DNA of 64,000 nucleotides from SAR324 cluster bacterium (lineage in GTDB: Bacteria > SAR324 > NAC60-12), in the NCBI GenBank assembly GCA_015231825.1, contig JADGAV010000012.1, positions 1 through 64,000 of the forward strand, written 5' to 3'. Below are positions 1 through 64,000 of the stretch, piece by piece (the first letter of the stretch is position 1; the number at the start of each line of letters is the position of its first letter). The notes beneath the pieces are model-generated. The model saw only the letters and a list, made by a program, of their open reading frames with translations. It was not told where the DNA came from and did not search any database. The position numbers and the translations under genes are program-made.

Positions 1-2
1 CG

Positions 3-71
3 CTTAAAAACGCTGCAAGCAGCGGGGTATTAAACCCTATGCTTCGCAATAAATTTGAGGAACATTTATGA
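3..71 (+). CDS. C-terminal end of an upstream gene (partial)
   Basis: Frame 3 is open from the window edge to a TGA at 69-71, giving a 22-residue tail that ends NKFEEHL. Its stop overlaps the ATG of the molybdopterin subunit as ATGA, the coupling used repeatedly in this genome. If real, it is probably the FAD or iron-sulfur subunit expected before a xanthine-dehydrogenase-family large subunit; that identity is inference. Frame 1 is also open, to a TAA at 31-33 (tail LKTLQAAGY), and could instead be the true end, so the frame is not certain. Confidence 0.35.
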   Translation, partial: LKNAASSGVLNPMLRNKFEEHL

Positions 72-2347
72 CAAGTCCATCCCCTTACAACACGATCGGG
101 ACATTGGTTGGCAGAGCGGAAGGGCCCGCCAAAACTACAGGCCGTGCCCTCTATCCTGCCGATGTCAAAATTGCCGGAACCTTAATCGGGAAATGCTTGA
201 GAAGCCCATATCCTTATGCTCGAATCGTTTCAATTGATATTTCAGAAGCAATGAAGGTGCCCGGTGTTCACACCGTTATCACAGGAGCTGATGTCCCGGA
301 TAATCTGGTGGGTCGTATGCTCTGTGATTTTCCTATCCTGGCAAAAGACCTTGTTCTTTTCGCAGGGCAGAAAGTGGCCGCAGTGGCTGCTGAAGATCCA
401 GATGCTGCCGATGAGGCGCTCAGTTTGATCGACGTCGAATACGAACCGCTTGAACCGGTTCTTGACCCGTTGGATGCGCTCAAAGAAGGTGCAACAGTTC
501 TGCACCCCAATTTAGCCGAATACCAGGGATTCAGTGAAGAACCCAAGGATGGTCCGAATGTGGCCGCGCAAAAAGTCTGGAGCAAAGGCGATATAGAGAA
601 AGGATTTGCACAATCTGACTTTGTTTTTGAACACCAATTTCGAACGCAGCACCAGCACCAAGGTTACATGGAACCTCATGCCTGCACTGTCGTGATAGAC
701 GAGGACGGCAGAGTTCAGGTTTGGATCAACAGTAAAATGCCTTTCCCGATACGCAAGGTTATTGCCGATGGCATCGGGCTGGCCCAGGAAAAAGTCCGAA
801 TCAACCCTTCCGTAATTGGAGGCGATTTTGGCGGCAAGGGAGGATTCATGGACACCCACGTCGCTTATTTTTTGGCGAAAAAAACTCAAAGGCCTGTTCG
901 GATGGTAATGAACTATACAGAAGAATTGACCGCTGCAAATCCCAGACATCCAGCGGTGATGACATTCAAAACGGGGGTGATGAAAGATGGAACAATTGCA
1001 GCCAGGGAAGCGAAACTGATTTTCAATAGCGGTGCTTTCGGTGCCCACCGTCCATTTGGCGGAATCGTCTTTTTTGGGCCGCGCTGCCTGGGCCCCTACC
1101 GAATTGCACACTCAAAAATTGACTCATCAATTGTGTACACCAACATGGTTCCCTGCGGGAGTATGCGTTCGCCGGGAGATCCGCAGTCCTATTTCGCCGG
1201 TGAGGCTCAAATGGATCTCATTGCCCACGAATTGGGAATGGATCCCTACGAATTCAGAAAGAAAAATATCCTGCATGATGGTGAAGAAACACCTTTGGGT
1301 GCAGTTTGGAAAAAAGTAAACCTTTCCAAAGTTCTGGACCGATGTGCTCAGGAATCGGGCATTCTGGAGGAGCGACCCCGGCGAGCGGGTAAAAAAATCG
1401 GCAGGGGAATGGCCTTGTCAGAACGTCCCACCGGAACCGGGAATTCCACTGCGAAAGTCAGTATTGATACAAAGGGGCATGTCACTTTGGAAACACCTTT
1501 ACGCGATCAGGGTGCAGGGCTCTATACAATCCTCGCTCAAATTGTCGGAAAAGAACTGGGAGTCCCCTATGATCAAGTCACCCTGGAGACCTGGGACACG
1601 GATGCAGTAAAATTCGACAGTGGCGTCGGAGGCGCCCGGGTCAGCCATGTCGGCGGAAAAGCTGCAATGGGAGCAGCAATCGATGTGAAAGATACCCTGA
1701 CAGGATTAGCGGCCAACAAATACGGCTGGTCTCCCGATGAAATTCAGTTTGCAGAGCAGTATGTCATTTGCAGGGAATCCCGAATTTCGCTGGCAGAATT
1801 GGTCCAGCAGTATGGAAAACCGGTTGAATCGGTGTTTGAATACGAAGGTCCTCCCAATGCGGACGGCACCGTTTTTTCTGCCCAGGCGGCAGAAGTCGAA
1901 ATTGACCTTGAGACGGGGGCCATACAAATCAATCAGATCACATCCGTTCATGATGTCGGTACCATACTCCATCCGACGAGTCATCAAGGTCAAATTGACG
2001 GGAGTATCATGCAGGGTATTGGAGCAGCATTGATGGAAGGATTGCAGTATGATGGCGGTCAGGTGATCAATGCCAATCTGGGAGACTATAAAATTCCGGT
2101 GATGGCCGACATTCCTCCTATTAAAACAATTCTTGTCAAAGATGAAAACGAGGGTCCGATCCCTCACGGCGGAAAAGCCATTGCAGAACAGGCCATCAGC
2201 GGAGTGGCCCCGGCGATCATTAATGCAATTCTTGATGCAACAGGAATCAGCATGACTGAACTTCCTGTTACTTCGGAGGCAATGTTGTCACAATTGGAAA
2301 ATCAAATGAAGACGGAGAATACTGAAATCAATCGAAATCAATGCTGA
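68..2347 (+). CDS. Xanthine dehydrogenase family, molybdopterin-binding large subunit
   Basis: This is the large catalytic subunit of a molybdenum hydroxylase, which hydroxylates a heterocycle or aldehyde with water at a Mo-pterin-cytosine cofactor. The N-terminal 20-140 region is the usual a/b hammerhead domain. The Moco domains follow, with the glycine-rich VIGGDFGGKGG segment near residue 255, the MRSPGDPQ arginine loop near 370 and an EAQMD segment just after. The catalytic glutamate is E707 in KAIAEQ, where most relatives have GE followed by P or another small residue. Length 759 aa is normal. GAGGA precedes the ATG at 68. The small Fe-S and FAD subunits should lie upstream of the window. 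The substrate cannot be told from sequence; this is not a form I CO dehydrogenase, because the AYRCSFR loop is absent. Confidence 0.88.
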   Translation: MTSPSPYNTIGTLVGRAEGPAKTTGRALYPADVKIAGTLIGKCLRSPYPYARIVSIDISEAMKVPGVHTVITGADVPDNLVGRMLCDFPILAKDLVLFAGQKVAAVAAEDPDAADEALSLIDVEYEPLEPVLDPLDALKEGATVLHPNLAEYQGFSEEPKDGPNVAAQKVWSKGDIEKGFAQSDFVFEHQFRTQHQHQGYMEPHACTVVIDEDGRVQVWINSKMPFPIRKVIADGIGLAQEKVRINPSVIGGDFGGKGGFMDTHVAYFLAKKTQRPVRMVMNYTEELTAANPRHPAVMTFKTGVMKDGTIAAREAKLIFNSGAFGAHRPFGGIVFFGPRCLGPYRIAHSKIDSSIVYTNMVPCGSMRSPGDPQSYFAGEAQMDLIAHELGMDPYEFRKKNILHDGEETPLGAVWKKVNLSKVLDRCAQESGILEERPRRAGKKIGRGMALSERPTGTGNSTAKVSIDTKGHVTLETPLRDQGAGLYTILAQIVGKELGVPYDQVTLETWDTDAVKFDSGVGGARVSHVGGKAAMGAAIDVKDTLTGLAANKYGWSPDEIQFAEQYVICRESRISLAELVQQYGKPVESVFEYEGPPNADGTVFSAQAAEVEIDLETGAIQINQITSVHDVGTILHPTSHQGQIDGSIMQGIGAALMEGLQYDGGQVINANLGDYKIPVMADIPPIKTILVKDENEGPIPHGGKAIAEQAISGVAPAIINAILDATGISMTELPVTSEAMLSQLENQMKTENTEINRNQC

Positions 2348-2401
2348 ATCCCGCTTTTTTCATAACAGGACTCTTCTGCCTGCCTCCGGCCGTCAACTTC
2401 A

Positions 2402-3613
2402 ATGCCTGATCGACGACCCAGTTTGCTGGTATTGATCGCCATCACAATGATCGGTCAATTAGCCATGAACATCACTTTGCCGTCACTGACCGGGATCATC
2501 GAAGAATTTGCCACGACAAAGGCGATCGCCCAATTAAATTTATCGCTCTATATGGCCGGCACAGCAACGGCGTTGCTAATTTATGGTCCATTGTCCGAGC
2601 GGCATGGACGTCGACCGATGGTTTTGATCGGAATGCTGCTTTTTATCCTCGGATCTATTGTCTGTTTGATCTCTGCAAGCATCGAAGTCATGATCGCAAG
2701 CCGAGTTATTCAAGCAGTGGGCGCGTGCGCCGGTATCGTGATGGGCCGTGCCATGGTGCGGGATATGTTTTCAATGGACAAAGCTGCGGCCATGATTGCA
2801 AATTTGACCAGTGCCGTGGTCATCGTACCAGGTTTGGCCCCCCTGATCGGCGGAATATTAGACGATTGGTATGGTTGGCGTTTGAGCATCGCCTTTGTCC
2901 TTTTTTTGGGGATCCTGATCACAATTTATGCATTCTACAGTGCCCATGAAACGCTGCCCAAAGAAAAACGCCATGAGGCAAAATTTGGAGAACTCTTTAA
3001 GGCGTTTGGCATTCTCCTCAAAAACAGAATTTTTAATGCCTATGCACTGCAGGTCAGCTTCAACACAGCAGCCTATTTCAGTTTTCTTGGAGGTTCTTCC
3101 ATAATCTTCAAATTAATGAATTGGGGGAATTCCACAGAATTGGGATTCTATTTTTTTTCAGTGACGTGTTTTTACATTGTCGGAAATTTCGGAACCGCAA
3201 AATTCGCTCATATATTCGGCGCCAGGAAAGTCAACATCGCAGGCACCATCATCGCATTGGCGGCCACTACCCTCCTGATCGTATTAGAAAATTTTTCAGG
3301 TTTGACGGCATTGAGCTTTTTCGGCACCACCTGCTTTTTGGGCCTGGGCAATGGTTTGTCAATTTCAAGTGGCATTGCCATTGCGCTCAGTGCTGATTCT
3401 CAAAGGGTCGGTGCTGCAGCCGGAATGTCAGGTTCCCTGCAATTGGGACTCGGTGGCATTGCAGCCTGGCTGGTGAGCTGGCTGCTGGTTGACACCCCAA
3501 CGCCATTGGTCCTCACAATGTTCGCAGGAAGTCTTATCGGATTTATTGCTTCAGTGATCGGGATATTTTTGCTGCAGAAACCGATGAATCCCACAATTGA
3601 AGGGCAGGCTTAG
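2402..3613 (+). CDS. MFS multidrug exporter, Bcr/CflA-type
   Basis: A 403-residue inner-membrane protein with about 12 hydrophobic segments. The loop between segments 2 and 3 carries the MFS signature GPLSERHGRRP (about residues 61-71). The segment SRVIQAVGACAGIVMGRAMVRD (described by its ends: SRVIQAV to MVRD, residues 100-121) is typical of the Bcr/CflA drug:H+ antiporter branch, as is the GLAPLIGG stretch in segment 5. It lies 54 bp after the molybdoenzyme on the same strand, so it may be co-transcribed and export a related compound or product. No strong ribosome site precedes the ATG. The substrate is unknown. Confidence 0.85.
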   Translation: MPDRRPSLLVLIAITMIGQLAMNITLPSLTGIIEEFATTKAIAQLNLSLYMAGTATALLIYGPLSERHGRRPMVLIGMLLFILGSIVCLISASIEVMIASRVIQAVGACAGIVMGRAMVRDMFSMDKAAAMIANLTSAVVIVPGLAPLIGGILDDWYGWRLSIAFVLFLGILITIYAFYSAHETLPKEKRHEAKFGELFKAFGILLKNRIFNAYALQVSFNTAAYFSFLGGSSIIFKLMNWGNSTELGFYFFSVTCFYIVGNFGTAKFAHIFGARKVNIAGTIIALAATTLLIVLENFSGLTALSFFGTTCFLGLGNGLSISSGIAIALSADSQRVGAAAGMSGSLQLGLGGIAAWLVSWLLVDTPTPLVLTMFAGSLIGFIASVIGIFLLQKPMNPTIEGQA

Positions 3614-3675
3614 AAACGGGATCGCCAATGATCTATTCCACTTTCAAATCCAGATGATTGACAATTAAGGGATAA

Positions 3676-6600
3676 ATGCCCGGCTTTTTTTTACATTCAG
3701 GCAACCGCCAGGAAATTTTGTTGAAAGAACTGGCCAAGGTTGTGAATAAGCCCCTGCAGCAAGCGTTGCAGGCAGAATATATCGTGGTTCAAAATCACGG
3801 GATGCAGCGTTGGATTTCGATGCGTTTGGCAGAAGAGAACGGGATTGAAGCAAATTCTCGTTTTCTATTTCCCAATGAACTGCTGCAGCAGGCATTCGCT
3901 CAGGGGATTCCAGGTTATAACGCCATGGAACCCCTGGAACAAGACCATCTGGCCTGGACTCTTTTCGAGATACTGCAGAACCGGAAAGAGGATTTTCAAT
4001 TTGAGCCGTTATCCCGATATCTGTCAAAGAACCGCCCTTTCAAAGCCTGGCAGCTCTCAAAGCGGATAGCAAATTTGTTTGACCAGTATGGGGTCTTTCG
4101 TCCGGAGATGATAATGAAATGGAATGCCGGTGAGAGCGACGACTGGCAAGCCGAACTTTGGAGAAAAATCCCTCAACGCCTTCAGCTGGGTGGTAAACCA
4201 TTTCTGCGGAAGTCTTTTTTAGACCATGTTGAAGACTCCTTTCGGAAAACAAATAGATTTCCGGAAAGAATATCCGTATTTGGAATCTCCTCTTTACCTC
4301 CGCTTCATGTAGAAGTTCTCGAAGTTCTCTCCCGTCATACGGATATTCATTTCTTTTTCCTGAGCGCTGCAGAAAATCACTGGGGCGCCGGTCGTGAAAA
4401 TGGTTCCGGTCAAGAAACAGAACAGGATCTGCTTTCTTCCCTTGGCAAAACCGGAAAAGATTTTTTTCTATTGCTGAAAGACCGGGGCTTGCTTCAACAG
4501 CAGGAAAATCTTAGGGATTTTGATGAAAATTGTTTTGTTTATTCTTCAGCAGATTCACTGCTTGAAAAGGTCCAAGACAATCTATTAAAGCCTGTTCTCC
4601 CTGCTCCAGGCAACAAAACTGAAAAGAAATCCTGTCAACCGGACGGGTCTATCCAGATTCATTCCTGCCATAGCCGAATGCGTGAAGTCGAGGTCCTTTA
4701 TGACCAACTGCTGTATTTGATGGATCATGATCCGGAACTGAAACCAGACGATATTTTGGTGATGACCCCTCAGATTGAAGAATACGTGCCCTTCATTCAA
4801 TCTGTCTTTTCAGATGAAACTGCCGATTCCGCTTTTCCATATAGTATTACTGATCGGAGCAGTCGGGGGGAAAGCGAAGTTGTTCAGTACATCATCAGGA
4901 TGCTGAAAATGCTTCGCAGCCGATTTTGTGCGACAGAGGTTCTTGATATACTCGAATCAGAAGCGATCCGACTGCGATTTCAGTTGAATTCTTCTGATGT
5001 GGAACTGATTCACAACTGGATCGCTGCTTCCAATATTCGTTGGGGGATCGATGAAAGTTTTCGAGAAGAACTAAATTTTCCCCGTACCCGTGAAAACACC
5101 TGGCAGTTTGGCATCGACCGCATTCTTTCCGGGTATGCGATGCCGGGGAAAGGAAAAATTTTATTTAAAGAAGTGCTGCCTTTTGATGAAATAGAAGGAA
5201 ACGACGCCCTCGTCTTTGGACGTTTTCTGATGTTTTTTGAACACCTGAGCGCTTTAGTGGGAGATGGAAAGGACTCCCTGAAAGAAAATCGAACGCTTAA
5301 AGAATGGTCCGAGTTTTTAAGGCAGTTGCTGAGAAAATTTTTTAAAAATTCAGAAAAATGGGATTCCGAGATGAATCTGATTTGGCAGATGGGGGAAGAT
5401 CTGGAGAAAATTGAAGAGACTGTTCAGCAGGAGATGCGGGTGGATATAGAAGTGTTGGTCAGTTACCTGGAAGAAAAGCTGGATCAGGCAATGAAAAAAA
5501 TTGGATTTCTTGGTTTTGGAACCACTTTTTGCTCCATGCTCCCTATGCGCAGCATTCCTTTCAAAGTAATTGCTTTATTGGGTATGAATCAATCTGCTTT
5601 TCCGAGGAACATATCTCCTCTCAGTTTTGATTTGATGATCCAAAACAAAGAATTGGGCGACCGATCCATCAAAGAGGAGGATCGTTACTTGTTTCTGGAA
5701 ACAATAATCTGCTGCAGAAAAGTGCTCTACATCAGTTATATTGGTCAAGAAATCCGTGACAATACCAGCTTGCCTCCTTCGTCGCTGATCACCGAACTGA
5801 TCGAAAACATAGAAAATAATTTTGATCTGCAGAAAGAACAGATGCTGACAAAACACCATCTGCAAGCTTTCAATCCTGCTTATTTTCAAAAGGAAAGTTC
5901 TCTTTTCAGTTATTCAAAAGACAACTGGCATGCAGCAGCAAAACTCAGCAATCAGGAGCAACGAGCAGTCCATCGGTTTGAAATTCAGCTTCCGGACCCG
6001 ATTCAAGAAGCAGAATCAGTTCGCGGCTCCGAAACAGATTCGGGAAAATCCTGGTTGGATGTGGATATCGATCAATTGGTGAGATTCTTCAGCAACCCCG
6101 CGCAATTCCTCCTATCCCAGAGAATTGGCGTGCATCTTCAAAATTTTGAAGACCTCCCGGATGATGACGAACCATTTTTTATTGATGCATTGAAAAAATA
6201 TTCAATTCAGACCGAACAGTTGAATTACATTTTCGAAGGGCAAAGACCTGATTTCCTGAAAAATATTGCGAAAGCCCGGGGAGAGCTGCCTCTTGGGCAT
6301 GCGGGTCAAATTTCCTGGGACGAAATCAGCAATGAAACGTATCAATTTGCCAACGCAATCAGCGAATTTCTAAGTACAGATCACCTGGAACCGGTAGAAT
6401 ACGATCTGCAGTTTGAAGCAGTGAATTTGCGAGGAACTATCAGTGATATTCGCGTCAGGGGCCTGGTGCGGTATCGCCCCGCCCTGGTTAAAATCAAAGA
6501 CCGCATTCGCGTTTGGCTGGAACATTTAGTTCTGTCTCTCTATTCAAATTCTCCTCTTGAAACAGTCCTTATCGGAAAAGGGACCGGGAAAAAAAAGATG

Positions 6601-6927
6601 GAACAATATATTTGCGAAAGCATTGATTCCCCCCAGCACTATCTTTCAGAATTGCTCATTCTCTACAAAAAAGGACTCCGGAAACCGCTGGCTTTTTTTC
6701 CCGACTCTGCCAACGCCTATATGAAGGAATGGGTGAAAGGTAAACAGGACAGAGCGAGAGAAAAAGCCAGGGAAACGTGGTATGGTGGCGATCGGCCAGG
6801 AGAAATGGAGAAAAATCTTTATTTTAAACGCTGCTTTGAAGCGCTCGACCTCATCGAAGAGACGGATTTTGAGCAGGACACCCTCGCCATCCTGGAGCCC
6901 ATCTTCACTCATCAAAAACAAAAATGA
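3676..6927 (+). CDS. recC: RecBCD exonuclease V gamma subunit (RecC)
   Basis: RecC is the non-catalytic subunit of RecBCD that splits the duplex and scans for Chi during double-strand-break repair. The N-terminus matches the family closely: HSGNRQEILLKELA, then IVVQNHGMQRWISMRLAEENGI with FLFPNELLQQAF (residues about 7-75). The helicase-like core ends with MRSIPFKVIALLGMNQSAFPR near 615-640, also typical. The inactive nuclease-like domain is at the C-terminus. Length 1083 aa compares with 1122 in E. coli. The ATG at 3676 follows a weak AGGGA. Unusually, recB does not follow directly: a histidine kinase and a sulfurtransferase lie between. Confidence 0.93.
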   Translation: MPGFFLHSGNRQEILLKELAKVVNKPLQQALQAEYIVVQNHGMQRWISMRLAEENGIEANSRFLFPNELLQQAFAQGIPGYNAMEPLEQDHLAWTLFEILQNRKEDFQFEPLSRYLSKNRPFKAWQLSKRIANLFDQYGVFRPEMIMKWNAGESDDWQAELWRKIPQRLQLGGKPFLRKSFLDHVEDSFRKTNRFPERISVFGISSLPPLHVEVLEVLSRHTDIHFFFLSAAENHWGAGRENGSGQETEQDLLSSLGKTGKDFFLLLKDRGLLQQQENLRDFDENCFVYSSADSLLEKVQDNLLKPVLPAPGNKTEKKSCQPDGSIQIHSCHSRMREVEVLYDQLLYLMDHDPELKPDDILVMTPQIEEYVPFIQSVFSDETADSAFPYSITDRSSRGESEVVQYIIRMLKMLRSRFCATEVLDILESEAIRLRFQLNSSDVELIHNWIAASNIRWGIDESFREELNFPRTRENTWQFGIDRILSGYAMPGKGKILFKEVLPFDEIEGNDALVFGRFLMFFEHLSALVGDGKDSLKENRTLKEWSEFLRQLLRKFFKNSEKWDSEMNLIWQMGEDLEKIEETVQQEMRVDIEVLVSYLEEKLDQAMKKIGFLGFGTTFCSMLPMRSIPFKVIALLGMNQSAFPRNISPLSFDLMIQNKELGDRSIKEEDRYLFLETIICCRKVLYISYIGQEIRDNTSLPPSSLITELIENIENNFDLQKEQMLTKHHLQAFNPAYFQKESSLFSYSKDNWHAAAKLSNQEQRAVHRFEIQLPDPIQEAESVRGSETDSGKSWLDVDIDQLVRFFSNPAQFLLSQRIGVHLQNFEDLPDDDEPFFIDALKKYSIQTEQLNYIFEGQRPDFLKNIAKARGELPLGHAGQISWDEISNETYQFANAISEFLSTDHLEPVEYDLQFEAVNLRGTISDIRVRGLVRYRPALVKIKDRIRVWLEHLVLSLYSNSPLETVLIGKGTGKKKMEQYICESIDSPQHYLSELLILYKKGLRKPLAFFPDSANAYMKEWVKGKQDRAREKARETWYGGDRPGEMEKNLYFKRCFEALDLIEETDFEQDTLAILEPIFTHQKQK

Positions 6928-7064
6928 ATGTCAGATTTTCGTTTCACAAACGCAGAACGCAAAAAATAGTTCAGAATTACTAAACAAACAGGAGTTCCTT
7001 GCGACTCTGCGACAGTTAAAGTATGCTCTTTTCATCTTCTATTATTCTTACCGAATATAGCAAA

Positions 7065-9431
7065 ATGATTGATCTAAATGACGAGATTGAAAAGCTTCTG
7101 AGCAAAATTTCTCAACTTGAAGAAGAAAACAGTCGCTTAAAGAAAGATGCGTTTGAAAAATCGGAGGAACAATACTATCAGATTCTGGAAGCCGTTCCGA
7201 ATGCCATCATTATCCAAAGCGAAGGTGAAATTGTCTTTTTGAACACGTTCGGCCTAAAACTTGTCGGGGCAACTGATCCAGGGCAGCTTTTAGGAATGTC
7301 AATTTTCGATTTGATCCATCCGCATTTTCGGGAGATTGCTCGTCAAAGATCTTATCACATTGTCCATGACCAGCAGCAATCCCCATTTATGGAAATGCTT
7401 CTGGTACATTTGGACGGCAGTTTTTCGTATTGCGAAGTTTCAGGGATTCCTATTGTGTTTCAAGGACGTTCTGCAGTACTTGGTATTTTTCACGATATCT
7501 CCAAGCGTAAAGCTGCTGAAAATGCGCTTAAAACCAGTGAAGAACGTTATCGTCGTCTTGTAGAGAATTCACCCGATGCTTCTATAATTCATACCGATGG
7601 GGAAATCGTCTATGTTAATCCTGCAGGAGTGAAAATTTTAAAGGCTTCCAGCTCCGAGGAACTCATCGGCAAAGCGATTTCAGAAATTTTGCATCCGGAT
7701 TACCGTGAATCAAGTCGAGAAAGGGTCATTCAGGCACTTTCGACAATGAAAATCGCTCCTTTCAAAGAAGTAGATTTTCTCGGACTTGATGGAACAACGA
7801 TTCCTACTGAAGCCACAGCAATACCTTTCAAAGACCAAAATGGACTCTCGATCCAAACCCTTTTCCGCGACATTTCCCGAAGAAAGCAGGCCCAGGAAGA
7901 ACGGCGCTTGAACCAATCGATTCTGGATAATCTTTCCGAAGGAGTGTTCTTGCTGAATGAAAAAGAAAAGACCTTCATTTATACGAATCCTGCTTTTGAA
8001 AAGATGCTGGGATACAAAGCTGGAGAACTGCTCGGAAAGTCGGTCAATCTCATCAACCCAACAGGATTGGCGTTACCAGCCGACAAATTAGAAATGATCG
8101 CTTCCCAAATTCGAAACGAGGGAAAGTGGCTTGGTGATTTTGAAAATATTAAAAAGGACGGATCCCAAATTTCGACCTCCACCAGCATTACGAGCTTCGA
8201 ACATTCAAAATTCGGCACCGTTCGCGTTTCTATTAAACGAGATATTACAGAACAAAAAAAGCTGGAAACTCAGCTCAGGCAAGCTCAAAAGCTGGAAGCA
8301 CTGGGGACGTTGGCGGGAGGAATTGCCCATGAATTCAATAATTTGCTTGCCCCTATTTTGGGTTTCACAGAATTGCTTTTAGAAGAAAAATCTGAGCAAG
8401 ATTCTGATCGAGACAGCCTTGTGCAGATCATGGAAGCAGGACAACGAGCAAAGGACCTTGTGAAGCAAGTACTCGCCTATGGCAGAAAATCCCTTTCAGT
8501 ACGGGTACCCGTCCGGTTGGAGTCCATTATCGAAAATAACGTTCAGCTTTTAAAAAACACAATTGCTTCCAATATTGTGATCAGGAAAAAAATTGAAAAT
8601 AATGTGCCTCCTGTACTAGGTATGCCCAACGAAATCCATCAAGTCCTGCTCAATCTTTGTCTCAATGCCACACATGCTATGCCGGAAGGAGGAGAGTTGA
8701 CAATTACTTTATCTCAATCCGGTTTTCGCCATTTCAAAAATCCGGAAGGAACACAGCGGATCGGGAATTTTATCTGCCTTTGCGTAGAAGATACAGGAGT
8801 AGGAATGGATCAAGCCACTCTTGAACGTATTTATGATCCATTCTTTACAACAAAGGAAGTCGGTGTGGGCACAGGCCTGGGTTTATCTGTCGTCCTGGGG
8901 ATTGTAGAACAGCACAGGGGACAAATAGAAGTGAACAGCAGTATTGGGACAGTAGGTCCTGATGGACATGTCCATGGAGCGGGGACAACGTTTCAGGTCT
9001 TTTTTCCTGTTTCAGAAATTGACTTTAAAACGACATCTGCAGCAACAGAAGAGGTCAGCAGGGGCAACGAAAATATTTTGCTGGTCGATGATGAATCGAT
9101 GATTGTCAATTTAGGCCGGAGGATGTTAGAAAAACTCGGATATAAAGTCACTGTTTTTTCTGATTGTACAGAAGCATTGCAACATTTTGCCAACGATCCC
9201 TTCCATTTCGACCTCGCTGTGACCGACTATGGAATGCCTCTGATGAATGGTAAACAAATGGGAAAACGCCTCAAGGAGATCCGCGGCGATATCCCGATTA
9301 TACTTCTGACTGGGTACGGTGATTTGGCAGCAAAAGAGGAAATACAGTCTTGGGGAATCGAAGCCCTGCTGATGAAACCATTTACAATGAATGAACTCAG
9401 CAAAGTGATAAAAGAAGTCTTGGACAAGTAA
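7065..9431 (+). CDS. PAS-containing hybrid sensor histidine kinase
   Basis: A soluble hybrid kinase of 788 aa from this start. A short coiled coil (residues 3-30) precedes three PAS domains (about 35-155, 160-280, 285-405). Then come a HisKA domain with phospho-acceptor H422 in LAGGIAHEFNN, an HATPase domain with G1 DTGVGMD and G2 GTGLGLS boxes, and a receiver domain with phospho-acceptor D721 in VTDYGMP and conserved K in LLMKPF. No membrane segment is evident, so the signal is probably cytosolic. An alternative in-frame ATG at 7023 adds 14 residues; I prefer 7065 because the extension is not like a PAS linker, but neither has a clear ribosome site. It has a close relative at 53937-56315. 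No output partner is adjacent. Confidence 0.88.
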   Translation: MIDLNDEIEKLLSKISQLEEENSRLKKDAFEKSEEQYYQILEAVPNAIIIQSEGEIVFLNTFGLKLVGATDPGQLLGMSIFDLIHPHFREIARQRSYHIVHDQQQSPFMEMLLVHLDGSFSYCEVSGIPIVFQGRSAVLGIFHDISKRKAAENALKTSEERYRRLVENSPDASIIHTDGEIVYVNPAGVKILKASSSEELIGKAISEILHPDYRESSRERVIQALSTMKIAPFKEVDFLGLDGTTIPTEATAIPFKDQNGLSIQTLFRDISRRKQAQEERRLNQSILDNLSEGVFLLNEKEKTFIYTNPAFEKMLGYKAGELLGKSVNLINPTGLALPADKLEMIASQIRNEGKWLGDFENIKKDGSQISTSTSITSFEHSKFGTVRVSIKRDITEQKKLETQLRQAQKLEALGTLAGGIAHEFNNLLAPILGFTELLLEEKSEQDSDRDSLVQIMEAGQRAKDLVKQVLAYGRKSLSVRVPVRLESIIENNVQLLKNTIASNIVIRKKIENNVPPVLGMPNEIHQVLLNLCLNATHAMPEGGELTITLSQSGFRHFKNPEGTQRIGNFICLCVEDTGVGMDQATLERIYDPFFTTKEVGVGTGLGLSVVLGIVEQHRGQIEVNSSIGTVGPDGHVHGAGTTFQVFFPVSEIDFKTTSAATEEVSRGNENILLVDDESMIVNLGRRMLEKLGYKVTVFSDCTEALQHFANDPFHFDLAVTDYGMPLMNGKQMGKRLKEIRGDIPIILLTGYGDLAAKEEIQSWGIEALLMKPFTMNELSKVIKEVLDK

Positions 9432-9478
9432 ACAGACTTTCAATTTAATAATTTTTTTTATGAAAGGAGACCTCAAAC

Positions 9479-10315
9479 ATGGTTAAAACACTTGTATCAG
9501 GCAAATGGCTTGAAGCGCATCTCAATGATCCCGATATCAGGATACTCGAAGTATCATCAGAGTTGGATGACAAAACTTACCGTGAAGGGCACATTCCCGG
9601 AGCAGTCCGCTGGTTTTGGAAAGAAAAATGTTGGCATGCAAGTGACCGGCAATTTATCACTCCTCAGGAAACTGCAGAACATCTGGGCCAGATAGGAGTG
9701 AGTCCCAGCACACAATTGGTGATCTATGGCGATCCTGTCCAATATGGGACCTACGCTTACTGGGCCTTGACCATGGGAGGTCATAGTCACCTCCATCTAC
9801 TGGATGGCAGCCGAAAAAAATGGATCAAAGAAGGGCGTCCCCTGACACGCAATATCCCCAGATTTGACCCGGTCAAATACAAACCTGGCAAGGCAGATTT
9901 ATCTATGCGCCTGGGCAGGGACGATGTCCGTGCCAAGCTTGGCAAGGCAGGACGAATGCTGATTGATGCTCGGTCTCCAGAAGAATACAGCGGGCAACGT
10001 GTAATGGAAATTGGAAAATTTGATCATGGTGCCGAACGAACCGGACGGATTCCTGGAGCGGTTCATCTTTTTTTTAAAGAACTGCTCAACGATGACGATT
10101 CTTATAAATCTCCGCAGGAACTCCAGGCGGTATTCGATTCTGTGGGAGCGAATCCGAAAAAAATTGACGAAATAGTGGTTTATTGCCGGTTGAGTCATCG
10201 GGCGACTTTTCTTTGGGTTGGATTGACGCAGATTCTGGGATACAAAAACGTTAAGATTTATGATGGATCCTGGACAGAATGGGGCAGTATTGTCGGTTTT
10301 CCAATAGAGAGATGA
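9479..10315 (+). CDS. Sulfurtransferase (two-domain rhodanese)
   Basis: A thiosulfate/3-mercaptopyruvate-type sulfurtransferase of 278 aa that moves sulfane sulfur through a cysteine persulfide. Two rhodanese domains are present: an inactive N-terminal one (about 5-125, with GHIPGAVRW) and a catalytic C-terminal one (about 145-275, with GRIPGAVHLFF). The catalytic cysteine is C236, in the loop CRLSHRA; the commoner thiosulfate type has CRIGERS, so charge and shape of the active-site loop differ and the natural substrate is uncertain. GSWTEWG near the end is a family hallmark. AAGGAG sits about 12 nt before the ATG. The stop overlaps the recB start (ATGA), so translation is probably coupled. 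Confidence 0.9.
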   Translation: MVKTLVSGKWLEAHLNDPDIRILEVSSELDDKTYREGHIPGAVRWFWKEKCWHASDRQFITPQETAEHLGQIGVSPSTQLVIYGDPVQYGTYAYWALTMGGHSHLHLLDGSRKKWIKEGRPLTRNIPRFDPVKYKPGKADLSMRLGRDDVRAKLGKAGRMLIDARSPEEYSGQRVMEIGKFDHGAERTGRIPGAVHLFFKELLNDDDSYKSPQELQAVFDSVGANPKKIDEIVVYCRLSHRATFLWVGLTQILGYKNVKIYDGSWTEWGSIVGFPIER

Positions 10316-13300
10316 AAAAAGAATTCGATTTAATAAAAAGCCCCCTTGAAGGGGTCAGTTTGATCGAAGCAAGTGCAGGAACAGGAAAAACCTTTACGAT
10401 TGTCGGCGTGTTTCTGCGCCTTCTCCTCGAAAAACAGGTCCCTATCGAAAAAATTCTGGTCGTGACGTTTACAGAAGCAGCGACTGCAGAACTGAAACAA
10501 CGGGTTGGAGAAAAAATCCGAGAGGCTTTCGATGCATTTCAGACAGGAAAAACGGAAGATCCGTTCCTTCTGCATTTGCTAAACAATTTTAGCAGCCATC
10601 ACCAGGCCCTGCAGCATCTGAAAAATGCACTTCATCTTTTTGACGAAGCTTGTATTTATACCATCCATGGATTCTGTCAGAAGATGCTGACGGATTTTGC
10701 TTTTGACACCGGATCTCTTTTTGATTCAGAATTGATTCCCAATCAAGACCCTCTGCTGGAAGAACTGGCAATGGACTATTGGCGGAATTTGATTTACAAC
10801 GCGTCAGAAGAAGATACCCGTCTGCTGCTCAGGCATTGTCCCAATCCTGAGTATTTGAAGAAGACACTCAAAAAGATCATTTCCCGTCCCGAAATTCATT
10901 TTCTTCCTGCAACGCAAAAAAGCTCCGTTCAATTGATCAAGCAAATGAAGGCCCTTTTTCAAAAGATGAAACTGACATGGCTTGAATCGCAGGGAGAAAT
11001 TGCCACGCTTTTGGAAGAACACAAAATCTGGAGAAAAAACAATCTTTCAGATTACCTTTCTAAAGCAGAGCTCTATTTCCTGAATGATAATTTTTTCGAC
11101 AATCCGGAAATTCTTGACAAGTTTGCTGCCACCACTATCAGAGGCCGCATTAAGGAAAAGGCCGGACCGATCCATCTATTTTTTGACCAATGCGATGAAT
11201 TTTTGAAACTGGAGCGCACCCTTCCTCACGCGATTCGAATCAAATTTACTGAATGGGCGAAAACACAACTGAAGCAACGAAAAGAAACTCTGAACCAACG
11301 TTCCTACGACGATTTACTCCAGGATCTTGATCAGGCACTGACCGGAGCGGAAGGAGTTACTTTGGCGAAAAAGATCAGTACCCGGTATTCAGCCGCAATG
11401 ATTGATGAATTTCAAGACACCGACCCCACTCAATACGATATTTTCTGGAAGATTTTCTGCGACAGCAATTTATTTTTCATAGGAGACCCCAAGCAGTCCA
11501 TTTACAGTTTTCGTGGCGCCGATGTTTTCGCTTATCTGCAAGCACAAAAGGAAGCAAAAACACAATTCACTCTAGAAACAAACTGGCGTTCAGACTGCAA
11601 ACTGGTTGAAGCTGTCAATACAGCTTTTTCCTCGACAGAACATGCTTTTGCAAATGAAGAAATCAAATTTTTTCCTTCCAAAGGGGCCCCCGGCAAAGAG
11701 AATAGTTCGCTACAAATTGAAGGAGAGGTCTCCGTACCAATGCATTTCTGGTATCTGGAACATCAGGAAACCGTCAACATTCACAAGGCGCGACAGAAAA
11801 TTGCTGAAGGCACTGTTTCAGAAATCACACGTTTATTGAATTTGGGAGCACAGGGAAAAGCAAAAATAGTAAGTGAAGGAAAATCAAAACCGGTTGAACC
11901 TGGAGATATCGCAATCCTGACCCGCACCCACAGTCAAGCGGAACTGCTTGGAAAACTTCTCCAGCAAAAACATGTTCCCAGCGTGTTGAAAACCCAAATC
12001 AATATTTTTCAAACCGAAGAATTTAAAGATGTTCTGACGATTGCCCGGGCAATTTCTGAATTTTCCAATCCTTCTCTAGTCAAAGCGGCCCTGCTCAGCA
12101 ATATTTTGGGGTATAGCGGGACACTCATTTTTCAAATCATGGAACAGGAATTGAAATGGGAATCGATCATCCATGATTTTTTTGCTTACCGCGAAACTTG
12201 GAAAACAAATGGATTCTACCAGATGATGCGACTGCTGCTCAGAAAAGAAAAAGTTCGCACACGCCTGCTCGCCCGGCATGACGGTGAACGCCGATTGACC
12301 AATGTCCTGCATGTCATGGAATTGTTCCATCAGGAAGAAAACAGAAAGAAACTTGGCATGGCCGGATTGCTGCGGTGGGCTCAAGCCATTCAAAAAGATT
12401 TACCAGAGTCCCGGGACGAACACCTGATCCGGCTTGAGACTGACGCGGAAGCTTTGAAAATTCTTACCGTTCATGCCAGCAAAGGCCTGGAATTTCCCAT
12501 CGTATTCTGTCCCTTCCTCTGGGACGGCAACCACTCAACCGATACTTTATTTCACCATGAGAAAAAAGGGTTGATCTGGCATTTTGATGCTCAGGAAGCA
12601 GACAAGGAAGCAGCAAAAAAGGAAAGATTGTCCGAAGACATTCGTTTGGCATATGTTGCACTGACCCGAGCGAAGTATCGCTGTTACGCAACATGCTATG
12701 CTGCCTGGAAAAGCAGCCACTGGAGAAAAAGCTCCCCCCTGGCCCATCTTTTTTCAAGAGGAGCCACCTGGCAGCATCTGGAAATGCTGGCAAGCCGTTC
12801 ACATGGGAGCATTCTGGCAAAAATATTACCTTCCAGTGAAAATTCTGTTTTCAAGCCATCATCGACGAAAACAAAAGACCTGAATCTCAAGATATTCAAA
12901 CAATCGCTTAAACAAAATTGGGGGATTTCCAGTTTTAGCGGACTTTCCGGGCAACGGATAGCACACTCGGAAGAACCGGACCACGACCAGCACCTGAACT
13001 CCGATCCCCACGAAGAGGGCCGAGCGGATGAAGAAGAAAATATCTCAATCTCATCCATCTTTACCCTTCCCAAAGGAGCCAACACCGGGGTCTGTATTCA
13101 TGAAATTCTTGAAGAACTCGATTTTGGCGAAACCGATCAATCAAAAGTCAACAAGCTGGTACAGGAGAAACTGAAAAAGTACAATATCGACAGCAAATGG
13201 GAATCCGTTGTCTCACAGATGACAGAAGAGGTTCGGCAACAGAAGATCAATTCTGTCCATCTGCCAGGCCAATTTTTTACATTGAAAGATATTCCTCCGA

Positions 13301-13827
13301 ATCAGGTGCTTAAGGAGATGCCGTTTCATTTTCCAATTCAGCCGTTTCATACAGATGATATGGTGAAGACAGTCATCCAAAACCGACGTACAAAAAATCA
13401 CGACGCGCTGCTGTGCAGCTTACAATCTCTTAATTTTCAAGCCCTGCAGGGATTCATGAAAGGTTTTCTCGATTTGGTTTTCTGTTTTAAAGACCGCTAC
13501 TATATTTTGGACTGGAAAACAAATCATCTTGGCATGCATCCCGAAGACTATGCCGTAAAGCGTCTGAAAGCAAACATTGAGGCTCACGCATACAACCTTC
13601 AGTACATAATTTACAGCCTTGCCCTTCACAAATACCTGCGCATGCGATTGCCGGGATATGACTTCCATCATCATTTTGGGGGTGTATACTACTTTTTCGT
13701 CCGGGGACTTCAGTCTGGAACAGACAATCGCTATGGTGTCTACCATGACGGACTCCTTGACTCGAAAGAAATGATGGAACAACTGGAACTCTGCTTCAGC
13801 GGGGAAATGCATGATTTCAGAAGATAA
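10312..13827 (+). CDS. recB: RecBCD exonuclease V beta subunit (RecB)
   Basis: RecB is the 3'-5' SF1 helicase and nuclease of RecBCD. Walker A is ASAGTGKT at residues 20-27. Walker B/DEFQDTD and the GDPKQSIYSFRGAD motif follow near 370-405. Motifs V/VI (TVHASKGLEFP, YVALTRAK) are near 720-790. The C-terminal nuclease domain retains its metal ligands: D1054 in GFLDLVF and D1067/K1069 in DWKTN, matching the D-x12-D-x-K nuclease motif. Length is 1171 aa from this start (E. coli 1180). The ATG at 10312 overlaps the sulfurtransferase stop; a further in-frame ATG at 10279 lies inside that gene and is less likely. It overlaps recD by 17 bp. Confidence 0.94.
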   Translation: MKKEFDLIKSPLEGVSLIEASAGTGKTFTIVGVFLRLLLEKQVPIEKILVVTFTEAATAELKQRVGEKIREAFDAFQTGKTEDPFLLHLLNNFSSHHQALQHLKNALHLFDEACIYTIHGFCQKMLTDFAFDTGSLFDSELIPNQDPLLEELAMDYWRNLIYNASEEDTRLLLRHCPNPEYLKKTLKKIISRPEIHFLPATQKSSVQLIKQMKALFQKMKLTWLESQGEIATLLEEHKIWRKNNLSDYLSKAELYFLNDNFFDNPEILDKFAATTIRGRIKEKAGPIHLFFDQCDEFLKLERTLPHAIRIKFTEWAKTQLKQRKETLNQRSYDDLLQDLDQALTGAEGVTLAKKISTRYSAAMIDEFQDTDPTQYDIFWKIFCDSNLFFIGDPKQSIYSFRGADVFAYLQAQKEAKTQFTLETNWRSDCKLVEAVNTAFSSTEHAFANEEIKFFPSKGAPGKENSSLQIEGEVSVPMHFWYLEHQETVNIHKARQKIAEGTVSEITRLLNLGAQGKAKIVSEGKSKPVEPGDIAILTRTHSQAELLGKLLQQKHVPSVLKTQINIFQTEEFKDVLTIARAISEFSNPSLVKAALLSNILGYSGTLIFQIMEQELKWESIIHDFFAYRETWKTNGFYQMMRLLLRKEKVRTRLLARHDGERRLTNVLHVMELFHQEENRKKLGMAGLLRWAQAIQKDLPESRDEHLIRLETDAEALKILTVHASKGLEFPIVFCPFLWDGNHSTDTLFHHEKKGLIWHFDAQEADKEAAKKERLSEDIRLAYVALTRAKYRCYATCYAAWKSSHWRKSSPLAHLFSRGATWQHLEMLASRSHGSILAKILPSSENSVFKPSSTKTKDLNLKIFKQSLKQNWGISSFSGLSGQRIAHSEEPDHDQHLNSDPHEEGRADEEENISISSIFTLPKGANTGVCIHEILEELDFGETDQSKVNKLVQEKLKKYNIDSKWESVVSQMTEEVRQQKINSVHLPGQFFTLKDIPPNQVLKEMPFHFPIQPFHTDDMVKTVIQNRRTKNHDALLCSLQSLNFQALQGFMKGFLDLVFCFKDRYYILDWKTNHLGMHPEDYAVKRLKANIEAHAYNLQYIIYSLALHKYLRMRLPGYDFHHHFGGVYYFFVRGLQSGTDNRYGVYHDGLLDSKEMMEQLELCFSGEMHDFRR

Positions 13828-15610
13828 ACAAATATTCAGATCAGCAAATTACAATCCTTTGGATCATTATTTCGCATCGAGGTTGCTGCAGCTCGCCGAC
13901 AGTGAGAGTTTGGAACTATATCTGGCTGGTGGATTAACAAGTCACCAAGCATCTAAAGGCCATGTTTGCCTGGATCTGGAAAAATTCTGCAGTCAGAAGC
14001 TGGAGTGGCAGGATTCTCAGGATCAGCTTCAGTCGATGACCTTGCCCGGTCTGGAGGAATGGAAACAAAAATTGCAGAATGAATCGGTTGTCGGACTTCC
14101 AGAAGAAAACACGCCTCTGATCATAGATTCGCATCGGGGGCAAACTCTGCTTTATCTAAATCGATACTGGCACTATGAACAAAATCTGGCTTCTTCGATT
14201 CTTGATCGCGCGCAGCAGCCTGTGATCCTGGATGAAATTCTTCTGCAGGAAGGTTTGCAGCGGCTATTTCCTCCACAGAATCAAGAGAAAAACCTGCAGA
14301 GGTCCGCTGTGGAAATTGCTTTGCAGCACCAATTTTGTATTATCTCCGGTGGTCCGGGAACCGGAAAAACGAGTGTGGTGATCAAAATTTTATCACTACT
14401 GATTCAACAAGCCAAAGGCGCTGATATTCATATTGCGCTGACTGCTCCTACCGGCAAAGCCGCTGCCCGCCTGAAAGAGTCCGTCGTGAATGGGAAACAG
14501 GAACTGCTGAACTCCAATCACCTTTCCCGGGAAGAAGGTCAGCGTATTCCCGAATCTGCGTCCACTATTCATCGTCTGCTGGGAGTTCAGAAAAATTCTG
14601 TCTATTTTAAAAATAATCATGAACACCCACTTTCACTGGACTGTCTGGTCGTTGATGAAGCGTCCATGGTGGATTTAGCGTTAATGAGCAAACTGCTTGA
14701 TGCTTTACCCGCCAAAACCCGACTGATTCTGCTGGGAGACAAAAACCAGTTGTCTTCTGTGGAAGCTGGATCAGTGCTGGGAGACCTGTGTGAAGAATTC
14801 GAAGGGAAATCTGCTTCACTTGAACAATGCATAATACACTTGCAAAAAAGTCATCGCTTTGATGACACCAAAGGAGTGGGGCTTTTGAGTCGGGAGATCA
14901 ACCAAAATTCAGATCAGCGAGCATGGGAAATCCTCGAGAATAGAGACCGGGGTGTCACAAGAAATCCCCTTCCTGTTCCATCTGCTCTCAAGGAACGTCT
15001 AAAAAAGGAAGTGCTTGAAAAATACAGGTCCTATCTGGTTACGGTACATGGAAAAGATGCGGCGGCGGCGTTTAAAGCTTTTAAATCCTTCATGGTGCTC
15101 AGCGCGACGCGCCGGGGACTCTTCGGTTCGAACAATATCAATCGGGTCATAGAAAACCTATTAAGAGAGGAAAACCTGATCCCCCAAGAAACAGTTTGGT
15201 TTCCCGGCCGGCCGATCATGATAACCCGCAATGATTACAATCTGAATCTCTACAACGGCGACATTGGCATCATATTGACGGATCCGCAGGACAATCGGCT
15301 GAGAACTTTCTTTGAAAGCGACGGTGGATTTCGCCGAATCGCCCCTGCTCGACTTCCGGAACATGAAACTGTTTTCGCTATGACGATCCATAAAAGCCAG
15401 GGCTCTGAATTTGATGAAATCCTCCTGATTCTTCCTGAACCCGGGAGTGAACCCTTCGGTCGAGAATTAATCTACACCGGTGTAACTCGCAGTCGCAACG
15501 CCGTAAATATTTGGACAGAAGAAAAAATTTTCAAAAGCACAGTGCAAAAACGCTGTGAACGCAGCTCTGGTTTGAAAGATAAATTGCGCCTTGAAAAATT
15601 AACTTTTTAA
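13811..15610 (+). CDS. recD: RecBCD exonuclease V alpha subunit (RecD)
   Basis: RecD is the 5'-3' SF1B helicase that gives RecBCD processivity and full nuclease activity. Walker A GGPGTGKTS is near residue 180. LVVDEASMVD (motif II), LLGDKNQLSSVEAGSVLGDL (given by its ends LLGDKNQ and VLGDL, motif III) and the C-terminal AMTIHKSQGSEFDE and YTGVTRSR motifs (V/VI, about 515-560) are all intact. Length 599 aa equals the usual size (E. coli 608). The ATG at 13811 lies 17 bp inside recB, so the two are translationally coupled. This is the short RecBCD-type RecD, not the RecD2 type. Confidence 0.94.
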   Translation: MISEDKQIFRSANYNPLDHYFASRLLQLADSESLELYLAGGLTSHQASKGHVCLDLEKFCSQKLEWQDSQDQLQSMTLPGLEEWKQKLQNESVVGLPEENTPLIIDSHRGQTLLYLNRYWHYEQNLASSILDRAQQPVILDEILLQEGLQRLFPPQNQEKNLQRSAVEIALQHQFCIISGGPGTGKTSVVIKILSLLIQQAKGADIHIALTAPTGKAAARLKESVVNGKQELLNSNHLSREEGQRIPESASTIHRLLGVQKNSVYFKNNHEHPLSLDCLVVDEASMVDLALMSKLLDALPAKTRLILLGDKNQLSSVEAGSVLGDLCEEFEGKSASLEQCIIHLQKSHRFDDTKGVGLLSREINQNSDQRAWEILENRDRGVTRNPLPVPSALKERLKKEVLEKYRSYLVTVHGKDAAAAFKAFKSFMVLSATRRGLFGSNNINRVIENLLREENLIPQETVWFPGRPIMITRNDYNLNLYNGDIGIILTDPQDNRLRTFFESDGGFRRIAPARLPEHETVFAMTIHKSQGSEFDEILLILPEPGSEPFGRELIYTGVTRSRNAVNIWTEEKIFKSTVQKRCERSSGLKDKLRLEKLTF

Positions 15611-15823
15611 CGAAATGATACAGCGATCTGGAATTCCAGTCAGTCGAACGAAGGAACGATCCGTACTACGTCAAGCATCATAAAATAATACCCTAATTAA
15701 TAGTATTGCTTCATAAAAAATATTCTCTTACTATTATTCAAAAAACAACAAATCGAACCTTTACATTGAGGCAAAACAATTTCCGGGTTTTTTGATTCTG
15801 GTCATTTTTATCTACAAAGGATT

Positions 15824-16654
15824 ATGATCAAAGTATTGTCAACAATCTTGCTGAGCAGTCTCCTTTGGACAGGATGCTCTTCTCATTCCCCAGATTTTAC
15901 GCTCTCAGCAAAGAATGACAGGCTCGCTGCAAGATACGTTGCACAGCTCGGTCCTTCCCCAACAGAAAATGACCAGGAGGACGACGATGATATTTTTGAA
16001 AACGAATTTGCTGATGAATTCGAAAATGAATTCGGTGAAGAAAAAGAATCGGAAATTTTTGATCCTTTGAGTGGTTACAACCGCCTGATGACCGACATTA
16101 ATGACACCATCTACATCTATGCCCTCAAACCGGTAGCCAGCGGTTATCAGGCCGTGATGCCGGAGATCGCCCGTCAGGGAATTTCTCGTTTTTTCAACAA
16201 CCTCCTTTTCCCGGTACGCTTTGTCAATAATATTTTACAGATGAAATTCAAAAATGCAGGAGAAGAGTTTGCGCGATTTGGGGTCAATACAACAATCGGT
16301 GTCCTCGGATTCGCTGACCCGGCAAAAGACTGGCTCGATCTCGATGCTCATCATGAAGATTTTGGACAGACTCTCGGATATTATGGGGTAGGAAGCGGCT
16401 TTCATATCGTACTGCCGATTCTCGGTCCCTCCAATCTTCGGGACAGCATCAGCCTGCTCCCGGATAGTGCCCTCGACCCGATCAGCTACATCGACCCATT
16501 TGAAACAGAAGTGGGAATCCGGGTATTTGACGCGGTCAACTCGACTTCGCTTCATCTTGGAGAATATGAAGCCATTAAAAAAGACGCCATTGATCTCTAC
16601 CCTTTTTTAAGAGATATCTATGAGCAAAACCGAAACAAAAAAATTGAGGAGTGA
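15824..16654 (+). CDS. mlaA: MlaA (VacJ) outer-membrane lipoprotein
   Basis: MlaA forms a ring in the inner leaflet of the outer membrane through which mislocalised phospholipids are moved. A signal peptide ends with a lipobox-like LWTGC, so C18 should be lipidated. The MlaA domain starts at about residue 80 with DPLSGYNRLMTDIND and contains KPVASGY, the RFFNNLLFPVRFVNN segment and GFADPAKDWL. Between the lipid anchor and the domain lies an unusual, very acidic stretch (about 45-78) of alternating Glu/Asp and Phe (ENEFADEFENEFGEE). That makes it longer than E. coli MlaA (251 aa). It is followed at once by mlaC and an RND gene; no MlaFEDB genes are nearby. Confidence 0.93.
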   Translation: MIKVLSTILLSSLLWTGCSSHSPDFTLSAKNDRLAARYVAQLGPSPTENDQEDDDDIFENEFADEFENEFGEEKESEIFDPLSGYNRLMTDINDTIYIYALKPVASGYQAVMPEIARQGISRFFNNLLFPVRFVNNILQMKFKNAGEEFARFGVNTTIGVLGFADPAKDWLDLDAHHEDFGQTLGYYGVGSGFHIVLPILGPSNLRDSISLLPDSALDPISYIDPFETEVGIRVFDAVNSTSLHLGEYEAIKKDAIDLYPFLRDIYEQNRNKKIEE

Positions 16655-16656
16655 CT

Positions 16657-17259
16657 ATGAAGATTTTAATCTACACGATTGCCTTTTTCTTTATGTTCAA
16701 TCAGCCGGCACTGGCGGATGAGAAATCGGAAGTTGCCGGCCTGGTGAAAGAAAAAATCGGCCTCGTCATCAAACTGCTGAAGGACAAAACGATTGATAAA
16801 AAAGAAAGGAATGAGCAGATTATTGCAGCAGTTCTGCCGATTCTCGATTTTGAGCTGATGGCGCAATTGAGTTTGGGGAAAACCAGCTGGCAGAGCATCA
16901 GTGAGGAACAGCAAAAGGAATTTACAGAACTTTTTGTAAAGCGTACTCAGGAATCATACCTGGAAAAATTAGACCTCTATAGTAACGAGGAAGTGGTCTA
17001 CAAAGACGCAACAATGGAAAAAAACCGGATTTTTGTAATGACAGAACTGGTATACAAAGGAGACAAAATTGAAATGCTCTACAAATTCTACAAATCAAAA
17101 GATGGCTGGAAAGGCTATGATGTGGAAATTCTCGGAGTCAGCATCATCCAGACCTATCGCTCCCAATTTAATGGAGTGATGAAAAAAGGCGGAATCGAGG
17201 AGCTTCTTAAAAAACTGAAAGTGACTGGGGAATTTGAAATTTCCACCGAAAAAAAATAG
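16657..17259 (+). CDS. mlaC: MlaC-like periplasmic phospholipid-binding protein (Ttg2D/HpnM family)
   Basis: A soluble periplasmic lipid shuttle of the MlaC/Tol-tolerance family, 200 aa. A signal peptide MKILIYTIAFFFMFNQPALA precedes the mature domain. Family features are the LPILDFELMAQLSLG segment (residues about 60-75), the FTELFVKRTQESYLEKL helix and the C-terminal GVSIIQTYRSQFNGVMKKGGIEELLKKL. GAGGAG lies 6 nt before the ATG at 16657, which is why I prefer it to the in-frame GTG at 16651 that overlaps the mlaA stop. Between mlaA and an RND pump, its likely job is carrying lipid between the pump and the MlaA complex. HpnM in hopanoid clusters is a relative, so the lipid might not be phospholipid. 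Confidence 0.9.
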   Translation: MKILIYTIAFFFMFNQPALADEKSEVAGLVKEKIGLVIKLLKDKTIDKKERNEQIIAAVLPILDFELMAQLSLGKTSWQSISEEQQKEFTELFVKRTQESYLEKLDLYSNEEVVYKDATMEKNRIFVMTELVYKGDKIEMLYKFYKSKDGWKGYDVEILGVSIIQTYRSQFNGVMKKGGIEELLKKLKVTGEFEISTEKK

Positions 17260-17280
17260 GTAACTCCATCAGGCAAAATA

Positions 17281-19770
17281 ATGCTCAGACAGTTTTATGA
17301 CAAACTTGTTTTAAAGTACCCGGTTTCAGTGGCAGTCATCCTTCTGATAACAATCGCTTCGTTAGGTTATCAGGCGAGGAAGCTCGAAGTGGATGCTTCT
17401 GCGGAAACGCTGGTACTGGAAGATGACGCAGACCTTCGCCTGACCAGGATAATCAACGAGCGATACGGAAGTCCGGATTTTCTGGTGATCACCTACAGCC
17501 CCCAAGAGGAGCTGCTCACAGAAAACACACTGAATCAGCTCAGGGGTCTTAAAAAAGACTTGCTCAGACTGCAAAGTGTCGAGTCGGTCATTTCAATACT
17601 GGATGTTCCACTTCTGGAAAGTCCGCCAAGACCGATTAAAGAACTGCTCAAAGCAGTTCCTACCCTCGAGTCAGCCGGAATCGACAAAAAACTGGCAAAA
17701 GAAGAATTTCTGAACAGCCCTATTTATCGGGACCTACTGGTCAGCCCCGACTTCAGAACAACTGCCATGCAGGTCAATCTGCACCAGGATGAAATTTATA
17801 AGGATCTGCTCAAACGACGGAATTTGCTGAAGCAAAAAGCAAAGGACGACACAATCACCCCTGGAGAAAAAACAGAATTGCTTGAGGTGCAAGCAGAGTT
17901 CAAAAAGCACCGGGACAAAATGCGTCTCATACAACATCAGACAATCCTTGATGTGCGTGCAATCCTCGACAATTATCGTGATGGAGGCAGACTTTTTCTC
18001 GGAGGCGTCAGTATGGTCGCCGATGACCTGGTCACTTATGTAAAGGACGACCTCAGGCTTTTTGGAATTGTGGTCTTTCTTTTTCTTATCATCACTCTCG
18101 GAATCATTTTCCGGCAACTCAGATGGATTCTTCTTCCAATCCTTTGCTGCAGTTTTTCAGTGCTTGCAACCTGTGGATTTCTTGGATTATTTGGATGGGA
18201 AGTGACGATAATTTCCTCAAATTTCATCTCTTTGCAGCTGATCATTACAATGGCAATTACGATCCACTTGATCGTTCGCTATCGTGAACTGATTCGCATC
18301 AATCCGGAAGCCGACCAACATCAGCTCGTGCTGGATACTGTTCTTGCCATGGCAAAACCATGTCTTTATACGACGTTGACCACGATTGCCGGTTTCAGTT
18401 CACTGGTACTGAGCGGCATTTTACCCGTGATCAACTTTGGCTGGATGATGAGCGTCGGAACAGGCATTTCTCTGCTCCTTACCTTTTTGATCTTTCCGGT
18501 TCTCGTAGTCATGCTGAAAAAGCTCCCGCCCAATGTTTCTTTCGAATCCAAATTTGCACTAACAAAACCCCTGGCCCAATTTACAGAGCAATATGGAAAA
18601 TGGATACTCTGGGTCAGCGCGGCAGTTCTGGTTGTCAGCATCATCGGAACGTCACGCTTGATGGTGGAAAACAGCTTTATTGACTACTTCAAAAAATCGA
18701 CAGAAATTTATCAGGGGATGAAAGTGATCGATCAGGAGCTAGGAGGAACCACCCCCTTTGAGGTGATCCTAGATTTTGAAGAAGAAGCCCTTCCTCAGGC
18801 AGCGGACGTCAAAGAGAACAAAGCAAAGGATGCATTTGATGCATTTGAGGAAGAATTTGCAGAGAGCAAAGACGAGCCAAAGTATTGGTTCACCAGCGAA
18901 AAAATGGAACAGATTTCTAAGGTGCATGACTACCTGGATAGGCTTCCGGAAACTGGCAAAGTGCTCTCATTGGCAACAATGCTCAAAGTTGGAAAAACTC
19001 TGAACAACGGAAAACCTCTCGATAATTTTCTCCTGGCTTTAATTTATAATGAGCTGCCGGAACGCTTCCGCAAAATTGTTCTCTCTCCATATGTTTCTGT
19101 TGAGAACAATCAAGTGCGATTTTCGGTCCTGGTCCGCGATTCAGAACCGAATCTGAGAAGAAATGAACTGTTGAAGCGGATCAAAAATGATCTGAAAAGC
19201 AAATTGGAATTGGAGGAGGATCGCTACCATTTAGTGGGCCTCCTGGTGCTTTACAACAACATGCTGCAAAGCCTGTTCAACTCTCAAATTCTGACTTTGG
19301 GAGCCGTGATCGGTGCATTGCTGATTATGTTCCTGATTCTTTTTCGTTCCCTCAAAATTTCTTTGATTGCTATTTTCCCGAACATTCTTTCGATCGGGAC
19401 AGTGCTTGGATTTATGGGTTGGGCCAAGATTCCTCTGGATATGATGACAATCACCATTGCCGCGATCAGCGTGGGGATTGCAGTGGACAACACAATCCAC
19501 TACATTCATCGTTTTATGAATGAATTTCCCAAAGATCGAAACTACATTGCAACAATGCACCGTTGTCACGGGAGTATCGGTTATGCAATGTATTATACAT
19601 CCATAACCATCATTATCGGTTTTTCAATTCTGGTGCTGTCTGCGTTCATTCCCACCATTTATTTCGGTCTACTGACGGGTTTGGCAATGATTATTGCTTT
19701 GATTGCCGCACTGACTCTGCTGCCGCAACTGATGGTCTTCCTCAAACCTCTTGGAGCTGAAGCAAAATAA
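17281..19770 (+). CDS. RND/MMPL-family exporter, probable lipid transporter
   Basis: An 829-residue RND-superfamily permease with two repeats. Each half has one membrane helix (about 17-35 and 440-460), a large periplasmic loop (about 36-250 and 461-655) and a block of five helices. The second half carries the proton-relay-type motif GIAVDNTIHYIHR in its helix bundle; the first half lacks the equivalent aspartate (ITMAITIHLIVRY). The second periplasmic loop contains an acidic insertion with KDAFDAFEEEFAES (about 517-530). It starts 21 nt after mlaC. HpnN, which moves hopanoids to the outer membrane, belongs to this superfamily and is paired with an MlaC-like HpnM. By analogy this pump may replace the MlaFEDB ABC complex; direction and substrate are inference. 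Confidence 0.85.
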   Translation: MLRQFYDKLVLKYPVSVAVILLITIASLGYQARKLEVDASAETLVLEDDADLRLTRIINERYGSPDFLVITYSPQEELLTENTLNQLRGLKKDLLRLQSVESVISILDVPLLESPPRPIKELLKAVPTLESAGIDKKLAKEEFLNSPIYRDLLVSPDFRTTAMQVNLHQDEIYKDLLKRRNLLKQKAKDDTITPGEKTELLEVQAEFKKHRDKMRLIQHQTILDVRAILDNYRDGGRLFLGGVSMVADDLVTYVKDDLRLFGIVVFLFLIITLGIIFRQLRWILLPILCCSFSVLATCGFLGLFGWEVTIISSNFISLQLIITMAITIHLIVRYRELIRINPEADQHQLVLDTVLAMAKPCLYTTLTTIAGFSSLVLSGILPVINFGWMMSVGTGISLLLTFLIFPVLVVMLKKLPPNVSFESKFALTKPLAQFTEQYGKWILWVSAAVLVVSIIGTSRLMVENSFIDYFKKSTEIYQGMKVIDQELGGTTPFEVILDFEEEALPQAADVKENKAKDAFDAFEEEFAESKDEPKYWFTSEKMEQISKVHDYLDRLPETGKVLSLATMLKVGKTLNNGKPLDNFLLALIYNELPERFRKIVLSPYVSVENNQVRFSVLVRDSEPNLRRNELLKRIKNDLKSKLELEEDRYHLVGLLVLYNNMLQSLFNSQILTLGAVIGALLIMFLILFRSLKISLIAIFPNILSIGTVLGFMGWAKIPLDMMTITIAAISVGIAVDNTIHYIHRFMNEFPKDRNYIATMHRCHGSIGYAMYYTSITIIIGFSILVLSAFIPTIYFGLLTGLAMIIALIAALTLLPQLMVFLKPLGAEAK

Positions 19771-19968
19771 AAACCCCCTTCTTGCAGCGCCGGAGAAACC
19801 GCGATTGCAATCCGGAATTGAAGATCCGATACTTGAATTTTCATCAGCTGTTTTTTAAAAAATGACAGGAAATCCAATACAACAAATTCATTGAATTTTC
19901 CTTAATTCGTGTGTATGACAAATTAAATCATGAGCAATCATTGAATTTTAAAAAGAATGAACACATTG

Positions 19969-19994
19969 ACCGGTTCCAACTCCAACCGGTTTTT
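19969..19994 (+). terminator. Probable Rho-independent terminator after the mla-RND operon
   Basis: A perfect 7-bp stem ACCGGTT/AACCGGT (19969-19975 and 19984-19990) closes an 8-nt loop and is followed by TTTT. It lies 200 bp after the RND stop and 40 bp before the ATG at 20034, so it could end the upstream operon or act as an attenuator for the small gene. Confidence 0.6.
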
Positions 19995-20033
19995 AAGTTT
20001 TCTAGAAATTCAGCGACTTATCAGGAGGCAGGC

Positions 20034-20348
20034 ATGGAAGAAACTCAAGTACCTTTGACAGATCAGGAAAAAGGAATGCTGCAAGACTTCGTTTTGTATT
20101 GCAGAGATACCGGATTTTGGCACCGAAAACCGGCACAGGAATCAGAAACTCTTCGTGTCAGGCATTTGGAAGAAACGAACGAAACGTTGCCCAATCTGCA
20201 AGTGGAGTGTCAGGAATTTGAATCTCCGCGATTTTATTTTGATAAAAAACCTTCACAGCTGTTTGCTCCGGGATTGACCGAAGACCAGCAAGTCAAACTC
20301 AAAAAATGGTTAGGCGAAGAAGAGGATCCCTCCTATCTGATTTGGTGA
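20034..20348 (+). CDS. Hypothetical small cytosolic protein (104 aa)
   Basis: I do not recognise this protein. The start is set by a perfect AGGAGG at 20023-20028, five nt before the ATG at 20034. The same frame is open back to 19911, but that extension would run through the terminator-like hairpin and is rejected. The protein starts MEETQVPLTDQEKGMLQDF, contains two cysteines and the segment CQEFESPRFYFDKKPSQLF, and ends EEEDPSYLIW. It is acidic, without signal peptide or membrane helix. It stands alone between the mla operon and the alkD-like gene. Confidence 0.65.
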   Translation: MEETQVPLTDQEKGMLQDFVLYCRDTGFWHRKPAQESETLRVRHLEETNETLPNLQVECQEFESPRFYFDKKPSQLFAPGLTEDQQVKLKKWLGEEEDPSYLIW

Positions 20349-20571
20349 TAGGAATGCCGATGAATAGCGGACTCAATGCAGAATTGAAGACAACAGCATC
20401 TAACTTCATTTGACTCATTTTTCTTCGTTCTCCAGACTATGATCTGTTCTGAAGAACGAAGAAAAATTCCATATCAACCACCAATTTCTCCTCTATGACC
20501 TGTGCCCCCTCGCCGGGAAAAATTTAAGAATGCAATCAATAGCGCAATAGCAGAGTTTTTCAGATACCCCC

Positions 20572-21249
20572 ATGCACATCCTCATTGAATTTTTACGGAC
20601 CGAACTCAAAGCCGCAGCCGATCCGAAAAAGGCAAAGGAAATGCAGGCCTACATGAAGACAACCCAGAGATTTTACGGAGTGCAGGCCCCAGTCAGGAAA
20701 CAGAGTTTCAAAAAAGCGCGGTCTCAATTTGAGATTTCCTCTTTCGGGGAGTATCAATCTGTGATTAAAACACTCTGGAACGGAGAAAGCCGCGAAGAAA
20801 TGTACCAGGCATTGGAAGTGGCCGGCTATTTTCACAAATTTCGCAGGAATGCGATGGACCTTTTTGAAGAACTTCTCGAAAGCGCGAGCAATTGGGATAC
20901 CGTGGATTGGATTGCGGGACAATTGGTCAGTCAGCTGCTCAGAGAAAACCGAATTCATGAACAAAAACTAAGAAAATGGAGAGAATCTGACAACTTTTGG
21001 ATGCGGCGTGCCTCTGTCCTAGCACATCTTCACCATAAAAATGAAACAAACCTGGAACTGCTTTCAGAAACAATTGTTTTACTGATGCATGAGGAGGAGT
21101 TTTTTATCCGGAAGGCAATTGGCTGGATACTGCGAGATTATTCCCGTTTTGATCCCAACTGGGTCAATGATTTTGTAAAAAAAAACCATGATGGGCTTTC
21201 AGGGTTGAGCCGTCGAGAGGCATTGAAACGAATCAATCGGGGATCCTGA
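20572..21249 (+). CDS. DNA alkylation repair protein, AlkD-like HEAT-repeat family
   Basis: A 225-residue all-helical protein of the AlkC/AlkD superfamily, which removes alkylated purines such as 3- and 7-methyladenine/guanine. Family signatures are YMKTTQRFYGVQAPVRK (residues 24-40), the LWNGESREEMYQALEVAGY region, NWDTVDW near 104, DNFWMRRASVLAHL near 140 and FFIRKAIGWILRDYSR near 180. The Trp/Asp-rich segment NWDTVDWIAG corresponds to the catalytic-cleft region of AlkD. The stop overlaps the next start (TGATG), so the unknown protein downstream is probably co-translated. No Ada or other alkylation genes are near. Confidence 0.85.
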   Translation: MHILIEFLRTELKAAADPKKAKEMQAYMKTTQRFYGVQAPVRKQSFKKARSQFEISSFGEYQSVIKTLWNGESREEMYQALEVAGYFHKFRRNAMDLFEELLESASNWDTVDWIAGQLVSQLLRENRIHEQKLRKWRESDNFWMRRASVLAHLHHKNETNLELLSETIVLLMHEEEFFIRKAIGWILRDYSRFDPNWVNDFVKKNHDGLSGLSRREALKRINRGS

Positions 21250-21974
21250 TGAGCACAACGATAGACAATCGCACTCAGTCTGCCTTTAAAACCCTGGCGG
21301 AGCACAATATTTTGATTCTCTACCGTTGGAAGCATGAAAACTATAACCCTTTGATTCCTGAGCAGCAAAATGCCCTGCGAATATCAGGTCTGTTGAACGA
21401 TCCTGTAAACCTGGAAGTCTTAAAAAAACTGATTGAGACTTTACCAGAATTAACACCTGCAACCTACTGCCCTGTGCCGATGGTGAGAGAAATGAAACAA
21501 GGGGTTTCGTTCACACGGACTCTCGCTGAAAAATATTCCTATGCCTATATCAAAGTCAATCGGAAGCAGGAATGGTTTCTCAAGGGGGTGCGCCTTGATC
21601 AGAAAATTAGAAAATTTTTAGAAGAGAACCTTTATTATGAAAAATTGTTGAACCGTTACTACGTCGAATATCGGGTCGACCAAAGTATGGACAAATGCTA
21701 TTTGGATTGTGAGATTACTCCGATTGTAGCAACTCAAATTTCCATAAAATCGGACCATCTTGAGCTCATTCTCAATAATGGAAAAATCGACAGAGTTGAT
21801 CCATCTGGATTTCAAATTGATGATAAGGAATCGCTCTTTTGCAGCACCCAAAATTATGGGGAAGCCCAGTTGGCAGACAATCCCAGATATTTTGTTCTCA
21901 AAAAAATCTCAGACGATGAAAATTCAATTCTTGTTGAACACAACGCCTATCCACTTTCACATAGAAGCAACTGA
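21249..21974 (+). CDS. Hypothetical protein coupled to the AlkD-like gene
   Basis: A 241-residue cytosolic protein I do not recognise. The ATG shares a base with the preceding TGA (TGATG), and the next gene starts right after its own stop, so it sits in a tightly coupled run. Visible features are an N-terminal helical half (residues 1-75), a central region YAYIKVNRKQEWFLKG, and a C-terminal half rich in beta-strand-like sequence with MDKCYLDCEITPIVATQISI. There is no membrane segment or catalytic motif I can name. Its link to DNA repair or to the lipid phosphatases rests only on position. Confidence 0.7.
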   Translation: MSTTIDNRTQSAFKTLAEHNILILYRWKHENYNPLIPEQQNALRISGLLNDPVNLEVLKKLIETLPELTPATYCPVPMVREMKQGVSFTRTLAEKYSYAYIKVNRKQEWFLKGVRLDQKIRKFLEENLYYEKLLNRYYVEYRVDQSMDKCYLDCEITPIVATQISIKSDHLELILNNGKIDRVDPSGFQIDDKESLFCSTQNYGEAQLADNPRYFVLKKISDDENSILVEHNAYPLSHRSN

Positions 21975-23123
21975 ATGAAACAGTCCGCAAGCCTTTTTAC
22001 AAAAGATGAATTGCGTTTGTTTTATCAACAAGGGCTTATAATACTCTTTTTGATAGCAGCCGGATTGATTGCCACCACAGCAATTTTTGACCTGTCCGAC
22101 GGTGATCGCCGCCTAACCGCTCTTTTTTATTCATCTTCCAAGACATGGCTATTGACGGATTCTCAACCATGGAAATGGTTTTATGAATTCGGTACAATTC
22201 CAGGATTGCTGCTTACTATTTTTGGGGTAATAGTCTGGTTTCTCAGCTGGTTTAAACCGCAGTTGGCTTCATGGCGACGCTACATTTTAGTCTTTGTGCT
22301 GACTTCTGTTTTAGGAGGCGGAATTCTGGTAAACGGAATCTTGAAAGATTATTGGGGACGCACACGCCCCCGACAGATTCAGGAATTCGACGGTCGCTGG
22401 GAATACCTTCCTGTCTACAAGCCTGGAATTCCAGGAAAAGGAAAGTCCTTTCCCTGTGGACACTGCACCATGGCATTTCTCACGGTCAGCTCTGTTTTTC
22501 TTTTCAGAAAATCTAAAGCTCTGGCTGTTTCTGGCACCATATTCGGCCTGGTTTACGGTACTATGATGAGCGTCGCGCGGGTAGGGCAAGGAGGACATTT
22601 CCCCACAGACACTTTGTGGGCCCTGGGCATCGTCCTGCTGGCCTCCACGACGCTATATTTTTTTGTATTAAAACCTCCCCTTGAGCGTTCTGTTTCCTCC
22701 AAGAATCTGACAAGAACGCAAACAATTGGCATGTCCTTTGGATTTCTTGTCGTCATTGCCCTCATGCTCCTGTTATTTTTAACTCGCCGCCCCGTATTTG
22801 AGGACCATAAGCACGGGCTTTCTCTGGAGGGAATAAAACAGATTGAGGTGAGAGTGAATTTTGACTGGCAGAATATCACCCTTGTACCCACACAAAGAGA
22901 AAGCGGTTCAATTCAAACGATCGTGCGCGGATTCGGGTTGCCTGATGCCAGAAACAGGATTAAAATTGAACGGACAAAGGGAAACAACGGAGTTTTTTAT
23001 CTCAACTACCAACTGATTTCGGAAGGTTATTTTTCTGAACTCAATTACGACGTTTTTCTGGTAGTCCCTTCCCACCTAATGGATCGTGTGATACAAATTC
23101 CAAACGCAAAATCAGATTTGTAG
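21975..23123 (+). CDS. PAP2-family membrane phosphatase with C-terminal beta-rich domain
   Basis: A 382-residue membrane phosphatase of the PAP2 superfamily, likely acting on a lipid phosphate on the periplasmic face. The three motifs are KDYWGRTRPR (about 119-128), FPCGHCTMAF (about 158-167) and SVARVGQGGHFPTD (about 196-209). Motif 2 has Cys in place of the usual Ser of PSGH; the catalytic histidines are kept. About six membrane helices occupy residues 20-275. After the last helix a roughly 105-residue tail (about 275-382) of alternating hydrophobic strands resembles a DUF4097-like beta domain and should be periplasmic. It begins immediately after the preceding stop and is followed by a second PAP2 gene. 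Confidence 0.85.
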   Translation: MKQSASLFTKDELRLFYQQGLIILFLIAAGLIATTAIFDLSDGDRRLTALFYSSSKTWLLTDSQPWKWFYEFGTIPGLLLTIFGVIVWFLSWFKPQLASWRRYILVFVLTSVLGGGILVNGILKDYWGRTRPRQIQEFDGRWEYLPVYKPGIPGKGKSFPCGHCTMAFLTVSSVFLFRKSKALAVSGTIFGLVYGTMMSVARVGQGGHFPTDTLWALGIVLLASTTLYFFVLKPPLERSVSSKNLTRTQTIGMSFGFLVVIALMLLLFLTRRPVFEDHKHGLSLEGIKQIEVRVNFDWQNITLVPTQRESGSIQTIVRGFGLPDARNRIKIERTKGNNGVFYLNYQLISEGYFSELNYDVFLVVPSHLMDRVIQIPNAKSDL

Positions 23124-23165
23124 ACCTTTTCGCCTGATCAGCACGCTTTTGACACAATCGTTTTT

Positions 23166-24140
23166 ATGCCTTTTTTAAAAAAGCAGGTTTCATGGGGGCT
23201 GGTTCTTCTAATCAGCCTCAGTGCGGTATTATTGATTGCAATTGTACCTGTGGATTACGAATGGACGGTTTGGCTCTATGAAAACCGCTGGCCAAGATTT
23301 GCCGAATTCATGAGACGAACCCTCTTTGAAGGAAGCTATTTTGGTGGTAGCGATTTCGCCATCCTTTTTCAGATTTTTGCTGTATGCGCTTATTTCTATG
23401 TAGGGAGCGGAAAAAAAGGTGCAAAACGTTTCGTGCAATGGCATCCCATGTTGGGGTATTTGCTCGTTTGTGCTCTGGTGACCGGTCTGGGTGCGGTACA
23501 TTCATCAAAATGGTTGATGGGCCGGGCGAGACCTCATATCGTATTGAAAGATGAATTGCCTTTCACTCATTGGTACGAATTTGGTCCGCATTTCGTTAGC
23601 GACGGTGCCTTTTTTGGAAGTTTTCTCAGTGGGCACACCGCTGTCGTTTTTTTATTGATGGCGGTGGCTTATCTGTTGGCTGGGCATCCGCAGTCTGCCT
23701 GGAAGTATAAAACAATGGGGGGGCTCTGGGGAGGACTCGTTATCATATATACAATTCTAATGGCCATCGGACGCTCCATGACTCGCCATCACTGGCTAAG
23801 TGACAGCCTCGCCACTATAGGCGTTTCCTGGATTGTGATGCACTTTTTATATTTTCAGATCCTTCATATTCCAGAACAAATCGACTACTGGAATCGTCAC
23901 CGAAAATGGCCTCCCTTGCCTAAATTCTGGGAATTCCGTTTGTGCTTCCATGCGCTGATGATTATTCTAGGTTTGATGGGAATGGTAATTGGACTGCGGT
24001 CTCTCTGGCTTCAAAAGGCACCTTGGCTAATCATACTGATTTTTCCGGGGATAGCGGCAGTATATCACTGGGGAAAGCAGATTTTTGCACTGTACGGGCA
24101 AGTCAAAAAAGTTTTCACTTTCAATCCTGATCTTCAATAA
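23166..24140 (+). CDS. PAP2-family membrane phosphatase
   Basis: A second PAP2 phosphatase, 324 aa. Motif 1 is KWLMGRARPH (about 114-123), motif 2 FLSGHTAVVF (about 154-163) and motif 3 GRSMTRHHWLSD (about 201-212), all with the catalytic residues intact. Five to six membrane helices surround them. Two further helices follow near residues 255-300, giving a longer C-terminus than typical lipid A or undecaprenyl-pyrophosphate phosphatases. It is only distantly related to the neighbouring PAP2 protein, so this is probably not a recent duplication. The next gene starts 8 bp later. Confidence 0.85.
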   Translation: MPFLKKQVSWGLVLLISLSAVLLIAIVPVDYEWTVWLYENRWPRFAEFMRRTLFEGSYFGGSDFAILFQIFAVCAYFYVGSGKKGAKRFVQWHPMLGYLLVCALVTGLGAVHSSKWLMGRARPHIVLKDELPFTHWYEFGPHFVSDGAFFGSFLSGHTAVVFLLMAVAYLLAGHPQSAWKYKTMGGLWGGLVIIYTILMAIGRSMTRHHWLSDSLATIGVSWIVMHFLYFQILHIPEQIDYWNRHRKWPPLPKFWEFRLCFHALMIILGLMGMVIGLRSLWLQKAPWLIILIFPGIAAVYHWGKQIFALYGQVKKVFTFNPDLQ

Positions 24141-24148
24141 GCCCATTC

Positions 24149-25030
24149 ATGAAAAAACTTTTAGAAATTTTGACGGTTGACTCGGTGCGGGATCTTTTTC
24201 GTAATCGTTCTTTTTTTCTCCTAATTTTCATCATTATTTTATTGGATCGGTTCCTCAAATACTATGTGGAAATCGACCGTTCATCGCTCAATTTGGAGGC
24301 GCTCAAACAGCAGGGACTGGGCGCAGCACCTTATTTTTTTGAAAGTCTCCCGCAAGATTTATGGAATTGGCTCACCGACTGGAGAACCCTGGGCCTTGTC
24401 GGAGGACTATTTTTACTGAAACAGTTGATTTCAATGTGGCCTTCCAGTGATATGAGAAAAATGCATCGGGAAGAGCAGGGATTACTGAGGGTTTGGGATT
24501 CATTGAGGTACCTGCGCTGGCATCAGTTTGTTTGGGACGCCGTGGCAGTCGGCAGCGTTTGCATTTTGATTGGCGGATGGTGCCTGTTTTTCTTTTTGAT
24601 TGCCCGATGGGGTTGGTTTTATATTCAATCTTCTCTCTGGCTGCTTATGTGGGGAGGACTTGCATTTCTTGCAGCTCCAATCGGAATGGCGGGATTTTCC
24701 TATTCATCAAAACTCGCTGTCCTTTCCACCGGGACCTATCATGCACGTTTATCGCTCTTTTTTAAACTTTTAACATCATGGGAAATATTCTGGAAATCCT
24801 GGGTTTTTTATTTTTTCAGAATTGCTTTGGAAGCAACCTTTGTCGTCATAATCCCCGCCAGTCTCATTCTGACTGTTGAAAACTTTTGGCTGCGCATCAT
24901 TCTCTCCGGATTCTCAGCAACCCCAGTTTATTCCTACGTTAAAATGGCTTCTTTTAAATTTTTTCTGGAAATTTACCGCCCCTTCTCGCTGGTGCAGGCG
25001 GAGTATCAAAAATATTTAAATCGGAAATAA
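24149..25030 (+). CDS. Hypothetical multi-pass inner-membrane protein
   Basis: A 293-residue protein I cannot assign. It has an N-terminal helix (about 20-37), a second near 80-95, two adjacent helices near 128-185, and two near 205-265. It is unusually rich in Trp and Phe (NWLTDWRTLG, ARWGWFYIQSSLW). No enzyme motif is visible. The 8-bp gap from the second PAP2 gene points to an operon with the two lipid phosphatases, so a role in the same envelope-lipid process is plausible but unproven. Confidence 0.7.
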   Translation: MKKLLEILTVDSVRDLFRNRSFFLLIFIIILLDRFLKYYVEIDRSSLNLEALKQQGLGAAPYFFESLPQDLWNWLTDWRTLGLVGGLFLLKQLISMWPSSDMRKMHREEQGLLRVWDSLRYLRWHQFVWDAVAVGSVCILIGGWCLFFFLIARWGWFYIQSSLWLLMWGGLAFLAAPIGMAGFSYSSKLAVLSTGTYHARLSLFFKLLTSWEIFWKSWVFYFFRIALEATFVVIIPASLILTVENFWLRIILSGFSATPVYSYVKMASFKFFLEIYRPFSLVQAEYQKYLNRK

Positions 25031-25116
25031 AATCTATAAAAAGCCAAAGGTGAGCACGGTTATTGCTTTACTTTCATGCAGTTATTTTTCCTTTAACCCC
25101 AACTATAGAGGAGACC

Positions 25117-25194
25117 ATGAGAGAGCTTTTTTCCGATTCTCATCTTTATGTTTTAGGAGATGGGGATGATGAAGATTTCCCCTGCACTGACTAA
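25117..25194 (+). CDS. Possible 25-residue small protein or leader peptide
   Basis: GAGGAG at 25108-25113 stands 3 nt before an ATG that opens a 25-codon frame ending TAA at 25192. The peptide begins MRELFSDSHLYVLG and ends in the acidic DGDDEDFPCTD. It overlaps a second small ORF whose own AGGAG lies inside this one, an arrangement that could couple the two. There is no homology I can recognise and length alone makes chance plausible. Confidence 0.3.
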   Translation: MRELFSDSHLYVLGDGDDEDFPCTD

Positions 25195-25276
25195 AATGAA
25201 GGCACGCGATCTTCATCCTGAAACAGAGTCCTGTTGTTTAAATGTAAATTTTTTCAGCAGGTCTCTCTTCGGCTGA
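25166..25276 (+). CDS. Possible 36-residue small protein
   Basis: AGGAG at 25155-25159 is 6 nt from a double ATG at 25166, an ideal spacing. The frame runs 36 codons to TGA at 25274-25276. The peptide starts MMKISPALTKMKARD, is basic at the N-terminus and contains a CC pair at residues 23-24. It overlaps the 25-residue ORF in another frame. It might be a toxin, leader or modified peptide, but no modifying enzyme is close. Confidence 0.3.
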   Translation: MMKISPALTKMKARDLHPETESCCLNVNFFSRSLFG

Positions 25277-25512
25277 CACTCTGGCCGTCTCTGAAAAATT
25301 CCCCCACCAGATCATTGTTCTTTTCGACCTTTTTCGGGACACCTACACTGCAACACGTATTTGATCAAAGCATCATTTTATTTTAACAGGAAACTATCAA
25401 ATTCACCTTTCGTCCCTCTTTACCTTTTTGCACTGTTATCCCATCTTCAAAACTTCACGACCTGGATGTCCGGCCTGTAAACAGGGCATAAACCTTCCCA
25501 TTACTTCAGTGT

Positions 25513-26793
25513 TTAAAAGTTTTCTTTTAGAAGAAGAGAGAGGATTTTATCCCGATAGTTTCGTTTTTGATTGAGCATTATTACAAAATAAAGGTTTCGT
25601 GACTCGTCGGGCAGATAACCTGCCATCGTATAAACACCGCGCAAAGTTCCTGTTTTCAAACGAACCCCCATGTGACGGGCGAGCAAAGATTTGTATGGCC
25701 GAAAAGCCTTTAGCACGCGAAGCATGGCTTGTCCTGTAATTTTATTTTTTCTGGATATTCCGGAGCCTTCAACAAATTGAAAATTTCGAGGATTGATTTT
25801 CAGATCGTTTTCCAGGAATCCCTGCAGTGCTTTCCTTCCTTTTTCCGTCTCAGCGGGAGCGCCGTATACTTTCATTCCTGTACTCAGGAACAATTGATTG
25901 GCGATAAAATTATTCGAATACAGCATCATTCCCGCGATGGTCTGTTTGAGGGTATTGGAATTTTGATGGGTAAATACCAACTGATCTGTTTTTTGAATAG
26001 ATCTTATTTGTACACTGCCGGAAAAATTAACACCCTCAATTTTTAAAAGTGCTGCAAACAAACTGCCGATATAGGGTAAAATATACTGACTGCTGCGAGA
26101 AATATTAATGCGGTGTTTTCCCGGATCGAGATCCTGAGCTAGCTGGACCGCTATCGAAGTCAACGGGGTTTGTTTTTCAGCCGATTGAATTTGCCCATCT
26201 TTTCCAACCATCACATTGATCGTATTGTAGTTCGCGACCAACGCCCCGTTCAAGGCATCATAGGGATTTAAAGTGTTTTCCAGGCCATGAACATTGATCT
26301 CTGAGGCAAAGGAACTATTGTCCAGATAAAGATTTCTCAGCGTCCCGGGGATCTTTGGAGATTGTGACAACTCCTTTGCCAAAGCGATCAGTTCTTCAGA
26401 TACCAACTGAGGATCCCCGTACCCTTTGAGTGTCAAATCGCCCTGTTGATTTAGGTATGTTTCTGTTTGAAAACGATAATTCGGGCCTAGATAATGCAAT
26501 GCGACTAAAGCAGTGGCAAGTTTCCAAATCGATGCAGGAACGAATAATTCGTCAGAGTTGCGGCTGTACAGGATGGCATGATCATCAGCGACCAAAATGC
26601 TGCCTCTAGTCAGATAGCGTGATAAATTATGCTCTAACCCGGAAGCAAAAAGTAGGGGTGTAAAAAATGGAAGCAGGGAAACGCAGGTAAAAAAAACAAT
26701 CCTGATTTGTCTCAGGAAAAAGCTTTTGGTGAGGTAACATTCAGAGCAGAAAAAGAAAAAACAACTGCTTTTTTTGGGCAAAAAAAACTTCAT
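25513..26793 (-). CDS. dacB: D-alanyl-D-alanine carboxypeptidase / endopeptidase (PBP4, S13 family)
   Basis: A periplasmic penicillin-binding protein of peptidase family S13 that trims peptidoglycan side chains or cleaves cross-links. The three active-site motifs are SIWK in PASIWKLATAL (about 87-90), SNN in MMLYSNNFIANQ (about 290) and KTG in RLKTGTLRGVYTMAGYL (about 382). A hydrophobic export segment occupies about residues 30-51, ending LLFASG. The ATG at 26793 gives an odd, Cys/Phe-rich leader of about 25 residues before that segment and has no clear ribosome site; an alternative non-ATG start nearer residue 23 is possible. Length 426 aa is shorter than E. coli PBP4 (477). Confidence 0.88.
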   Translation of the reverse strand: MKFFLPKKSSCFFFFCSECYLTKSFFLRQIRIVFFTCVSLLPFFTPLLFASGLEHNLSRYLTRGSILVADDHAILYSRNSDELFVPASIWKLATALVALHYLGPNYRFQTETYLNQQGDLTLKGYGDPQLVSEELIALAKELSQSPKIPGTLRNLYLDNSSFASEINVHGLENTLNPYDALNGALVANYNTINVMVGKDGQIQSAEKQTPLTSIAVQLAQDLDPGKHRINISRSSQYILPYIGSLFAALLKIEGVNFSGSVQIRSIQKTDQLVFTHQNSNTLKQTIAGMMLYSNNFIANQLFLSTGMKVYGAPAETEKGRKALQGFLENDLKINPRNFQFVEGSGISRKNKITGQAMLRVLKAFRPYKSLLARHMGVRLKTGTLRGVYTMAGYLPDESRNLYFVIMLNQKRNYRDKILSLLLKENF

Positions 26794-26891
26794 TGTAAAG
26801 TGCGGGATGGAGCAATCCCCATCTGCAGGGTGCGACTGAATTGCGAAAATGACTTCATTTTTTATACAAAAAAACGATTTTTGAACAGGCC

Positions 26892-27329
26892 TTAGCGAAT
26901 ATCATTCGGCATCACTTTATAATACTGTTCACGATAAATCGCAATCAAATCGCTGGGATCCTCATCCCTCATGTTGATTCGTACTACGGACTGAAGCGCC
27001 AGGTTGAGGTCGAGCAGATTTTTCATGGCAAAGAAGTCCGCGGACTGTCGATCTTTACAATTTTTTACTGACCGGGCCAATGTCATAGAATCGCTGGCAG
27101 CATAGTAGGCCTTAAACAAATGATTTGCGTCACGATTGTCATAATGCTGGGCCAGTTCAATTTTTGCTTCTCCATATAAATCATAGGCTTGATCGATGAC
27201 AGCAGACGCACAAACCACTACCTCGGGCTTGGTACTTAGAAAAGGGTTCGCCAGATCTTGTATTTTGGAACATCCCGGCAAAAACGGGATCATCATTAAC
27301 AGGCCAATTAATAGACGTTTCATTTTCAT
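26892..27329 (-). CDS. Small putative lipoprotein
   Basis: A 145-residue exported protein. The signal peptide MKMKRLLIGLLMMIPFLPGC ends in a good lipobox LPGC, so the mature protein should be lipidated at C20. The mature part is helical and contains a pair of further cysteines (VVVCASAV, KNCKDR). Open frame continues upstream to 27623, but GGAG at 27336-27339 stands 6 nt before the ATG at 27329 and only this start gives a sensible signal peptide. It lies 98 bp upstream of dacB on the same strand. I do not recognise the family. Confidence 0.75.
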   Translation of the reverse strand: MKMKRLLIGLLMMIPFLPGCSKIQDLANPFLSTKPEVVVCASAVIDQAYDLYGEAKIELAQHYDNRDANHLFKAYYAASDSMTLARSVKNCKDRQSADFFAMKNLLDLNLALQSVVRINMRDEDPSDLIAIYREQYYKVMPNDIR

Positions 27330-27631
27330 GCTTTTCTCCATTAAGCAAATTCTGGAATCAGTGAAAGTAATATCAGGTTGTAGATGCAGTATCGACCTGA
27401 TTTTCAGAAACTTTAGCTTTTTCCTGACCTTTTTCCCAAAAATTTCGGAAAATTCTTTTTTGCAAGGACTGCTTCGTAAAGACAAGGCGTTAAAAATACC
27501 CAAGAGGGTCCTGGTTTTTACCCACAACACAAATTCATTTATTGAACAGCAGCTCTGCACAATCCGATTTTTGAAAAAAAGCAAAATCAGACAAATTGGA
27601 AACAATCTCCTGTGTGGAAGCATCCATTAAT

Positions 27632-29869
27632 ATGTCAGTCATGAAATCTCTGAAAAAGACCAGGGTCTGCAATGGTGTGTATTGGGTCGAGGCGGCAGCC
27701 GCCGGCCTGCGCATTCTTTGCGGATGTCCGGCAGACAGTGTCAAACATTTAAAGAAACAGGGTCTGATTCGAGATGAGAAAGTCAATGGTATAGAAGTCC
27801 AAACAGGCCCCAATGCGATTCTGCTCTCTGACGGTTTGATACAAAATGGACAATTTGCCAATTTGGCAGAATTCCCTGTGATGCAGATGCTTTATTTCCA
27901 GGGAATGATGTTGCCGAATCACCCAAACAATAGCGGTGCCAAACCCTTATTGATCGGTTCAAAAAAGCAGGTTGAAACCCAAAAAGAATACATATATCGA
28001 GGAAATTATGGCCTGGATTCCATAGAAGAATTGCGGGAAACAGGATTGAGCGAAACGGATGCAAAAACACAAATGCGGATCAAGCTCAAATTTGCCTTTG
28101 GAAAGATTAAATCGACCAATGATTTAGTCGATACCTTAATAATCAGCCAAAAGCCCCAGGAAATAAAAAATGGCGTATTTATTCAGAGAATCGGCTTCAA
28201 TCACTATGAAATCACCTGGGGTGACGATAAAATACATGTCGATCTAAATCTGGCTCCAGACGAATCCTATATTCCTTCCTACTCTCTCGAATTTCAACAG
28301 ATTGAAAGAAATTACTTTTCGGTGATCCATTCGGGAGAAGGAGACGGATGGAATCCTGAAAAGCCTTGTATGGGAAGCATCGTCATCTATCAGGGAAAAA
28401 TTTATTTGATCGATGCGGGGCCTCATATTTCTCATACACTGTCTGCATTGGGGATTGGGGTCAATGAAATTGAAGGTGTATTTCACACTCATGCGCATGA
28501 TGATCATTTCACCGGTTTTCCTGCTCTTTTGAACGCGCGTCATCGGATCAAATATTTTGCCACCCCTTCTGTGCGAGCATCTGTGACAAAAAAACTTTGT
28601 GCATTGATGTCGATCAGGGAAGAAAAATTCACTCAATATTTTGAAATTCATGACCTGGAATATGATCAATGGCAAAACTTTAATGGCCTTGAAGTCAAAC
28701 CCGTCTATTCACCCCACCCCGTTGAGACCAGCATTTTTTTCTTTCGGGTTTGGCGGCACGGAATCTACCACAGTTTCGCGCATTTCGCAGATATCGCTTC
28801 TCTGGATATTCTCCAGGGAATGGTGACCGGGAATGAAAACGAACCCGGACTTTCTGAAGAGACTTATGAAAAAACCAGGAATGATTATCTCACTGCAGTT
28901 GATTTAAAAAAAATCGATGCTGGAGGCGGAATGATCCACGGGAACGCGAAGGATTTTGCACAGGACAGTTCCAAACTGATTTATTCCCATTTGACAGGAA
29001 ATCCGGCAAATGAGGCAGATCTGTCGGAATCGATAGCCCAGTTTGGCCAAGAGGATGTCCTCATTTCGGAAAAAAGTGACTTTTTGAAAAAGAAGGTACA
29101 CCGATACATCGAGCAAATATTTCCCCAAATAAATCCTGAAAAAGCCAAAGTTTTTTGGCAATGTCCAATCGTCTCCTTTGAACCTGGAGTCATTTTACTT
29201 GAGGCTGACCGTCTGAATACCTATATTTATCTGATTCTGACAGGCACCGTTGTCTACCAAACGAAAACCGGAAGAACCGGCTTGATCTCAACAGGAAATC
29301 TAATTGGAGAAACACCGGTATATAAAAAGTCTCCTTCTCAAGCAGTATATAGAGCACAGTGCGTAATTCAGGCTCTCCAAATTCCAGCAGAAATTTATCA
29401 AGAATTTATTAAAAACAATAAGATTTTTGAAAACAGCACCCCTGCGGGAACCGAAAAAATAACTTTACGCAATACGCTTCCGTTTGATGATGTCGGGATC
29501 GACAAGAGCATTTTAAAAAAGATTTCGAAGCATGTCAGCATCGAAAATTACAAGAAAGGGATGCCTATTCCGGGGCCTGAAGAGCATTCAGATGATCTCT
29601 TTATTCTCAAAGAAGGAGAAGCCGAACTATGCTTTAAAGGAATTCGGGTTCATAAACTGCTTCCCGGCGATTTTTTCGGCGAGGAACCATTGGTCTACGG
29701 GAGTAAAACCCGATTTGCAGCAAGTGCGACAGAATCATGCCGAATTTATCGGATCCCTGGCGGAATCCTGCAAAAAATCCCAATTATTCATTGGCACCTT
29801 TTATCATTATCTACAGACCGAATGAGTAAATTTCAGATTTCATTTCCTGATCTTCCAAACCTGTTTTAG
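27632..29869 (+). CDS. Metallo-beta-lactamase-fold protein with two cyclic-nucleotide-binding domains
   Basis: A 745-residue cytosolic protein. The N-terminal about 230 residues are of no family I can name. A metallo-beta-lactamase (MBL) hydrolase domain follows (about 235-440) with THAHDDH near 288-294, SPHPVE, HFADI and GGGMIHG supplying the remaining metal ligands. Two cNMP-binding domains complete it: the first (about 490-600) has IGETPVY followed by SPSQAVYRA, where the phosphate-binding Arg is replaced; the second (about 625-725) has FFGEEPLVYGSKTRFAASA with both Glu and Arg retained. So only the second looks able to bind cAMP or cGMP. The frame opens at a TTG at 27596, but the ATG at 27632 is a likelier start. 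Substrate unknown. Confidence 0.8.
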   Translation: MSVMKSLKKTRVCNGVYWVEAAAAGLRILCGCPADSVKHLKKQGLIRDEKVNGIEVQTGPNAILLSDGLIQNGQFANLAEFPVMQMLYFQGMMLPNHPNNSGAKPLLIGSKKQVETQKEYIYRGNYGLDSIEELRETGLSETDAKTQMRIKLKFAFGKIKSTNDLVDTLIISQKPQEIKNGVFIQRIGFNHYEITWGDDKIHVDLNLAPDESYIPSYSLEFQQIERNYFSVIHSGEGDGWNPEKPCMGSIVIYQGKIYLIDAGPHISHTLSALGIGVNEIEGVFHTHAHDDHFTGFPALLNARHRIKYFATPSVRASVTKKLCALMSIREEKFTQYFEIHDLEYDQWQNFNGLEVKPVYSPHPVETSIFFFRVWRHGIYHSFAHFADIASLDILQGMVTGNENEPGLSEETYEKTRNDYLTAVDLKKIDAGGGMIHGNAKDFAQDSSKLIYSHLTGNPANEADLSESIAQFGQEDVLISEKSDFLKKKVHRYIEQIFPQINPEKAKVFWQCPIVSFEPGVILLEADRLNTYIYLILTGTVVYQTKTGRTGLISTGNLIGETPVYKKSPSQAVYRAQCVIQALQIPAEIYQEFIKNNKIFENSTPAGTEKITLRNTLPFDDVGIDKSILKKISKHVSIENYKKGMPIPGPEEHSDDLFILKEGEAELCFKGIRVHKLLPGDFFGEEPLVYGSKTRFAASATESCRIYRIPGGILQKIPIIHWHLLSLSTDRMSKFQISFPDLPNLF

Positions 29870-29944
29870 GGGTTTCCAAAAAAAGCTGAAACGTATATTT
29901 TTTCAAATCGGAATCTTCAATTCTTCCAAAACAAAAGGGTCAAC

Positions 29945-32900
29945 ATGTCGAAAGCAGCAGAACGAAATCAATCAAAATCTCCTGGCGAAACAGGCCAGAC
30001 AGTTTCCGATCGGAGCGATTCAACTCAAAATGACGAAACTGGAAAATACATAGAAAATGTGTTGACATATCTTCCCAAAAACAGGGTTCTTTTTCAGTTC
30101 GCCAGACTTTTTCTCAGTTCAATGTCATTAAGAGATCTGGAAACTTACAGCCATTCAGAATTGGCAGAGTTTACCGAAGACCGTTTCAGTTTTTTCAAAA
30201 ACTCACTTTCAAGCAGGAGAGAATTTCAAATCAAGCATCACCCATCTGAAAATCGCGCGGTTTTTGAAGTGGTAATGCCTGATGCCAGTTATTTGACGAT
30301 TACACTGGAAAGTTTGTTTCGGGAACTGAATTTAAGGGTTTTCTTTCGGCTGCACCCCCTGCTGGCCATCAGAAAAGATAAAAAAGGGAACCTCTCTAAA
30401 ATCTCTGAACCCTTTGATAATGAAGATCGAGTGGTTCATATTTATATCGAATTTGAAGAAATTGATGAAACGATGCTCGGCACGCTTCATTCCAGAATTG
30501 AAGCTCATTTTTGTGCCATTGAAACCTCCCATCGTGACAATCCAACCATTCTTCAAAAGTTGACGTCCTTCAAAATCCCGGTTTCGCAGCTAACAGGGAA
30601 TTTACCGATTCCAAAGGAAGAATGGGTGAGTCTGCTGGACTGGTTGCCTCCCAACTTTTCATTTACCGGATATATTGCCTTTCATGCACTCAGCAAGGAC
30701 AGCATCAAGAAACCAAAACCTGTTCCAGATAGCGGTTTGGGAGTTTTTTCCCTCCAATACCTTGAAAAAGATTTTTCTGCTTTGCTGGAAACATTGAGCG
30801 CTCACATTTGGCGAATGAGAGATGAGCCTTCCCCCATCGTTTTCGATACAATCAAAGTCAAAAGCTCGATGATGCGATTTGAAAATCTAATTCGCCTCAG
30901 TCTGAAAATTCCAAATGCTCAGGGGGAACTGGAAGAGCACATGTTTTTTGGCCTGATCAAAAGAAGTTCCCTGCAGATGAAGAGTTCTGAAATTCCAGTC
31001 ATCCGGTACAAATTGAATTACATATTCGAGTTGAAGAATATGCTGGAACACACCTACAACTATAATGAAGTACTGCGAATTTTCAGCAACATACCCTTGT
31101 TTGAACTCTTCCGAACTCCGGCTCCATCATTGCTTCAGATGGTCGCAGATTTGTTCTCAATCAATGATCCACATCAAATCCATTGTTTCATCCATAATGA
31201 CGAGGTGAGACGCTCCGTTCAGATCTTGGTTGCAATTCCAACTCCTCTCTTTTCATTAGAAAATATCAATACCGTTGTGGACTACCTGGAAAAGCAGATT
31301 TCTCATTCAGATTATGAGGTGGTGGAGATACCGGGAGTGAATACATCCCGGCTTCATATCTATTTTGATTTGCTGGGCAGGGAGCCATGGACGGCCGAAA
31401 CAAAGATTTTAGATGAAGAAATCAGTGAATTGATCAGTCCCTGGGATGAGAAAGTGAAACATGCTCTTTATCAGCAGTATCCGGGCAACCTGAGCGTCCG
31501 ATTGTACGATCGTTATCTTCCCGGAATGCCTCCTCACTACCGTGTTCGAACGACTCCTGAAGACGCGGTGCGCGACATCATGTTTCTGGAACAGCTCGTT
31601 CAGGGAATTCAATTTGATCTCATCCCATTTGACACACCATCACCGATGCTGGGAAAAGTTTCTCTATTGGTGATCTACAGCCAGCAGCAAATTGATTTGT
31701 TTCATGTGATGCCCGTGCTGCAGAATATGGGATTTTATGTCGTTGATCAACTGAACGCGCGTATCGGAAATCAAGAAGAAACCTACGGATATATTCAGTC
31801 TTTTCGGATCCAGGATGGTCAAAGACAGGCAATCGATGTGGAAAATCATAAGACTCTGATTATCGATATGCTTTCAGCAATTTTTGATGAAGAAACGGAA
31901 AATGACCCTCTCAATGCTTTGACGATTTTGGCAGGATTGGACTGGCGTGCTATCAATGTTCTTCAATTGTATCGAAACTGTTATCTCCAGCTGGGGGGTG
32001 CATACACTCGAGAAAAAGTGAATTCTGCTCTCACCGCTTATCCGAAGCATGCACGACTGATATTCGAATACTTTGCAGCAAAATTTTCTCCGTCAAAACA
32101 ATTTGGAGACCAGAAATACCGAGAAAAGGCATTGCTGCCTGAAAAAAGAAAAGCATTTTTTGAAAGCCTCAGAAGTGTCAATGAAGTCGCCGAAGACGTG
32201 ATTTTACGCCGACTCTTCAATCTCCTGGAAAGCAGCCTACGCACCAGTTTCTATATCCCGAGATCGGGAAAACACACTTCAATCTCAGTCAAACTCGATT
32301 CTAAGAAAGTCCATGAAATGCCAGTCCCGGTTCCTTATCGTGAGATTTACGTCCATGATGTCGGTATGGAAGGGCTTCATCTCCGTTTGGGTCCTGTGGC
32401 ACGGGGAGGATTGAGATGGTCCGATCGCCTGGATGATTTTCGTACGGAAATTTTAGGATTAGTCAAAACACAACAGACAAAAAATGTGGTCATCGTACCG
32501 GTAGGATCCAAAGGGGGATTTGTCATCAAAAAACAATTGGCATCTCGTGAAGAAGCAGCGGCAGAGTCCCAAAGACAGTACAAAACTTTTATAAAAGCCC
32601 TGCTTGATATTACCGACAATATGGATGCAAACGGTAAAGCAAGACACCCCTCCCATGTCCTTCCTTATGATGAATTGGATCCGTATTTTGTAGTTGCCGC
32701 AGACAAAGGTACCGCTACTTTTTCTGACACTGCCAACGCGATTTCCACTCAATACAAGTTCTGGCTTGACGATGCTTTTGCCTCAGGAGGTTCGGTCGGC
32801 TATGATCACAAAAAAGAAGGGATCACTGCGCGAGGGGCATGGGAATGCGTTAAACTTCACTTTAAAGAAAAAGGAAAGAACATCCAAACGGAAGCAACCA

Positions 32901-34780
32901 CGGTGGCAGGAATCGGCGATATGGGAGGAGATGTTTTCGGCAATGGCATGCTGCTGAGCAAAGCTATCAAACTCCAAGCGGCTTTCAATCATCTTCATAT
33001 CTTCCTTGATCCTGACCCTAAGCCGGAAAGCAGCTGGCAAGAACGAAAACGCCTGTTTGCGCTTCCCCGTTCTACCTGGAAAGATTACAATGCCAGCCTG
33101 ATCAGCACTGGAGGAGGAATCTACGATCGGAAGGCCAAGGAAATTTCCCTGTCACCGCAAGTCAAAAAACTTCTTGATGTTGAAGCAGATATCCTGAATG
33201 GCGAAGAAGTGATTAGAGCGATTCTGCGAATGAAAGTTGAACTGCTTTGGTTTGGTGGGATCGGCACCTATCTTAAATCTTCCAGTGAAACCGACTTTCA
33301 AGTGGGAGATACCGCAAATGATGCCGTTCGTATTAGTGTCCCTGAATGCAGGGCACAGGTCATCGGTGAAGGTGCAAATCTGGGATTGACTCAGCTGGCA
33401 AGAATTGAATTTGATCGCCAGGGAAGCCTCAACACTGATGCCATCGACAATTCTGCCGGCGTAAACATGTCAGACTATGAAGTCAATATCAAAATCCTGC
33501 TTCAGCAAATGCTTCGCGAAAAACATCTGAAATCCATGAAAGACCGCAATAGTCTGCTGGCAGAAGCCACTGACGAGGTTTCAGAACTGGTTTTGATCAA
33601 CAACCGGGGACAACACCGTCTGATTTCGATGGATGTGGCTCGATCTGAAGAAAATTTTAGAATTTTTAAGCATTTGATCCGATTTCTCATTACGGAAAAA
33701 GGACTCGACGACCAAAGCGAACGAATTCCAACACGCGGTGCACTGGAGAAGATGGAAGAAAATAAAGAATCAATGCCTCGTCCGATCATGTCTATCCTCC
33801 AGGCCTATGTAAAAATGTCGATATACAATAGTTTACTGCAAGAGGGAAAAACCCTCGATGATCCATATTTGGAATCTACTTATGAAAACTATTTTCCCAA
33901 AAGCATCCGAAGTCGGTTTGGCAAAAAAATCCGTCGGCATCCTTTAAAGAGAGAGATTATCGGCACTGCACTGACCAATCAGATTGTCAATCATGCGGGC
34001 TGCACTTTTTTTTACAGGATGGAGCAGTTAACGGGAAAATCCATCGCGGAAATCATGGTCGCTTATCTGATTTTTGATGAGAGTTTGGGAGGCGCCAATT
34101 TTCGCGGAAAAGTTTTTTCCGAGAAAAATGCTCCTGAACCAGCAAAATACAAGGCTTTAATCGTTTTTGAAAACATTCTTCAATTGCTTATTCAAAGCCT
34201 ATTGCAACTCTCCTCACATTCTCCCAGTTTTAAGATGATAGGAAAGTACAAATCTTTGCTGCAAACATTAAAAGCTTCTTTTACCCAGGCGGGAGAATCT
34301 TTGACACTCTGGCTTGAACGGGGTTTTTCAAAAGAAATGGCTCATGAAATCAGCACCATCGGCGAACTTGGAATCGCACCGGATGTCATTTATTTGCATG
34401 AACAGGAAAACATTGCCGTCCCGGCAGCCCTGCATTTGACGATTCAAGTCAACGAAGTATTCAGTTTCCAATGGATAAGCCAAAAACTGCAGACGATTGA
34501 ACTGGAAACCGATTGGGATCAGTCTCATCAAGATATTTTGCTGAAAACCGTGTCTGTCCACAAAGCCAGCATGATCCGACTGCTGCTGAAACACCACGAT
34601 CAAAAATCACTGCTTGGACTTTCTACAGAGGAGTTGATCGCACCCATCAGCACGCAGTTTGCTGTTCCATTGGCAACCTATTTCCAAACCCTGAATCAGC
34701 TTCAAAACGGGTCACCGATCAACTTGACCACTCTTTCCGTCTGTATCAACCGTCTCAATTTTTTGAGTATTGCCCAATAG
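29945..34780 (+). CDS. gdhB: NAD-dependent glutamate dehydrogenase, large 180-kDa type
   Basis: Catalyses oxidative deamination of glutamate to 2-oxoglutarate with NAD+. At 1611 aa it has the length of the L-GDH180 class (Pseudomonas GdhB about 1620). The long N-terminal half (1-780) holds regulatory ACT-like segments. The catalytic core begins near residue 800 with GLHLRLGPVARGGLRWSDR and contains VGSKGGFVIKK (substrate lysine region), PYVVAADKG-like DPYFVVAADKGTATFSD, and the NAD-fold segment VAGIGDMGGDVFGNGML near 985-1000. It is preceded by 75 bp and followed by a hairpin at 34836. Likely works alone in amino-acid catabolism, feeding the TCA cycle. Confidence 0.94.
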   Translation: MSKAAERNQSKSPGETGQTVSDRSDSTQNDETGKYIENVLTYLPKNRVLFQFARLFLSSMSLRDLETYSHSELAEFTEDRFSFFKNSLSSRREFQIKHHPSENRAVFEVVMPDASYLTITLESLFRELNLRVFFRLHPLLAIRKDKKGNLSKISEPFDNEDRVVHIYIEFEEIDETMLGTLHSRIEAHFCAIETSHRDNPTILQKLTSFKIPVSQLTGNLPIPKEEWVSLLDWLPPNFSFTGYIAFHALSKDSIKKPKPVPDSGLGVFSLQYLEKDFSALLETLSAHIWRMRDEPSPIVFDTIKVKSSMMRFENLIRLSLKIPNAQGELEEHMFFGLIKRSSLQMKSSEIPVIRYKLNYIFELKNMLEHTYNYNEVLRIFSNIPLFELFRTPAPSLLQMVADLFSINDPHQIHCFIHNDEVRRSVQILVAIPTPLFSLENINTVVDYLEKQISHSDYEVVEIPGVNTSRLHIYFDLLGREPWTAETKILDEEISELISPWDEKVKHALYQQYPGNLSVRLYDRYLPGMPPHYRVRTTPEDAVRDIMFLEQLVQGIQFDLIPFDTPSPMLGKVSLLVIYSQQQIDLFHVMPVLQNMGFYVVDQLNARIGNQEETYGYIQSFRIQDGQRQAIDVENHKTLIIDMLSAIFDEETENDPLNALTILAGLDWRAINVLQLYRNCYLQLGGAYTREKVNSALTAYPKHARLIFEYFAAKFSPSKQFGDQKYREKALLPEKRKAFFESLRSVNEVAEDVILRRLFNLLESSLRTSFYIPRSGKHTSISVKLDSKKVHEMPVPVPYREIYVHDVGMEGLHLRLGPVARGGLRWSDRLDDFRTEILGLVKTQQTKNVVIVPVGSKGGFVIKKQLASREEAAAESQRQYKTFIKALLDITDNMDANGKARHPSHVLPYDELDPYFVVAADKGTATFSDTANAISTQYKFWLDDAFASGGSVGYDHKKEGITARGAWECVKLHFKEKGKNIQTEATTVAGIGDMGGDVFGNGMLLSKAIKLQAAFNHLHIFLDPDPKPESSWQERKRLFALPRSTWKDYNASLISTGGGIYDRKAKEISLSPQVKKLLDVEADILNGEEVIRAILRMKVELLWFGGIGTYLKSSSETDFQVGDTANDAVRISVPECRAQVIGEGANLGLTQLARIEFDRQGSLNTDAIDNSAGVNMSDYEVNIKILLQQMLREKHLKSMKDRNSLLAEATDEVSELVLINNRGQHRLISMDVARSEENFRIFKHLIRFLITEKGLDDQSERIPTRGALEKMEENKESMPRPIMSILQAYVKMSIYNSLLQEGKTLDDPYLESTYENYFPKSIRSRFGKKIRRHPLKREIIGTALTNQIVNHAGCTFFYRMEQLTGKSIAEIMVAYLIFDESLGGANFRGKVFSEKNAPEPAKYKALIVFENILQLLIQSLLQLSSHSPSFKMIGKYKSLLQTLKASFTQAGESLTLWLERGFSKEMAHEISTIGELGIAPDVIYLHEQENIAVPAALHLTIQVNEVFSFQWISQKLQTIELETDWDQSHQDILLKTVSVHKASMIRLLLKHHDQKSLLGLSTEELIAPISTQFAVPLATYFQTLNQLQNGSPINLTTLSVCINRLNFLSIAQ

Positions 34781-34835
34781 TCAAACCATCGGGCAGCTTG
34801 CCTTCCAATTATTGAACTCATTGATTATTGCCAGC

Positions 34836-34855
34836 AGGGGCATTGCTTTGCCCCT
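34836..34855 (+). terminator. Hairpin after glutamate dehydrogenase, possible terminator
   Basis: A perfect 7-bp, GC-rich stem AGGGGCA/TGCCCCT with a 6-nt loop, 56 bp after the stop. Only a pyrimidine run (CCTTCCTC) follows rather than a pure T tract, so termination would be weak. Confidence 0.45.
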
Positions 34856-34893
34856 CCTTCCTCTACGCTATAAGAACTTCCTCGATTCTGTAT

Positions 34894-34915
34894 ATTTCTC
34901 TTCAAAGAGAGAAAT
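34894..34915. promoter_or_regulatory. Inverted repeat upstream of the metal ABC importer, possible operator
   Basis: ATTTCTCT (34894-34901) and AGAGAAAT (34908-34915) form a perfect 8-bp inverted repeat with a 6-nt centre, 71 bp before the substrate-binding-protein ATG. Its position suits a metal-responsive repressor such as Zur or Mur, but the bases do not match the classical Zur box, so the regulator is unknown. Confidence 0.35.
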
Positions 34916-34986
34916 TTGTTCTAGTTTTACTTGCAAGAAAATTGCATTTAGTGTAAAAATCAGATTTCCTTTTCCCCATACAAAAC

Positions 34987-35949
34987 ATGGCCATTCTTTG
35001 TAAAAAAAGTTTTGGAATCATATTTGTTGTTTTAGGGATCGTGAGCAATTCATTGTATGCTCAACCCAAAAAACAATTGACAGTGCTCAGTTCCTGGAGC
35101 ATTTTGGAGGACGTCGTCAAGCAAGTTGGCGGGACTCACATTCGGGTCATTTCGTTGGCCCCCCGCGGAATTGATCTCCATCATTTCAAGCTGACGCCTA
35201 GTGATCATATCCGAATAATAAATGCGGACTGGATAGTATGGCTCGGCTTGAATCTGGAGCCCTGGCTGCAGTCTTCATTGAAAGGGATTCCAAAGGAAAA
35301 ACATTTGCAGTTGGGAAAACAGCTTGCAAATCTGCTTCTGATCGAAGAAAGAAATCGCGAACCGGGTCTCAAAGATATTGACAAGCCTTCAGAGCACGAC
35401 CACGAGGGTAAAATAGACCCCCACATCTGGCACGACGTTGAGATGATAATCCAGGTTTGCCAGCTTATTGCGGATGGTTTATCGAAAAAGGACCCGGAGC
35501 ATGCTGTTGTCTTCCAAAAAAACGCTGATCTCTATATTGAAAAATTGAAAAGCCTGCACCAATGGGTTCATCAGGAGTTGAGTTTTATCCCGGCGTCACA
35601 TCGGCTTTTTGTAACAAGTCATCAGGCTTTTGAATATTTTGGAAGAGCCTATGATTTCGAGACGATTTCTCCCCGTGGTTTAAACAGTTCCAACCAGGCG
35701 AGTCCCAGGGTGCTTCAGCAGATAATCACCAAACTGCGGGAAAGAGAGGTCAAAGTCATTTTTCAGGAAGCCCATGTGAACCCTGCACTTCTCAAGCAAA
35801 TTGCCAGGGGTACTGACATCGTCATTCAAGAAGAACTCCTGACGGGCAATTTGGCGCGTTTTGGTGAAAAAGGGGCAACCTATGAAGGATTCATCAGGAG
35901 CAATGTCCAGCAGATTGCGAATGCCTTCAAAAGCTATTTAAACATTTAA
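34987..35949 (+). CDS. znuA: Zinc/manganese ABC importer, substrate-binding protein
   Basis: A periplasmic cluster A-I binding protein of the ZnuA/TroA family, 320 aa, that captures a divalent metal for import. Signal peptide residues 1-25 end SLYAQ. Metal ligands are His in DLHHFKLTP (about 58-59), His in DPHIWHD (about 139), His in VTSHQAFEYFG (about 205) and an acidic ligand near the C-terminus. The flexible loop before the second His is short (EHDHEGK), with fewer histidines than typical ZnuA, so manganese cannot be excluded. It begins the three-gene importer operon; the ATPase follows 10 bp later. Confidence 0.88.
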   Translation: MAILCKKSFGIIFVVLGIVSNSLYAQPKKQLTVLSSWSILEDVVKQVGGTHIRVISLAPRGIDLHHFKLTPSDHIRIINADWIVWLGLNLEPWLQSSLKGIPKEKHLQLGKQLANLLLIEERNREPGLKDIDKPSEHDHEGKIDPHIWHDVEMIIQVCQLIADGLSKKDPEHAVVFQKNADLYIEKLKSLHQWVHQELSFIPASHRLFVTSHQAFEYFGRAYDFETISPRGLNSSNQASPRVLQQIITKLREREVKVIFQEAHVNPALLKQIARGTDIVIQEELLTGNLARFGEKGATYEGFIRSNVQQIANAFKSYLNI

Positions 35950-35959
35950 CTGGAAAGCA

Positions 35960-36676
35960 ATGAACAACACGAACTGTTTATTATGTCTTTCGGGAATTCA
36001 TTTCGATATTGGTTCCAACAATGTCACTCTCCATTGTCATTGTGAAATTCCACATGGCCGATTGATCGGTGTATTAGGACCAAATGGCTGTGGAAAAAGT
36101 TCTCTTTTTAAAGCACTTGTTGGCGAAATTCCCTATTCCGGAGAGATTTCCTACTTTGGAAAATCCTTTGCTGATGTGAGAGAACAAGTCGGCTACCTTC
36201 CCCAACATATTGAGATCCCGTTTGATTTTCCAATCTCCGTCGAGGAATTTATTGCGGTAGGAAGTCCTCACTATTTCAAATTCAAATGGCCCTGGCAAAA
36301 ACGGAACGATTCCGAAAAAGTGCGGGACATCATGGCAAAGCTGGCAATTGAACATCTTGCCCGTGCTCAACTTTCTGAATTGTCTGGTGGAGAACAACGG
36401 CGAGTGTATTTGGGGCGATTGCTGATGCAGGACAGCAAGTTGTTTTTTCTTGATGAACCTTTGGCAGGAGTGGATGAACAAGGAGAAGAATTGATTGTGA
36501 AGATCTGGAGAGAACTGGTGGACCAGGGAAAAACTGTGCTTGTAGTTCATCATGATCTGGAAACGGTAAAGGAAATCTTCGACGAAGTCCTCGTTTTTAA
36601 ACACAACCATATCGAGCATTTTTCTGTTGACAAAGGATCTTTAGGTTCCCCCTACAAAGAGTTATTAACCGCATGA
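35960..36676 (+). CDS. znuC: Zinc/manganese ABC importer, ATPase
   Basis: A 238-residue ABC ATPase that powers metal uptake at the cytosolic face. Walker A GPNGCGKSS is near residue 38, the Q-loop YLPQHIEIP near 75, signature LSGGEQRR near 140, Walker B LFFLDEPLAGVD near 160 and the switch histidine in VVHHD near 193. The segment after the Q-loop (FDFPISVEEFIAVG) is typical of the MntA/ZnuC/TroB group. Its stop overlaps the permease start by four bases (ATGA). Confidence 0.9.
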   Translation: MNNTNCLLCLSGIHFDIGSNNVTLHCHCEIPHGRLIGVLGPNGCGKSSLFKALVGEIPYSGEISYFGKSFADVREQVGYLPQHIEIPFDFPISVEEFIAVGSPHYFKFKWPWQKRNDSEKVRDIMAKLAIEHLARAQLSELSGGEQRRVYLGRLLMQDSKLFFLDEPLAGVDEQGEELIVKIWRELVDQGKTVLVVHHDLETVKEIFDEVLVFKHNHIEHFSVDKGSLGSPYKELLTA

Positions 36677-37509
36677 TCGAATGGCTTATCGCTCCCTGGA
36701 TTTACCCATTCATGCGTGCGGCCTTCACGATGATCATCTTATTGGGACTGCTGGGAGGCATGGCGGGAACCATTGTGGTCACCCAACGCACGGCACTCCA
36801 GGTTGAAAGCCTCGCCCATGCGCTCCTTCCCGGATTAATACTAGCCTACCTTTGGATGGGACGCTCTACCTGGAGTCTAATGCTGGGGGGAGTTTTCGCT
36901 GTCATTCTCACCCGCCTTCTCAGTTTTGCTTTTTCTCTTCATCAGAGAACTGATCACACGACGGGCAGCGCTATAGTGATTGGCTTCAATTTTTCACTGG
37001 GACTGCTTCTTCTCAGTCTCTACCGAAATGAACTGCCGATCTCTCTTGATCATTTTATCCTTGGCGATTTATTAGCAGTATCTGCCACCGACAACGGGTT
37101 TGCCGCCATTGTGGTGATGATGCTGTTTATTTTACTCATTCTTTTTTACTCTCCCGTCAAGGTTTTTTTGTTTGATGCTAGTTACGCCGCTCGCCGAGGA
37201 TGGCCGCATCTTTTCACTCGCATTGTTCTTGAAGTGGTCATCAGCATTGCTACTATTCTTTCATTTCAGGCAGTCGGATTAGTCCTGACCCTCGCGCTTA
37301 TGATTATCCCCGCCGCTACTGCACAACTGATAGCAAAACACTTATGGCAGATGTTTCTCTTAGGCGGGATTTTAGGTGCCCTTGAGGGAATCACTGGATT
37401 GGTGATCGCCTATCACATGGATTTGCCGAGTACTCCTCCGATCATCATGATCTCCGTCGCCGTTTATACGCTCCTTTTATTGCAGCAGCGCCTGTACAGC
37501 AAAATCTAA
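36673..37509 (+). CDS. znuB: Zinc/manganese ABC importer, permease
   Basis: A 278-residue ABC-3 family permease with eight or nine membrane helices that forms the metal channel. The N-terminal MIEWLIAPWIYPFMRAAF and GTIVVTQRTALQVESLAHALLPG (given by its ends GTIVVTQR and HALLPG) match the family, as does the VGLVLTLALMIIPAATAQL region (about 203-221). Start ATG lies inside the ATPase stop. A small terminator-like hairpin lies just past the stop. Confidence 0.9.
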   Translation: MIEWLIAPWIYPFMRAAFTMIILLGLLGGMAGTIVVTQRTALQVESLAHALLPGLILAYLWMGRSTWSLMLGGVFAVILTRLLSFAFSLHQRTDHTTGSAIVIGFNFSLGLLLLSLYRNELPISLDHFILGDLLAVSATDNGFAAIVVMMLFILLILFYSPVKVFLFDASYAARRGWPHLFTRIVLEVVISIATILSFQAVGLVLTLALMIIPAATAQLIAKHLWQMFLLGGILGALEGITGLVIAYHMDLPSTPPIIMISVAVYTLLLLQQRLYSKI

Positions 37510-37514
37510 CAATA

Positions 37515-37537
37515 CAAACTGCTAAGTTTGACTTTTT
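37515..37537 (+). terminator. Possible terminator after the metal importer
   Basis: A 6-bp stem CAAACT/AGTTTG with a GCTA tetraloop is followed by ACTTTTT, starting 6 bp after the permease stop. The stem is short and only half GC, so it is a weak call. Confidence 0.4.
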
Positions 37538-37622
37538 CCTCCAATTAATTTGTAACATAAGGCAATTCACTCATAGAAAAGAAAACAACTTACATAAATC
37601 ACCTCTACATCGAAACTAAACT

Positions 37623-38528
37623 ATGACTGCAAAAATTATTTCAGGTCCACAATTGCGAGAAGAAATTCTAGAAGAAATCACCCAGGAAGTTGAAGCGATA
37701 AAGGCCCGGCATGGTGTTGTTCCTGGATTGGTCACAATTCTGGTTGGCGAGGATCCTGCCTCTATTTCCTATGTCACGTTGAAAATTAAAACCGCACACC
37801 GAGTCGGTTTTCACGAAATTCAGGACAATCAGCCCGAATCTATCAGTGAAGACGAATTGCTGTCGCTGATTGAAAAATACAATCGTGATGACAAAATCAA
37901 CGGCATTCTTGTCCAGCTCCCGCTGCCGAAACAGATCAACGATCAGAAAATAATCAATGCAATTGATCCGGACAAGGACGTCGACGGCCTTCACCCTGTA
38001 AATGCAGGAAGATTGATGATTGGAGGCGATGCGGTTAAGTTTCCTTCCTGCACTCCTGCAGGAATTCAGGAAATGATCATACGTTCCGGAATCCCGACGG
38101 AGGGAGCAGAAGTTGTTGTTGTAGGAAGATCCAATTTGGTGGGGAAACCCATAGCCAATATTCTCCTCCAAAAAGCGAAAGGGGCCAATGCCACAGTCAC
38201 TCTGGTTCACACCCGAACCAAAAACATGGCCGATCACTGCAAACGGGCAGATATTCTAATCGTAGCCGCCGGGGTTCCCAATCTTGTCAAAACCGAGTGG
38301 ATTAAACCGGGTGCCTGTGTGATTGACGTCGGGGTGAACCGGGTTGGAGAAAAAATCAGCGAAAAAACCGGGAAAACGATTGCGATCCTGAAAGGTGATG
38401 TTGATTTTGAGACCGCAAAAGAGGTAGCGGGATCAATCACTCCAGTCCCTGGAGGCGTCGGTCCGATGACCATCACCATGCTCATGAAAAATACTTTAAA
38501 TTCACTCAAATTTAAGTTAGGGATCTAG
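37623..38528 (+). CDS. folD: Methylenetetrahydrofolate dehydrogenase / cyclohydrolase
   Basis: The bifunctional enzyme that interconverts 5,10-methylene- and 10-formyl-tetrahydrofolate with NADP, feeding purine and formyl-methionine synthesis. It is 301 aa, the usual length. Visible motifs are the active-site [10 protein letters not shown] (Tyr and Lys near 51-55), GILVQLPLP (near 96), [10 protein letters not shown] (near 118), the NADP site [12 protein letters not shown] (near 165) and the C-terminal [11 protein letters not shown] (near 278). Its end overlaps the convergent copA gene by 17 bp, so little room remains for a terminator. Confidence 0.95.
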
Positions 38529-41007
38529 CAATTCGTTCGTTCGAAACCGCTTCACTTGCCTGAAAACGTTTCAAACGCAATGCATTGGAAACGACGGAAA
38601 CTGAACTCATGGCCATTGCAGCAGCAGCAATCATCGGGTTGAGAGTCGGACCGCCGAAGAGAAAAAGAAAACCTGCAGCAATCGGAATGCCAGCGATATT
38701 GTAGCCAAACGCCCAAAACAAATTTTGCTTGATATTACGGATTGTTGCGCGACTCAATTCAATCGCGGTCACTACTCCCCACAAACTGTTGCGCATTAAA
38801 ACCATTGAAGCAGATTCGATGGCAACGTCGGTCCCGGATCCAATTGCGATTCCTATATCTGCCTGGGCCAAAGCGGGTGCATCATTGATCCCGTCTCCGA
38901 CCATGGCAACTTTCAATCCCTGATCCTGAAGTTTTTTAATTTGCGCGGCCTTTTCTTCCGGAAGCACTTCCGCAAGGATAACATCGATTTTAGCTTGTTT
39001 TCCAATGGCGTCCGCGGTTTGACGGTTATCTCCGGTCAGCATCACCGTTTTGAATCCCATCTCATGCAAACGCTGAATTGCGGCTTGACTGTCAGCTTTA
39101 ATCTGGTCTGCAACTGCGACAATCCCGGCAATTTTCTGATCAACAGCGAGATAAATCGCCGTTTTCCCTTTTTCACTCAAGGACTCAATGGAGGGCAGTC
39201 CTTCTGTAAAAATTTTCTGATCCTGCATTAGCTTCAGATTCCCCATCACCACAGACTTCCCTTCAATTTGAACAGAGATTCCGTGTCCCGGCAAGGCTTG
39301 AAAATGTTTGCCCATTGAAAGCTCGATTCCTTCTTCCCGTCCTTTTTCGACAATGGCTTTTCCTAAAATGTGTTCGGATCCACTTTCAGCAGAAGCCGCC
39401 AATCTCAAAATTTCCTTTTCGCTCCACGTACTCACCGAAATAATATCGGTGACCTGCGGTTTGCCCGCGGTGATTGTTCCAGTTTTGTCAAACACAATTG
39501 TATCAACCCGATGGGCCGTCTCCAAAGGTTCGCCGCCTTTGATCAATACCCCAAGTGAGGCACCTCGTCCCGTTCCTACCATTATGGCTGTAGGCGTCGC
39601 AAGACCAAGAGAGCAGGGGCAGGCGATAACGAGAACCGCAATAAAAATGCTCAACGCAAAATTGGCAGGCATTCCAGCCAGATACCAGGCTATTCCAGAA
39701 AGAATTCCAATTGCAATAACGACTGGCACAAAATATCCTGAAATGATGTCGGCCAACCTTGCAATCGGTGCTTTGCTGGCTTGGGCATCTTCAACTAGCC
39801 GGACAATTTGTGCCAGCACGGTGTTTTTTCCAACACGAGTCGCACGAATTTGAATCAGACCATTTTGATTAATGCTGCCCCCGGTCACTGGATCTTCATT
39901 CTTTTTTTCTACCGGGAAACTTTCTCCTGTCAGCATCGACTCATCAACAGAACTGTTCCCCTGAATTACAACACCATCCACTGGAATTTTTTCACCGGGA
40001 CGAACGAGCAGTATTTCTCCCGGTTCTACTGCATCAATTGGTTTTTGGACCTCTTTGCCATCCAGAAGAACACTTGCTGATTTAGGTTGAAGTTTCATCA
40101 ACTTTTTAATAGCGGTTGAAGTCCGCCCTTTGCTCATCGCTTCCAAATACCTTCCCAATAAAATCAAAGAGATGATAACTCCTGCGGTCTCAAAGTAAAG
40201 ATCCATCGCCAGTTCAGAATGTCCTCTCAAAATTTGCACCGTGTTGAATGCACTGTATCCTATCGCTGCTGATGTCCCGACAGCGATCAAGGAATCCATA
40301 TTTGGAGTCCCACGCAACAGTGTTCCAAACCCTTTGGTATAAAACTGAAAACCTACCGCTACTACCGGCATTACCAGCAAAAACTGGGTAACGGCAAAAA
40401 CACTGGGTTGATGGTGCGGGCTCAACACTTCAGGCAACGGAATACCCACCATTTCCAGCATAGCCAACAGCACCAGGGGAGTCGAGAAAGAAGCGGAAAT
40501 CCAGAACTTTCTCCATAGCAGCTTTTGATCCTGTTCCCGTCTTTCCTGTTCCAGATCCGCCTGTGCCAAAGTTTCAATGCCTTTCAATGAGAACCCTGCG
40601 CGACTGACCGCTTCTTCCATCCGGCCCACACCGACTTGTTCAGGATCATAGACCACATGCGCATTTTCCGTTGCTAAATTGACATGAGCCGACTCAATAC
40701 CTTCCAATTTGAGAAGCGCTTTTTCAACTCGTGAAACGCAGGCAGCGCAATGCATCCCTTCTACAGCGAAGTTTGCTTTCAGTTTGCTTTCCGGCACTTC
40801 TGCTTCATAACCCGCCTTTCGAATGCTTTGAATGATCTCTTCCAATGACAATTTTTCTAAATCGAACTGTACTTTTAATTTTTCCGTAGCAAAATTTACG
40901 TCGGCCAGTTCTATCCCATCAAGTTTTTTGACAGTTCGTTCCACCGCGCGCACACAAGCATTGCAGGTCATTCCATGAATTTCCACTGTCTGAGTTGCCA
41001 TGCTCAT
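38512..41007 (-). CDS. copA: Copper-exporting P1B-type ATPase
   Basis: Pumps Cu+ (or Ag+) out of the cytosol. Two N-terminal heavy-metal domains carry GMTCNACV (about 13-20) and GMHCAACV (about 84-91). Eight membrane helices include the CPC motif in [14 protein letters not shown] (about 460). The phosphorylation motif DKTGTIT is near 503 and the hinge [10 protein letters not shown] near 702. Length 831 aa is typical. AGGAGG lies 4-5 nt before the ATG. It follows csoR by 39 bp and shares its promoter, so copper should induce it through CsoR. Confidence 0.95.
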
Positions 41008-41046
41008 CGTTCCTCCTCTTTATAATGTTTGTTTCCACGTCTTTTC

Positions 41047-41319
41047 TTAAGACATTTTACTGATCACCTGCATGATTTCTGATATTTTTTCCTGCAGCTC
41101 GAAAGGATTCTTGTTTTCCATCGCTTCTTTGACGCAATGCTGCAAATGCTTTTCAAGGACATTCTTTTCCACCTTTTTCAGAGCAGCAATCGGTGCTCTG
41201 ATTTGAGAAACAATATCAATGCAGTAACGTTGATCTTCGATCATTTTCCGAATCCCTTTGACCTGTCCTTCAATTTTATTTATACGCGATATCTGATCTT
41301 CATGACTGGGATGCATCAT
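41047..41319 (-). CDS. csoR: CsoR-family copper-sensing repressor
   Basis: A small all-helical repressor of the CsoR/RcnR family that leaves DNA when it binds Cu+. It begins with the family hallmark INKIEGQVKGIRKMI. The copper ligands are Cys in RYCIDIV, then His and Cys in the HLQHC pattern (H-x3-C), matching the Cys-His-Cys set of copper sensors rather than the RcnR nickel set. The N-terminus is MMHPSHED. A perfect AGGAGG is immediately before, and the second ATG (41316) has better spacing than the first. It leads the csoR-copA operon. Confidence 0.92.
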   Translation of the reverse strand: MMHPSHEDQISRINKIEGQVKGIRKMIEDQRYCIDIVSQIRAPIAALKKVEKNVLEKHLQHCVKEAMENKNPFELQEKISEIMQVISKMS

Positions 41320-41421
41320 TCCTCCTGTTCTGACTTTGCAATGGTCTTAATCTGTTTAGATTTTCTTCCCGATTTTTAGAAAATTGATCACGACTACCTT
41401 TTTAAACTCAAAATCAACAAT

Positions 41422-41450
41422 ATACTATACCCATGTATGGTATATGTCAA
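41422..41450 (-). promoter_or_regulatory. csoR-copA promoter with CsoR-type operator in the spacer
   Basis: Read on the minus strand: a perfect -35 TTGACA (41445-41450), a 17-bp spacer and a -10-like TAGTAT (41422-41427). The palindrome TATACC-N7-GGTATA (41426-41444) fills the spacer, resembling the ATACCC...GGGTAT type of CsoR site. A repressor bound here would block RNA polymerase directly. Confidence 0.7.
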
Positions 41451-41489
41451 GCAATTAAAAAACCGGCAAATGATTTATCCCCGTCGCCC

Positions 41490-42494
41490 TCACTCCTGAA
41501 CAGCCGATTTGGCCCCAGGACTCAGGCCTTCAAAAAACCAGTGCAAAATTCCGCCGAGACTGAATCGTGAAGTATTTTCTTTGAGATAGACTCCCAATCC
41601 GGAAATCTCTTCCGCCGCGAGCATACCGCTTTCAATAGATGGACCAATCCCCTCCCCCAGGTCGATGGAAGCAAGTCCTGCAGAGTCCCCAATCAGAAAG
41701 CATTGGTCTTTTTTAAATTCTCCTTCGTATGAAAAGAGATAATATGGGTGTCCTTTGTCTTTTATTTGTTCCTTTACACTGGCATCCAATAATTTGATTT
41801 CTACCAAATCTGCAAGAAATTGCTGATAGTGACTGTGAATATTGGTCCCGGATCTTTTAAAAAAGGAACTCATTCCTCCCAATCCGATATTCACGTATCC
41901 GTCTCCTTTGGGGACATACCAGGCATAGCCCCGCAAACTCCGAAAGAAGAAAAACAAATGACACTGCTTATCCCGGGCAGGATATTCAAATTCATATTCA
42001 AGGGTGGCAATCTGATCATCTTTGTTCCGGATGTCAGGAAAAAAAGTCCTTCGCACGGGACACATCGTTCCTCCCGCACCGACCAGGAATTTACAGCTAT
42101 ATTGATTGTCAATAATATAAACGTCTGCTTCTTTTCGAATTTTCTTTACATGATGCTGAACAACAGGGGCACCGGAGCGTTTCAGAAGCCAATCATCAAA
42201 TTCAACGCGGCGAATCGAGTAATTGATCCAACGTGTAGGAAAGCAAGGCAGGGAAAAAGGAAGCAGGGGAAGGTGAGATTTGACTTTCATTTCAAGAATC
42301 GGGTGCGGATAATCTGCTAACTTGACTTCCAAATCATCCAACACTTTTTCAGTAATCCATCCGGCGCAGAGTTTCACACGGGGAAATATCTGCTTTTCCA
42401 GTATCAGGACCTCTTTTCCCTGTTTTTTCAAGCCCCACGCACAACTGCTGCCGGCAGGACCACCTCCAACGATAATGGTTTCAAAGTACTGCAT
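41490..42494 (-). CDS. FAD-dependent oxidoreductase, geranylgeranyl-reductase family
   Basis: A 334-residue flavoprotein of the p-hydroxybenzoate-hydroxylase fold. The dinucleotide-binding motif IIVGGGPAGSSCAWGL is at residues 7-22. KLCAGWI (about 41) is the reductase-branch motif after the first strand, and FLIGDSAGLASIDLGEGIGPSIESG (given by FLIGDSAGLA and GEGIGPSIESG, about 265-290) is the second FAD contact. Family members reduce isoprenoid or lipid double bonds or act as anaerobic/halogenase-like enzymes. It starts 16 bp after cfa on the same strand, so an unsaturated lipid may be the substrate; that is inference. Confidence 0.82.
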   Translation of the reverse strand: MQYFETIIVGGGPAGSSCAWGLKKQGKEVLILEKQIFPRVKLCAGWITEKVLDDLEVKLADYPHPILEMKVKSHLPLLPFSLPCFPTRWINYSIRRVEFDDWLLKRSGAPVVQHHVKKIRKEADVYIIDNQYSCKFLVGAGGTMCPVRRTFFPDIRNKDDQIATLEYEFEYPARDKQCHLFFFFRSLRGYAWYVPKGDGYVNIGLGGMSSFFKRSGTNIHSHYQQFLADLVEIKLLDASVKEQIKDKGHPYYLFSYEGEFKKDQCFLIGDSAGLASIDLGEGIGPSIESGMLAAEEISGLGVYLKENTSRFSLGGILHWFFEGLSPGAKSAVQE

Positions 42495-42510
42495 TGGATC
42501 CCTGGCCCCC

Positions 42511-43716
42511 TTATCTAACAGTTTGGTAGCCGCCTAAAACACCATTTTTGGACAAAACCAACTGCCAGAGTGAAATATACCGGGAGCGGAAACATCCTGC
42601 AACAGATAATAAATAGTATTTCCACATCCGATAGAAGGTATTTCGATCCATCTTTTTTAGTTTCAAATATTGAGGCAGTTTTTCCCCTTTCTCCCAATCT
42701 TCATCAAAGTTTTTAAACCACTCCAACAAAGTTCGGTCATAATCCACTCCGAAATCATGCCAATCTTCGAGAGTAAATACGCGATCAATCGCATTTCCCA
42801 GGGATTTTGGAGAAGGAAGCGCACTTTTTGGAAAAATGTACTTGTCAATCCAGGGATTTGCCTCAACTTCATATTCGTTACTCCCGATGGTATGGAGCAA
42901 AAATAAACTTTGATCTTTCATTTGATCCGCGACCAGCTGCATCCAGGATTTGTAATTTTCTACACCCACGTGTTCACACATGCCGATCGATACCACTTTA
43001 TCGAATTTTAATCCCGAAGCATTGTAGATGTGGGGATCCCGGTAATCACACAGATAAAACTGTGCGGCATCCGGGTAATTCTGACGCGCAAATTTAATTT
43101 GTTCTTCAGAAATGTTGACAGAAACCAGGCGGCATCCGAAATTCTTATGCGCAAAATTCGCAAACCCGCCCCATCCGCAGCCCAATTCCAGCACCTGATC
43201 TTCAGGTTTCAGGTCCAATTTTCGGCAGACCAGATCATATTTTGCATTTTGTGCATCATCGAGCGTTTTTGCTTCCTTCCAATAAGCGCAGGTGTAGGCC
43301 ATGGTTTTTCCGAGCATTGCCTGATACATTTCATTGCTCAAATTGTAGTGCGCATCAATGACTTTTTTCGATTTTCCTTTTGTTTGCCGATTCAATATCT
43401 TGGCTTCCAGCCAAACTCCCAGATATCGAATCGGGTTATCAAGCAGATTTCTGTTTCGCAAAAGTGTAATTCGGTAAAAAAGCTCATCCAGCTGTTCTGT
43501 TTCCCACCATCCCTCCATATAAGCTTCCCCGAAACCAATTGACCCATTGGCGACGACGCGGCTATAAAAGCGTTCGTCAAAAACTTGAATATCCCATGGA
43601 TTTTTGCCATTGATTTCAATTCCAATATGCGCAGCAATCTCGTTCAATATACTTTTCGGGCTTCTCTTTCCTTTCGCTTTTAAGGCCAAACCCTCGATCA
43701 AAAATTTAGGATCCAT
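42511..43716 (-). CDS. cfa: Cyclopropane-fatty-acyl-phospholipid synthase
   Basis: Transfers a methylene from S-adenosylmethionine to cis double bonds of membrane phospholipids. The N-terminal lipid-binding region has GFGEAYMEGWWE (about 62-73). The catalytic domain has YTCAYW (conserved Cys, about 141), the SAM site VLELGCGWGGFA (about 175), GMCEHVG with the bicarbonate-binding Glu (about 246), LLHTIG with the conserved His, and FGVDYDRTLLEW with the conserved Tyr (about 320). All family active-site residues are present. Length 401 aa (E. coli 382). GGAG precedes the ATG at 43716. A palindromic repeat lies just upstream. Confidence 0.93.
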   Translation of the reverse strand: MDPKFLIEGLALKAKGKRSPKSILNEIAAHIGIEINGKNPWDIQVFDERFYSRVVANGSIGFGEAYMEGWWETEQLDELFYRITLLRNRNLLDNPIRYLGVWLEAKILNRQTKGKSKKVIDAHYNLSNEMYQAMLGKTMAYTCAYWKEAKTLDDAQNAKYDLVCRKLDLKPEDQVLELGCGWGGFANFAHKNFGCRLVSVNISEEQIKFARQNYPDAAQFYLCDYRDPHIYNASGLKFDKVVSIGMCEHVGVENYKSWMQLVADQMKDQSLFLLHTIGSNEYEVEANPWIDKYIFPKSALPSPKSLGNAIDRVFTLEDWHDFGVDYDRTLLEWFKNFDEDWEKGEKLPQYLKLKKMDRNTFYRMWKYYLLSVAGCFRSRYISLWQLVLSKNGVLGGYQTVR

Positions 43717-43771
43717 CGCAAAACTCCAATAAAAATTTATTAAAGACTTTTTTTGGGTTCGAGGAACTTAA

Positions 43772-43849
43772 AATTTTAGTCATTTTGAGGAGGCAACAGT
43801 TCTTCCGGCATTCAAAGAAACGCTTTGCTTCCCTCAGAATGACAAAATT
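43772..43849. repeat. REP/MITE-like palindromic repeat
   Basis: Left arm AATTTTAGTCATTTTGAGG (43772-43790) matches the reverse complement of the right arm CCCTCAGAATGACAAAATT (43831-43849) with one bulge and one mismatch, across about 40 bp of intervening sequence. The GTCATTCTGAGG...CCTCAGAATGAC core is a dispersed repeat type known in many bacterial genomes. It sits between two minus-strand genes. Only this copy was noticed in the window. Confidence 0.6.
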
Positions 43850-43946
43850 ACCAATTTCTGACTTTGATAAAGATAGGGAATATTTCGAGGTCCCTATTTC
43901 CCCATGCTATCCCGGTTAATAGGTTTTCCTGCATCGCTGGTGGGAA

Positions 43947-44843
43947 CTATCCGACCTGTTTGCGGCTAGCTGTTGGAGGTTCATTCCCAAAATCCAGCAG
44001 AATCTGCCCAATCGTCTGGTCTTTTTCTTCCCAGAGATTCTTGACCCAGGGTTTGAGCTTTCCCTGGGGAACCGGACGTTCGCGTACGCGTATCACCACC
44101 AAGGATACTCGTCCACAAAGCATGTTCCACAAGCTGACGGACTCATGTCCCGGGTAAACAATAGTAACATCAAGGATAGATGTCAAAAATTCTTCCATAT
44201 TGTTCATCACCACTGCAGCAGAACCGAATCGAGGATTCAAAAGATTGCTGTAAGAAGATTTTTGCTGGTGATGTTTGTCAGCAGTAAACCGAGTTCCTTC
44301 TAAAAAATTGATGACTGAAAAAGGGGAATCTTTCAATTTTCGACAGGCTCTTCGTGTGGTTTCAAGATCTTTTCCATGCAGTTCGGGATGTCTTTTTAGA
44401 AATGCTGGAGAATAGCGTTTCATGATCGGAAAATCTAGCGCCCAAAAGGCCTGCCCCAGAAAAGGGATCCAAACCAGTTCTTGCTTGATAAAGAATTTTA
44501 AGGACGGAATTCGGTGATTAAAAACGTACTGCAATACCGGAATATCGATGGAATTGACATGGTTGGAAATCAGCAGATACGACCCCCGGGGATTGAGCTC
44601 TTCGATCCCCTGGATGTCCCACTCTGTTTTGAGCACCATCCACATGATTAAATTGTTTCCATCGGTCCAGCCCGTAGCGATTTTTTCCAAAATTCGGGAG
44701 CAGGCTCGTTGCCATCCTGAATGCGGAATACTCAGTTTGAAAAAGGTCATCACAAAAAGAGGAATGATCCAGAATATAAGATTGATCACAATTAAAAGCA
44801 TCGTGATACAACCTAAAATATGAGGGGGCAAAATTTTCGGCAT
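43947..44843 (-). CDS. PlsC-family acyltransferase (YihG-like)
   Basis: A membrane-bound 1-acyl-glycerol-3-phosphate-type acyltransferase, 298 aa. An N-terminal hydrophobic region covers about residues 8-40. The catalytic NHVNSID (H-x4-D) is near 97, the substrate-binding segment around VWIPFLGQAFWALDFPIMKR near 130, and EGTRFT near 190. The order and the LKxxP-like segment match the YihG/LPLAT-like branch rather than canonical PlsC. The frame is open to a TTG at 44873, but ATG 44843 is more likely. It belongs to the same minus-strand lipid-modifying stretch as cfa. Confidence 0.85.
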   Translation of the reverse strand: MPKILPPHILGCITMLLIVINLIFWIIPLFVMTFFKLSIPHSGWQRACSRILEKIATGWTDGNNLIMWMVLKTEWDIQGIEELNPRGSYLLISNHVNSIDIPVLQYVFNHRIPSLKFFIKQELVWIPFLGQAFWALDFPIMKRYSPAFLKRHPELHGKDLETTRRACRKLKDSPFSVINFLEGTRFTADKHHQQKSSYSNLLNPRFGSAAVVMNNMEEFLTSILDVTIVYPGHESVSLWNMLCGRVSLVVIRVRERPVPQGKLKPWVKNLWEEKDQTIGQILLDFGNEPPTASRKQVG

Positions 44844-45012
44844 GGGCAAATGGATCAATGGGAATCTAAGCAAATCAGAAAGACGTGATCATTTTTAAGC
44901 AAGGTCACCTTACTAAAAAATTTGAGCAAGTTGCCAGATTTATCTGCATGACGCTATATTTCTCAAAGCAATTCTGAACGGAAATTCTATCTTCTGAAAA
45001 AGCAATTTCCCG

Positions 45013-46191
45013 TTAAACCTCAAGGAGTGTGGAAGCAGAGTCAAGAGAAGACTGTTCTGCTTGTTGAGAGTTCATTTTGCTACTGAGACGCAGTAGGAAT
45101 TTGTTCAATTTAAGTCGTTCGACATCACTCAAATGAAAAAATTTCAAATTGACATGGAATTTCCCTTGCCTGCTGGCGATAGAAACCACCTGAGCCTGTA
45201 AGTCATTTCGGGTCATCACTCCTGGTATTCGAAACATCACAAAATTCTTTTCCCAAAGTTTCTGCTGTTCTCCTCTCGCAGTGAAATACAGACCGCCAAG
45301 ACTTAGGTCGGTGATTTCCCCATCCAGCTCAGGAAGGAGTTCATCTTCCTTGAGCAATTGAAGTTCGTTTTTAGGGAGGTTGACCTGACGATTGGTCAGT
45401 TGAAACATCGTGCTGATCAGGCATATTGGAATGCGTTCAAATTCCCGTTCAATAATTTTCTTAATATCACGAGTGTGTCCTAAAACCAGGTGATTCTCCT
45501 TGCCTGCAACTTGCCTGATAATGGGCAGGTTGAATTCATAAACGCCATCGTCTCTTCTGATTTTACAGCTGAGTTGTGCAAATGGTTTCAGGTTGACTGG
45601 TTTTTTGTGCTTTGTGGGAGGTTTAATATAGAGATATTTTTCAGAAATATTTACGACCGGAGAGATGAATAAAATCGTTTTGGAACCAACCAGAATTGAA
45701 CATTCCAATTTTGCTTTCAACGCGAGCATTTGGGTACAAATGAAAGGAACTTTGACATTTTTGTAGTGAAACCCAAGCTTGTGGCGCAGATTATAAATAT
45801 GAGTGAGAATTCGGGTACTATCCTGTGATTGCTTGAATTTCTCCACTTTAAATTCAAATTTTCGTACCGATTCGATGATGCTGTAATTTTTTCTGAATGC
45901 AGACGAACCGGAAATCGTTTCCAATAACCGATATTCTTCCGGTAAAAGTTTCAGATTCGCAATCAGTGTCTGAAAGGTAAGTTTTTCTTTTTCTTCAAAA
46001 TCCTGTTTCAAATAAGCAGTTTTTTTGTCATTCTCCTTTTTCAGATGTTTATTCAGCTGCCGAATCCCTATGGCAATCAAGATAAAAATAATACCGTAAA
46101 AGACAATTTCTTCTGCCAGAGAAACTTGTTTAAAATAGCTGAATTTGAGCACTTTTAAAACTTCAGCTGCTCCGCTTGCAGATGTTTCCAA
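45013..46191 (-). CDS. Membrane-anchored PilZ-domain protein
   Basis: A 392-residue protein with one N-terminal membrane helix (about 26-45), a charged helical linker (46-150), a beta-rich middle domain (about 150-265) resembling the YcgR N-terminal partner domain, and a C-terminal PilZ domain (about 268-375). The c-di-GMP motifs are REFER (R-x3-R) and DLSLGG (D-x-S-x2-G), both complete, so it should bind c-di-GMP. The start is a TTG: no ATG exists upstream of the helix, and GGGAGA stands 8 nt before the TTG at 46191. The neighbouring divergent gene also encodes a PilZ-like protein. Confidence 0.75.
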   Translation of the reverse strand: METSASGAAEVLKVLKFSYFKQVSLAEEIVFYGIIFILIAIGIRQLNKHLKKENDKKTAYLKQDFEEKEKLTFQTLIANLKLLPEEYRLLETISGSSAFRKNYSIIESVRKFEFKVEKFKQSQDSTRILTHIYNLRHKLGFHYKNVKVPFICTQMLALKAKLECSILVGSKTILFISPVVNISEKYLYIKPPTKHKKPVNLKPFAQLSCKIRRDDGVYEFNLPIIRQVAGKENHLVLGHTRDIKKIIEREFERIPICLISTMFQLTNRQVNLPKNELQLLKEDELLPELDGEITDLSLGGLYFTARGEQQKLWEKNFVMFRIPGVMTRNDLQAQVVSIASRQGKFHVNLKFFHLSDVERLKLNKFLLRLSSKMNSQQAEQSSLDSASTLLEV

Positions 46192-46444
46192 AAGAATTCT
46201 CCCATCTTGAAAAGGATTAATGCCCCAAATTGAAGTCTGATGTTAGCAAATTCCTCTTCTGCTGGAAATGATTTTTAAGCAGGCCCCCTTCTTCGGCCTC
46301 TAATTTCTATTGTTCATGCAAAATATAGACTCTCTTCTTGCACTTGCACGATTACTGCACTATCTTTGCTGCAAAGCTCTTCATTTTTTAAAGAAAGCCC
46401 CTTCGCAAAAACACAGCGATTCGGCTTTTAAAAAGGGATAGGAC

Positions 46445-46960
46445 ATGAAAAAACCCAGGCAAACACGATATGACTATAATTTGGCCGCTGAATTGAACGT
46501 GCGTGGTGAAACAATCAACGGACAGATCATCGACTGGGCAGAAGGAGGAATTCAGGTACTTTCCGTCCTTCCAATTGAAGAACATTCAGCATACCGGGCC
46601 CGCTTCTTTTTAGAACGAAACCGATTTGAAGGAGATCAGTTTAAAGAAGAAACCTGGGAGCTGGAGGGATCCATTGCCTGGCAGCGTCCCTATAAGGACG
46701 GTTCCTGGATCGGAATTAATTTTGATACTCCCCTCAAAATTCCATTTCAGCAAATAAATGATTATTTCTCTGCTGAAGATTTCTGCCATATTGCAATTTA
46801 TACTGCTTCCGAAGAACTGCAACTTTCCAACCGAACTCCAGAACAAACAGATTTCACGGAAGAAGATATGCTTCCGTATCACTGGTTTTACTGGGCCATG
46901 TGGTGCGTGGTTGTCGCCCTCGAGATCGGGATCCTTATCGTACTGGCCCGAGGAAAATGA
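46445..46960 (+). CDS. Degenerate PilZ-domain protein with C-terminal membrane helix
   Basis: A 171-residue protein with an N-terminal PilZ-like fold (about 5-110) and a C-terminal transmembrane helix (about 145-167, ending VLARGK). The R-x3-R motif is reduced to RQTR, and D-x-S-x2-G is changed to DWAEGG, so c-di-GMP binding is doubtful. The IAWQRPYKDGSWIGINF segment fits a PilZ C-terminal strand pair. AGGGATAGGA precedes the ATG. It is divergent from the intact PilZ gene with 253 bp between, suggesting shared regulation. Confidence 0.65.
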   Translation: MKKPRQTRYDYNLAAELNVRGETINGQIIDWAEGGIQVLSVLPIEEHSAYRARFFLERNRFEGDQFKEETWELEGSIAWQRPYKDGSWIGINFDTPLKIPFQQINDYFSAEDFCHIAIYTASEELQLSNRTPEQTDFTEEDMLPYHWFYWAMWCVVVALEIGILIVLARGK

Positions 46961-47197
46961 CAGGTTCTTCGAAAAGCTGCGATCGCTGTCTCCTGAAACA
47001 GATAAAGTTCTGCAAGGTTCTTCTGGAAAAAAAGTCTTAATTTTAGTAGCTTATCTGGAACGTCATTTTATTTTCTGAAGGTCTCCGGACGTCCGTTACA
47101 TATTTTGCAACAGAAAACTTTGCCGCCTCTAAACCAACCAAAGTGGTATGTTATTTGTATGAAATTCACAGATAGAAACCTTCATCTATAAAATGCC

Positions 47198-47788
47198 ATG
47201 GAGAAACGTTGCTACTCACAGCAGGAATTTGAAGCACTCGAACAGCACATCCTCAGTCGGAGTTTGAGAGATGCTACTATCTTCAGAATAGGGTTCGATA
47301 CAAATTTAAGCGTTTCCGACCTGCTCTCGTTAAAAACATCGGACGTGATCAGGTTAGGAGATATCAAATCGACATTGCAAATAAAAACCAGGAGAGGACC
47401 GGTCAGGGAAGTCCATCTTTCTGAAAAATCGGTCGAGTTGTTGGATTTTTATACAGAACAGCTTTTAGATGAAGACGGGGATTTTTTTTATTTGTTTGAA
47501 AGCCGTAGCAAGAAAGGGGAACCTCTTTCGAATGGTCACTGGAACCGAATTATAAAAAATTATTGTGAAGAATTAGGAATTGGCGAAAAGTCCCTGAACA
47601 AATCTTCAGCACAGGCAAAAGAAACCGCTTCTTCTCAGAAGATTGAAAACAAGCTCGAAGTGATTCAAAATTTTTTAAATCGCAAGAACCCTTCCATCAC
47701 AACAAAATCAAAACAGGAAGCCCTTTCATCTTTGAAAAGCCTTCTGAAAAAGGCTCCTCACAAAAGTTTTTCCTATCCCCCCTTATAG
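47198..47788 (+). CDS. Tyrosine-recombinase-like protein lacking catalytic residues
   Basis: A 196-residue protein whose first 130 residues follow the tyrosine-recombinase catalytic-domain pattern: a helix RDATIFRIGFDT, then LSVSDLLSLKTSDV and the hairpin KTRRGPVREVHL. The first catalytic Arg (normally in TGLRxSEL) is replaced by Ser in NLSVSDL. The HxxR box, the second His and the nucleophilic Tyr are not visible, and the C-terminal 60 residues are a lysine/serine-rich helical tail. It lacks the N-terminal core-binding domain. It is therefore unlikely to recombine DNA but may bind it. No attachment sites or mobile genes adjoin. Confidence 0.6.
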   Translation: MEKRCYSQQEFEALEQHILSRSLRDATIFRIGFDTNLSVSDLLSLKTSDVIRLGDIKSTLQIKTRRGPVREVHLSEKSVELLDFYTEQLLDEDGDFFYLFESRSKKGEPLSNGHWNRIIKNYCEELGIGEKSLNKSSAQAKETASSQKIENKLEVIQNFLNRKNPSITTKSKQEALSSLKSLLKKAPHKSFSYPPL

Positions 47789-48187
47789 ATTTCTCCTCCA
47801 AAAAATCATTCCGGTTCCAGTTCTTAAAAATAGAAGTACTATTGTTGCTGATATTCGCCTGATCTTCTTTTAACTTATAAAAATTCGAAAGGCGATTTCG
47901 AATCCTCCAGTTTCGCAGGAAGCAGCTGAAAAAAGACTGGATTGTATGAAGTCTAGTGTGCAAAAATCTAACAGTCGCAGAAATAAATAGAGATTCCCTG
48001 AAACTCATGAAATACTGTAATCATTTTCTTGTACGCGAAAATTAGGGACCTTGACAGGAAAACCGCAAAGATTCATTTCCGGCATAGCCTCAGCGAACAT
48101 TTATACGAGCACTTTTTTGTCTGTTCCGGCTTGAACGGCGAACCCTGTCGAATTAATTGCGGCACATTAGAATTTTAAAAGGAAAGC
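47789..48187. other. 399-bp gap with one perfect hairpin
   Basis: No ORF with a ribosome site is visible. The only structure is an 8-bp inverted repeat, ATTCGAAA (47883-47890) and TTTCGAAT (47896-47903), with a GGCGA loop and no T tract. The 3' end should hold the promoter for the downstream dehydrogenase; a TTGACA lies near 48052, but I see no good -10. Confidence 0.5.
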
Positions 48188-48955
48188 ATGGGATTTAGAG
48201 AAAGATTCTTGTTGACAGGAAAAACCGCTTTGGTTACCGGATGCCGAAGGGGTTTGGGAAAAGCCATCGCAGAGGGGCTGGCAGAGGCAGGGGCAGATAT
48301 TATTGGGGTTTCCGCCTCTTTGGAATCGGAAAGTGAAATCGAAAAAACCGTCCTCAAGCTGGGCCGCCAATTTCAGCCCTATCAATGCGATTTTTCCAAT
48401 CGTGAGGATCTGTACCAGTTCATCAATACGGTCAAAGGCAAAGGCGAACCGGTCGATATTTTGGTCAATAATGCGGGAACTCTTGAACGCAAGCCGATTG
48501 TTGAGCATCCTGATGAAGACTGGGATAAAGTGATCGAAGTCAATTTAAATTCGCAGTTTATTTTGAGTCGCGAATTCGGGAAAGACATGGTAAAGCGGGG
48601 AAATGGAAAAATTATCTTTATCGCATCAATCCTTTCCTTCCAGGGAGGTTTAACCGTTCCCGGATACACGGCCAGCAAAGGTGCAATTGGACAATTGACG
48701 ATGGCGCTCTCTAATGAATGGGCATCACTGGGAGTGAATGTCAACGCGATCGCTCCCGGATATTTTGCCACAGATATCAATCTCAATTTACGGGAAGATC
48801 CAGTTCGAAATCCGGCCCTTCTTTCAAGAATTCCTGCCGGGCATTATGGTGATCCCGAAGATTTGAAAGGGCCGGTGGTGTTTCTGGCATCAGAAGCTTC
48901 CAATTATGTTCATGGAACACTGCTCACTGTCGATGGGGGATGGATGGGACGTTAG
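48188..48955 (+). CDS. kduD: Short-chain dehydrogenase, KduD-like (2-deoxygluconate / 2-dehydro-3-deoxygluconate dehydrogenase)
   Basis: A classical SDR of 255 aa using NAD(P)H. The cofactor motif TGCRRGLG is near residue 18, NNAG near 93, the catalytic Ser in FIASILSFQGG near 141, and the YTASK motif (Tyr and Lys) near 158-162. The region QGGLTVPGYTASKGAIGQL (given by QGGLTVPGY and KGAIGQL) and RIPAGHYGDPEDL match KduD, which interconverts keto-deoxy sugar acids in uronate catabolism. AAGGAA precedes the ATG. No other uronate-pathway genes are near, so the exact substrate is not fixed; 2-deoxygluconate 3-dehydrogenase is equally likely. Confidence 0.85.
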   Translation: MGFRERFLLTGKTALVTGCRRGLGKAIAEGLAEAGADIIGVSASLESESEIEKTVLKLGRQFQPYQCDFSNREDLYQFINTVKGKGEPVDILVNNAGTLERKPIVEHPDEDWDKVIEVNLNSQFILSREFGKDMVKRGNGKIIFIASILSFQGGLTVPGYTASKGAIGQLTMALSNEWASLGVNVNAIAPGYFATDINLNLREDPVRNPALLSRIPAGHYGDPEDLKGPVVFLASEASNYVHGTLLTVDGGWMGR

Positions 48956-49105
48956 AAAATGTCCTCAAAACAGGGATTTCGTTTAAAAAGAAGGTCATAC
49001 AATGTTGTTTCCTGCCGAACTGGCGAACAGATCAGTTTTTTAGTCAAATATATCGATTAAATTCGATCAGCAATACCAATAAATAATACTGGACAAGGAG
49101 GGTAA

Positions 49106-50089
49106 ATGAAAAAAAGAAAACTGGGGAATCAGGGGTTTGAAGTTTCCGCAATAGGATTAGGGTGCATGGGAATGTCGGTTGCCTACGGCACCCACGATGA
49201 CAATGAATCCATCGCAACCATTCAACACGCTCTGGACATTGGTGTCAACTCAATCAATACGGCAGATATGTATGGAATGGGACACAATGAAGAATTGATC
49301 GGTCGTGCAATTCACGGTAGGCGTCACGACGTGCTCCTGACAACAAAATTTGGCAATAAACGCACACCTGAAGGCAAACCGACTGTTGATGGTCGCCCTG
49401 AATATGTCATTGAGGCATGCGAGGCCAGCTTGAAGCGTTTGAAGACAGACTATATTGACTTGTACTGCCAGCATCGTGTTGACTCGACGGTCCCTATTGA
49501 AGAGACCGTCGGAGCAATGGTCAAATTGCTGGAACAAGGAAAGGTACGATATATCGGACTCTCCGAAGCAGGTGCTGAAACGATTCGACGTGCCCACGCC
49601 GTCCATCCCATGACCGCGCTTGAAACCGAATATTCCCTTTGGTCTCGTGACGCAGAAGCAGAGATTTTACCAACCTGCCGGGAACTTGGAATCGGGTACG
49701 TTGCCTATTCTCCGCTCGGACGCGGTTTCCTCAGCGGAACCATTCGGAAAACTGATGATTTGATTGAAGAAGATCGACGACGCGCACATCCTCGTTTCAA
49801 TCAGGAAAACCTTGAAAAAAATATCAACTTGCTCAGCCCTCTTGAACAAATTGCTGAAGAAAGAGGAGTCAAACCTGCTCAAATTGCTTTAGCATGGGTT
49901 TTGAGCCAGGGACAGGAAATTGTTCCCATTCCGGGGACCAAGCGGCAATCTTATCTGGATCAAAATGCCGAAGCAGTCGAAATCGTCTTGAGCAATGAGG
50001 AAATAGACCAATTGAAGCAAAGTTTTCCTGTCGGGATTACTTCCGGCACCCGCTATCCTGAACCGCAAATGAAAACGATCGGGATCTGA
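49106..50089 (+). CDS. Aldo/keto reductase
   Basis: A 327-residue NADPH-dependent aldo/keto reductase of the AKR13-like (YakC/YajO) group. The catalytic tetrad is Asp and Tyr in NTADMYG (about 50-56), Lys in LTTKFG (about 85) and His in CQHRVD (about 126). GLGCMGMS near the N-terminus and the C-terminal [17 protein letters not shown] segment (NADP binding) are characteristic. A near-perfect AAGGAGG stands 7 nt before the ATG, suggesting strong translation. Likely reduces carbonyls or quinones; the true substrate is unknown. Confidence 0.9.
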
Positions 50090-50406
50090 TAAATTTGATT
50101 CTTTGAGCTTTCAAACTTCGTCCGTCAAATTTTCAATAAATCAGAATTTACTTTGCAGTCTTAATCCGGCAGCCGTTCATTGAAAAGAAGCTTTTTTGTA
50201 CAAAATGAGTTTTTCTTTTTTTGCGCGAATAAGAACTTAATTTGAAGTTAAAGGAGAGGCTGCATCCTTTAGTGGATGTGCTCCTGTTCCTGATTCTGCT
50301 TTCTGCGGGAAAATCTAAAAAACCTTGCTTTAAACAGGGGGTCTGTAATAGTTTTATCCACTTACCTGGATGATTGCTGTCCTCATCTATAGATCAATCA
50401 GAAATC
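50090..50406. other. 317-bp gap with a GC-rich hairpin
   Basis: No gene seen. A hairpin can be drawn from GGAG (50253-50256) with GCATCC to GGATGT and CTCC (50281-50284). It has internal mismatches and no T tract. It lies about 120 bp before the next ATG and might be part of its leader. Confidence 0.4.
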
Positions 50407-52593
50407 ATGACTTTAACCCGTCTTTTATACTTTTTTTATCAGATCGCGATATTTTCGGCAAAACACCGCTTTTTTGCCGCGTTTTGCATCGTGCTGCCAG
50501 CTGTAGTTCTGGGTGATATCATTTTTCATGAATTTTTATTCGAGGGATACGTCTACTATGCAGAAACCTGGTTTGGAAGCAAACTGACCAATATGGACCA
50601 GGTGGATATGGGCTTTGCCCCTGAAGTCTGGCTGGCCGTATTGAGCATGGTATTGGGAACCCTGATAATTGTCATCTCCATTGCATCTCAAAGCACTCCG
50701 AAACTGATTGACCTTTATATGGAGGACTGGGCCAGCCTTTTCTATATTTGGTTCTTAATCATCTCCGGTGCCCATGCAGCCTACATCAAATTATATGGTG
50801 AGATAGCACTGACCCGTGCTTCCAGCCGGATTTTCAATCTACATTTCCTCCTGACCATTTCGATCATATTAGCTTTTCCCTATATATTTTATATCCTCAA
50901 ATACACCAAGCCCAGCAACATCATCAACAAGATTTTCACCAGCAATCTGGAACGCATAGAGTCATTAATCTATTGGCGAACCCGTTTTTTATTGACGATG
51001 CCCAATCTGGTTGAAGAATTTCAATTTCAGATGTTTGAGGCAATGAATCAGCTCGACGACTTGCTTGCGTATTTAACATTTAAAGAACCCAAGGCAGACA
51101 TCATTCAAAAAACCAGTGAAACCATCCAGCATTATATCCGGGTCAAAGCCAGGATGAATCCCAAGTTTTTTAAAGTCAGTACCAAGGTTCGTTCCGACAT
51201 TTCTTTTAAAACGATGGTGGGGCAATTTGATGCCATGGAAGAAAAGGCCATTTTTTTCGAGCAAAAGTGTTTTCGACTCCTCAGCAACATGTACACAAAA
51301 ATGATTGAACAGGGAGATCCGGAACTGGCATCTCTTTGCGTCGCCCAATTGAGCACCATCGGACGGACAGCGATTGAGGAAGGAGATGACCAGGTTCTCG
51401 AAGCAATCACCGTCTTCTTCAATACCTTCATGCGAAGAGGAATCAATCACGGCAGCCGCATAAACGAAGCCCGAAACTTGTACAATGCGGTCTTTCATTA
51501 CGGGAGTTTCGTCAACACCCTAGTTCAGCATAAAAATATTCCACTGGTGAAACAGTGTTTTTTCTATTTTCGTTTTTATGGACAAAATATATTCACAATA
51601 GGAGGCGCAGGGCTCAATTTTATCATCCATGTTCTCGCTGACGAAATGAGAAAAGTCCTGATTCAGGTCTACAAGGACGACTGGGACATGGCTGTTCAGG
51701 AGCATTTGCTGAACGAACTGCTCCAGGTCGATATGCCGCCGAATTTTGACAAAGAAGAGTTGGACCGCGGAAAATTAATCAGCAATGGAGTTCGCTGGGT
51801 GCAGATCGGACTGGCGCTTTTTTATATGAAGGAGTGGAAAGATGACTTCGTCAAGCGGATTATTACGGACATCCTGGATGATTTGGATGTCCTCGGAGAA
51901 GCAATATTCCGGCGAATGATTGATGGTTCCTGTTTTTTTCTGACGATCAGCGGCCCCACTTTTTGGGAAGACACCGACCGGGGAAATGTGAATATCTACC
52001 ACACCCCCGATAAAGACCAGATTGAGTCTTTCAAGCAGCGGGTTTACGAGCAAATGCACGAAAAGCTTTTGCGGGAATTTGAAAAAGAATATCGACTCAT
52101 TTCAGAAGAATCTCAGCTGATTGTCAAACTGACTGCAAAGCTGGAAAAAGGAATGATCTCGGAACTCATTTCTTCTGCGGAGCTTTTCGAGCAAGCCATC
52201 CAAAAACTTGACTCAATTGATAAAGATACCCTGACTCATCTTGTCACATTACGCACCAAACTCGGTTTCACATCAAAAAACCCCGATTTATCCATACGAA
52301 ATACCCGACAAATCGCCGTCAATGCCGAACTGGAAATTTCTTCTCCAGAACTTCAAAAAACAGCGAAGGCTGTTATCGCTTTTTCTTATCTCAACTATTT
52401 TTACCTGAAGTTTACTGAAAATTCCGAGGATTCTGCACGTTGGAGCAAGATGGAAAAAGTGACTTTTCATTTCAATCATCCGCTTCAAAAACGGACCTAC
52501 CAATTTCACTCCAAATTTGAAGGCGAGCCTTTAGACAAACATTTTTACAAGGTTCTGCAAGTTGAAAACGTCGAGGTGATCGCAGTCGCATGA
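50407..52593 (+). CDS. Large unknown protein with N-terminal membrane domain
   Basis: A 728-residue protein. Four membrane helices occupy about residues 1-180 (near 20-40, 80-100, 112-132 and 145-165), in a layout reminiscent of DUF2254 proteins: an SMVLGTLIIVISIASQSTPKLI helix followed by YIWFLIISGAH. The remaining about 550 residues are cytosolic, mostly helical, with no enzyme motif I recognise. The frame opens at a TTG at 50374; the ATG at 50407 is the likelier start. It is convergent with tatB and separated from it by 25 bp. I cannot assign a function. Confidence 0.7.
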   Translation: MTLTRLLYFFYQIAIFSAKHRFFAAFCIVLPAVVLGDIIFHEFLFEGYVYYAETWFGSKLTNMDQVDMGFAPEVWLAVLSMVLGTLIIVISIASQSTPKLIDLYMEDWASLFYIWFLIISGAHAAYIKLYGEIALTRASSRIFNLHFLLTISIILAFPYIFYILKYTKPSNIINKIFTSNLERIESLIYWRTRFLLTMPNLVEEFQFQMFEAMNQLDDLLAYLTFKEPKADIIQKTSETIQHYIRVKARMNPKFFKVSTKVRSDISFKTMVGQFDAMEEKAIFFEQKCFRLLSNMYTKMIEQGDPELASLCVAQLSTIGRTAIEEGDDQVLEAITVFFNTFMRRGINHGSRINEARNLYNAVFHYGSFVNTLVQHKNIPLVKQCFFYFRFYGQNIFTIGGAGLNFIIHVLADEMRKVLIQVYKDDWDMAVQEHLLNELLQVDMPPNFDKEELDRGKLISNGVRWVQIGLALFYMKEWKDDFVKRIITDILDDLDVLGEAIFRRMIDGSCFFLTISGPTFWEDTDRGNVNIYHTPDKDQIESFKQRVYEQMHEKLLREFEKEYRLISEESQLIVKLTAKLEKGMISELISSAELFEQAIQKLDSIDKDTLTHLVTLRTKLGFTSKNPDLSIRNTRQIAVNAELEISSPELQKTAKAVIAFSYLNYFYLKFTENSEDSARWSKMEKVTFHFNHPLQKRTYQFHSKFEGEPLDKHFYKVLQVENVEVIAVA

Positions 52594-52618
52594 ATGTAAT
52601 CTCCTCCTGATGCACACC

Positions 52619-53047
52619 CTAAGCCCCTGATTTTTCTGAATTCGTCGAAGACGGCTCCGTCACCTCGCTCTGCGCTTCTGTTGAGGGTTCCGAATTTTCC
52701 TTATTGCTTTCATCTAACCCGGAATTGATCTCCGTTTTGTCCAGAGCATTGGCCAAGGCGTCAATTTTTTCATCAGTTGACATGCCAAAAGGTGCAATCT
52801 TGTTCACGTCGGCGGCAATTCCGCCAAAATCATTTTCCACAAGTTCTTTCACTTCTTTCAGTTCTGTTTCCTCAACCACTTTATCCATTTCACTCTGAAC
52901 TGTTGTTTTTATTTCATTGCTGGCCCTTTTCAATTCAGCTAACCCGCGCCCGAGGCTACGCAACATTTCAGGAAATTTCTGTGGGCCGATCACCACCAGC
53001 GCGATCACGGCTATTATTATTAACTCGGGCATGCCGATTCCAAACAT
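52619..53047 (-). CDS. tatB: Twin-arginine translocase subunit TatB
   Basis: A 142-residue TatA/B-family protein that with TatC recognises folded twin-arginine substrates; molybdoenzymes can be among such cargo. It opens with [22 protein letters not shown], the short membrane helix plus hinge. The amphipathic helix follows with [22 protein letters not shown]; the Glu in PEL and the GP-KFPE-R-LGR pattern favour TatB over TatA. The C-terminal half is acidic and serine-rich, as in many TatBs. AAGGAA lies 5 nt before the ATG. No tatA or tatC is adjacent. Confidence 0.85.
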
Positions 53048-53513
53048 TGTATTCCTTTTTTAAAAATGGAGTGTTCAAGGACCCCTTGCAGAACTGCACT
53101 CGAATTAATTCCTGCTAATTCACAGTTTTTAAATCGAAGGATCTCAATTTTTATTTAGAGTGAGAAGAATAGTTGCTTTATTTTGAGTAAAATCTCAAGA
53201 TGAAGTCAATTCCTCAATTCAAATTTTTTGATTGCTGTCATTTGACCCACATGAGAATGATTCCTTCGTTCCTGCAGGGTATGGTTTTCTTCAATCGTTA
53301 TGGCATTGAAAATTGCGATCCTTTCAACAGCAATATGTTAGAATCAATCATAAAAAACGATTGCTTAGACAGATTCAAATGCTTTGAGAAAATTTTTAGA
53401 CTCTTTTGATATGAAACGCTTCAGCTGGAAAGACGATCACTTTACATGGAATAGCATGTTTATCATATTTACAATTTTTTTTTGAAATTTTATTCTCCTT
53501 TTTGTTGCTCACG
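53048..53513. other. 466-bp AT-rich gap
   Basis: Lies between two minus-strand genes. One open frame of 69 codons on the plus strand (53200-53409) has no ribosome site and an unremarkable composition, so I do not call it. No hairpin or tRNA is evident. Confidence 0.5.
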
Positions 53514-53786
53514 TTATTCTATTTCTCCGACGTTAAAAATCACATTATTCTCCTCAAAAATTAAAAAACAAATCTGAGATTCAAGATCATATTTCCCTGC
53601 AAATTCTTTAATTGTTTTCAATGACTCCGGATCTTCCACTTTTTCCGGAATGGACTTTTCAGGAATAAAAATGATTTCCTGTGTTTCCATTTTGACAAAA
53701 AAGACCCCCCTCCCTTCGTCTTTTGCCTGGTCAGACAAAAATTCCGTGAGTTGTTTTGTCAACGAATTGAGTTCCTCTTCGGTCAT
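53514..53786 (-). CDS. Hypothetical small acidic protein
   Basis: A 90-residue cytosolic protein with no family I recognise. It begins MTEEELNSLTKQLTEFL and has predicted strand-helix content in the middle (GVFFVKMETQEIIFIPE, CFLIFEENNVIFNVG). GAGGA precedes the ATG with good spacing. A perfect 10-bp palindrome GGAACGTTCC (53789-53798) overlaps the ribosome site and may be coincidental or an operator. The gene follows the hybrid kinase's 3' end region on the same strand but 150 bp away from it, so it is probably a separate unit. Confidence 0.6.
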   Translation of the reverse strand: MTEEELNSLTKQLTEFLSDQAKDEGRGVFFVKMETQEIIFIPEKSIPEKVEDPESLKTIKEFAGKYDLESQICFLIFEENNVIFNVGEIE

Positions 53787-53936
53787 TTGGAACGTTCCTC
53801 TTTAAAAAAACATATCTTCGGATAAACCGGCTGGCAACAGGCTCTCATAAGGCAACTGATCCGACCTGTCCAGATGCAATTGCATTCATTTTTTTCTTTC
53901 GCCAATCACACAATTGGAGAACCTCTCCACCGACTC

Positions 53937-56315
53937 TTAGTCTTCTTTTTTGAGATTGGATTGTTCCAGCAATTTTCGGACAAGCTGGCTCAACTCCCCG
54001 ATTTGTGCCGGTTTCATCAGCAGAGCATTGATGTCCCAGAGCTGAACATTTTCTGTGGTCACCACTTCACTGAAGCCTGTCATGAGAATAACGGGAATAT
54101 CGGTACGGATTTGTTTAATTTGTTTCGCAACATCCCTGCCCGTCATTAGCGGCATGGTATAATCTGTTATGACAAGGTCAAAATCCTGCGGATTGTTCTT
54201 AAAACATTCCAGCGCGTCAAGGCAATCAAGAAATGCCGTCACGCGATAACCCAGTTTTTTCAATATTTTACTCAAGACATCCTTGAGCATCGCTTCATCA
54301 TCAATCAGTAATATCCTTTCATTTCCAAATAACTGAGTTTGCTTTTTTGAGTCCGAAATTGATTCTTCCTGGTGCTCCAGTACGGGAAGGCAAACATCAA
54401 ATTTCGTTCGCCCAGAGTGCTTTTCAGTTTTAACTTTGCTTTCTACGGAAATGTGCCCGCCATGTTGCTCAACAATCCCCAAAACAACAGACAGCCCTAA
54501 ACCGGTTCCTTTCCCCACTTCTTTGGTCGTAAAGAAAGGTTCAAAAATATGTTCTAAAGTCCTTTGTGAAATCCCGTGACCGCTATCCTCCACACTCAAT
54601 GTCACAAAGGAACCTTCTATTGCTTTTCCATAGAAATTTTCACATTGCCTCGGCTTCCCATTTTCCAAGCGTATCTTTAATTCGCCCCCTTCCGGCATTG
54701 CATGAGAAGCATTGAGACACAGATTTATAATCACTTGCTGAATTTCATGAGGTGCCGCCAAAATTTCAGTAAGTCCCGTCTCGATTTCCTGCTTGACCGC
54801 AATTGTTGAGGGTATCGTCTGGGAAAGAAATTTCACGGCATCCTGTACGAGATCTTCCAATTGCACCCGTTTTCTTTCCGACATTGATTTGCGGCTGAAA
54901 GTGAGAATCTGCTGAACCAAGGATGCGGCCCTCTGCCCGGCTTCATAAATTTGCTCCAGGTCCTCTCTTTCTGAATTTTCTTTGGGATGATTCTCGATCA
55001 GCATTGCAGCATACCCAAGAATCGGCGCCAGCAAATTGTTGAACTCGTGAGCAATTCCTCCCGCCAAGACTCCCATTGATTCCAATTTTTGAGACTGTCG
55101 CAATTGGGTTTCAAGTTCCTTATATTCGGTAACATCTCTGATTATGCCCTGGTACCCTTCTATTGTTCCCGTTTTGCTCCGGCGCAGCGATGTAGTCAGC
55201 AGGCATTGGAGAGCGGTCTTGTCTTTTCTGCGGAATTTCACAGCATAGTCCTTCACAAAACCTTCTCGCTCTATTTTCTTCTGAAACCGGATGCGCCCAT
55301 CAGCCTTGAAGTAGATTTCACTGACATTCAAATTCAGCATCTCATCCCTGGAATAACCAAATAGGTCCAGACCGGCCTGGTTGATGTCGATGAACTGACC
55401 ATCTCTGCTGGTGATGTAAATGGTATCTCGGGAGTCTTCGAAGAGAATGCGGTATTTTTTTTCGCTTTCTTCCAACAAATCTTCGGTCTGCTTCCGTTTT
55501 GAAATATCCTGGATCGTACCGAACATTTCGGTCAGTTCGTTATTCTCATCAGTTTTAAGATCTCCTAAACCGTGCACCCATTTTTCTTCTCCAGTGGCGG
55601 GACAGATTATCTTATATTCTTTATCGAATTTCTGACGTTTATTTATTATATTCTCTGTTAAATAGCTGGAGAGAGATTCCTTGAATTCAGGGTGAACTAT
55701 ATGCAGCCACCCTGCAAGATCTCGCTGGTATTTCTCATCGATGCCAAAAATCGCGTCCAGTTCTTTGGAACTCGTCCAGATATTGGTTTTCAAGTGAAAT
55801 ACATAATGCCCTAATTTTGCTACCCTCTGCGCTTCTTGAAGCTTTTTTTCACTACTCTTTAGTCTTTGCTCCGCCTTTTTAAGTTCCGTAATTTCATCCT
55901 GTACCGCGAAAAACACGGGACCGAAGCTGGAATGCTCAACTGAAACAAAATTACCCCTCGTCCAGAACAAGGTTCCGTCTTTTTTCCGATTGTGAATTTC
56001 TCCCGACCATTCTCCTTTTTTAATCAGAATCGAAAGAATCGAATTTTCTCCCTGCGTTTCAGCATAGCGGCCTGGTGCTCTTAACTCACGGACGTGCTTT
56101 CCCTGAAGTTCACCCGGTTCGTAGCCAAACATATTTTCGGCTTTAGGATTGGAATACAATATGATCCCTTCTTGATTGAAAACCGAAACTCCCGTCGTGA
56201 TATGCTTCAGGATGTACTGATCGAGGTCCGCCTTTTCTTCAAATTCACGCAGTTGTTTTCTCACTTTCTCCAATTCTTCAATCAACTGCTGATATTTTAT
56301 TTGCGGGACTGTCAT
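53937..56315 (-). CDS. PAS-containing hybrid sensor histidine kinase
   Basis: A 792-residue soluble hybrid kinase. A short coiled coil (5-25) leads to three PAS domains (about 27-145, 150-270 with a PAS_3-type pattern, 280-400), HisKA with phospho-acceptor H423 in LAGGIAHEFNN, HATPase with DSGHGIS and GTGLGLS boxes, and a receiver with D718 in ITDYTMP and K in ALLMKP. No membrane helix. From the H-box onwards it is strongly similar to the kinase at 7065-9431 (LLAPILG, FFTTKEVG, VVLGIVEQH, ALLMKP shared), so the two are paralogues differing mostly in their sensing PAS domains. No partner regulator is adjacent. Confidence 0.88.
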   Translation of the reverse strand: MTVPQIKYQQLIEELEKVRKQLREFEEKADLDQYILKHITTGVSVFNQEGIILYSNPKAENMFGYEPGELQGKHVRELRAPGRYAETQGENSILSILIKKGEWSGEIHNRKKDGTLFWTRGNFVSVEHSSFGPVFFAVQDEITELKKAEQRLKSSEKKLQEAQRVAKLGHYVFHLKTNIWTSSKELDAIFGIDEKYQRDLAGWLHIVHPEFKESLSSYLTENIINKRQKFDKEYKIICPATGEEKWVHGLGDLKTDENNELTEMFGTIQDISKRKQTEDLLEESEKKYRILFEDSRDTIYITSRDGQFIDINQAGLDLFGYSRDEMLNLNVSEIYFKADGRIRFQKKIEREGFVKDYAVKFRRKDKTALQCLLTTSLRRSKTGTIEGYQGIIRDVTEYKELETQLRQSQKLESMGVLAGGIAHEFNNLLAPILGYAAMLIENHPKENSEREDLEQIYEAGQRAASLVQQILTFSRKSMSERKRVQLEDLVQDAVKFLSQTIPSTIAVKQEIETGLTEILAAPHEIQQVIINLCLNASHAMPEGGELKIRLENGKPRQCENFYGKAIEGSFVTLSVEDSGHGISQRTLEHIFEPFFTTKEVGKGTGLGLSVVLGIVEQHGGHISVESKVKTEKHSGRTKFDVCLPVLEHQEESISDSKKQTQLFGNERILLIDDEAMLKDVLSKILKKLGYRVTAFLDCLDALECFKNNPQDFDLVITDYTMPLMTGRDVAKQIKQIRTDIPVILMTGFSEVVTTENVQLWDINALLMKPAQIGELSQLVRKLLEQSNLKKED

Positions 56316-56584
56316 TTGCTAATTCCATTTGGAAATTTCTACATTCCGGAAACTCATTAATAATAGCACAACCAAAACAGTTGATTTTCCAGAATGGAGA
56401 ATACTCGTTTATCAGAAAATAAGGAATTAAATTTTGGAGTTCAGGCAGTATTTCAGGGACAAAACTCGAATTGCTGATCAGAGCAAGCTATTTTTTCCCG
56501 ATTCAATCCAGTCAAATTGAACAAATTCAAAACGTTTTGGATCTGATTTGTTTGGGGGACAATCGAAATTTTCCAAGGAAGGAA

Positions 56585-56667
56585 TGCCGAAGGCGAGACT
56601 CGAACTCGCACGGGACTAGCCCACTGCCCCCTCAAGACAGCGTGTCTACCAGTTTCACCACTTCGGC
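56585..56667 (-). tRNA. trnL: tRNA-Leu (anticodon GAG)
   Basis: On the minus strand an 83-nt cloverleaf with a 7-bp acceptor stem GCCGAAG/CTTCGGC, a D arm with TGGTAGAC, anticodon loop TTGAGGG (anticodon GAG, reading CUC/CUU), a class II variable arm GTGGGCTAGTCCCGT and T loop TTCGAGTC. The discriminator is A. The 3' CCA is not encoded (TTCC follows), so CCA must be added by nucleotidyltransferase. Confidence 0.93.
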
Positions 56668-56841
56668 ATGAGGTGGAAACCTTGAAGATTAAATAGTAAC
56701 AAAAAGAATTTCAAGCTATTTTCTATCCTGTCTTGTAATTTGAAAGCAGTGTAAGTTTGATTTTTGTTGAGGAATCCATTAGTCTACCTGACTATTGATG
56801 CTTTCATTATTAACATGAACTCATACTCAAAGAAATTCAGA

Positions 56842-57192
56842 ATGCCGAAAAAAAAACTGATATACAAGGTCATCTTCATCAACCAGGGAAAAGTTTATGA
56901 AATATACGCTAAGCAAGTAACCCAAAGCGGAATGTGGGGATTCATCGAGGTAGAAGGCTTATTTTTTGGAGAAACATCGGAACTTGTGATCGACCCCGTG
57001 GAGGAACGTTTGAAGGCGGAATTTTCTGGAGTAGAAAGAACCTACATCCCCATGAACGCGGTTGTCCGAGTTGATGAAGTGCAGAAACGGGGTGAGAACA
57101 AGATCAGTCCGCTTTCTTCCAAATCAGACAATGTGGCTCCTTTTCCCACAAACAATATGGGCGTTCCCGATGGAGACCGAAAGGAATCGTAG
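56842..57192 (+). CDS. DUF1820-family protein
   Basis: A 116-residue cytosolic protein of the DUF1820 family, of unknown function. The diagnostic stretch is LIYKVIFINQGKVYEIYAKQV, given here by LIYKVIF and YEIYAKQV (residues 5-25), then GFIEVEGLFFGE, VDPVEERLKAEF in the form IDPVEERLKAEF, TYIPMNAVVRVDEV and a lysine-rich KRGENKI. The frame opens at a TTG at 56764, but family proteins start close to the MPKKKL at 56842, which I use. It lies 142 bp before fliN, possibly one transcript. Confidence 0.8.
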   Translation: MPKKKLIYKVIFINQGKVYEIYAKQVTQSGMWGFIEVEGLFFGETSELVIDPVEERLKAEFSGVERTYIPMNAVVRVDEVQKRGENKISPLSSKSDNVAPFPTNNMGVPDGDRKES

Positions 57193-57334
57193 TCCAAAGG
57201 GCACTCAAATCAACTCAATCGGTGCCTTGGTTCAAATTCTGCAAGTCTCTTCATCAACACTGACTTAAAAATTGATTATTGAATGAATCTCAACCTTAAA
57301 ATGTTTGTTCCAGAACAACAATGGAGACGGTTTT

Positions 57335-57676
57335 ATGGCTGACAGCAGAATGGACTTGCTAGGCGGAGATGCCTACAAGCAATTTTTAAGAAAAGGAGAC
57401 GGAGAAGAAGTTTTTCACACGATCAAATTTCTGGAAGATGTCCCGATGATTTTGTGTGTTGAAATCGGCAGAACCGAGATGACCATTCGCGACGTCCTGG
57501 ATCTGAAATCCGGTTCCGTGGTTCCATTTACAAAAATTGTAGGAGAACCAATGGATATTCTGGTAGCAGACCGTCTGATGGCCCGGGGAGAAGTCGTTGT
57601 GGTCAATGAACGTTACGGAATTCGGATCAGTGAAGTGACTCGACCCGACGAAAAAATCGGGGATCGGCGCGAATAA
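57335..57676 (+). CDS. fliN: Flagellar motor switch protein FliN
   Basis: A C-ring component that with FliM and FliG sets flagellar rotation. The SpoA domain covers about residues 28-105 with EDVPMILCVEIGRTEMTIRDVL (given by EDVPMILCVEIG and MTIRDVL), LKSGSVVPFTKIVGEPMDI and LMARGEVVVVNERYGIRISEV. Its 113-residue length matches FliN. GGAG stands 8 nt before the ATG at 57335; the frame extends 10 codons upstream without a ribosome site. It is isolated from any other flagellar gene in this window. Its 3' end is 4 bp from the convergent sigma-54 activator. Confidence 0.88.
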   Translation: MADSRMDLLGGDAYKQFLRKGDGEEVFHTIKFLEDVPMILCVEIGRTEMTIRDVLDLKSGSVVPFTKIVGEPMDILVADRLMARGEVVVVNERYGIRISEVTRPDEKIGDRRE

Positions 57677-57680
57677 TTCA

Positions 57681-59684
57681 TCAATTCGGATTGATATAGT
57701 TCGGAAAAACTTTTTTTATTTCCTTTTCAATTTGAACGGGGTTGACTTTGAGTTGACTGGCAATCCCGGGAAAAATATGACTCTTACTGCACAAACAGGC
57801 CCTGACTGCTTCAAGCCCGTCTTTATCCAAACCTGCTACCAGGGTTTTCATCGTTTCATCGATAAGAAACATCATCACTTCCTCGAATACACCCTTTAAA
57901 TTTTTTGCAGTCGCAAAGGTTTGCGCATACCTCAAGATGATGGTGCGAATCAATTGCTGTTGGGAAAGCAGGCTGAGCTCATTCCTTTTCGCAGGAGGGT
58001 ACAAAATGTCAAAAATATACGTATCCGGCAGGCCTTTCAAAACCAGCTGAGTGCTCACTGCCCGCTGCATTCCCGTTACATTTTGGGAATTTCGATCCTC
58101 ATCCTTTTGAGCCGGTTTTTCTCCGCTTTTGCCGAGAAATTCGAAAAGGATCGTATGGCTTTCAAAATCATTGGCAAAAGGGTTGAGATACCTCAAATCG
58201 ATCTTCAATTGCTTTTTCTCCTGAACCAGCAATTGTCCAAAATGCCCTTTTTTTTGATAAACTGCTCCTTTCAGCAAGATTTCCATTTCCTGCCTGACGG
58301 ATTCCGGATCTTCGATGATCCAGAGTTTGCAGTTGTTTTTTAAAAAGCAGTCCCAAAGCTTTTCGTATCCCCTGGGAGAACCTGAATTTTCCTGACCGGG
58401 AGAGGCCGCTGCAGAAGCGGCAGAGGGAGCTTCGTGCAAGGATGGAGAATCGAGAAAATCAGCAGGAGAGAGAAATTCATTGCTGCTCATCAAAATTGCT
58501 CGTTCAACCACATTTTCAAGCTCCCGGACATTTCCTTTCCAGGGACGGGCCTCGAGTACATGCAATGCTTCTGGTGCAATGCCTCTGACCTGCGTGTATT
58601 TTGCCTTTTTGGCAATAAAATGCTGCACCATCAGGGAAAGATCTGCAATTCGATCTCTCAAGGGAGGAATCGGAATTGGAAACACATTCAGTCGGTAAAA
58701 TAAATCTTCCCGAAAAGTTTTTTCTTCTATGTTTCTTCGTAAATCCTGATGGGTGGCACTGACAATGCGGACATCAACTTTGACGGGGCGCACTTCACCG
58801 ACGGGCAAAACTTCCTGTTCCTGAAGAACCCTCAGCAGTTTGACCTGCAGGTCAATGGGCATGTCTCCGATTTCATCAAGAAAAAGAGTCCCTTCATTGG
58901 CAAGCTGAAAAAGCCCTTCGCGATCACTGCTTGCTCCGGTAAAGGAACCTTTTTTGTGTCCAAACAGTTCGCTTTCCAAAAGTTCACGGGGAATAGCACC
59001 ACAGTTGACTGGAACAAAAGGGTTTTGGGCGCGGGGACTTTGCTTGTGGATTTCCCGGGCAATCAGTTCTTTTCCGGTTCCGGTTTCGCCCTGGATCAGC
59101 ACCGTCGTGTCCATTGGAGCCACTTTCTGCACCAGTTGCAGTACCCTCTGCATTTCGGTGGAGTCGCCAATCAGTTCTTTGTGTGCATCAAGCGACTGTT
59201 TTCGTAAAACATGACTCAATTGATAGGCATTTGTAAGCGCGCTTTGAGTATTCCGCAGTTCCTGACGGGCATTGATCAGGGACTGGGCGCGCATCAAGGT
59301 TTCTGTCAGTTTGAAGGAACTGCTGAAAACATCAAAAGAGCTGTCAAAAGCTTCCCTGACCATCACATCGGATTTGCAGAGATAGTCGTCAAATTTGCTG
59401 TCGCGCAATGCCTTGATGACGGTTTCGATTCGGGAGTCTGCAGTGAGCATGATCGTGACAATATCAGGAATGCGTTCTTTGATTGCCAGACCGGTTTCAC
59501 ACCCATCCAGTTCAGGCATGCTCATATCAATGAATAATAAATCAAAATTGTCGAATTGTTCATCCGTCAGTTTTAAAGCTTCCACCCCACTGCTTATATA
59601 GGTAATCTGGTGTTTCAAGGCTCGAATCAGACGGCTGAACATCTCTCCCATTTGAGGTTGATCATCGATCAGCAAAATATTCAT
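57681..59684 (-). CDS. Sigma-54-dependent response regulator with atypical C-terminus
   Basis: A 667-residue NtrC-family protein. The receiver domain (1-120) has LLIDDQPQ and phospho-acceptor Asp in FIDMSMPELDG. The AAA+ domain (about 170-410) has GETGTGKE (Walker A), GSFTGA (usually GAFTGA), LFLDEIGD and the arginine-finger region FREDLFYRLNV. No canonical Fis helix-turn-helix follows. Instead there is an Ala/Ser/Pro linker and about 220 residues of unknown type, with only a weak helix-turn-helix-like IASQLKVNPVQIEKEIKKVF at the extreme end. The ATG at 59684 follows AAGGAG; the frame extends 17 codons upstream. Target promoter unknown; proximity to fliN is suggestive only. Confidence 0.83.
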   Translation of the reverse strand: MNILLIDDQPQMGEMFSRLIRALKHQITYISSGVEALKLTDEQFDNFDLLFIDMSMPELDGCETGLAIKERIPDIVTIMLTADSRIETVIKALRDSKFDDYLCKSDVMVREAFDSSFDVFSSSFKLTETLMRAQSLINARQELRNTQSALTNAYQLSHVLRKQSLDAHKELIGDSTEMQRVLQLVQKVAPMDTTVLIQGETGTGKELIAREIHKQSPRAQNPFVPVNCGAIPRELLESELFGHKKGSFTGASSDREGLFQLANEGTLFLDEIGDMPIDLQVKLLRVLQEQEVLPVGEVRPVKVDVRIVSATHQDLRRNIEEKTFREDLFYRLNVFPIPIPPLRDRIADLSLMVQHFIAKKAKYTQVRGIAPEALHVLEARPWKGNVRELENVVERAILMSSNEFLSPADFLDSPSLHEAPSAASAAASPGQENSGSPRGYEKLWDCFLKNNCKLWIIEDPESVRQEMEILLKGAVYQKKGHFGQLLVQEKKQLKIDLRYLNPFANDFESHTILFEFLGKSGEKPAQKDEDRNSQNVTGMQRAVSTQLVLKGLPDTYIFDILYPPAKRNELSLLSQQQLIRTIILRYAQTFATAKNLKGVFEEVMMFLIDETMKTLVAGLDKDGLEAVRACLCSKSHIFPGIASQLKVNPVQIEKEIKKVFPNYINPN

Positions 59685-59975
59685 TTTATTGGTTCTCCTT
59701 ATCCCCTGGGAGCATCGCGCCGGGCTTTTTGACAAAATGTCTGATTTTTTTTAATTTTTCAGCATTGGATCAGAACTGTGTAAAGCGTGGCACTCATTAC
59801 GGTTTTCAAGTTGCCAAAAACCGGTATCTGAATTTCCTGTTGATGCTCTTTTATTTGTGCTTGAAGTGCTTAAGAATAACTTGAACATGATTCATAAACA
59901 ACCTATTTATGTGGGTTTTAAAAAATTTCAAATACTGTCAGACAAAATTCCATCTGCAGACAGGAAGTCGCGAAA

Positions 59976-60782
59976 ATGAACGGATTTCAGGCGCTGGTGC
60001 TGGGAATCGTGCAGGGGCTCACCGAATTCCTCCCAATCAGCAGTACGGCCCACCTGAGAATCGTACCACACCTGATCGGCTGGGATGATCCAGGAGCCGC
60101 TTTTTCAGCAGTGATCCAACTGGGAACGCTGGTTTCAGTAATTGTATACTTTCGTGGAGACGTTGTTAAACTGTCGCTTGCTGCAATCGAAAGTTTAATG
60201 AAACGCAATTTGTGGCTTTCCGGTGAATCCCGTCTAGCCTGGGCGATTGCTCTGGGAACATTCCCGATTGTACTTTTGGGACTGCTGTTCAAAGAAACGA
60301 TAGAAACAGAAGCCCGCGGCTTGATGGTGATTGGCATCAGCCTGATTGTTTTTGCCGTTTTTCTATTCATTTCTGAAAAAATATCGTTACAAAAACGTGT
60401 TATTTCCGAATTGAGCGTCAAAGATGTTTTGATCATTGGCATCTGTCAGGCATTTGCCCTCATTCCCGGTTGTTCGCGTTCCGGGTCCACAATCACCGGA
60501 GGGCTTTTTCTCGGCTTAAAGCGAGAAGACGCGGCCCGATTTTCATTTCTGTTGGGACTGCCCGCCATTGCAGGGAGCGGGTTGTTTGAGCTCTTTTCTC
60601 TCTTTGAAGATGGTTTGGGGCAAACCGGAATCATTGAAATTTTGATCGGAATCTCCGCCGCATTTGTCAGTGGATATTACTCGATCGAACTGCTTCTCAA
60701 TTTTATTAAAAAACATGGGACCATTATCTTTGTGCTATATCGAATAATTTTGGGCACGACAATATTGTTCCTTTGGGCGTGA
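59976..60782 (+). CDS. uppP: Undecaprenyl-diphosphatase
   Basis: The BacA/UppP integral membrane phosphatase, which regenerates undecaprenyl phosphate for peptidoglycan and other polymers. It is 268 aa with eight helices. Active-site motifs are QGLTEFLPISSTAHL (residues 13-27) and PGCSRSG with GGLFLGLKREDAARFSFLLGLPA just after (about 163-192). AGGAA precedes the ATG. The protease gene starts 28 bp later, so they may share a transcript. Confidence 0.94.
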   Translation: MNGFQALVLGIVQGLTEFLPISSTAHLRIVPHLIGWDDPGAAFSAVIQLGTLVSVIVYFRGDVVKLSLAAIESLMKRNLWLSGESRLAWAIALGTFPIVLLGLLFKETIETEARGLMVIGISLIVFAVFLFISEKISLQKRVISELSVKDVLIIGICQAFALIPGCSRSGSTITGGLFLGLKREDAARFSFLLGLPAIAGSGLFELFSLFEDGLGQTGIIEILIGISAAFVSGYYSIELLLNFIKKHGTIIFVLYRIILGTTILFLWA

Positions 60783-60810
60783 GCGGTTCCGTTCAACAAA
60801 TGAGTTTACT

Positions 60811-62271
60811 ATGAATTACAAATTTTTTCCTAAGATCAGTTTTTTGCTGCTGATCAGTTTTTCTTTTTTTGAGGGACTGCAAGCACAAAACCCGCCAATT
60901 GAACCCTCTGTCATTCTGATAACCAATCATCAGCAGCTCCCGCAATGGACATCGCCATGGAAACGAGGATTCACTTCCTCCGGCAACGGGACCGGTTTTT
61001 TAATCCAAAACCGGTGGATTTTGACCAACGCTCATGTGGTGAGTAATTCCAGGCTGCTGCTGCTCAAAAAAACTTCAAGTGCCGAACCGTTCATCGCGAG
61101 GGTCGTGGCCATCGCCCATGATTCTGATCTCGCCATTCTCGAAGCGGATGATCCTTCTTTTTATCAGGGAATGCATCCGTTGGAATTGGGAAAATTACCT
61201 GAACTGCAAAGTCACGTCCGTACTTATGGATACCCGATTGGAGGCACAACGATTTCTCGCACCGAAGGGGTGGTTTCCCGTGTAGAATTCGGTACTTATG
61301 TCCATTCCGGAGTTGATTCCCATCTGATTATTCAGACCGATTCTGCCATCAACCCGGGCAACAGCGGCGGACCAGTCATTCAGGATGGCAAGGTGGTCGG
61401 AGTTGCTTTTCAATCAAATCCCAACCTGAATGATGTCGGATATCTGATTCCAGTTCCCCTGGTTCGACGATTCTTAAAAGACATGCAGGATGGAGTCTAC
61501 GATGGTGTTCCTGAAATTGGAATCCAGGTCAGTAATTTGTTGAACAGACATCTCAGACGGTTCCTCAAGTTGCCCTCTGACACGAGTGGAGTACTGATCG
61601 ATCGCGTTCTTCCTCAAACTCCAGCAGAAGGCAAACTTCATGTCGGAGATGTGCTGGTTGAAATAGGAGGAGTGCCCATTGATGCCTCCGGGATGGTCGA
61701 TTATGAAGGTTATCAGGTGCCTTTTCATATTATGGCGGAACATCAGCTCGTGGGAGATTTACTCAACTTTCGCATCTGGCGCCATCAGCAGTTTAAGGAA
61801 GTGGAACTGGAGCTCTCTTTGCCACCCTTTATTAAAGATTTTCGGCTCAGTTACGACACCCCTCCCCAATATCTTATTTTTGGCGGATTGATCTTCATGC
61901 CCTTGAATCGAAACTATCTTCAGTCTTCCCCGCCTTCCCCTGCCCTCCTATATGAGCATCTCTACCGAGAAGCGGAAAAACCAGGAACACGCAGGGAGCA
62001 GGTTCTGATGATTGTCGGGATTCTTCCTTCTCCAGTCAATGCGGGATACACGAATCTTAAAAATTTTGTACTGAATCGCGTCAACGGAATCCCGATTCGG
62101 TCCTTAAAACATTTAAAAAGTGTCCTGGCAGAACTGAAAAGCAGTGCGAGGTTTTATCGATTTGAAAGTGAGTGGGATCCAACCCTCGTGGTGCTTGACA
62201 AGGAAGCCGTTTACCGCGAGCACGAACGGATCCTGGAACGTTATGGAATCGCGGAAGGGGAGCAGTTATGA
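60811..62271 (+). CDS. DegP/HtrA-like periplasmic serine protease with two PDZ-type domains
   Basis: A 486-residue exported trypsin-like protease. The signal peptide (1-25) ends GLQAQ. The protease domain (about 30-225) has an intact triad: H75 in TNAHVV, D106 in HDSDLAIL and S185 in PGNSGGPV. The first PDZ domain (about 232-345) has GVLIDRVLPQTPAEGKLHVGDVLVEIGG (given by GVLIDRVLPQ and VGDVLVEIGG). A second PDZ-like domain (about 350-470) has FGGLIFMPLNRNYL, an arrangement like plant Deg proteases. It overlaps the next gene by 4 bp (ATGA), so the two are translated together. Confidence 0.9.
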   Translation: MNYKFFPKISFLLLISFSFFEGLQAQNPPIEPSVILITNHQQLPQWTSPWKRGFTSSGNGTGFLIQNRWILTNAHVVSNSRLLLLKKTSSAEPFIARVVAIAHDSDLAILEADDPSFYQGMHPLELGKLPELQSHVRTYGYPIGGTTISRTEGVVSRVEFGTYVHSGVDSHLIIQTDSAINPGNSGGPVIQDGKVVGVAFQSNPNLNDVGYLIPVPLVRRFLKDMQDGVYDGVPEIGIQVSNLLNRHLRRFLKLPSDTSGVLIDRVLPQTPAEGKLHVGDVLVEIGGVPIDASGMVDYEGYQVPFHIMAEHQLVGDLLNFRIWRHQQFKEVELELSLPPFIKDFRLSYDTPPQYLIFGGLIFMPLNRNYLQSSPPSPALLYEHLYREAEKPGTRREQVLMIVGILPSPVNAGYTNLKNFVLNRVNGIPIRSLKHLKSVLAELKSSARFYRFESEWDPTLVVLDKEAVYREHERILERYGIAEGEQL

Positions 62272-63743
62272 AATTCAATCTGCAAATACTATTGATTCTG
62301 TTTGTTCTTCCTTCCATTCTTTGGGGAGCAGAACCGGAAAATTCAAATTCTAAAGAATTCAAAAAAAGCGTAGCTCTTATCCGTACTTATCAGCAGGCTC
62401 ATGATTGGTTGATCCCCTGGAACAAAAAAGCGCTTCGCCAGAGAAATGGCGCCGCTTTGGTATTGCCTCAGCAGCAATTGCTGACCACAGCCGGTTTGGT
62501 CATGAACCATACCTTAATTGAAGTCCGAAAACCGGGTGACGATCGCCCTTATGAGGCAGAAGTCATTTTAGCAGACAATGCCATAAATTTGGCATTGCTG
62601 CACGTTTCTGACCCCAGTTTCTGGGATGATTTGGATCCTGTCGAGTGGGGAAAAACAAAATTGGGAGATTCAAAAATTCAATATTGGGAGAGCAAAAACG
62701 AATGGAAATCCATTTCGGGAAAAGTCAAGCAGCTTTTCATCGGTTATCGTTCTCAAAGCAAAGCCCATTTCCCCGTATTTGAAGTTGTCGCTTCTTTAAA
62801 ATCCAAGGTTCAGGGCAACCCGCTTGTTCAAAATAATAAAATAACAGGAATGATCATGCAGTTGCGGGATTCCAATCTTGATGCATTTCCTGCTTCCTTT
62901 CTACAAACTTTCATCAAAAAGGCTTCTGAAAAGCCTTATTCAGGTTTTCCACAAAGAGGATTTGGATGGCAGCAAATCACTCAGGATGCGCTTCGCTCTC
63001 ATTTATCAATTGAAAAAAGCCAGACGGGGATTTTGATTGATCGCATTTTTCATTATGGGACCGGGTCAGACGTTTTGCAAATCAATGATTTTTTGGTTTC
63101 CATGGCAGGAAAGAAGCTTTCCAACGAAGGAAAAATCGAACACTCCGAATGGGGAAACGTGCTCTTTGATTTTTTATTCACAGATCAACCCCAAAACTTT
63201 GAGACATTTTCCCTGGAAGTGATCCGTCAGGGAAAGCGGCTGTCTCTGGAGACACATCTCGAAGATTTTCCCGCAGAGAAATATTCAGTGCCTCTGAAAA
63301 CAGTCGAACATCCGCCTCGATACGTCCTCAGGGGTGGGGTGCTTTTTCAGGAGTTGAACATGAACTACCTTGAAATCTGGGGCAAAGACTGGACCAGTAA
63401 GGCGCCTGCTCGGCTCAGCATTTATCAACAGTTGGAATCTCACCTGCCTGTCAATAAAAACAGAAGGCTGGTCCTCGTGACCCGCGTCCTGCCAACGTCC
63501 ATCAACATCGGCTATCAGAATCTGCGCAGTCTCATCGTCACCGAAATCAACGGACGTCCTGTTCATCGCCTCGAAGATGTGAAAACTGCGTTTGAAAATC
63601 CACGGGACGGATTCCATCAAGTGAATTTCATGCCCGGATCCAACCGGGCCTATCTGATTTTACCAGATGCTGAGATGAAAGCCACTGACCAGCAGATTCT
63701 TCAGCATTTTCAAATTCCTCATCTGGAAAGGTTGTCGTTCTGA
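62268..63743 (+). CDS. Pseudoprotease paralogue of the adjacent DegP-like protein
   Basis: A 491-residue exported protein with the same layout as its upstream neighbour: signal peptide (1-20, ending LWGAEP), trypsin-like domain, PDZ (about 230-345, TGILIDRIFHYG) and second PDZ-like domain (about 350-470, RGGVLFQELNMNYL). The catalytic triad is lost: H75 corresponds to G76 (TTAGLVM), D106 to N107 (NAINLALL), and the PGNSGGPV loop is shortened to QGNPLV with no Ser. The reading frame is intact, arguing for a retained non-catalytic role, for example as partner or adaptor. The start lies in the protease stop. Confidence 0.85.
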   Translation: MKFNLQILLILFVLPSILWGAEPENSNSKEFKKSVALIRTYQQAHDWLIPWNKKALRQRNGAALVLPQQQLLTTAGLVMNHTLIEVRKPGDDRPYEAEVILADNAINLALLHVSDPSFWDDLDPVEWGKTKLGDSKIQYWESKNEWKSISGKVKQLFIGYRSQSKAHFPVFEVVASLKSKVQGNPLVQNNKITGMIMQLRDSNLDAFPASFLQTFIKKASEKPYSGFPQRGFGWQQITQDALRSHLSIEKSQTGILIDRIFHYGTGSDVLQINDFLVSMAGKKLSNEGKIEHSEWGNVLFDFLFTDQPQNFETFSLEVIRQGKRLSLETHLEDFPAEKYSVPLKTVEHPPRYVLRGGVLFQELNMNYLEIWGKDWTSKAPARLSIYQQLESHLPVNKNRRLVLVTRVLPTSINIGYQNLRSLIVTEINGRPVHRLEDVKTAFENPRDGFHQVNFMPGSNRAYLILPDAEMKATDQQILQHFQIPHLERLSF

Positions 63744-63811
63744 GCCAATCTAAAAATTATGACCTCCTCAACCCGTGTACTTTTTGACCTATTTTCGTGA
63801 AAGATATTTGA

Positions 63812-64000
63812 ATGAAGAGCACAGATTTTTCCGCAACCACCTCTTCAGGCTTGCCGGAATTTTTAACTGAGGCGAGTGAGCTGATTCAGCAGCAAATGTT
63901 CCAATCGATTCCTGACCGCGAACCAAAGGAGAGTCTCTATAATTTGATGCGGGACTATCCCTCACGGGGAGGAAAAAAATTCAGATCTGCGCTTGTTTTG
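63812..64000 (+). CDS. Polyprenyl diphosphate synthase, N-terminal part (cut by window end)
   Basis: The first 63 residues are present, starting MKSTDFSATTSSGLPEF. The segment LMRDYPSRGGKKFRSALVL at the end matches the conserved GGKRxRP helix of trans-isoprenyl diphosphate synthases (farnesyl, geranylgeranyl or octaprenyl). The frame is open to the window edge. It is on the same strand as the uppP-protease group and 68 bp after it. Product chain length cannot be told because the aspartate-rich motifs lie beyond the window. Confidence 0.8.
   Translation, partial: MKSTDFSATTSSGLPEFLTEASELIQQQMFQSIPDREPKESLYNLMRDYPSRGGKKFRSALVL

Follow-up and report, generated by a model that had tools for sequence, protein, structure and literature searches.

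A compact mlaA-mlaC-RND operon in a SAR324 genome

The locus lies in a window of 64,000 nucleotides from a SAR324 cluster bacterium (contig JADGAV010000012.1, positions 1 to 64,000). Three consecutive genes on the forward strand, mlaA, mlaC and an RND/MMPL transporter gene, form one tight operon. They lie at the coordinates given in a first-pass annotation, and Pfam scores over the cut-offs confirmed the families named there. The first gene, mlaA (15824..16654), encodes a 276-aa outer-membrane phospholipid lipoprotein of the VacJ/MlaA family (PF04333, 8.4e-70, 234.8 bits against a cut-off of 25); its open reading frame reads as a Cys-terminated, lipoprotein-type signal peptide, an acidic linker and an MlaA domain (residues 79-272). 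It is followed by mlaC (16657..17259), encoding a 200-aa periplasmic lipid carrier (PF05494, 5.4e-40, 137.3 bits against a cut-off of 26) with the signal peptide MKILIYTIAFFFMFNQPALA and MlaC relatives in the PDB. The third gene (17281..19770) encodes an RND/MMPL transporter of 829 aa (PF03176, 4.5e-30, 105.2 bits against a cut-off of 20.5, which is exceeded in two stretches).

The first-pass annotation had described the junctions as a GTG overlap and a 21-bp gap. The 21-nt gap between mlaC and the RND gene stands. The overlap of GTG 16651 with the mlaA stop codon is real, and this start would give an MlaC of 202 aa, but ATG 16657 is the likelier mlaC start, because a GAGGAG ribosome-binding site precedes it and its Met is the first residue of an 'MK' conserved in several homologues. 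Profile searches of this genome showed the MlaA and MlaC of the operon to be sole copies. No promoter or terminator clearly above shuffled sequences was found at the operon, and no viral relatives of MlaC were confirmed.

The RND protein has periplasmic loops at residues ~35-242 and ~458-653. A Foldseek search with its AlphaFold2 model (pLDDT 85.4) placed MmpL4 and MmpL5 on top (TM 0.67 by query) and also retrieved NPC1-type and HpnN chains. The modelled fold is that of an RND/MMPL superfamily member and is lipid-transporter-like, resembling MmpL3/4/5, NPC1-type proteins and HpnN. Motif counts showed Asp736 of TM10 to be invariant (78 of the 78 rows with data), whereas the TM4 Asp of HpnN and MmpL3 is absent from this family (0 of 81 rows); proton coupling is therefore not certain.

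Distribution of the operon and of MCE/ABC systems

The first-pass annotation had reported no MlaFEDB genes nearby, and none was found among the operon neighbours read in the window. Genome-wide the statement does not hold, since a STAS-MlaE, an MlaF (ABC ATPase) and a 649-aa MCE protein are clustered on another contig (C81), which carries the only MlaE and the only MCE protein of this genome. Contamination was rejected as the origin of this locus: its GC content (0.433) is close to that of the window (0.439), and an HflC-like neighbour, named by eye, is also found in three relatives.

We compared 34 SAR324-phylum genomes (drafts, 85-99% complete), 25 with MlaC and nine without. An RND ortholog (at least 61% identity) is present in all 25 MlaC genomes and in none of the nine others. 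Among the MlaC loci fetched from other SAR324 genomes, the RND gene adjoins mlaC in 24 of 24 and MlaA is in view in 23, the remaining locus being incomplete. MlaE was found in 4 of the 25 MlaC genomes versus 7 of the 9 MlaC-less ones, and MCE proteins in 4 of 25 versus 8 of 9, so that MlaC and MCE nearly exclude each other (Fisher p = 0.0002 by genome and 0.008 by genus, uncorrected for kinship). Both MlaE and MCE are missing from 21 of the 25 MlaC genomes, and the two systems coexist in the genome of the window and in three others. Genera of the same family display all three states (both systems, ABC only, mlaA-mlaC-RND only), the pattern expected from reciprocal loss. The open frames of the MlaC-less genomes show that their MCE systems have long MCE proteins.

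The 80 loci found via the RND protein comprise 43 with the order mlaA-mlaC-RND, five with mlaC-RND-mlaA, all in Desulfobacterales-like genomes, and two with mlaC-RND, far more than chance would give. The three-gene order whose survey had been suggested from the first reading does recur in several phyla. Besides SAR324, the operon occurs in Desulfuromonadales, Nitrospirota, Lentisphaerota and Campylobacterota, the last with the gene order of the window. Across 41 loci the pairwise distances of the three proteins correlate with one another (Mantel 0.68-0.76; 0 of 2000 permutations). Of the 43 genomes with the mlaA-mlaC-RND order, 41 have a single MlaC and 28 have MlaE, so that in the latter an ABC/MCE complex may be a further partner of MlaC. 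Neither mlaA nor mlaC adjoins the RND gene in the other 30 loci, which fall in three clades (seven of the 30 have <2 kb of upstream sequence), and the RND can thus exist apart from them. Substitute partners were rejected for these loci, their neighbours resembling, by eye, unrelated household genes.

The first-pass annotation had placed the RND pump 'in place of' the Mla ABC complex. Taken literally this fails for the present genome, with its set on C81, but it applies to the 21 SAR324 MlaC genomes without MlaE and MCE. As a description of the system the phrase is supported, because the unit is conserved and those 21 of 25 relatives lack both proteins. It was to be abandoned on finding a complete mlaFEDB set elsewhere together with no conserved co-occurrence of the three genes; the former proved roughly true and the latter false.

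A putative phospholipid shuttle with an RND inner-membrane partner

The computations showed which families the three proteins belong to, that the operon is conserved, that the RND and MlaC strictly co-occur, that MCE is nearly excluded and that the RND fold is lipid-transporter-like. From this we propose that MlaA-MlaC-RND is probably an MCE/ABC-independent phospholipid shuttle with the RND as inner-membrane partner. In the outer membrane, MlaA would form a pore that connects the outer leaflet with the periplasm for phospholipids, and MlaC would ferry single lipids across the latter. At the inner membrane the RND, instead of MlaFEDB, would take lipid off MlaC (or put it on), work most likely powered by the proton gradient. 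We infer physical contact between MlaC and the RND, as we do the phospholipid substrate, the proton drive and the direction; the last two had already been raised as inferences in the first-pass annotation. The system would fill the role held elsewhere by MCE/ABC systems, and close relatives would usually keep one or the other because both do the same job.

Which way the Mla pathway moves lipids is a matter of long debate. We lean slightly towards retrograde transport here, because the system would replace MCE systems and E. coli MlaA functions in retrograde transport. A bolder version, in which the unit is a proton-driven and complete stand-in for MCE/ABC, outer-membrane lipid homeostasis across SAR324 and probably part of the Nitrospirota and Campylobacterota needs no MCE protein and transport could run outward, is tentative and has not quite an even chance of being right.

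MlaC might alternatively serve two stations, with MlaA-MlaC feeding MlaFED in the retrograde direction where it is present and the RND loading MlaC for anterograde transport, giving a two-way shuttle. The RND relatives MmpL3 and HpnN do transport lipids outward, and MlaE accompanies a nearly always single MlaC in the 28 of 43 genomes mentioned above and in 4 of 25 from SAR324. In addition, mlaA-mlaC and mlaEFD of Campylobacter jejuni, though in separate clusters, are treated as a single pathway in PMC6549495. Such a shuttle nevertheless seems unlikely: in 21 of 25 SAR324 MlaC genomes the RND alone would have to suffice, and the MCE protein here is elongated (649 aa) and might be comparable to the elongated barrel MlaD, which is reported to tend to lack MlaA and MlaC (PMC10665443).

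The closeness of the RND to HpnN, whose structure 6wu0 is the best PDB sequence match (E 2e-14), raises the question whether a special lipid is exported as by HpnM/HpnN or BstABC, with the RND loading a hopanoid or another non-phospholipid onto the MlaC-like carrier for the outer membrane. HpnM is also the best curated MlaC-like match (TIGR03481), yet its 73.7 bits are far under the cut-off of 160.1, as are those of the RND against HpnN (109.3 of 751.85 bits for TIGR03480, 89.3 of 1100 for NF052374). The first-pass annotation had recommended searching the genome for both mlaFEDB and hopanoid genes; the former are present as the roughly full set described above, and squalene-hopene cyclase (PF13243) is absent from this and all other SAR324 genomes sampled (0 of 34; the controls matched in 2 of 14). 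A hopanoid HpnM/HpnN identity was rejected on these grounds, and of the analogy drawn in the first reading only the architecture, a MlaC-like carrier plus an RND, survives. With a true MlaA in the unit and no lipid-synthesis gene recognised directly flanking the operon within the window, export of a special lipid is very improbable. It would be still more surprising if the RND were an efflux or envelope protein with no link to mlaA-mlaC other than a common promoter, while MlaC has another partner. The 30 RND loci without mlaA and mlaC would fit this, but RND-MlaC co-occurrence is perfect in the 34 genomes, the unit is kept across phyla even when reordered, and 21 of the 25 MlaC genomes have no MCE partner.

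Under the favoured reading of an MCE/ABC-independent shuttle, a natural Mla-like system would run with a different motor, so that its energy source could be told apart from its direction and each put to the test. Inter-membrane phospholipid traffic is thought to be largely MCE-dependent and MlaEFD to be its ancestral core (PMC10665443). Retention of MlaA and MlaC after loss of the MCE/ABC core suggests that the shuttle half can run with another motor.

Comparison with known lipid-transport systems

The MlaA and MlaC of E. coli MlaA-MlaC-MlaFEDB belong to the same Pfam families as those described here, and E. coli MlaC aligns with the present MlaC over its full length, including the GVS motif. 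Both proteins nonetheless score below the E. coli-type equivalog cut-offs (MlaC 32.5 of 195 bits), and the systems differ in that the operon-encoded inner-membrane protein here is an RND and most relatives lack both MlaE and MCE. The residues with which E. coli MlaC docks to MlaD do not decide which protein partners MlaC here, because MlaA and MlaD bind a common cleft on it (PMC10245069, PMC11289387).

HpnM/HpnN likewise combine a MlaC-like carrier with an RND lipid transporter, but the operon here has MlaA, and the conserved membrane Asp of its RND lies in TM10 rather than TM4. BstABC, the Methylococcus sterol transport system, also unites an RND, a periplasmic binder and an outer-membrane-associated protein (PMC10942540). 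Its BstB is a PF12974 phosphonate-type binder and its BstC is of another family, whereas the corresponding proteins here are MlaC and MlaA; the carrier matched no Pfam family other than MlaC, hence not PF12974.

The trans-envelope MlaEFD of Veillonella, with its elongated MlaD, is another alternative to the six-part E. coli Mla and presents the reverse case: there the ABC/MCE core is kept and MlaA and MlaC are absent (PMC10665443), whereas here MlaA and MlaC are kept and the core is dropped. With their long MCE proteins, the systems of SAR324 genomes without MlaC are similar to the Veillonella type.

In C. jejuni, mlaA-mlaC (cj1371-cj1372) lie together, apart from mlaEFD (cj1646-cj1648), and Mla has been published as a single ABC-driven pathway (PMC6549495). 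This split is hence already in print, but a link between an RND/MMPL protein and MlaA-MlaC was not found in the titles, abstracts and passages covered among the open-access matches listed, which include 20 of 31 and 25 of 123 matches in two of the listings; in all 25 of the latter 'MMPL' is absent. The text of PMC6549495 contains no mention of RND or of cj1373, and Cj1373 is termed an integral membrane protein in PMC11955535. Since the unit occurs in Campylobacterota and C. jejuni mlaA mutants have a vesicle phenotype (PMC6549495), the RND gene beside mlaA-mlaC in this phylum is an immediate and neglected candidate.

The mlaA-mlaC-RND operon

All three genes that the first-pass annotation had assigned to a lipid-transport operon were confirmed in place on the plus strand: mlaA (15824-16654), mlaC (ending at 17259) and the gene for an 829-aa transporter of the RND superfamily, MMPL type (17281-19770), each with a Pfam score far over the curated cut-off. 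The more likely start of mlaC is the ATG at 16657, preceded by GAGGAG, and not the overlapping GTG at 16651 proposed previously; the spacers are then 2 nt (mlaA-mlaC) and 21 nt (mlaC-RND), the latter as first described. No promoter or terminator pattern at the operon rose clearly above shuffled-sequence expectation. Immediately upstream are genes for RecB-like and RecD-like helicases (10279-15610; RecD_N by Pfam, RecB by eye), and two consecutive membrane proteins, by eye of PAP2-type lipid phosphatase look, are encoded about 2-3 kb downstream (21975-23123 and 23166-24140).

An MCE/ABC transporter in the same genome

Family searches of the genome (G000; 5.8 Mb, 81 contigs, 93.5% complete) found exactly one MlaA and one MlaC, both inside the operon, and one MlaE and one MCE protein, neighbours on contig C81. 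This second locus encodes a STAS-MlaE fusion (363 aa), an ABC ATPase (255 aa) and the MCE protein (649 aa; L004:9209-11158, the fetched locus on C81), the STAS part and the ATPase being named from sequence and position, with no curated model. Hence, an MCE/ABC transporter is present, but the genome encodes no further Mla-family carrier or outer-membrane lipoprotein, and the earlier claim that the RND stands in place of the Mla ABC complex fails for this genome, although the system itself had been read correctly. The C81 MCE protein is far longer than its counterparts beside the same neighbour gene in three relatives (open frames of 379, 381 and 451 aa) and carries a long, repetitive, helical-looking tail. 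GC content gave no sign of a foreign origin of the C81 MlaE/MCE locus.

Co-occurrence within SAR324

MlaC, MlaE, MCE and RND queries were run against the same 34 genomes (completeness at least 85%), assigned to SAR324 by the record titles of members that recur with the same coordinates (loci L027, L030 and L040 correspond to G045, G072 and G075). MlaC was found in 25, as a single copy in each, and an RND ortholog (identity at least 61%) in the same 25 and in none of the remaining 9. Among the MlaC loci fetched from other genomes, the RND gene adjoins mlaC in 24 of 24, with MlaA in view in 23. Conversely, MlaE was present in only 4 of the 25 MlaC genomes (G000 and its relatives G071, G073 and G076) versus 7 of the 9 lacking MlaC, and MCE proteins in the same 4 versus 8 of 9. 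Fisher's test, which ignores the species tree, gave p = 0.0002 for MCE and 0.0017 for MlaE with genomes as units, and p = 0.008 when genera were counted. In a strict subset of 15 genomes (at least 90% complete, at most 5% contaminated), MCE was present in 3 and absent from 8 MlaC genomes, versus 4 and 0 for the others (p = 0.026, Fisher, species tree again ignored). One genome, G056, yielded none of the parts with the MlaC, RND, MlaE and MCE queries and is probably incomplete.

In G071, the PF02470 search found a protein with three MCE domains. Because this search should also find PqiB- and LetB-type proteins, genomes with the mlaA-mlaC-RND unit and no MCE/ABC set seem to be without an MCE system of any kind. 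Both states occur inside at least two families (f1 and f2), which requires more than a single switch. The simplest history would start from an ancestor that, like G000, had both systems, with one or the other then lost in different lineages (reciprocal loss), as would be expected if each system can cover for the other.

Recurrence across phyla

Recurrence of the three-gene order, a check proposed in the first-pass annotation, was borne out in an RND-protein scan with one genome per species: among the best 80 of 105 relatives, 43 loci have the order mlaA-mlaC-RND, 5 have mlaC-RND-mlaA, 2 have mlaC-RND (mlaA either lies elsewhere or is cut off), and 30 have neither gene beside the RND (7 of these with <2 kb of upstream sequence). 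By record title, the hosts of these best 80 belong to SAR324, Desulfuromonadales and other former Deltaproteobacteria, Nitrospirota, Campylobacterota (Sulfurimonas, Arcobacteraceae, Campylobacteraceae), Lentisphaerota and an anammox planctomycete. Inter-locus distances correlate (Mantel 0.72 for MlaA-MlaC, 0.68 for MlaA-RND and 0.76 for MlaC-RND; 41 loci; none of 2000 permutations reached these values), which indicates that the genes mostly travelled together.

The partnerless RNDs formed three clades on a quick RND tree built without an outgroup. In an alphaproteobacterial group, the partnerless RND directly follows an ORF that by eye is SbmA/BacA-like (L066:6961-7986, with equivalents in L065, L068, L069, L072, L073 and L075). 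The planctomycete locus carries a second, divergent mlaA-mlaC pair beside its mlaC-RND pair, on the opposite strand (L057:4879-6555, minus).

MlaE was found in 28 and absent from 15 of the 43 genomes, of unstated completeness, with mlaC beside the RND; 6 of these overlap the 34-genome SAR324 set. Coexistence of both systems is thus common outside SAR324. MlaC is present in exactly one copy in 41 of the 43 (of the other two, one carries a divergent neighbouring pair and the other a fragment), and outside SAR324 both complexes may share one MlaC.

The RND protein and a proposed mechanism

The RND fell short of the NCBIfam cut-offs for HpnN (109 of 752 bits needed) and for the MMPL/ActII subfamily (96 of 875). 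Its AlphaFold2 model was good (pLDDT 85.4, pTM 0.79) and resembled structures of MmpL4, MmpL5, MmpL3, HpnN and NPC1-type proteins (identity 12-15%, query-based TM-score about 0.6-0.7). A second comparison gave Z of about 42-45, with drug pumps and SecDF scoring similarly, so the structural match is at superfamily level. Over residues 310-336 and 725-763, no Asp occurs in TM4 (0 of 81 aligned rows), whereas every one of the 78 rows with data has Asp736 of TM10; His329 (81/81), His740 and His763 (both 78/78) are also invariant. HpnN shows the reverse in the alignment, carrying an Asp in TM4 but lacking one in TM10. If protons drive the RND, its relay would lie in the second half of the protein.

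Protein identities, linkage, co-occurrence and near exclusion of MCE systems are observed, and the genomic argument is strong; the mechanism is a proposal from sequence. MlaC would dock on the RND's periplasmic domains, where the two would exchange phospholipids with energy from the proton gradient. Outward transport would fit what is seen in relatives of the RND such as MmpL3 and HpnN, which move lipids outward. We lean slightly towards retrograde transport, since the unit takes the place of MCE systems and the E. coli MlaA is open to the outer leaflet.

Comparison with known systems

In C. jejuni, the unit's RND is presumably Cj1373, which adjoins cj1372, judging from other Campylobacterota loci. 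Publications on this species describe mlaA-mlaC (cj1371-72) and mlaEFD (cj1646-48) as separate clusters, with vesicle overproduction in mlaA mutants (PMC6549495), and Cj1373 merely as an integral membrane protein (PMC11955535). No paper that links an RND to MlaA-MlaC came up in our literature searches. A 1,083-genome survey, whose text gave no hit for RND, treats MlaEFD as the ancestral core, with MlaABC added late, and reports that genomes without MlaA and MlaC tend to be those with a barrel-bearing long MlaD (PMC10665443); the unit described here is the mirror image of those systems. Brucella Mpc is another hybrid, without MlaC and with a lipoprotein that is PqiC-like and not MlaA-like (PMC12436622). 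The unit also resembles BstABC, a trio of RND, binder and outer-membrane component for sterols, but the binder families there are other than those found here (PMC10942540).

Follow-up and report, generated by a model that had tools for sequence, protein, structure and literature searches.

Why would a bacterium keep, directly behind the gene for an intact protease, a second gene for a protease of the same build that has lost its catalytic residues? HtrA/Deg proteases are textbook homo-oligomers, and an active copy followed by a dead one raises the question of what the dead one is for. The window, by which we mean the whole 64,000-nucleotide stretch of contig JADGAV010000012.1 that was analysed (SAR324 cluster bacterium, assembly GCA_015231825.1), carries two such genes next to each other on the same strand, and the ORF coordinates bear out the ATGA overlap that an earlier note on this DNA had described (Table 1). 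The two predicted proteins align end to end with 25% identity across their full length (160 bits, E = 5e-48), in agreement with the earlier description of full-length paralogues with an identical domain order. Both have a hydrophobic N-terminus that appears signal-peptide-like when judged by eye, and the dead copy retains an intact frame and both PDZ domains, as the note had also claimed.

Table 1. Features of the active and dead protease genes, with positions in the window.
Feature	Position	Strand	Basis
Gene of the active Deg2/Deg9-type protease (486 aa, counting the hydrophobic N-terminus)	60811..62271	+	ORF
Pro49-Trp50, active copy, N-terminal/LA segment motif	60955..60960	+	Column conservation
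Trypsin_2 domain, active copy, aa 60-198	60988..61404	+	Pfam
His75, active copy	61033-61035	+	Alignment
Asp106, active copy	61126-61128	+	Alignment
Ser185 (in GNSGGP), active copy	61363-61365	+	Alignment
PDZ1, active copy, aa 234-301 (PDZ_2 model match; domain extends to about aa 337)	61510..61713	+	
PDZ_3 (PF17815), active copy, aa 347-482	61849..62256	+	Pfam
ATGA, dead-gene start codon overlapping active-gene stop codon	62268..62271	+	
Gene of the catalytically dead twin (491 aa, counting the hydrophobic N-terminus)	62268..63743	+	ORF
Pro50-Trp51, dead copy	62415..62420	+	Invariant in 78/78 dead copies
Gly76, dead copy, at catalytic His position	62493..62495	+	Alignment
Asn107, dead copy, at catalytic Asp position	62586..62588	+	Alignment
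Gln182 (KVQGNP), dead copy, at catalytic Ser position	62811..62813	+	Alignment with relatives
PDZ1, dead copy, about aa 228-335	62949..63272	+	Sub-threshold in Pfam; aligns with Deg9
PDZ_3 (PF17815), dead copy, aa 341-485	63288..63722	+	Pfam

Alignment supported the triad H75-D106-S185 proposed earlier for the active copy. For the dead copy the earlier note had read glycine, asparagine and a deletion at the three catalytic positions; the first two are correct (Gly76 and Asn107), whereas alignments with relatives place Gln182 at the serine position and rule out a deletion there. The catalytic triad of a Deg2/Deg9-type HtrA is therefore present in the first gene and missing from the second. Pfam matched Trypsin_2, PDZ and PDZ_3 in the active copy and only PDZ_3 in the dead copy, with PF17815 scoring 102 and 97 bits, respectively, against a cut-off of 22.8. 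At the sequence level the dead copy matched Deg9 with E = 1.4e-38 over residues 46-454, which cover the protease and PDZ1 domains, and the best PDB matches of its AlphaFold model (pLDDT 85) in Foldseek were Deg2 and Deg9, over about 465 columns with a query-normalised TM of 0.77-0.83. For both window proteins, sequence comparison and AlphaFold/Foldseek agree on plant Deg2 and Deg9 (4fln, 5il9) as the nearest solved relatives. TIGR02037, the Do family model for DegP/DegQ, gave 104.9 bits for the active copy and 19.6 for the dead copy, and its cut-off is 416.2, which rules out DegP/DegQ membership. Because the nearest structures are Deg2 and Deg9 and the Do-family scores fall so far short, we assign the pair to the Deg2/Deg9 branch; the label DegP-like used earlier should read Deg2/Deg9-like (protease, PDZ1, PDZ_3). 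Judged by its residues, the second gene is a non-catalytic paralogue rather than an active member of this group.

We examined relatives of the window for the same arrangement. PDZ_3 proteins were present in 33 of 41 genomes of the window's taxonomic order, two in each apart from one fragmentary genome, and these sets consist of the active gene followed by the dead gene. Both genes were missing from seven genomes of the order (68-99% complete), six of one genus plus G009; G023 and G028, from the same order, are incomplete genomes. Every active copy in the order that was complete enough to read has H-D-S, and no readable dead copy has the His or the Ser, with several in a second family retaining the Asp. 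Elsewhere in the window's phylum, outside its order, we found no PDZ_3 proteins. For other phyla, named genomes were scanned with an alignment of active copies, followed by phylum samples. The pair was found in metagenome-assembled genomes (MAGs) assigned to Myxococcota (L121), Verrucomicrobiota (L123, L133), Planctomycetota (L124) and Pseudomonadota (L128); in a Desulfobacterales MAG it is split across two contigs. The samples yielded about 40 pairs in 195 Verrucomicrobiota genomes, 15 in 199 Planctomycetota genomes and 4 in 189 Myxococcota genomes. Many pair-bearing genomes are MAGs, and their taxon labels are those of the depositors; two pairs of the Verrucomicrobiota sample (L248 and L284, in G421 and G510) lie in near-complete genomes of 2.65-2.66 Mb, and one pair sits in a single-contig genome of 2,664,102 bases.

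In total we collected 99 contiguous pairs (82 and 17 in two sets), always with the active gene first and on the same strand. Of these, 32 come from the window's order and the others include pairs from Verrucomicrobiota, Planctomycetota, Myxococcota and Pseudomonadota. Across all pairs, His and Ser are present in every complete first gene and both are missing in every readable second gene. Solitary genes of the Deg2/Deg9 type also occur in these phyla, and all those read retain His and Ser; one solitary homologue (L201, in G144) has Glu at the catalytic Asp position and GSSGGP in place of GNSGGP. In the genomes searched, we found no active or dead pair-type gene without its partner apart from cases at contig ends, which account for the apparent lone copies (L122 with L232; L291; G038; G479). 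The genomic co-occurrence of the two subunits is strict in this sense. One genome with an intact pair (G542) has in addition a 140-residue fragment resembling a dead copy on a separate contig (L297). The earlier note had proposed checking whether active and inactive copies stay together in related genomes, and they do: both genes co-occur in the window's order, the same ordered pair recurs in other phyla, and loss of the second gene alone from close relatives was not found, since genomes have both or neither when contig ends and the one fragmentary genome are taken into account. Because so many genomes of several phyla retain both genes in this order, we regard it as very likely that the dead copy is a partner the active one cannot do without, and not a gene in decay.

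The surroundings of the pair are less stable than the pair itself, which a comparison of flanks showed to be the sole constant while neighbours vary by clade. In about 20 genomes of the window's family, a gene for BacA/UppP (undecaprenyl-diphosphatase) lies upstream, at window positions 59976-60782, and a polyprenyl-synthetase-like gene, named by eye, lies downstream from about 63812. In a sister family (L053, L054, L055, L058 and others) the pair is directly followed at nine loci by a gene for an ECF sigma factor, and the ORF after that has no Pfam match and may encode its anti-sigma factor. Because an ECF sigma factor gene adjoins the pair in this family, a link between the pair and envelope stress is suggested. 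The junction within the pair is variable in detail. Of the first 82 pairs, 40 allow an exact four-nucleotide start/stop overlap, as do 8 of the 17 further pairs, and in 76 of the 82 an in-frame start lies no later than +20 relative to the stop. In about a quarter of junctions the two genes do not overlap or are separated by a small gap; in L248 and L284 the active and dead frames differ, the active gene stops with TAA and the next start follows 5 nt later. The overlap fits translational coupling, which we infer from it, short of proof.

To compare selection on the two genes we used 18 pairwise comparisons, and the relaxed selection on the dead copy that the earlier note had considered was not found. 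The dN/dS of the dead gene was 0.025-0.19 in 17 of the 18, with one outlying value of 0.75 at a dS of only 0.023, and that of the active gene was 0.007-0.28. Constraint on the dead gene is in most cases somewhat weaker than on its partner, yet it is clearly under purifying selection. In a whole-protein tree of 199 rows, the 81 dead copies fall on one side of a branch with an SH-aLRT of 100, and the active copies of the pairs separate from the solitary proteins, among which are Deg2 and Deg9. In a tree built from PDZ columns only, the dead group needs two changes, although the starred branches force only one, and long branches meet. Because this second tree does not strictly recover the dead copies as monophyletic and its long branches meet, a single origin of the dead copies rests mainly on the whole-protein tree; we consider it likely, short of proof. 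The distance matrices of active and dead copies are correlated at r = 0.94, with 0 of 999 permutations as high, a mirroring that vertical co-inheritance alone would produce.

To locate the constraint, we divided the mean column identity among dead copies by that among active copies over 78 pairs. The protease core had a ratio of 0.46, against 0.86 for the N-terminal strand with the LA segment, 0.83 for PDZ1 and 0.97 for PDZ_3, a pattern that fits the PDZ binding or regulatory role suggested earlier for the dead copy. Of 65 core columns conserved in solitary proteins, active copies retain 57 and dead copies 16. The Pro-Trp of the N-terminal segment, which we read as the putative LA loop, is also retained in the active copies of pairs (Pro in 99%, Trp in 96%). 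All solitary proteins have a Gly-Tyr in PDZ_3 that 95-96% of dead copies but only 28-36% of active copies share, and a W...AP segment is missing in the active copies of the window's family and present in all 21 of their dead partners. This looks like reciprocal loss, each twin shedding what the other retains, although the pattern was found post hoc and without a null model, and the Gly-Tyr asymmetry is missing from the window's own family, where the active copies retain the motif. The dead copies of genus g7 (L043, L044, L046, L048-L052 and others) carry inserts of about 16-20 residues in the protease domain and PDZ_3 that are missing elsewhere. Four residues ahead of the lost catalytic Asp, Asp103 of the dead copy (window 62574-62576) is found in 99% of dead copies at a position that is mostly Ala in active copies, and 62 of 78 dead copies have D, E, N or Q at the catalytic His position. 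Together, Asp103 and the polar replacement of His could possibly form a repurposed polar or metal site.

We consider it probable that translational coupling of the pair yields a hetero-oligomeric protease whose dead subunit is a partner in assembly, in PDZ function and probably in allosteric activation. The protease would be of the Deg2/Deg9 type, exported and presumably periplasmic, with one kind of subunit from each gene and cutting left to the active subunit. The dead subunit would be synthesised alongside it via translational coupling, co-assemble through its trypsin-fold domain and its N-terminal/LA segment, and provide PDZ docking and substrate-presentation surfaces. Most likely it would also provide the inter-subunit L3-to-LD contact that activates the neighbouring catalytic subunit. 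In HtrA trimers, the activation domain of each protomer is ordered by L3 from its neighbour; monomeric HTRA1, which does not have that contact, is inactive, and an active-site-dead HTRA1 subunit rescues the activity of its partners in mixed trimers (PMC11252331). The Deg2 hexamer is built by the LA loop docking on PDZ2 (PMC4877387). With the fold, the LA segment and both PDZ domains, a dead subunit could take on every task of the enzyme other than cleavage. The data show a conserved gene order, the loss of catalytic residues, purifying selection, linked ancestry and selective retention of the PDZ and N-terminal segments; we infer that the proteins are exported and form a mixed oligomer, as well as the stoichiometry of that oligomer and how activation proceeds.

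Two other explanations deserve weight, and we judge each of them unlikely. The dead protein could mainly be an inhibitor or decoy that binds the active protease or its substrates and keeps the enzyme resting until a signal arrives. Conservation of the PDZ domains without catalysis would suit such a role, as would the equal dosage that the overlap implies, and Deg2 itself has a locked resting hexamer (PMC4877387). However, the closest characterised case, MamO, is an activator of its partner protease (PMC4794232), and activation in trans is also known from inactive HTRA1 subunits (PMC11252331). Alternatively, and in our estimate with a similarly small chance, the dead protein could be an independent envelope chaperone or PDZ-binding scaffold that acts in the same pathway without joining the protease. 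Two proteins that share a pathway without ever making contact could likewise be adjacent and co-inherited, the predicted model has a complete fold with conserved PDZ domains, and co-transcription alone would account for the linkage. Such a protein would not be expected to co-occur strictly with pair-type active copies, with no genome seen to have only the dead gene, nor to remain so tightly coupled over several phyla while its neighbours change.

A third explanation, that the second protein has acquired a different hydrolytic or metal-dependent site from new acidic residues, seems very improbable. The prevalence of Asp103 and of D/E/N/Q at the His position speaks for it, but many different residues occupy the nucleophile position (Q, W, A, T, Y, F, H, D, R), and most dead copies have lost the oxyanion-loop glycine. 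Finally, a decaying duplicate would explain the missing catalytic residues and the drifted protease core, but it is refuted by the selection and distribution data, as low dN/dS, together with frames that stay intact and PDZ domains that stay conserved across about 100 genomes from several phyla, leaves it virtually no chance. Returning to the hetero-oligomeric protease, a more far-reaching form of this reading is one that we hold tentatively, with slightly more doubt than confidence: an obligate hetero-oligomeric Deg machine, present in at least five phyla, in which one ancient duplication would have split catalysis from PDZ and assembly functions and the dead subunit would have gained an acidic site (Asp103 plus an acidic or amide residue for His).

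The earlier note had regarded an obligate active/inactive pair as unusual. Against the homo-oligomers otherwise described for HtrA proteases this holds, but MamE/MamO and plant Deg7 are precedents. A widely kept active/dead pair would offer a natural system for studying what non-catalytic subunits do in assembly, PDZ presentation and allosteric activation. It also bears on why selection joins a live protease to a dead one, a question that MamE/MamO raised for magnetosomes only. Searching the open-access literature, we found no described bacterial active/dead pair of the Deg2/Deg9 type. Deg2 and Deg9 of Arabidopsis (4fln, 5il9) resemble the window proteins in fold and domain order (protease, PDZ1, PDZ_3) but are solitary, catalytic and described as homo-oligomers, unlike the presumably exported bacterial pairs. 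MamE/MamO likewise joins an active HtrA to one with a degenerate triad; MamO is a dead HtrA-like protein needed for MamE proteolysis, and such pairing arose three times in magnetotactic bacteria (PMC4794232). Unlike the dead twin, MamO requires a TauE-like membrane domain, binds metal and is confined to magnetosome clusters, and MamE/MamO belongs to a different HtrA branch. Model scores rule out membership of that family: the NCBIfam model for MamE gave the window's active copy 66 bits (cut-off 800), and the one for MamO matched neither window protein. Plant Deg7 (PD-PDZ-PDZ-PDia-PDZ-PDZ) combines an active and a degenerate protease unit derived from a whole-gene duplication, and its degenerate domain mediates trimerisation (PMC4754418, PMC3473262). 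Deg7, however, holds both units in one chain and belongs to one eukaryotic lineage, whereas the window has two overlapping bacterial genes with a stop and a start between their ORFs, and in the pairs compared a frame difference or a stop keeps the active and dead genes apart. Arabidopsis Deg5/Deg8 is a reported HtrA hetero-oligomer (PMC4877387) but not an active/dead pair, and it differs in domain content, Deg5 having no PDZ domain. Compared with these systems, the pair described here is distinguished by its place on the Deg2/Deg9 branch, its separate overlapping genes, its spread over several phyla and its age.
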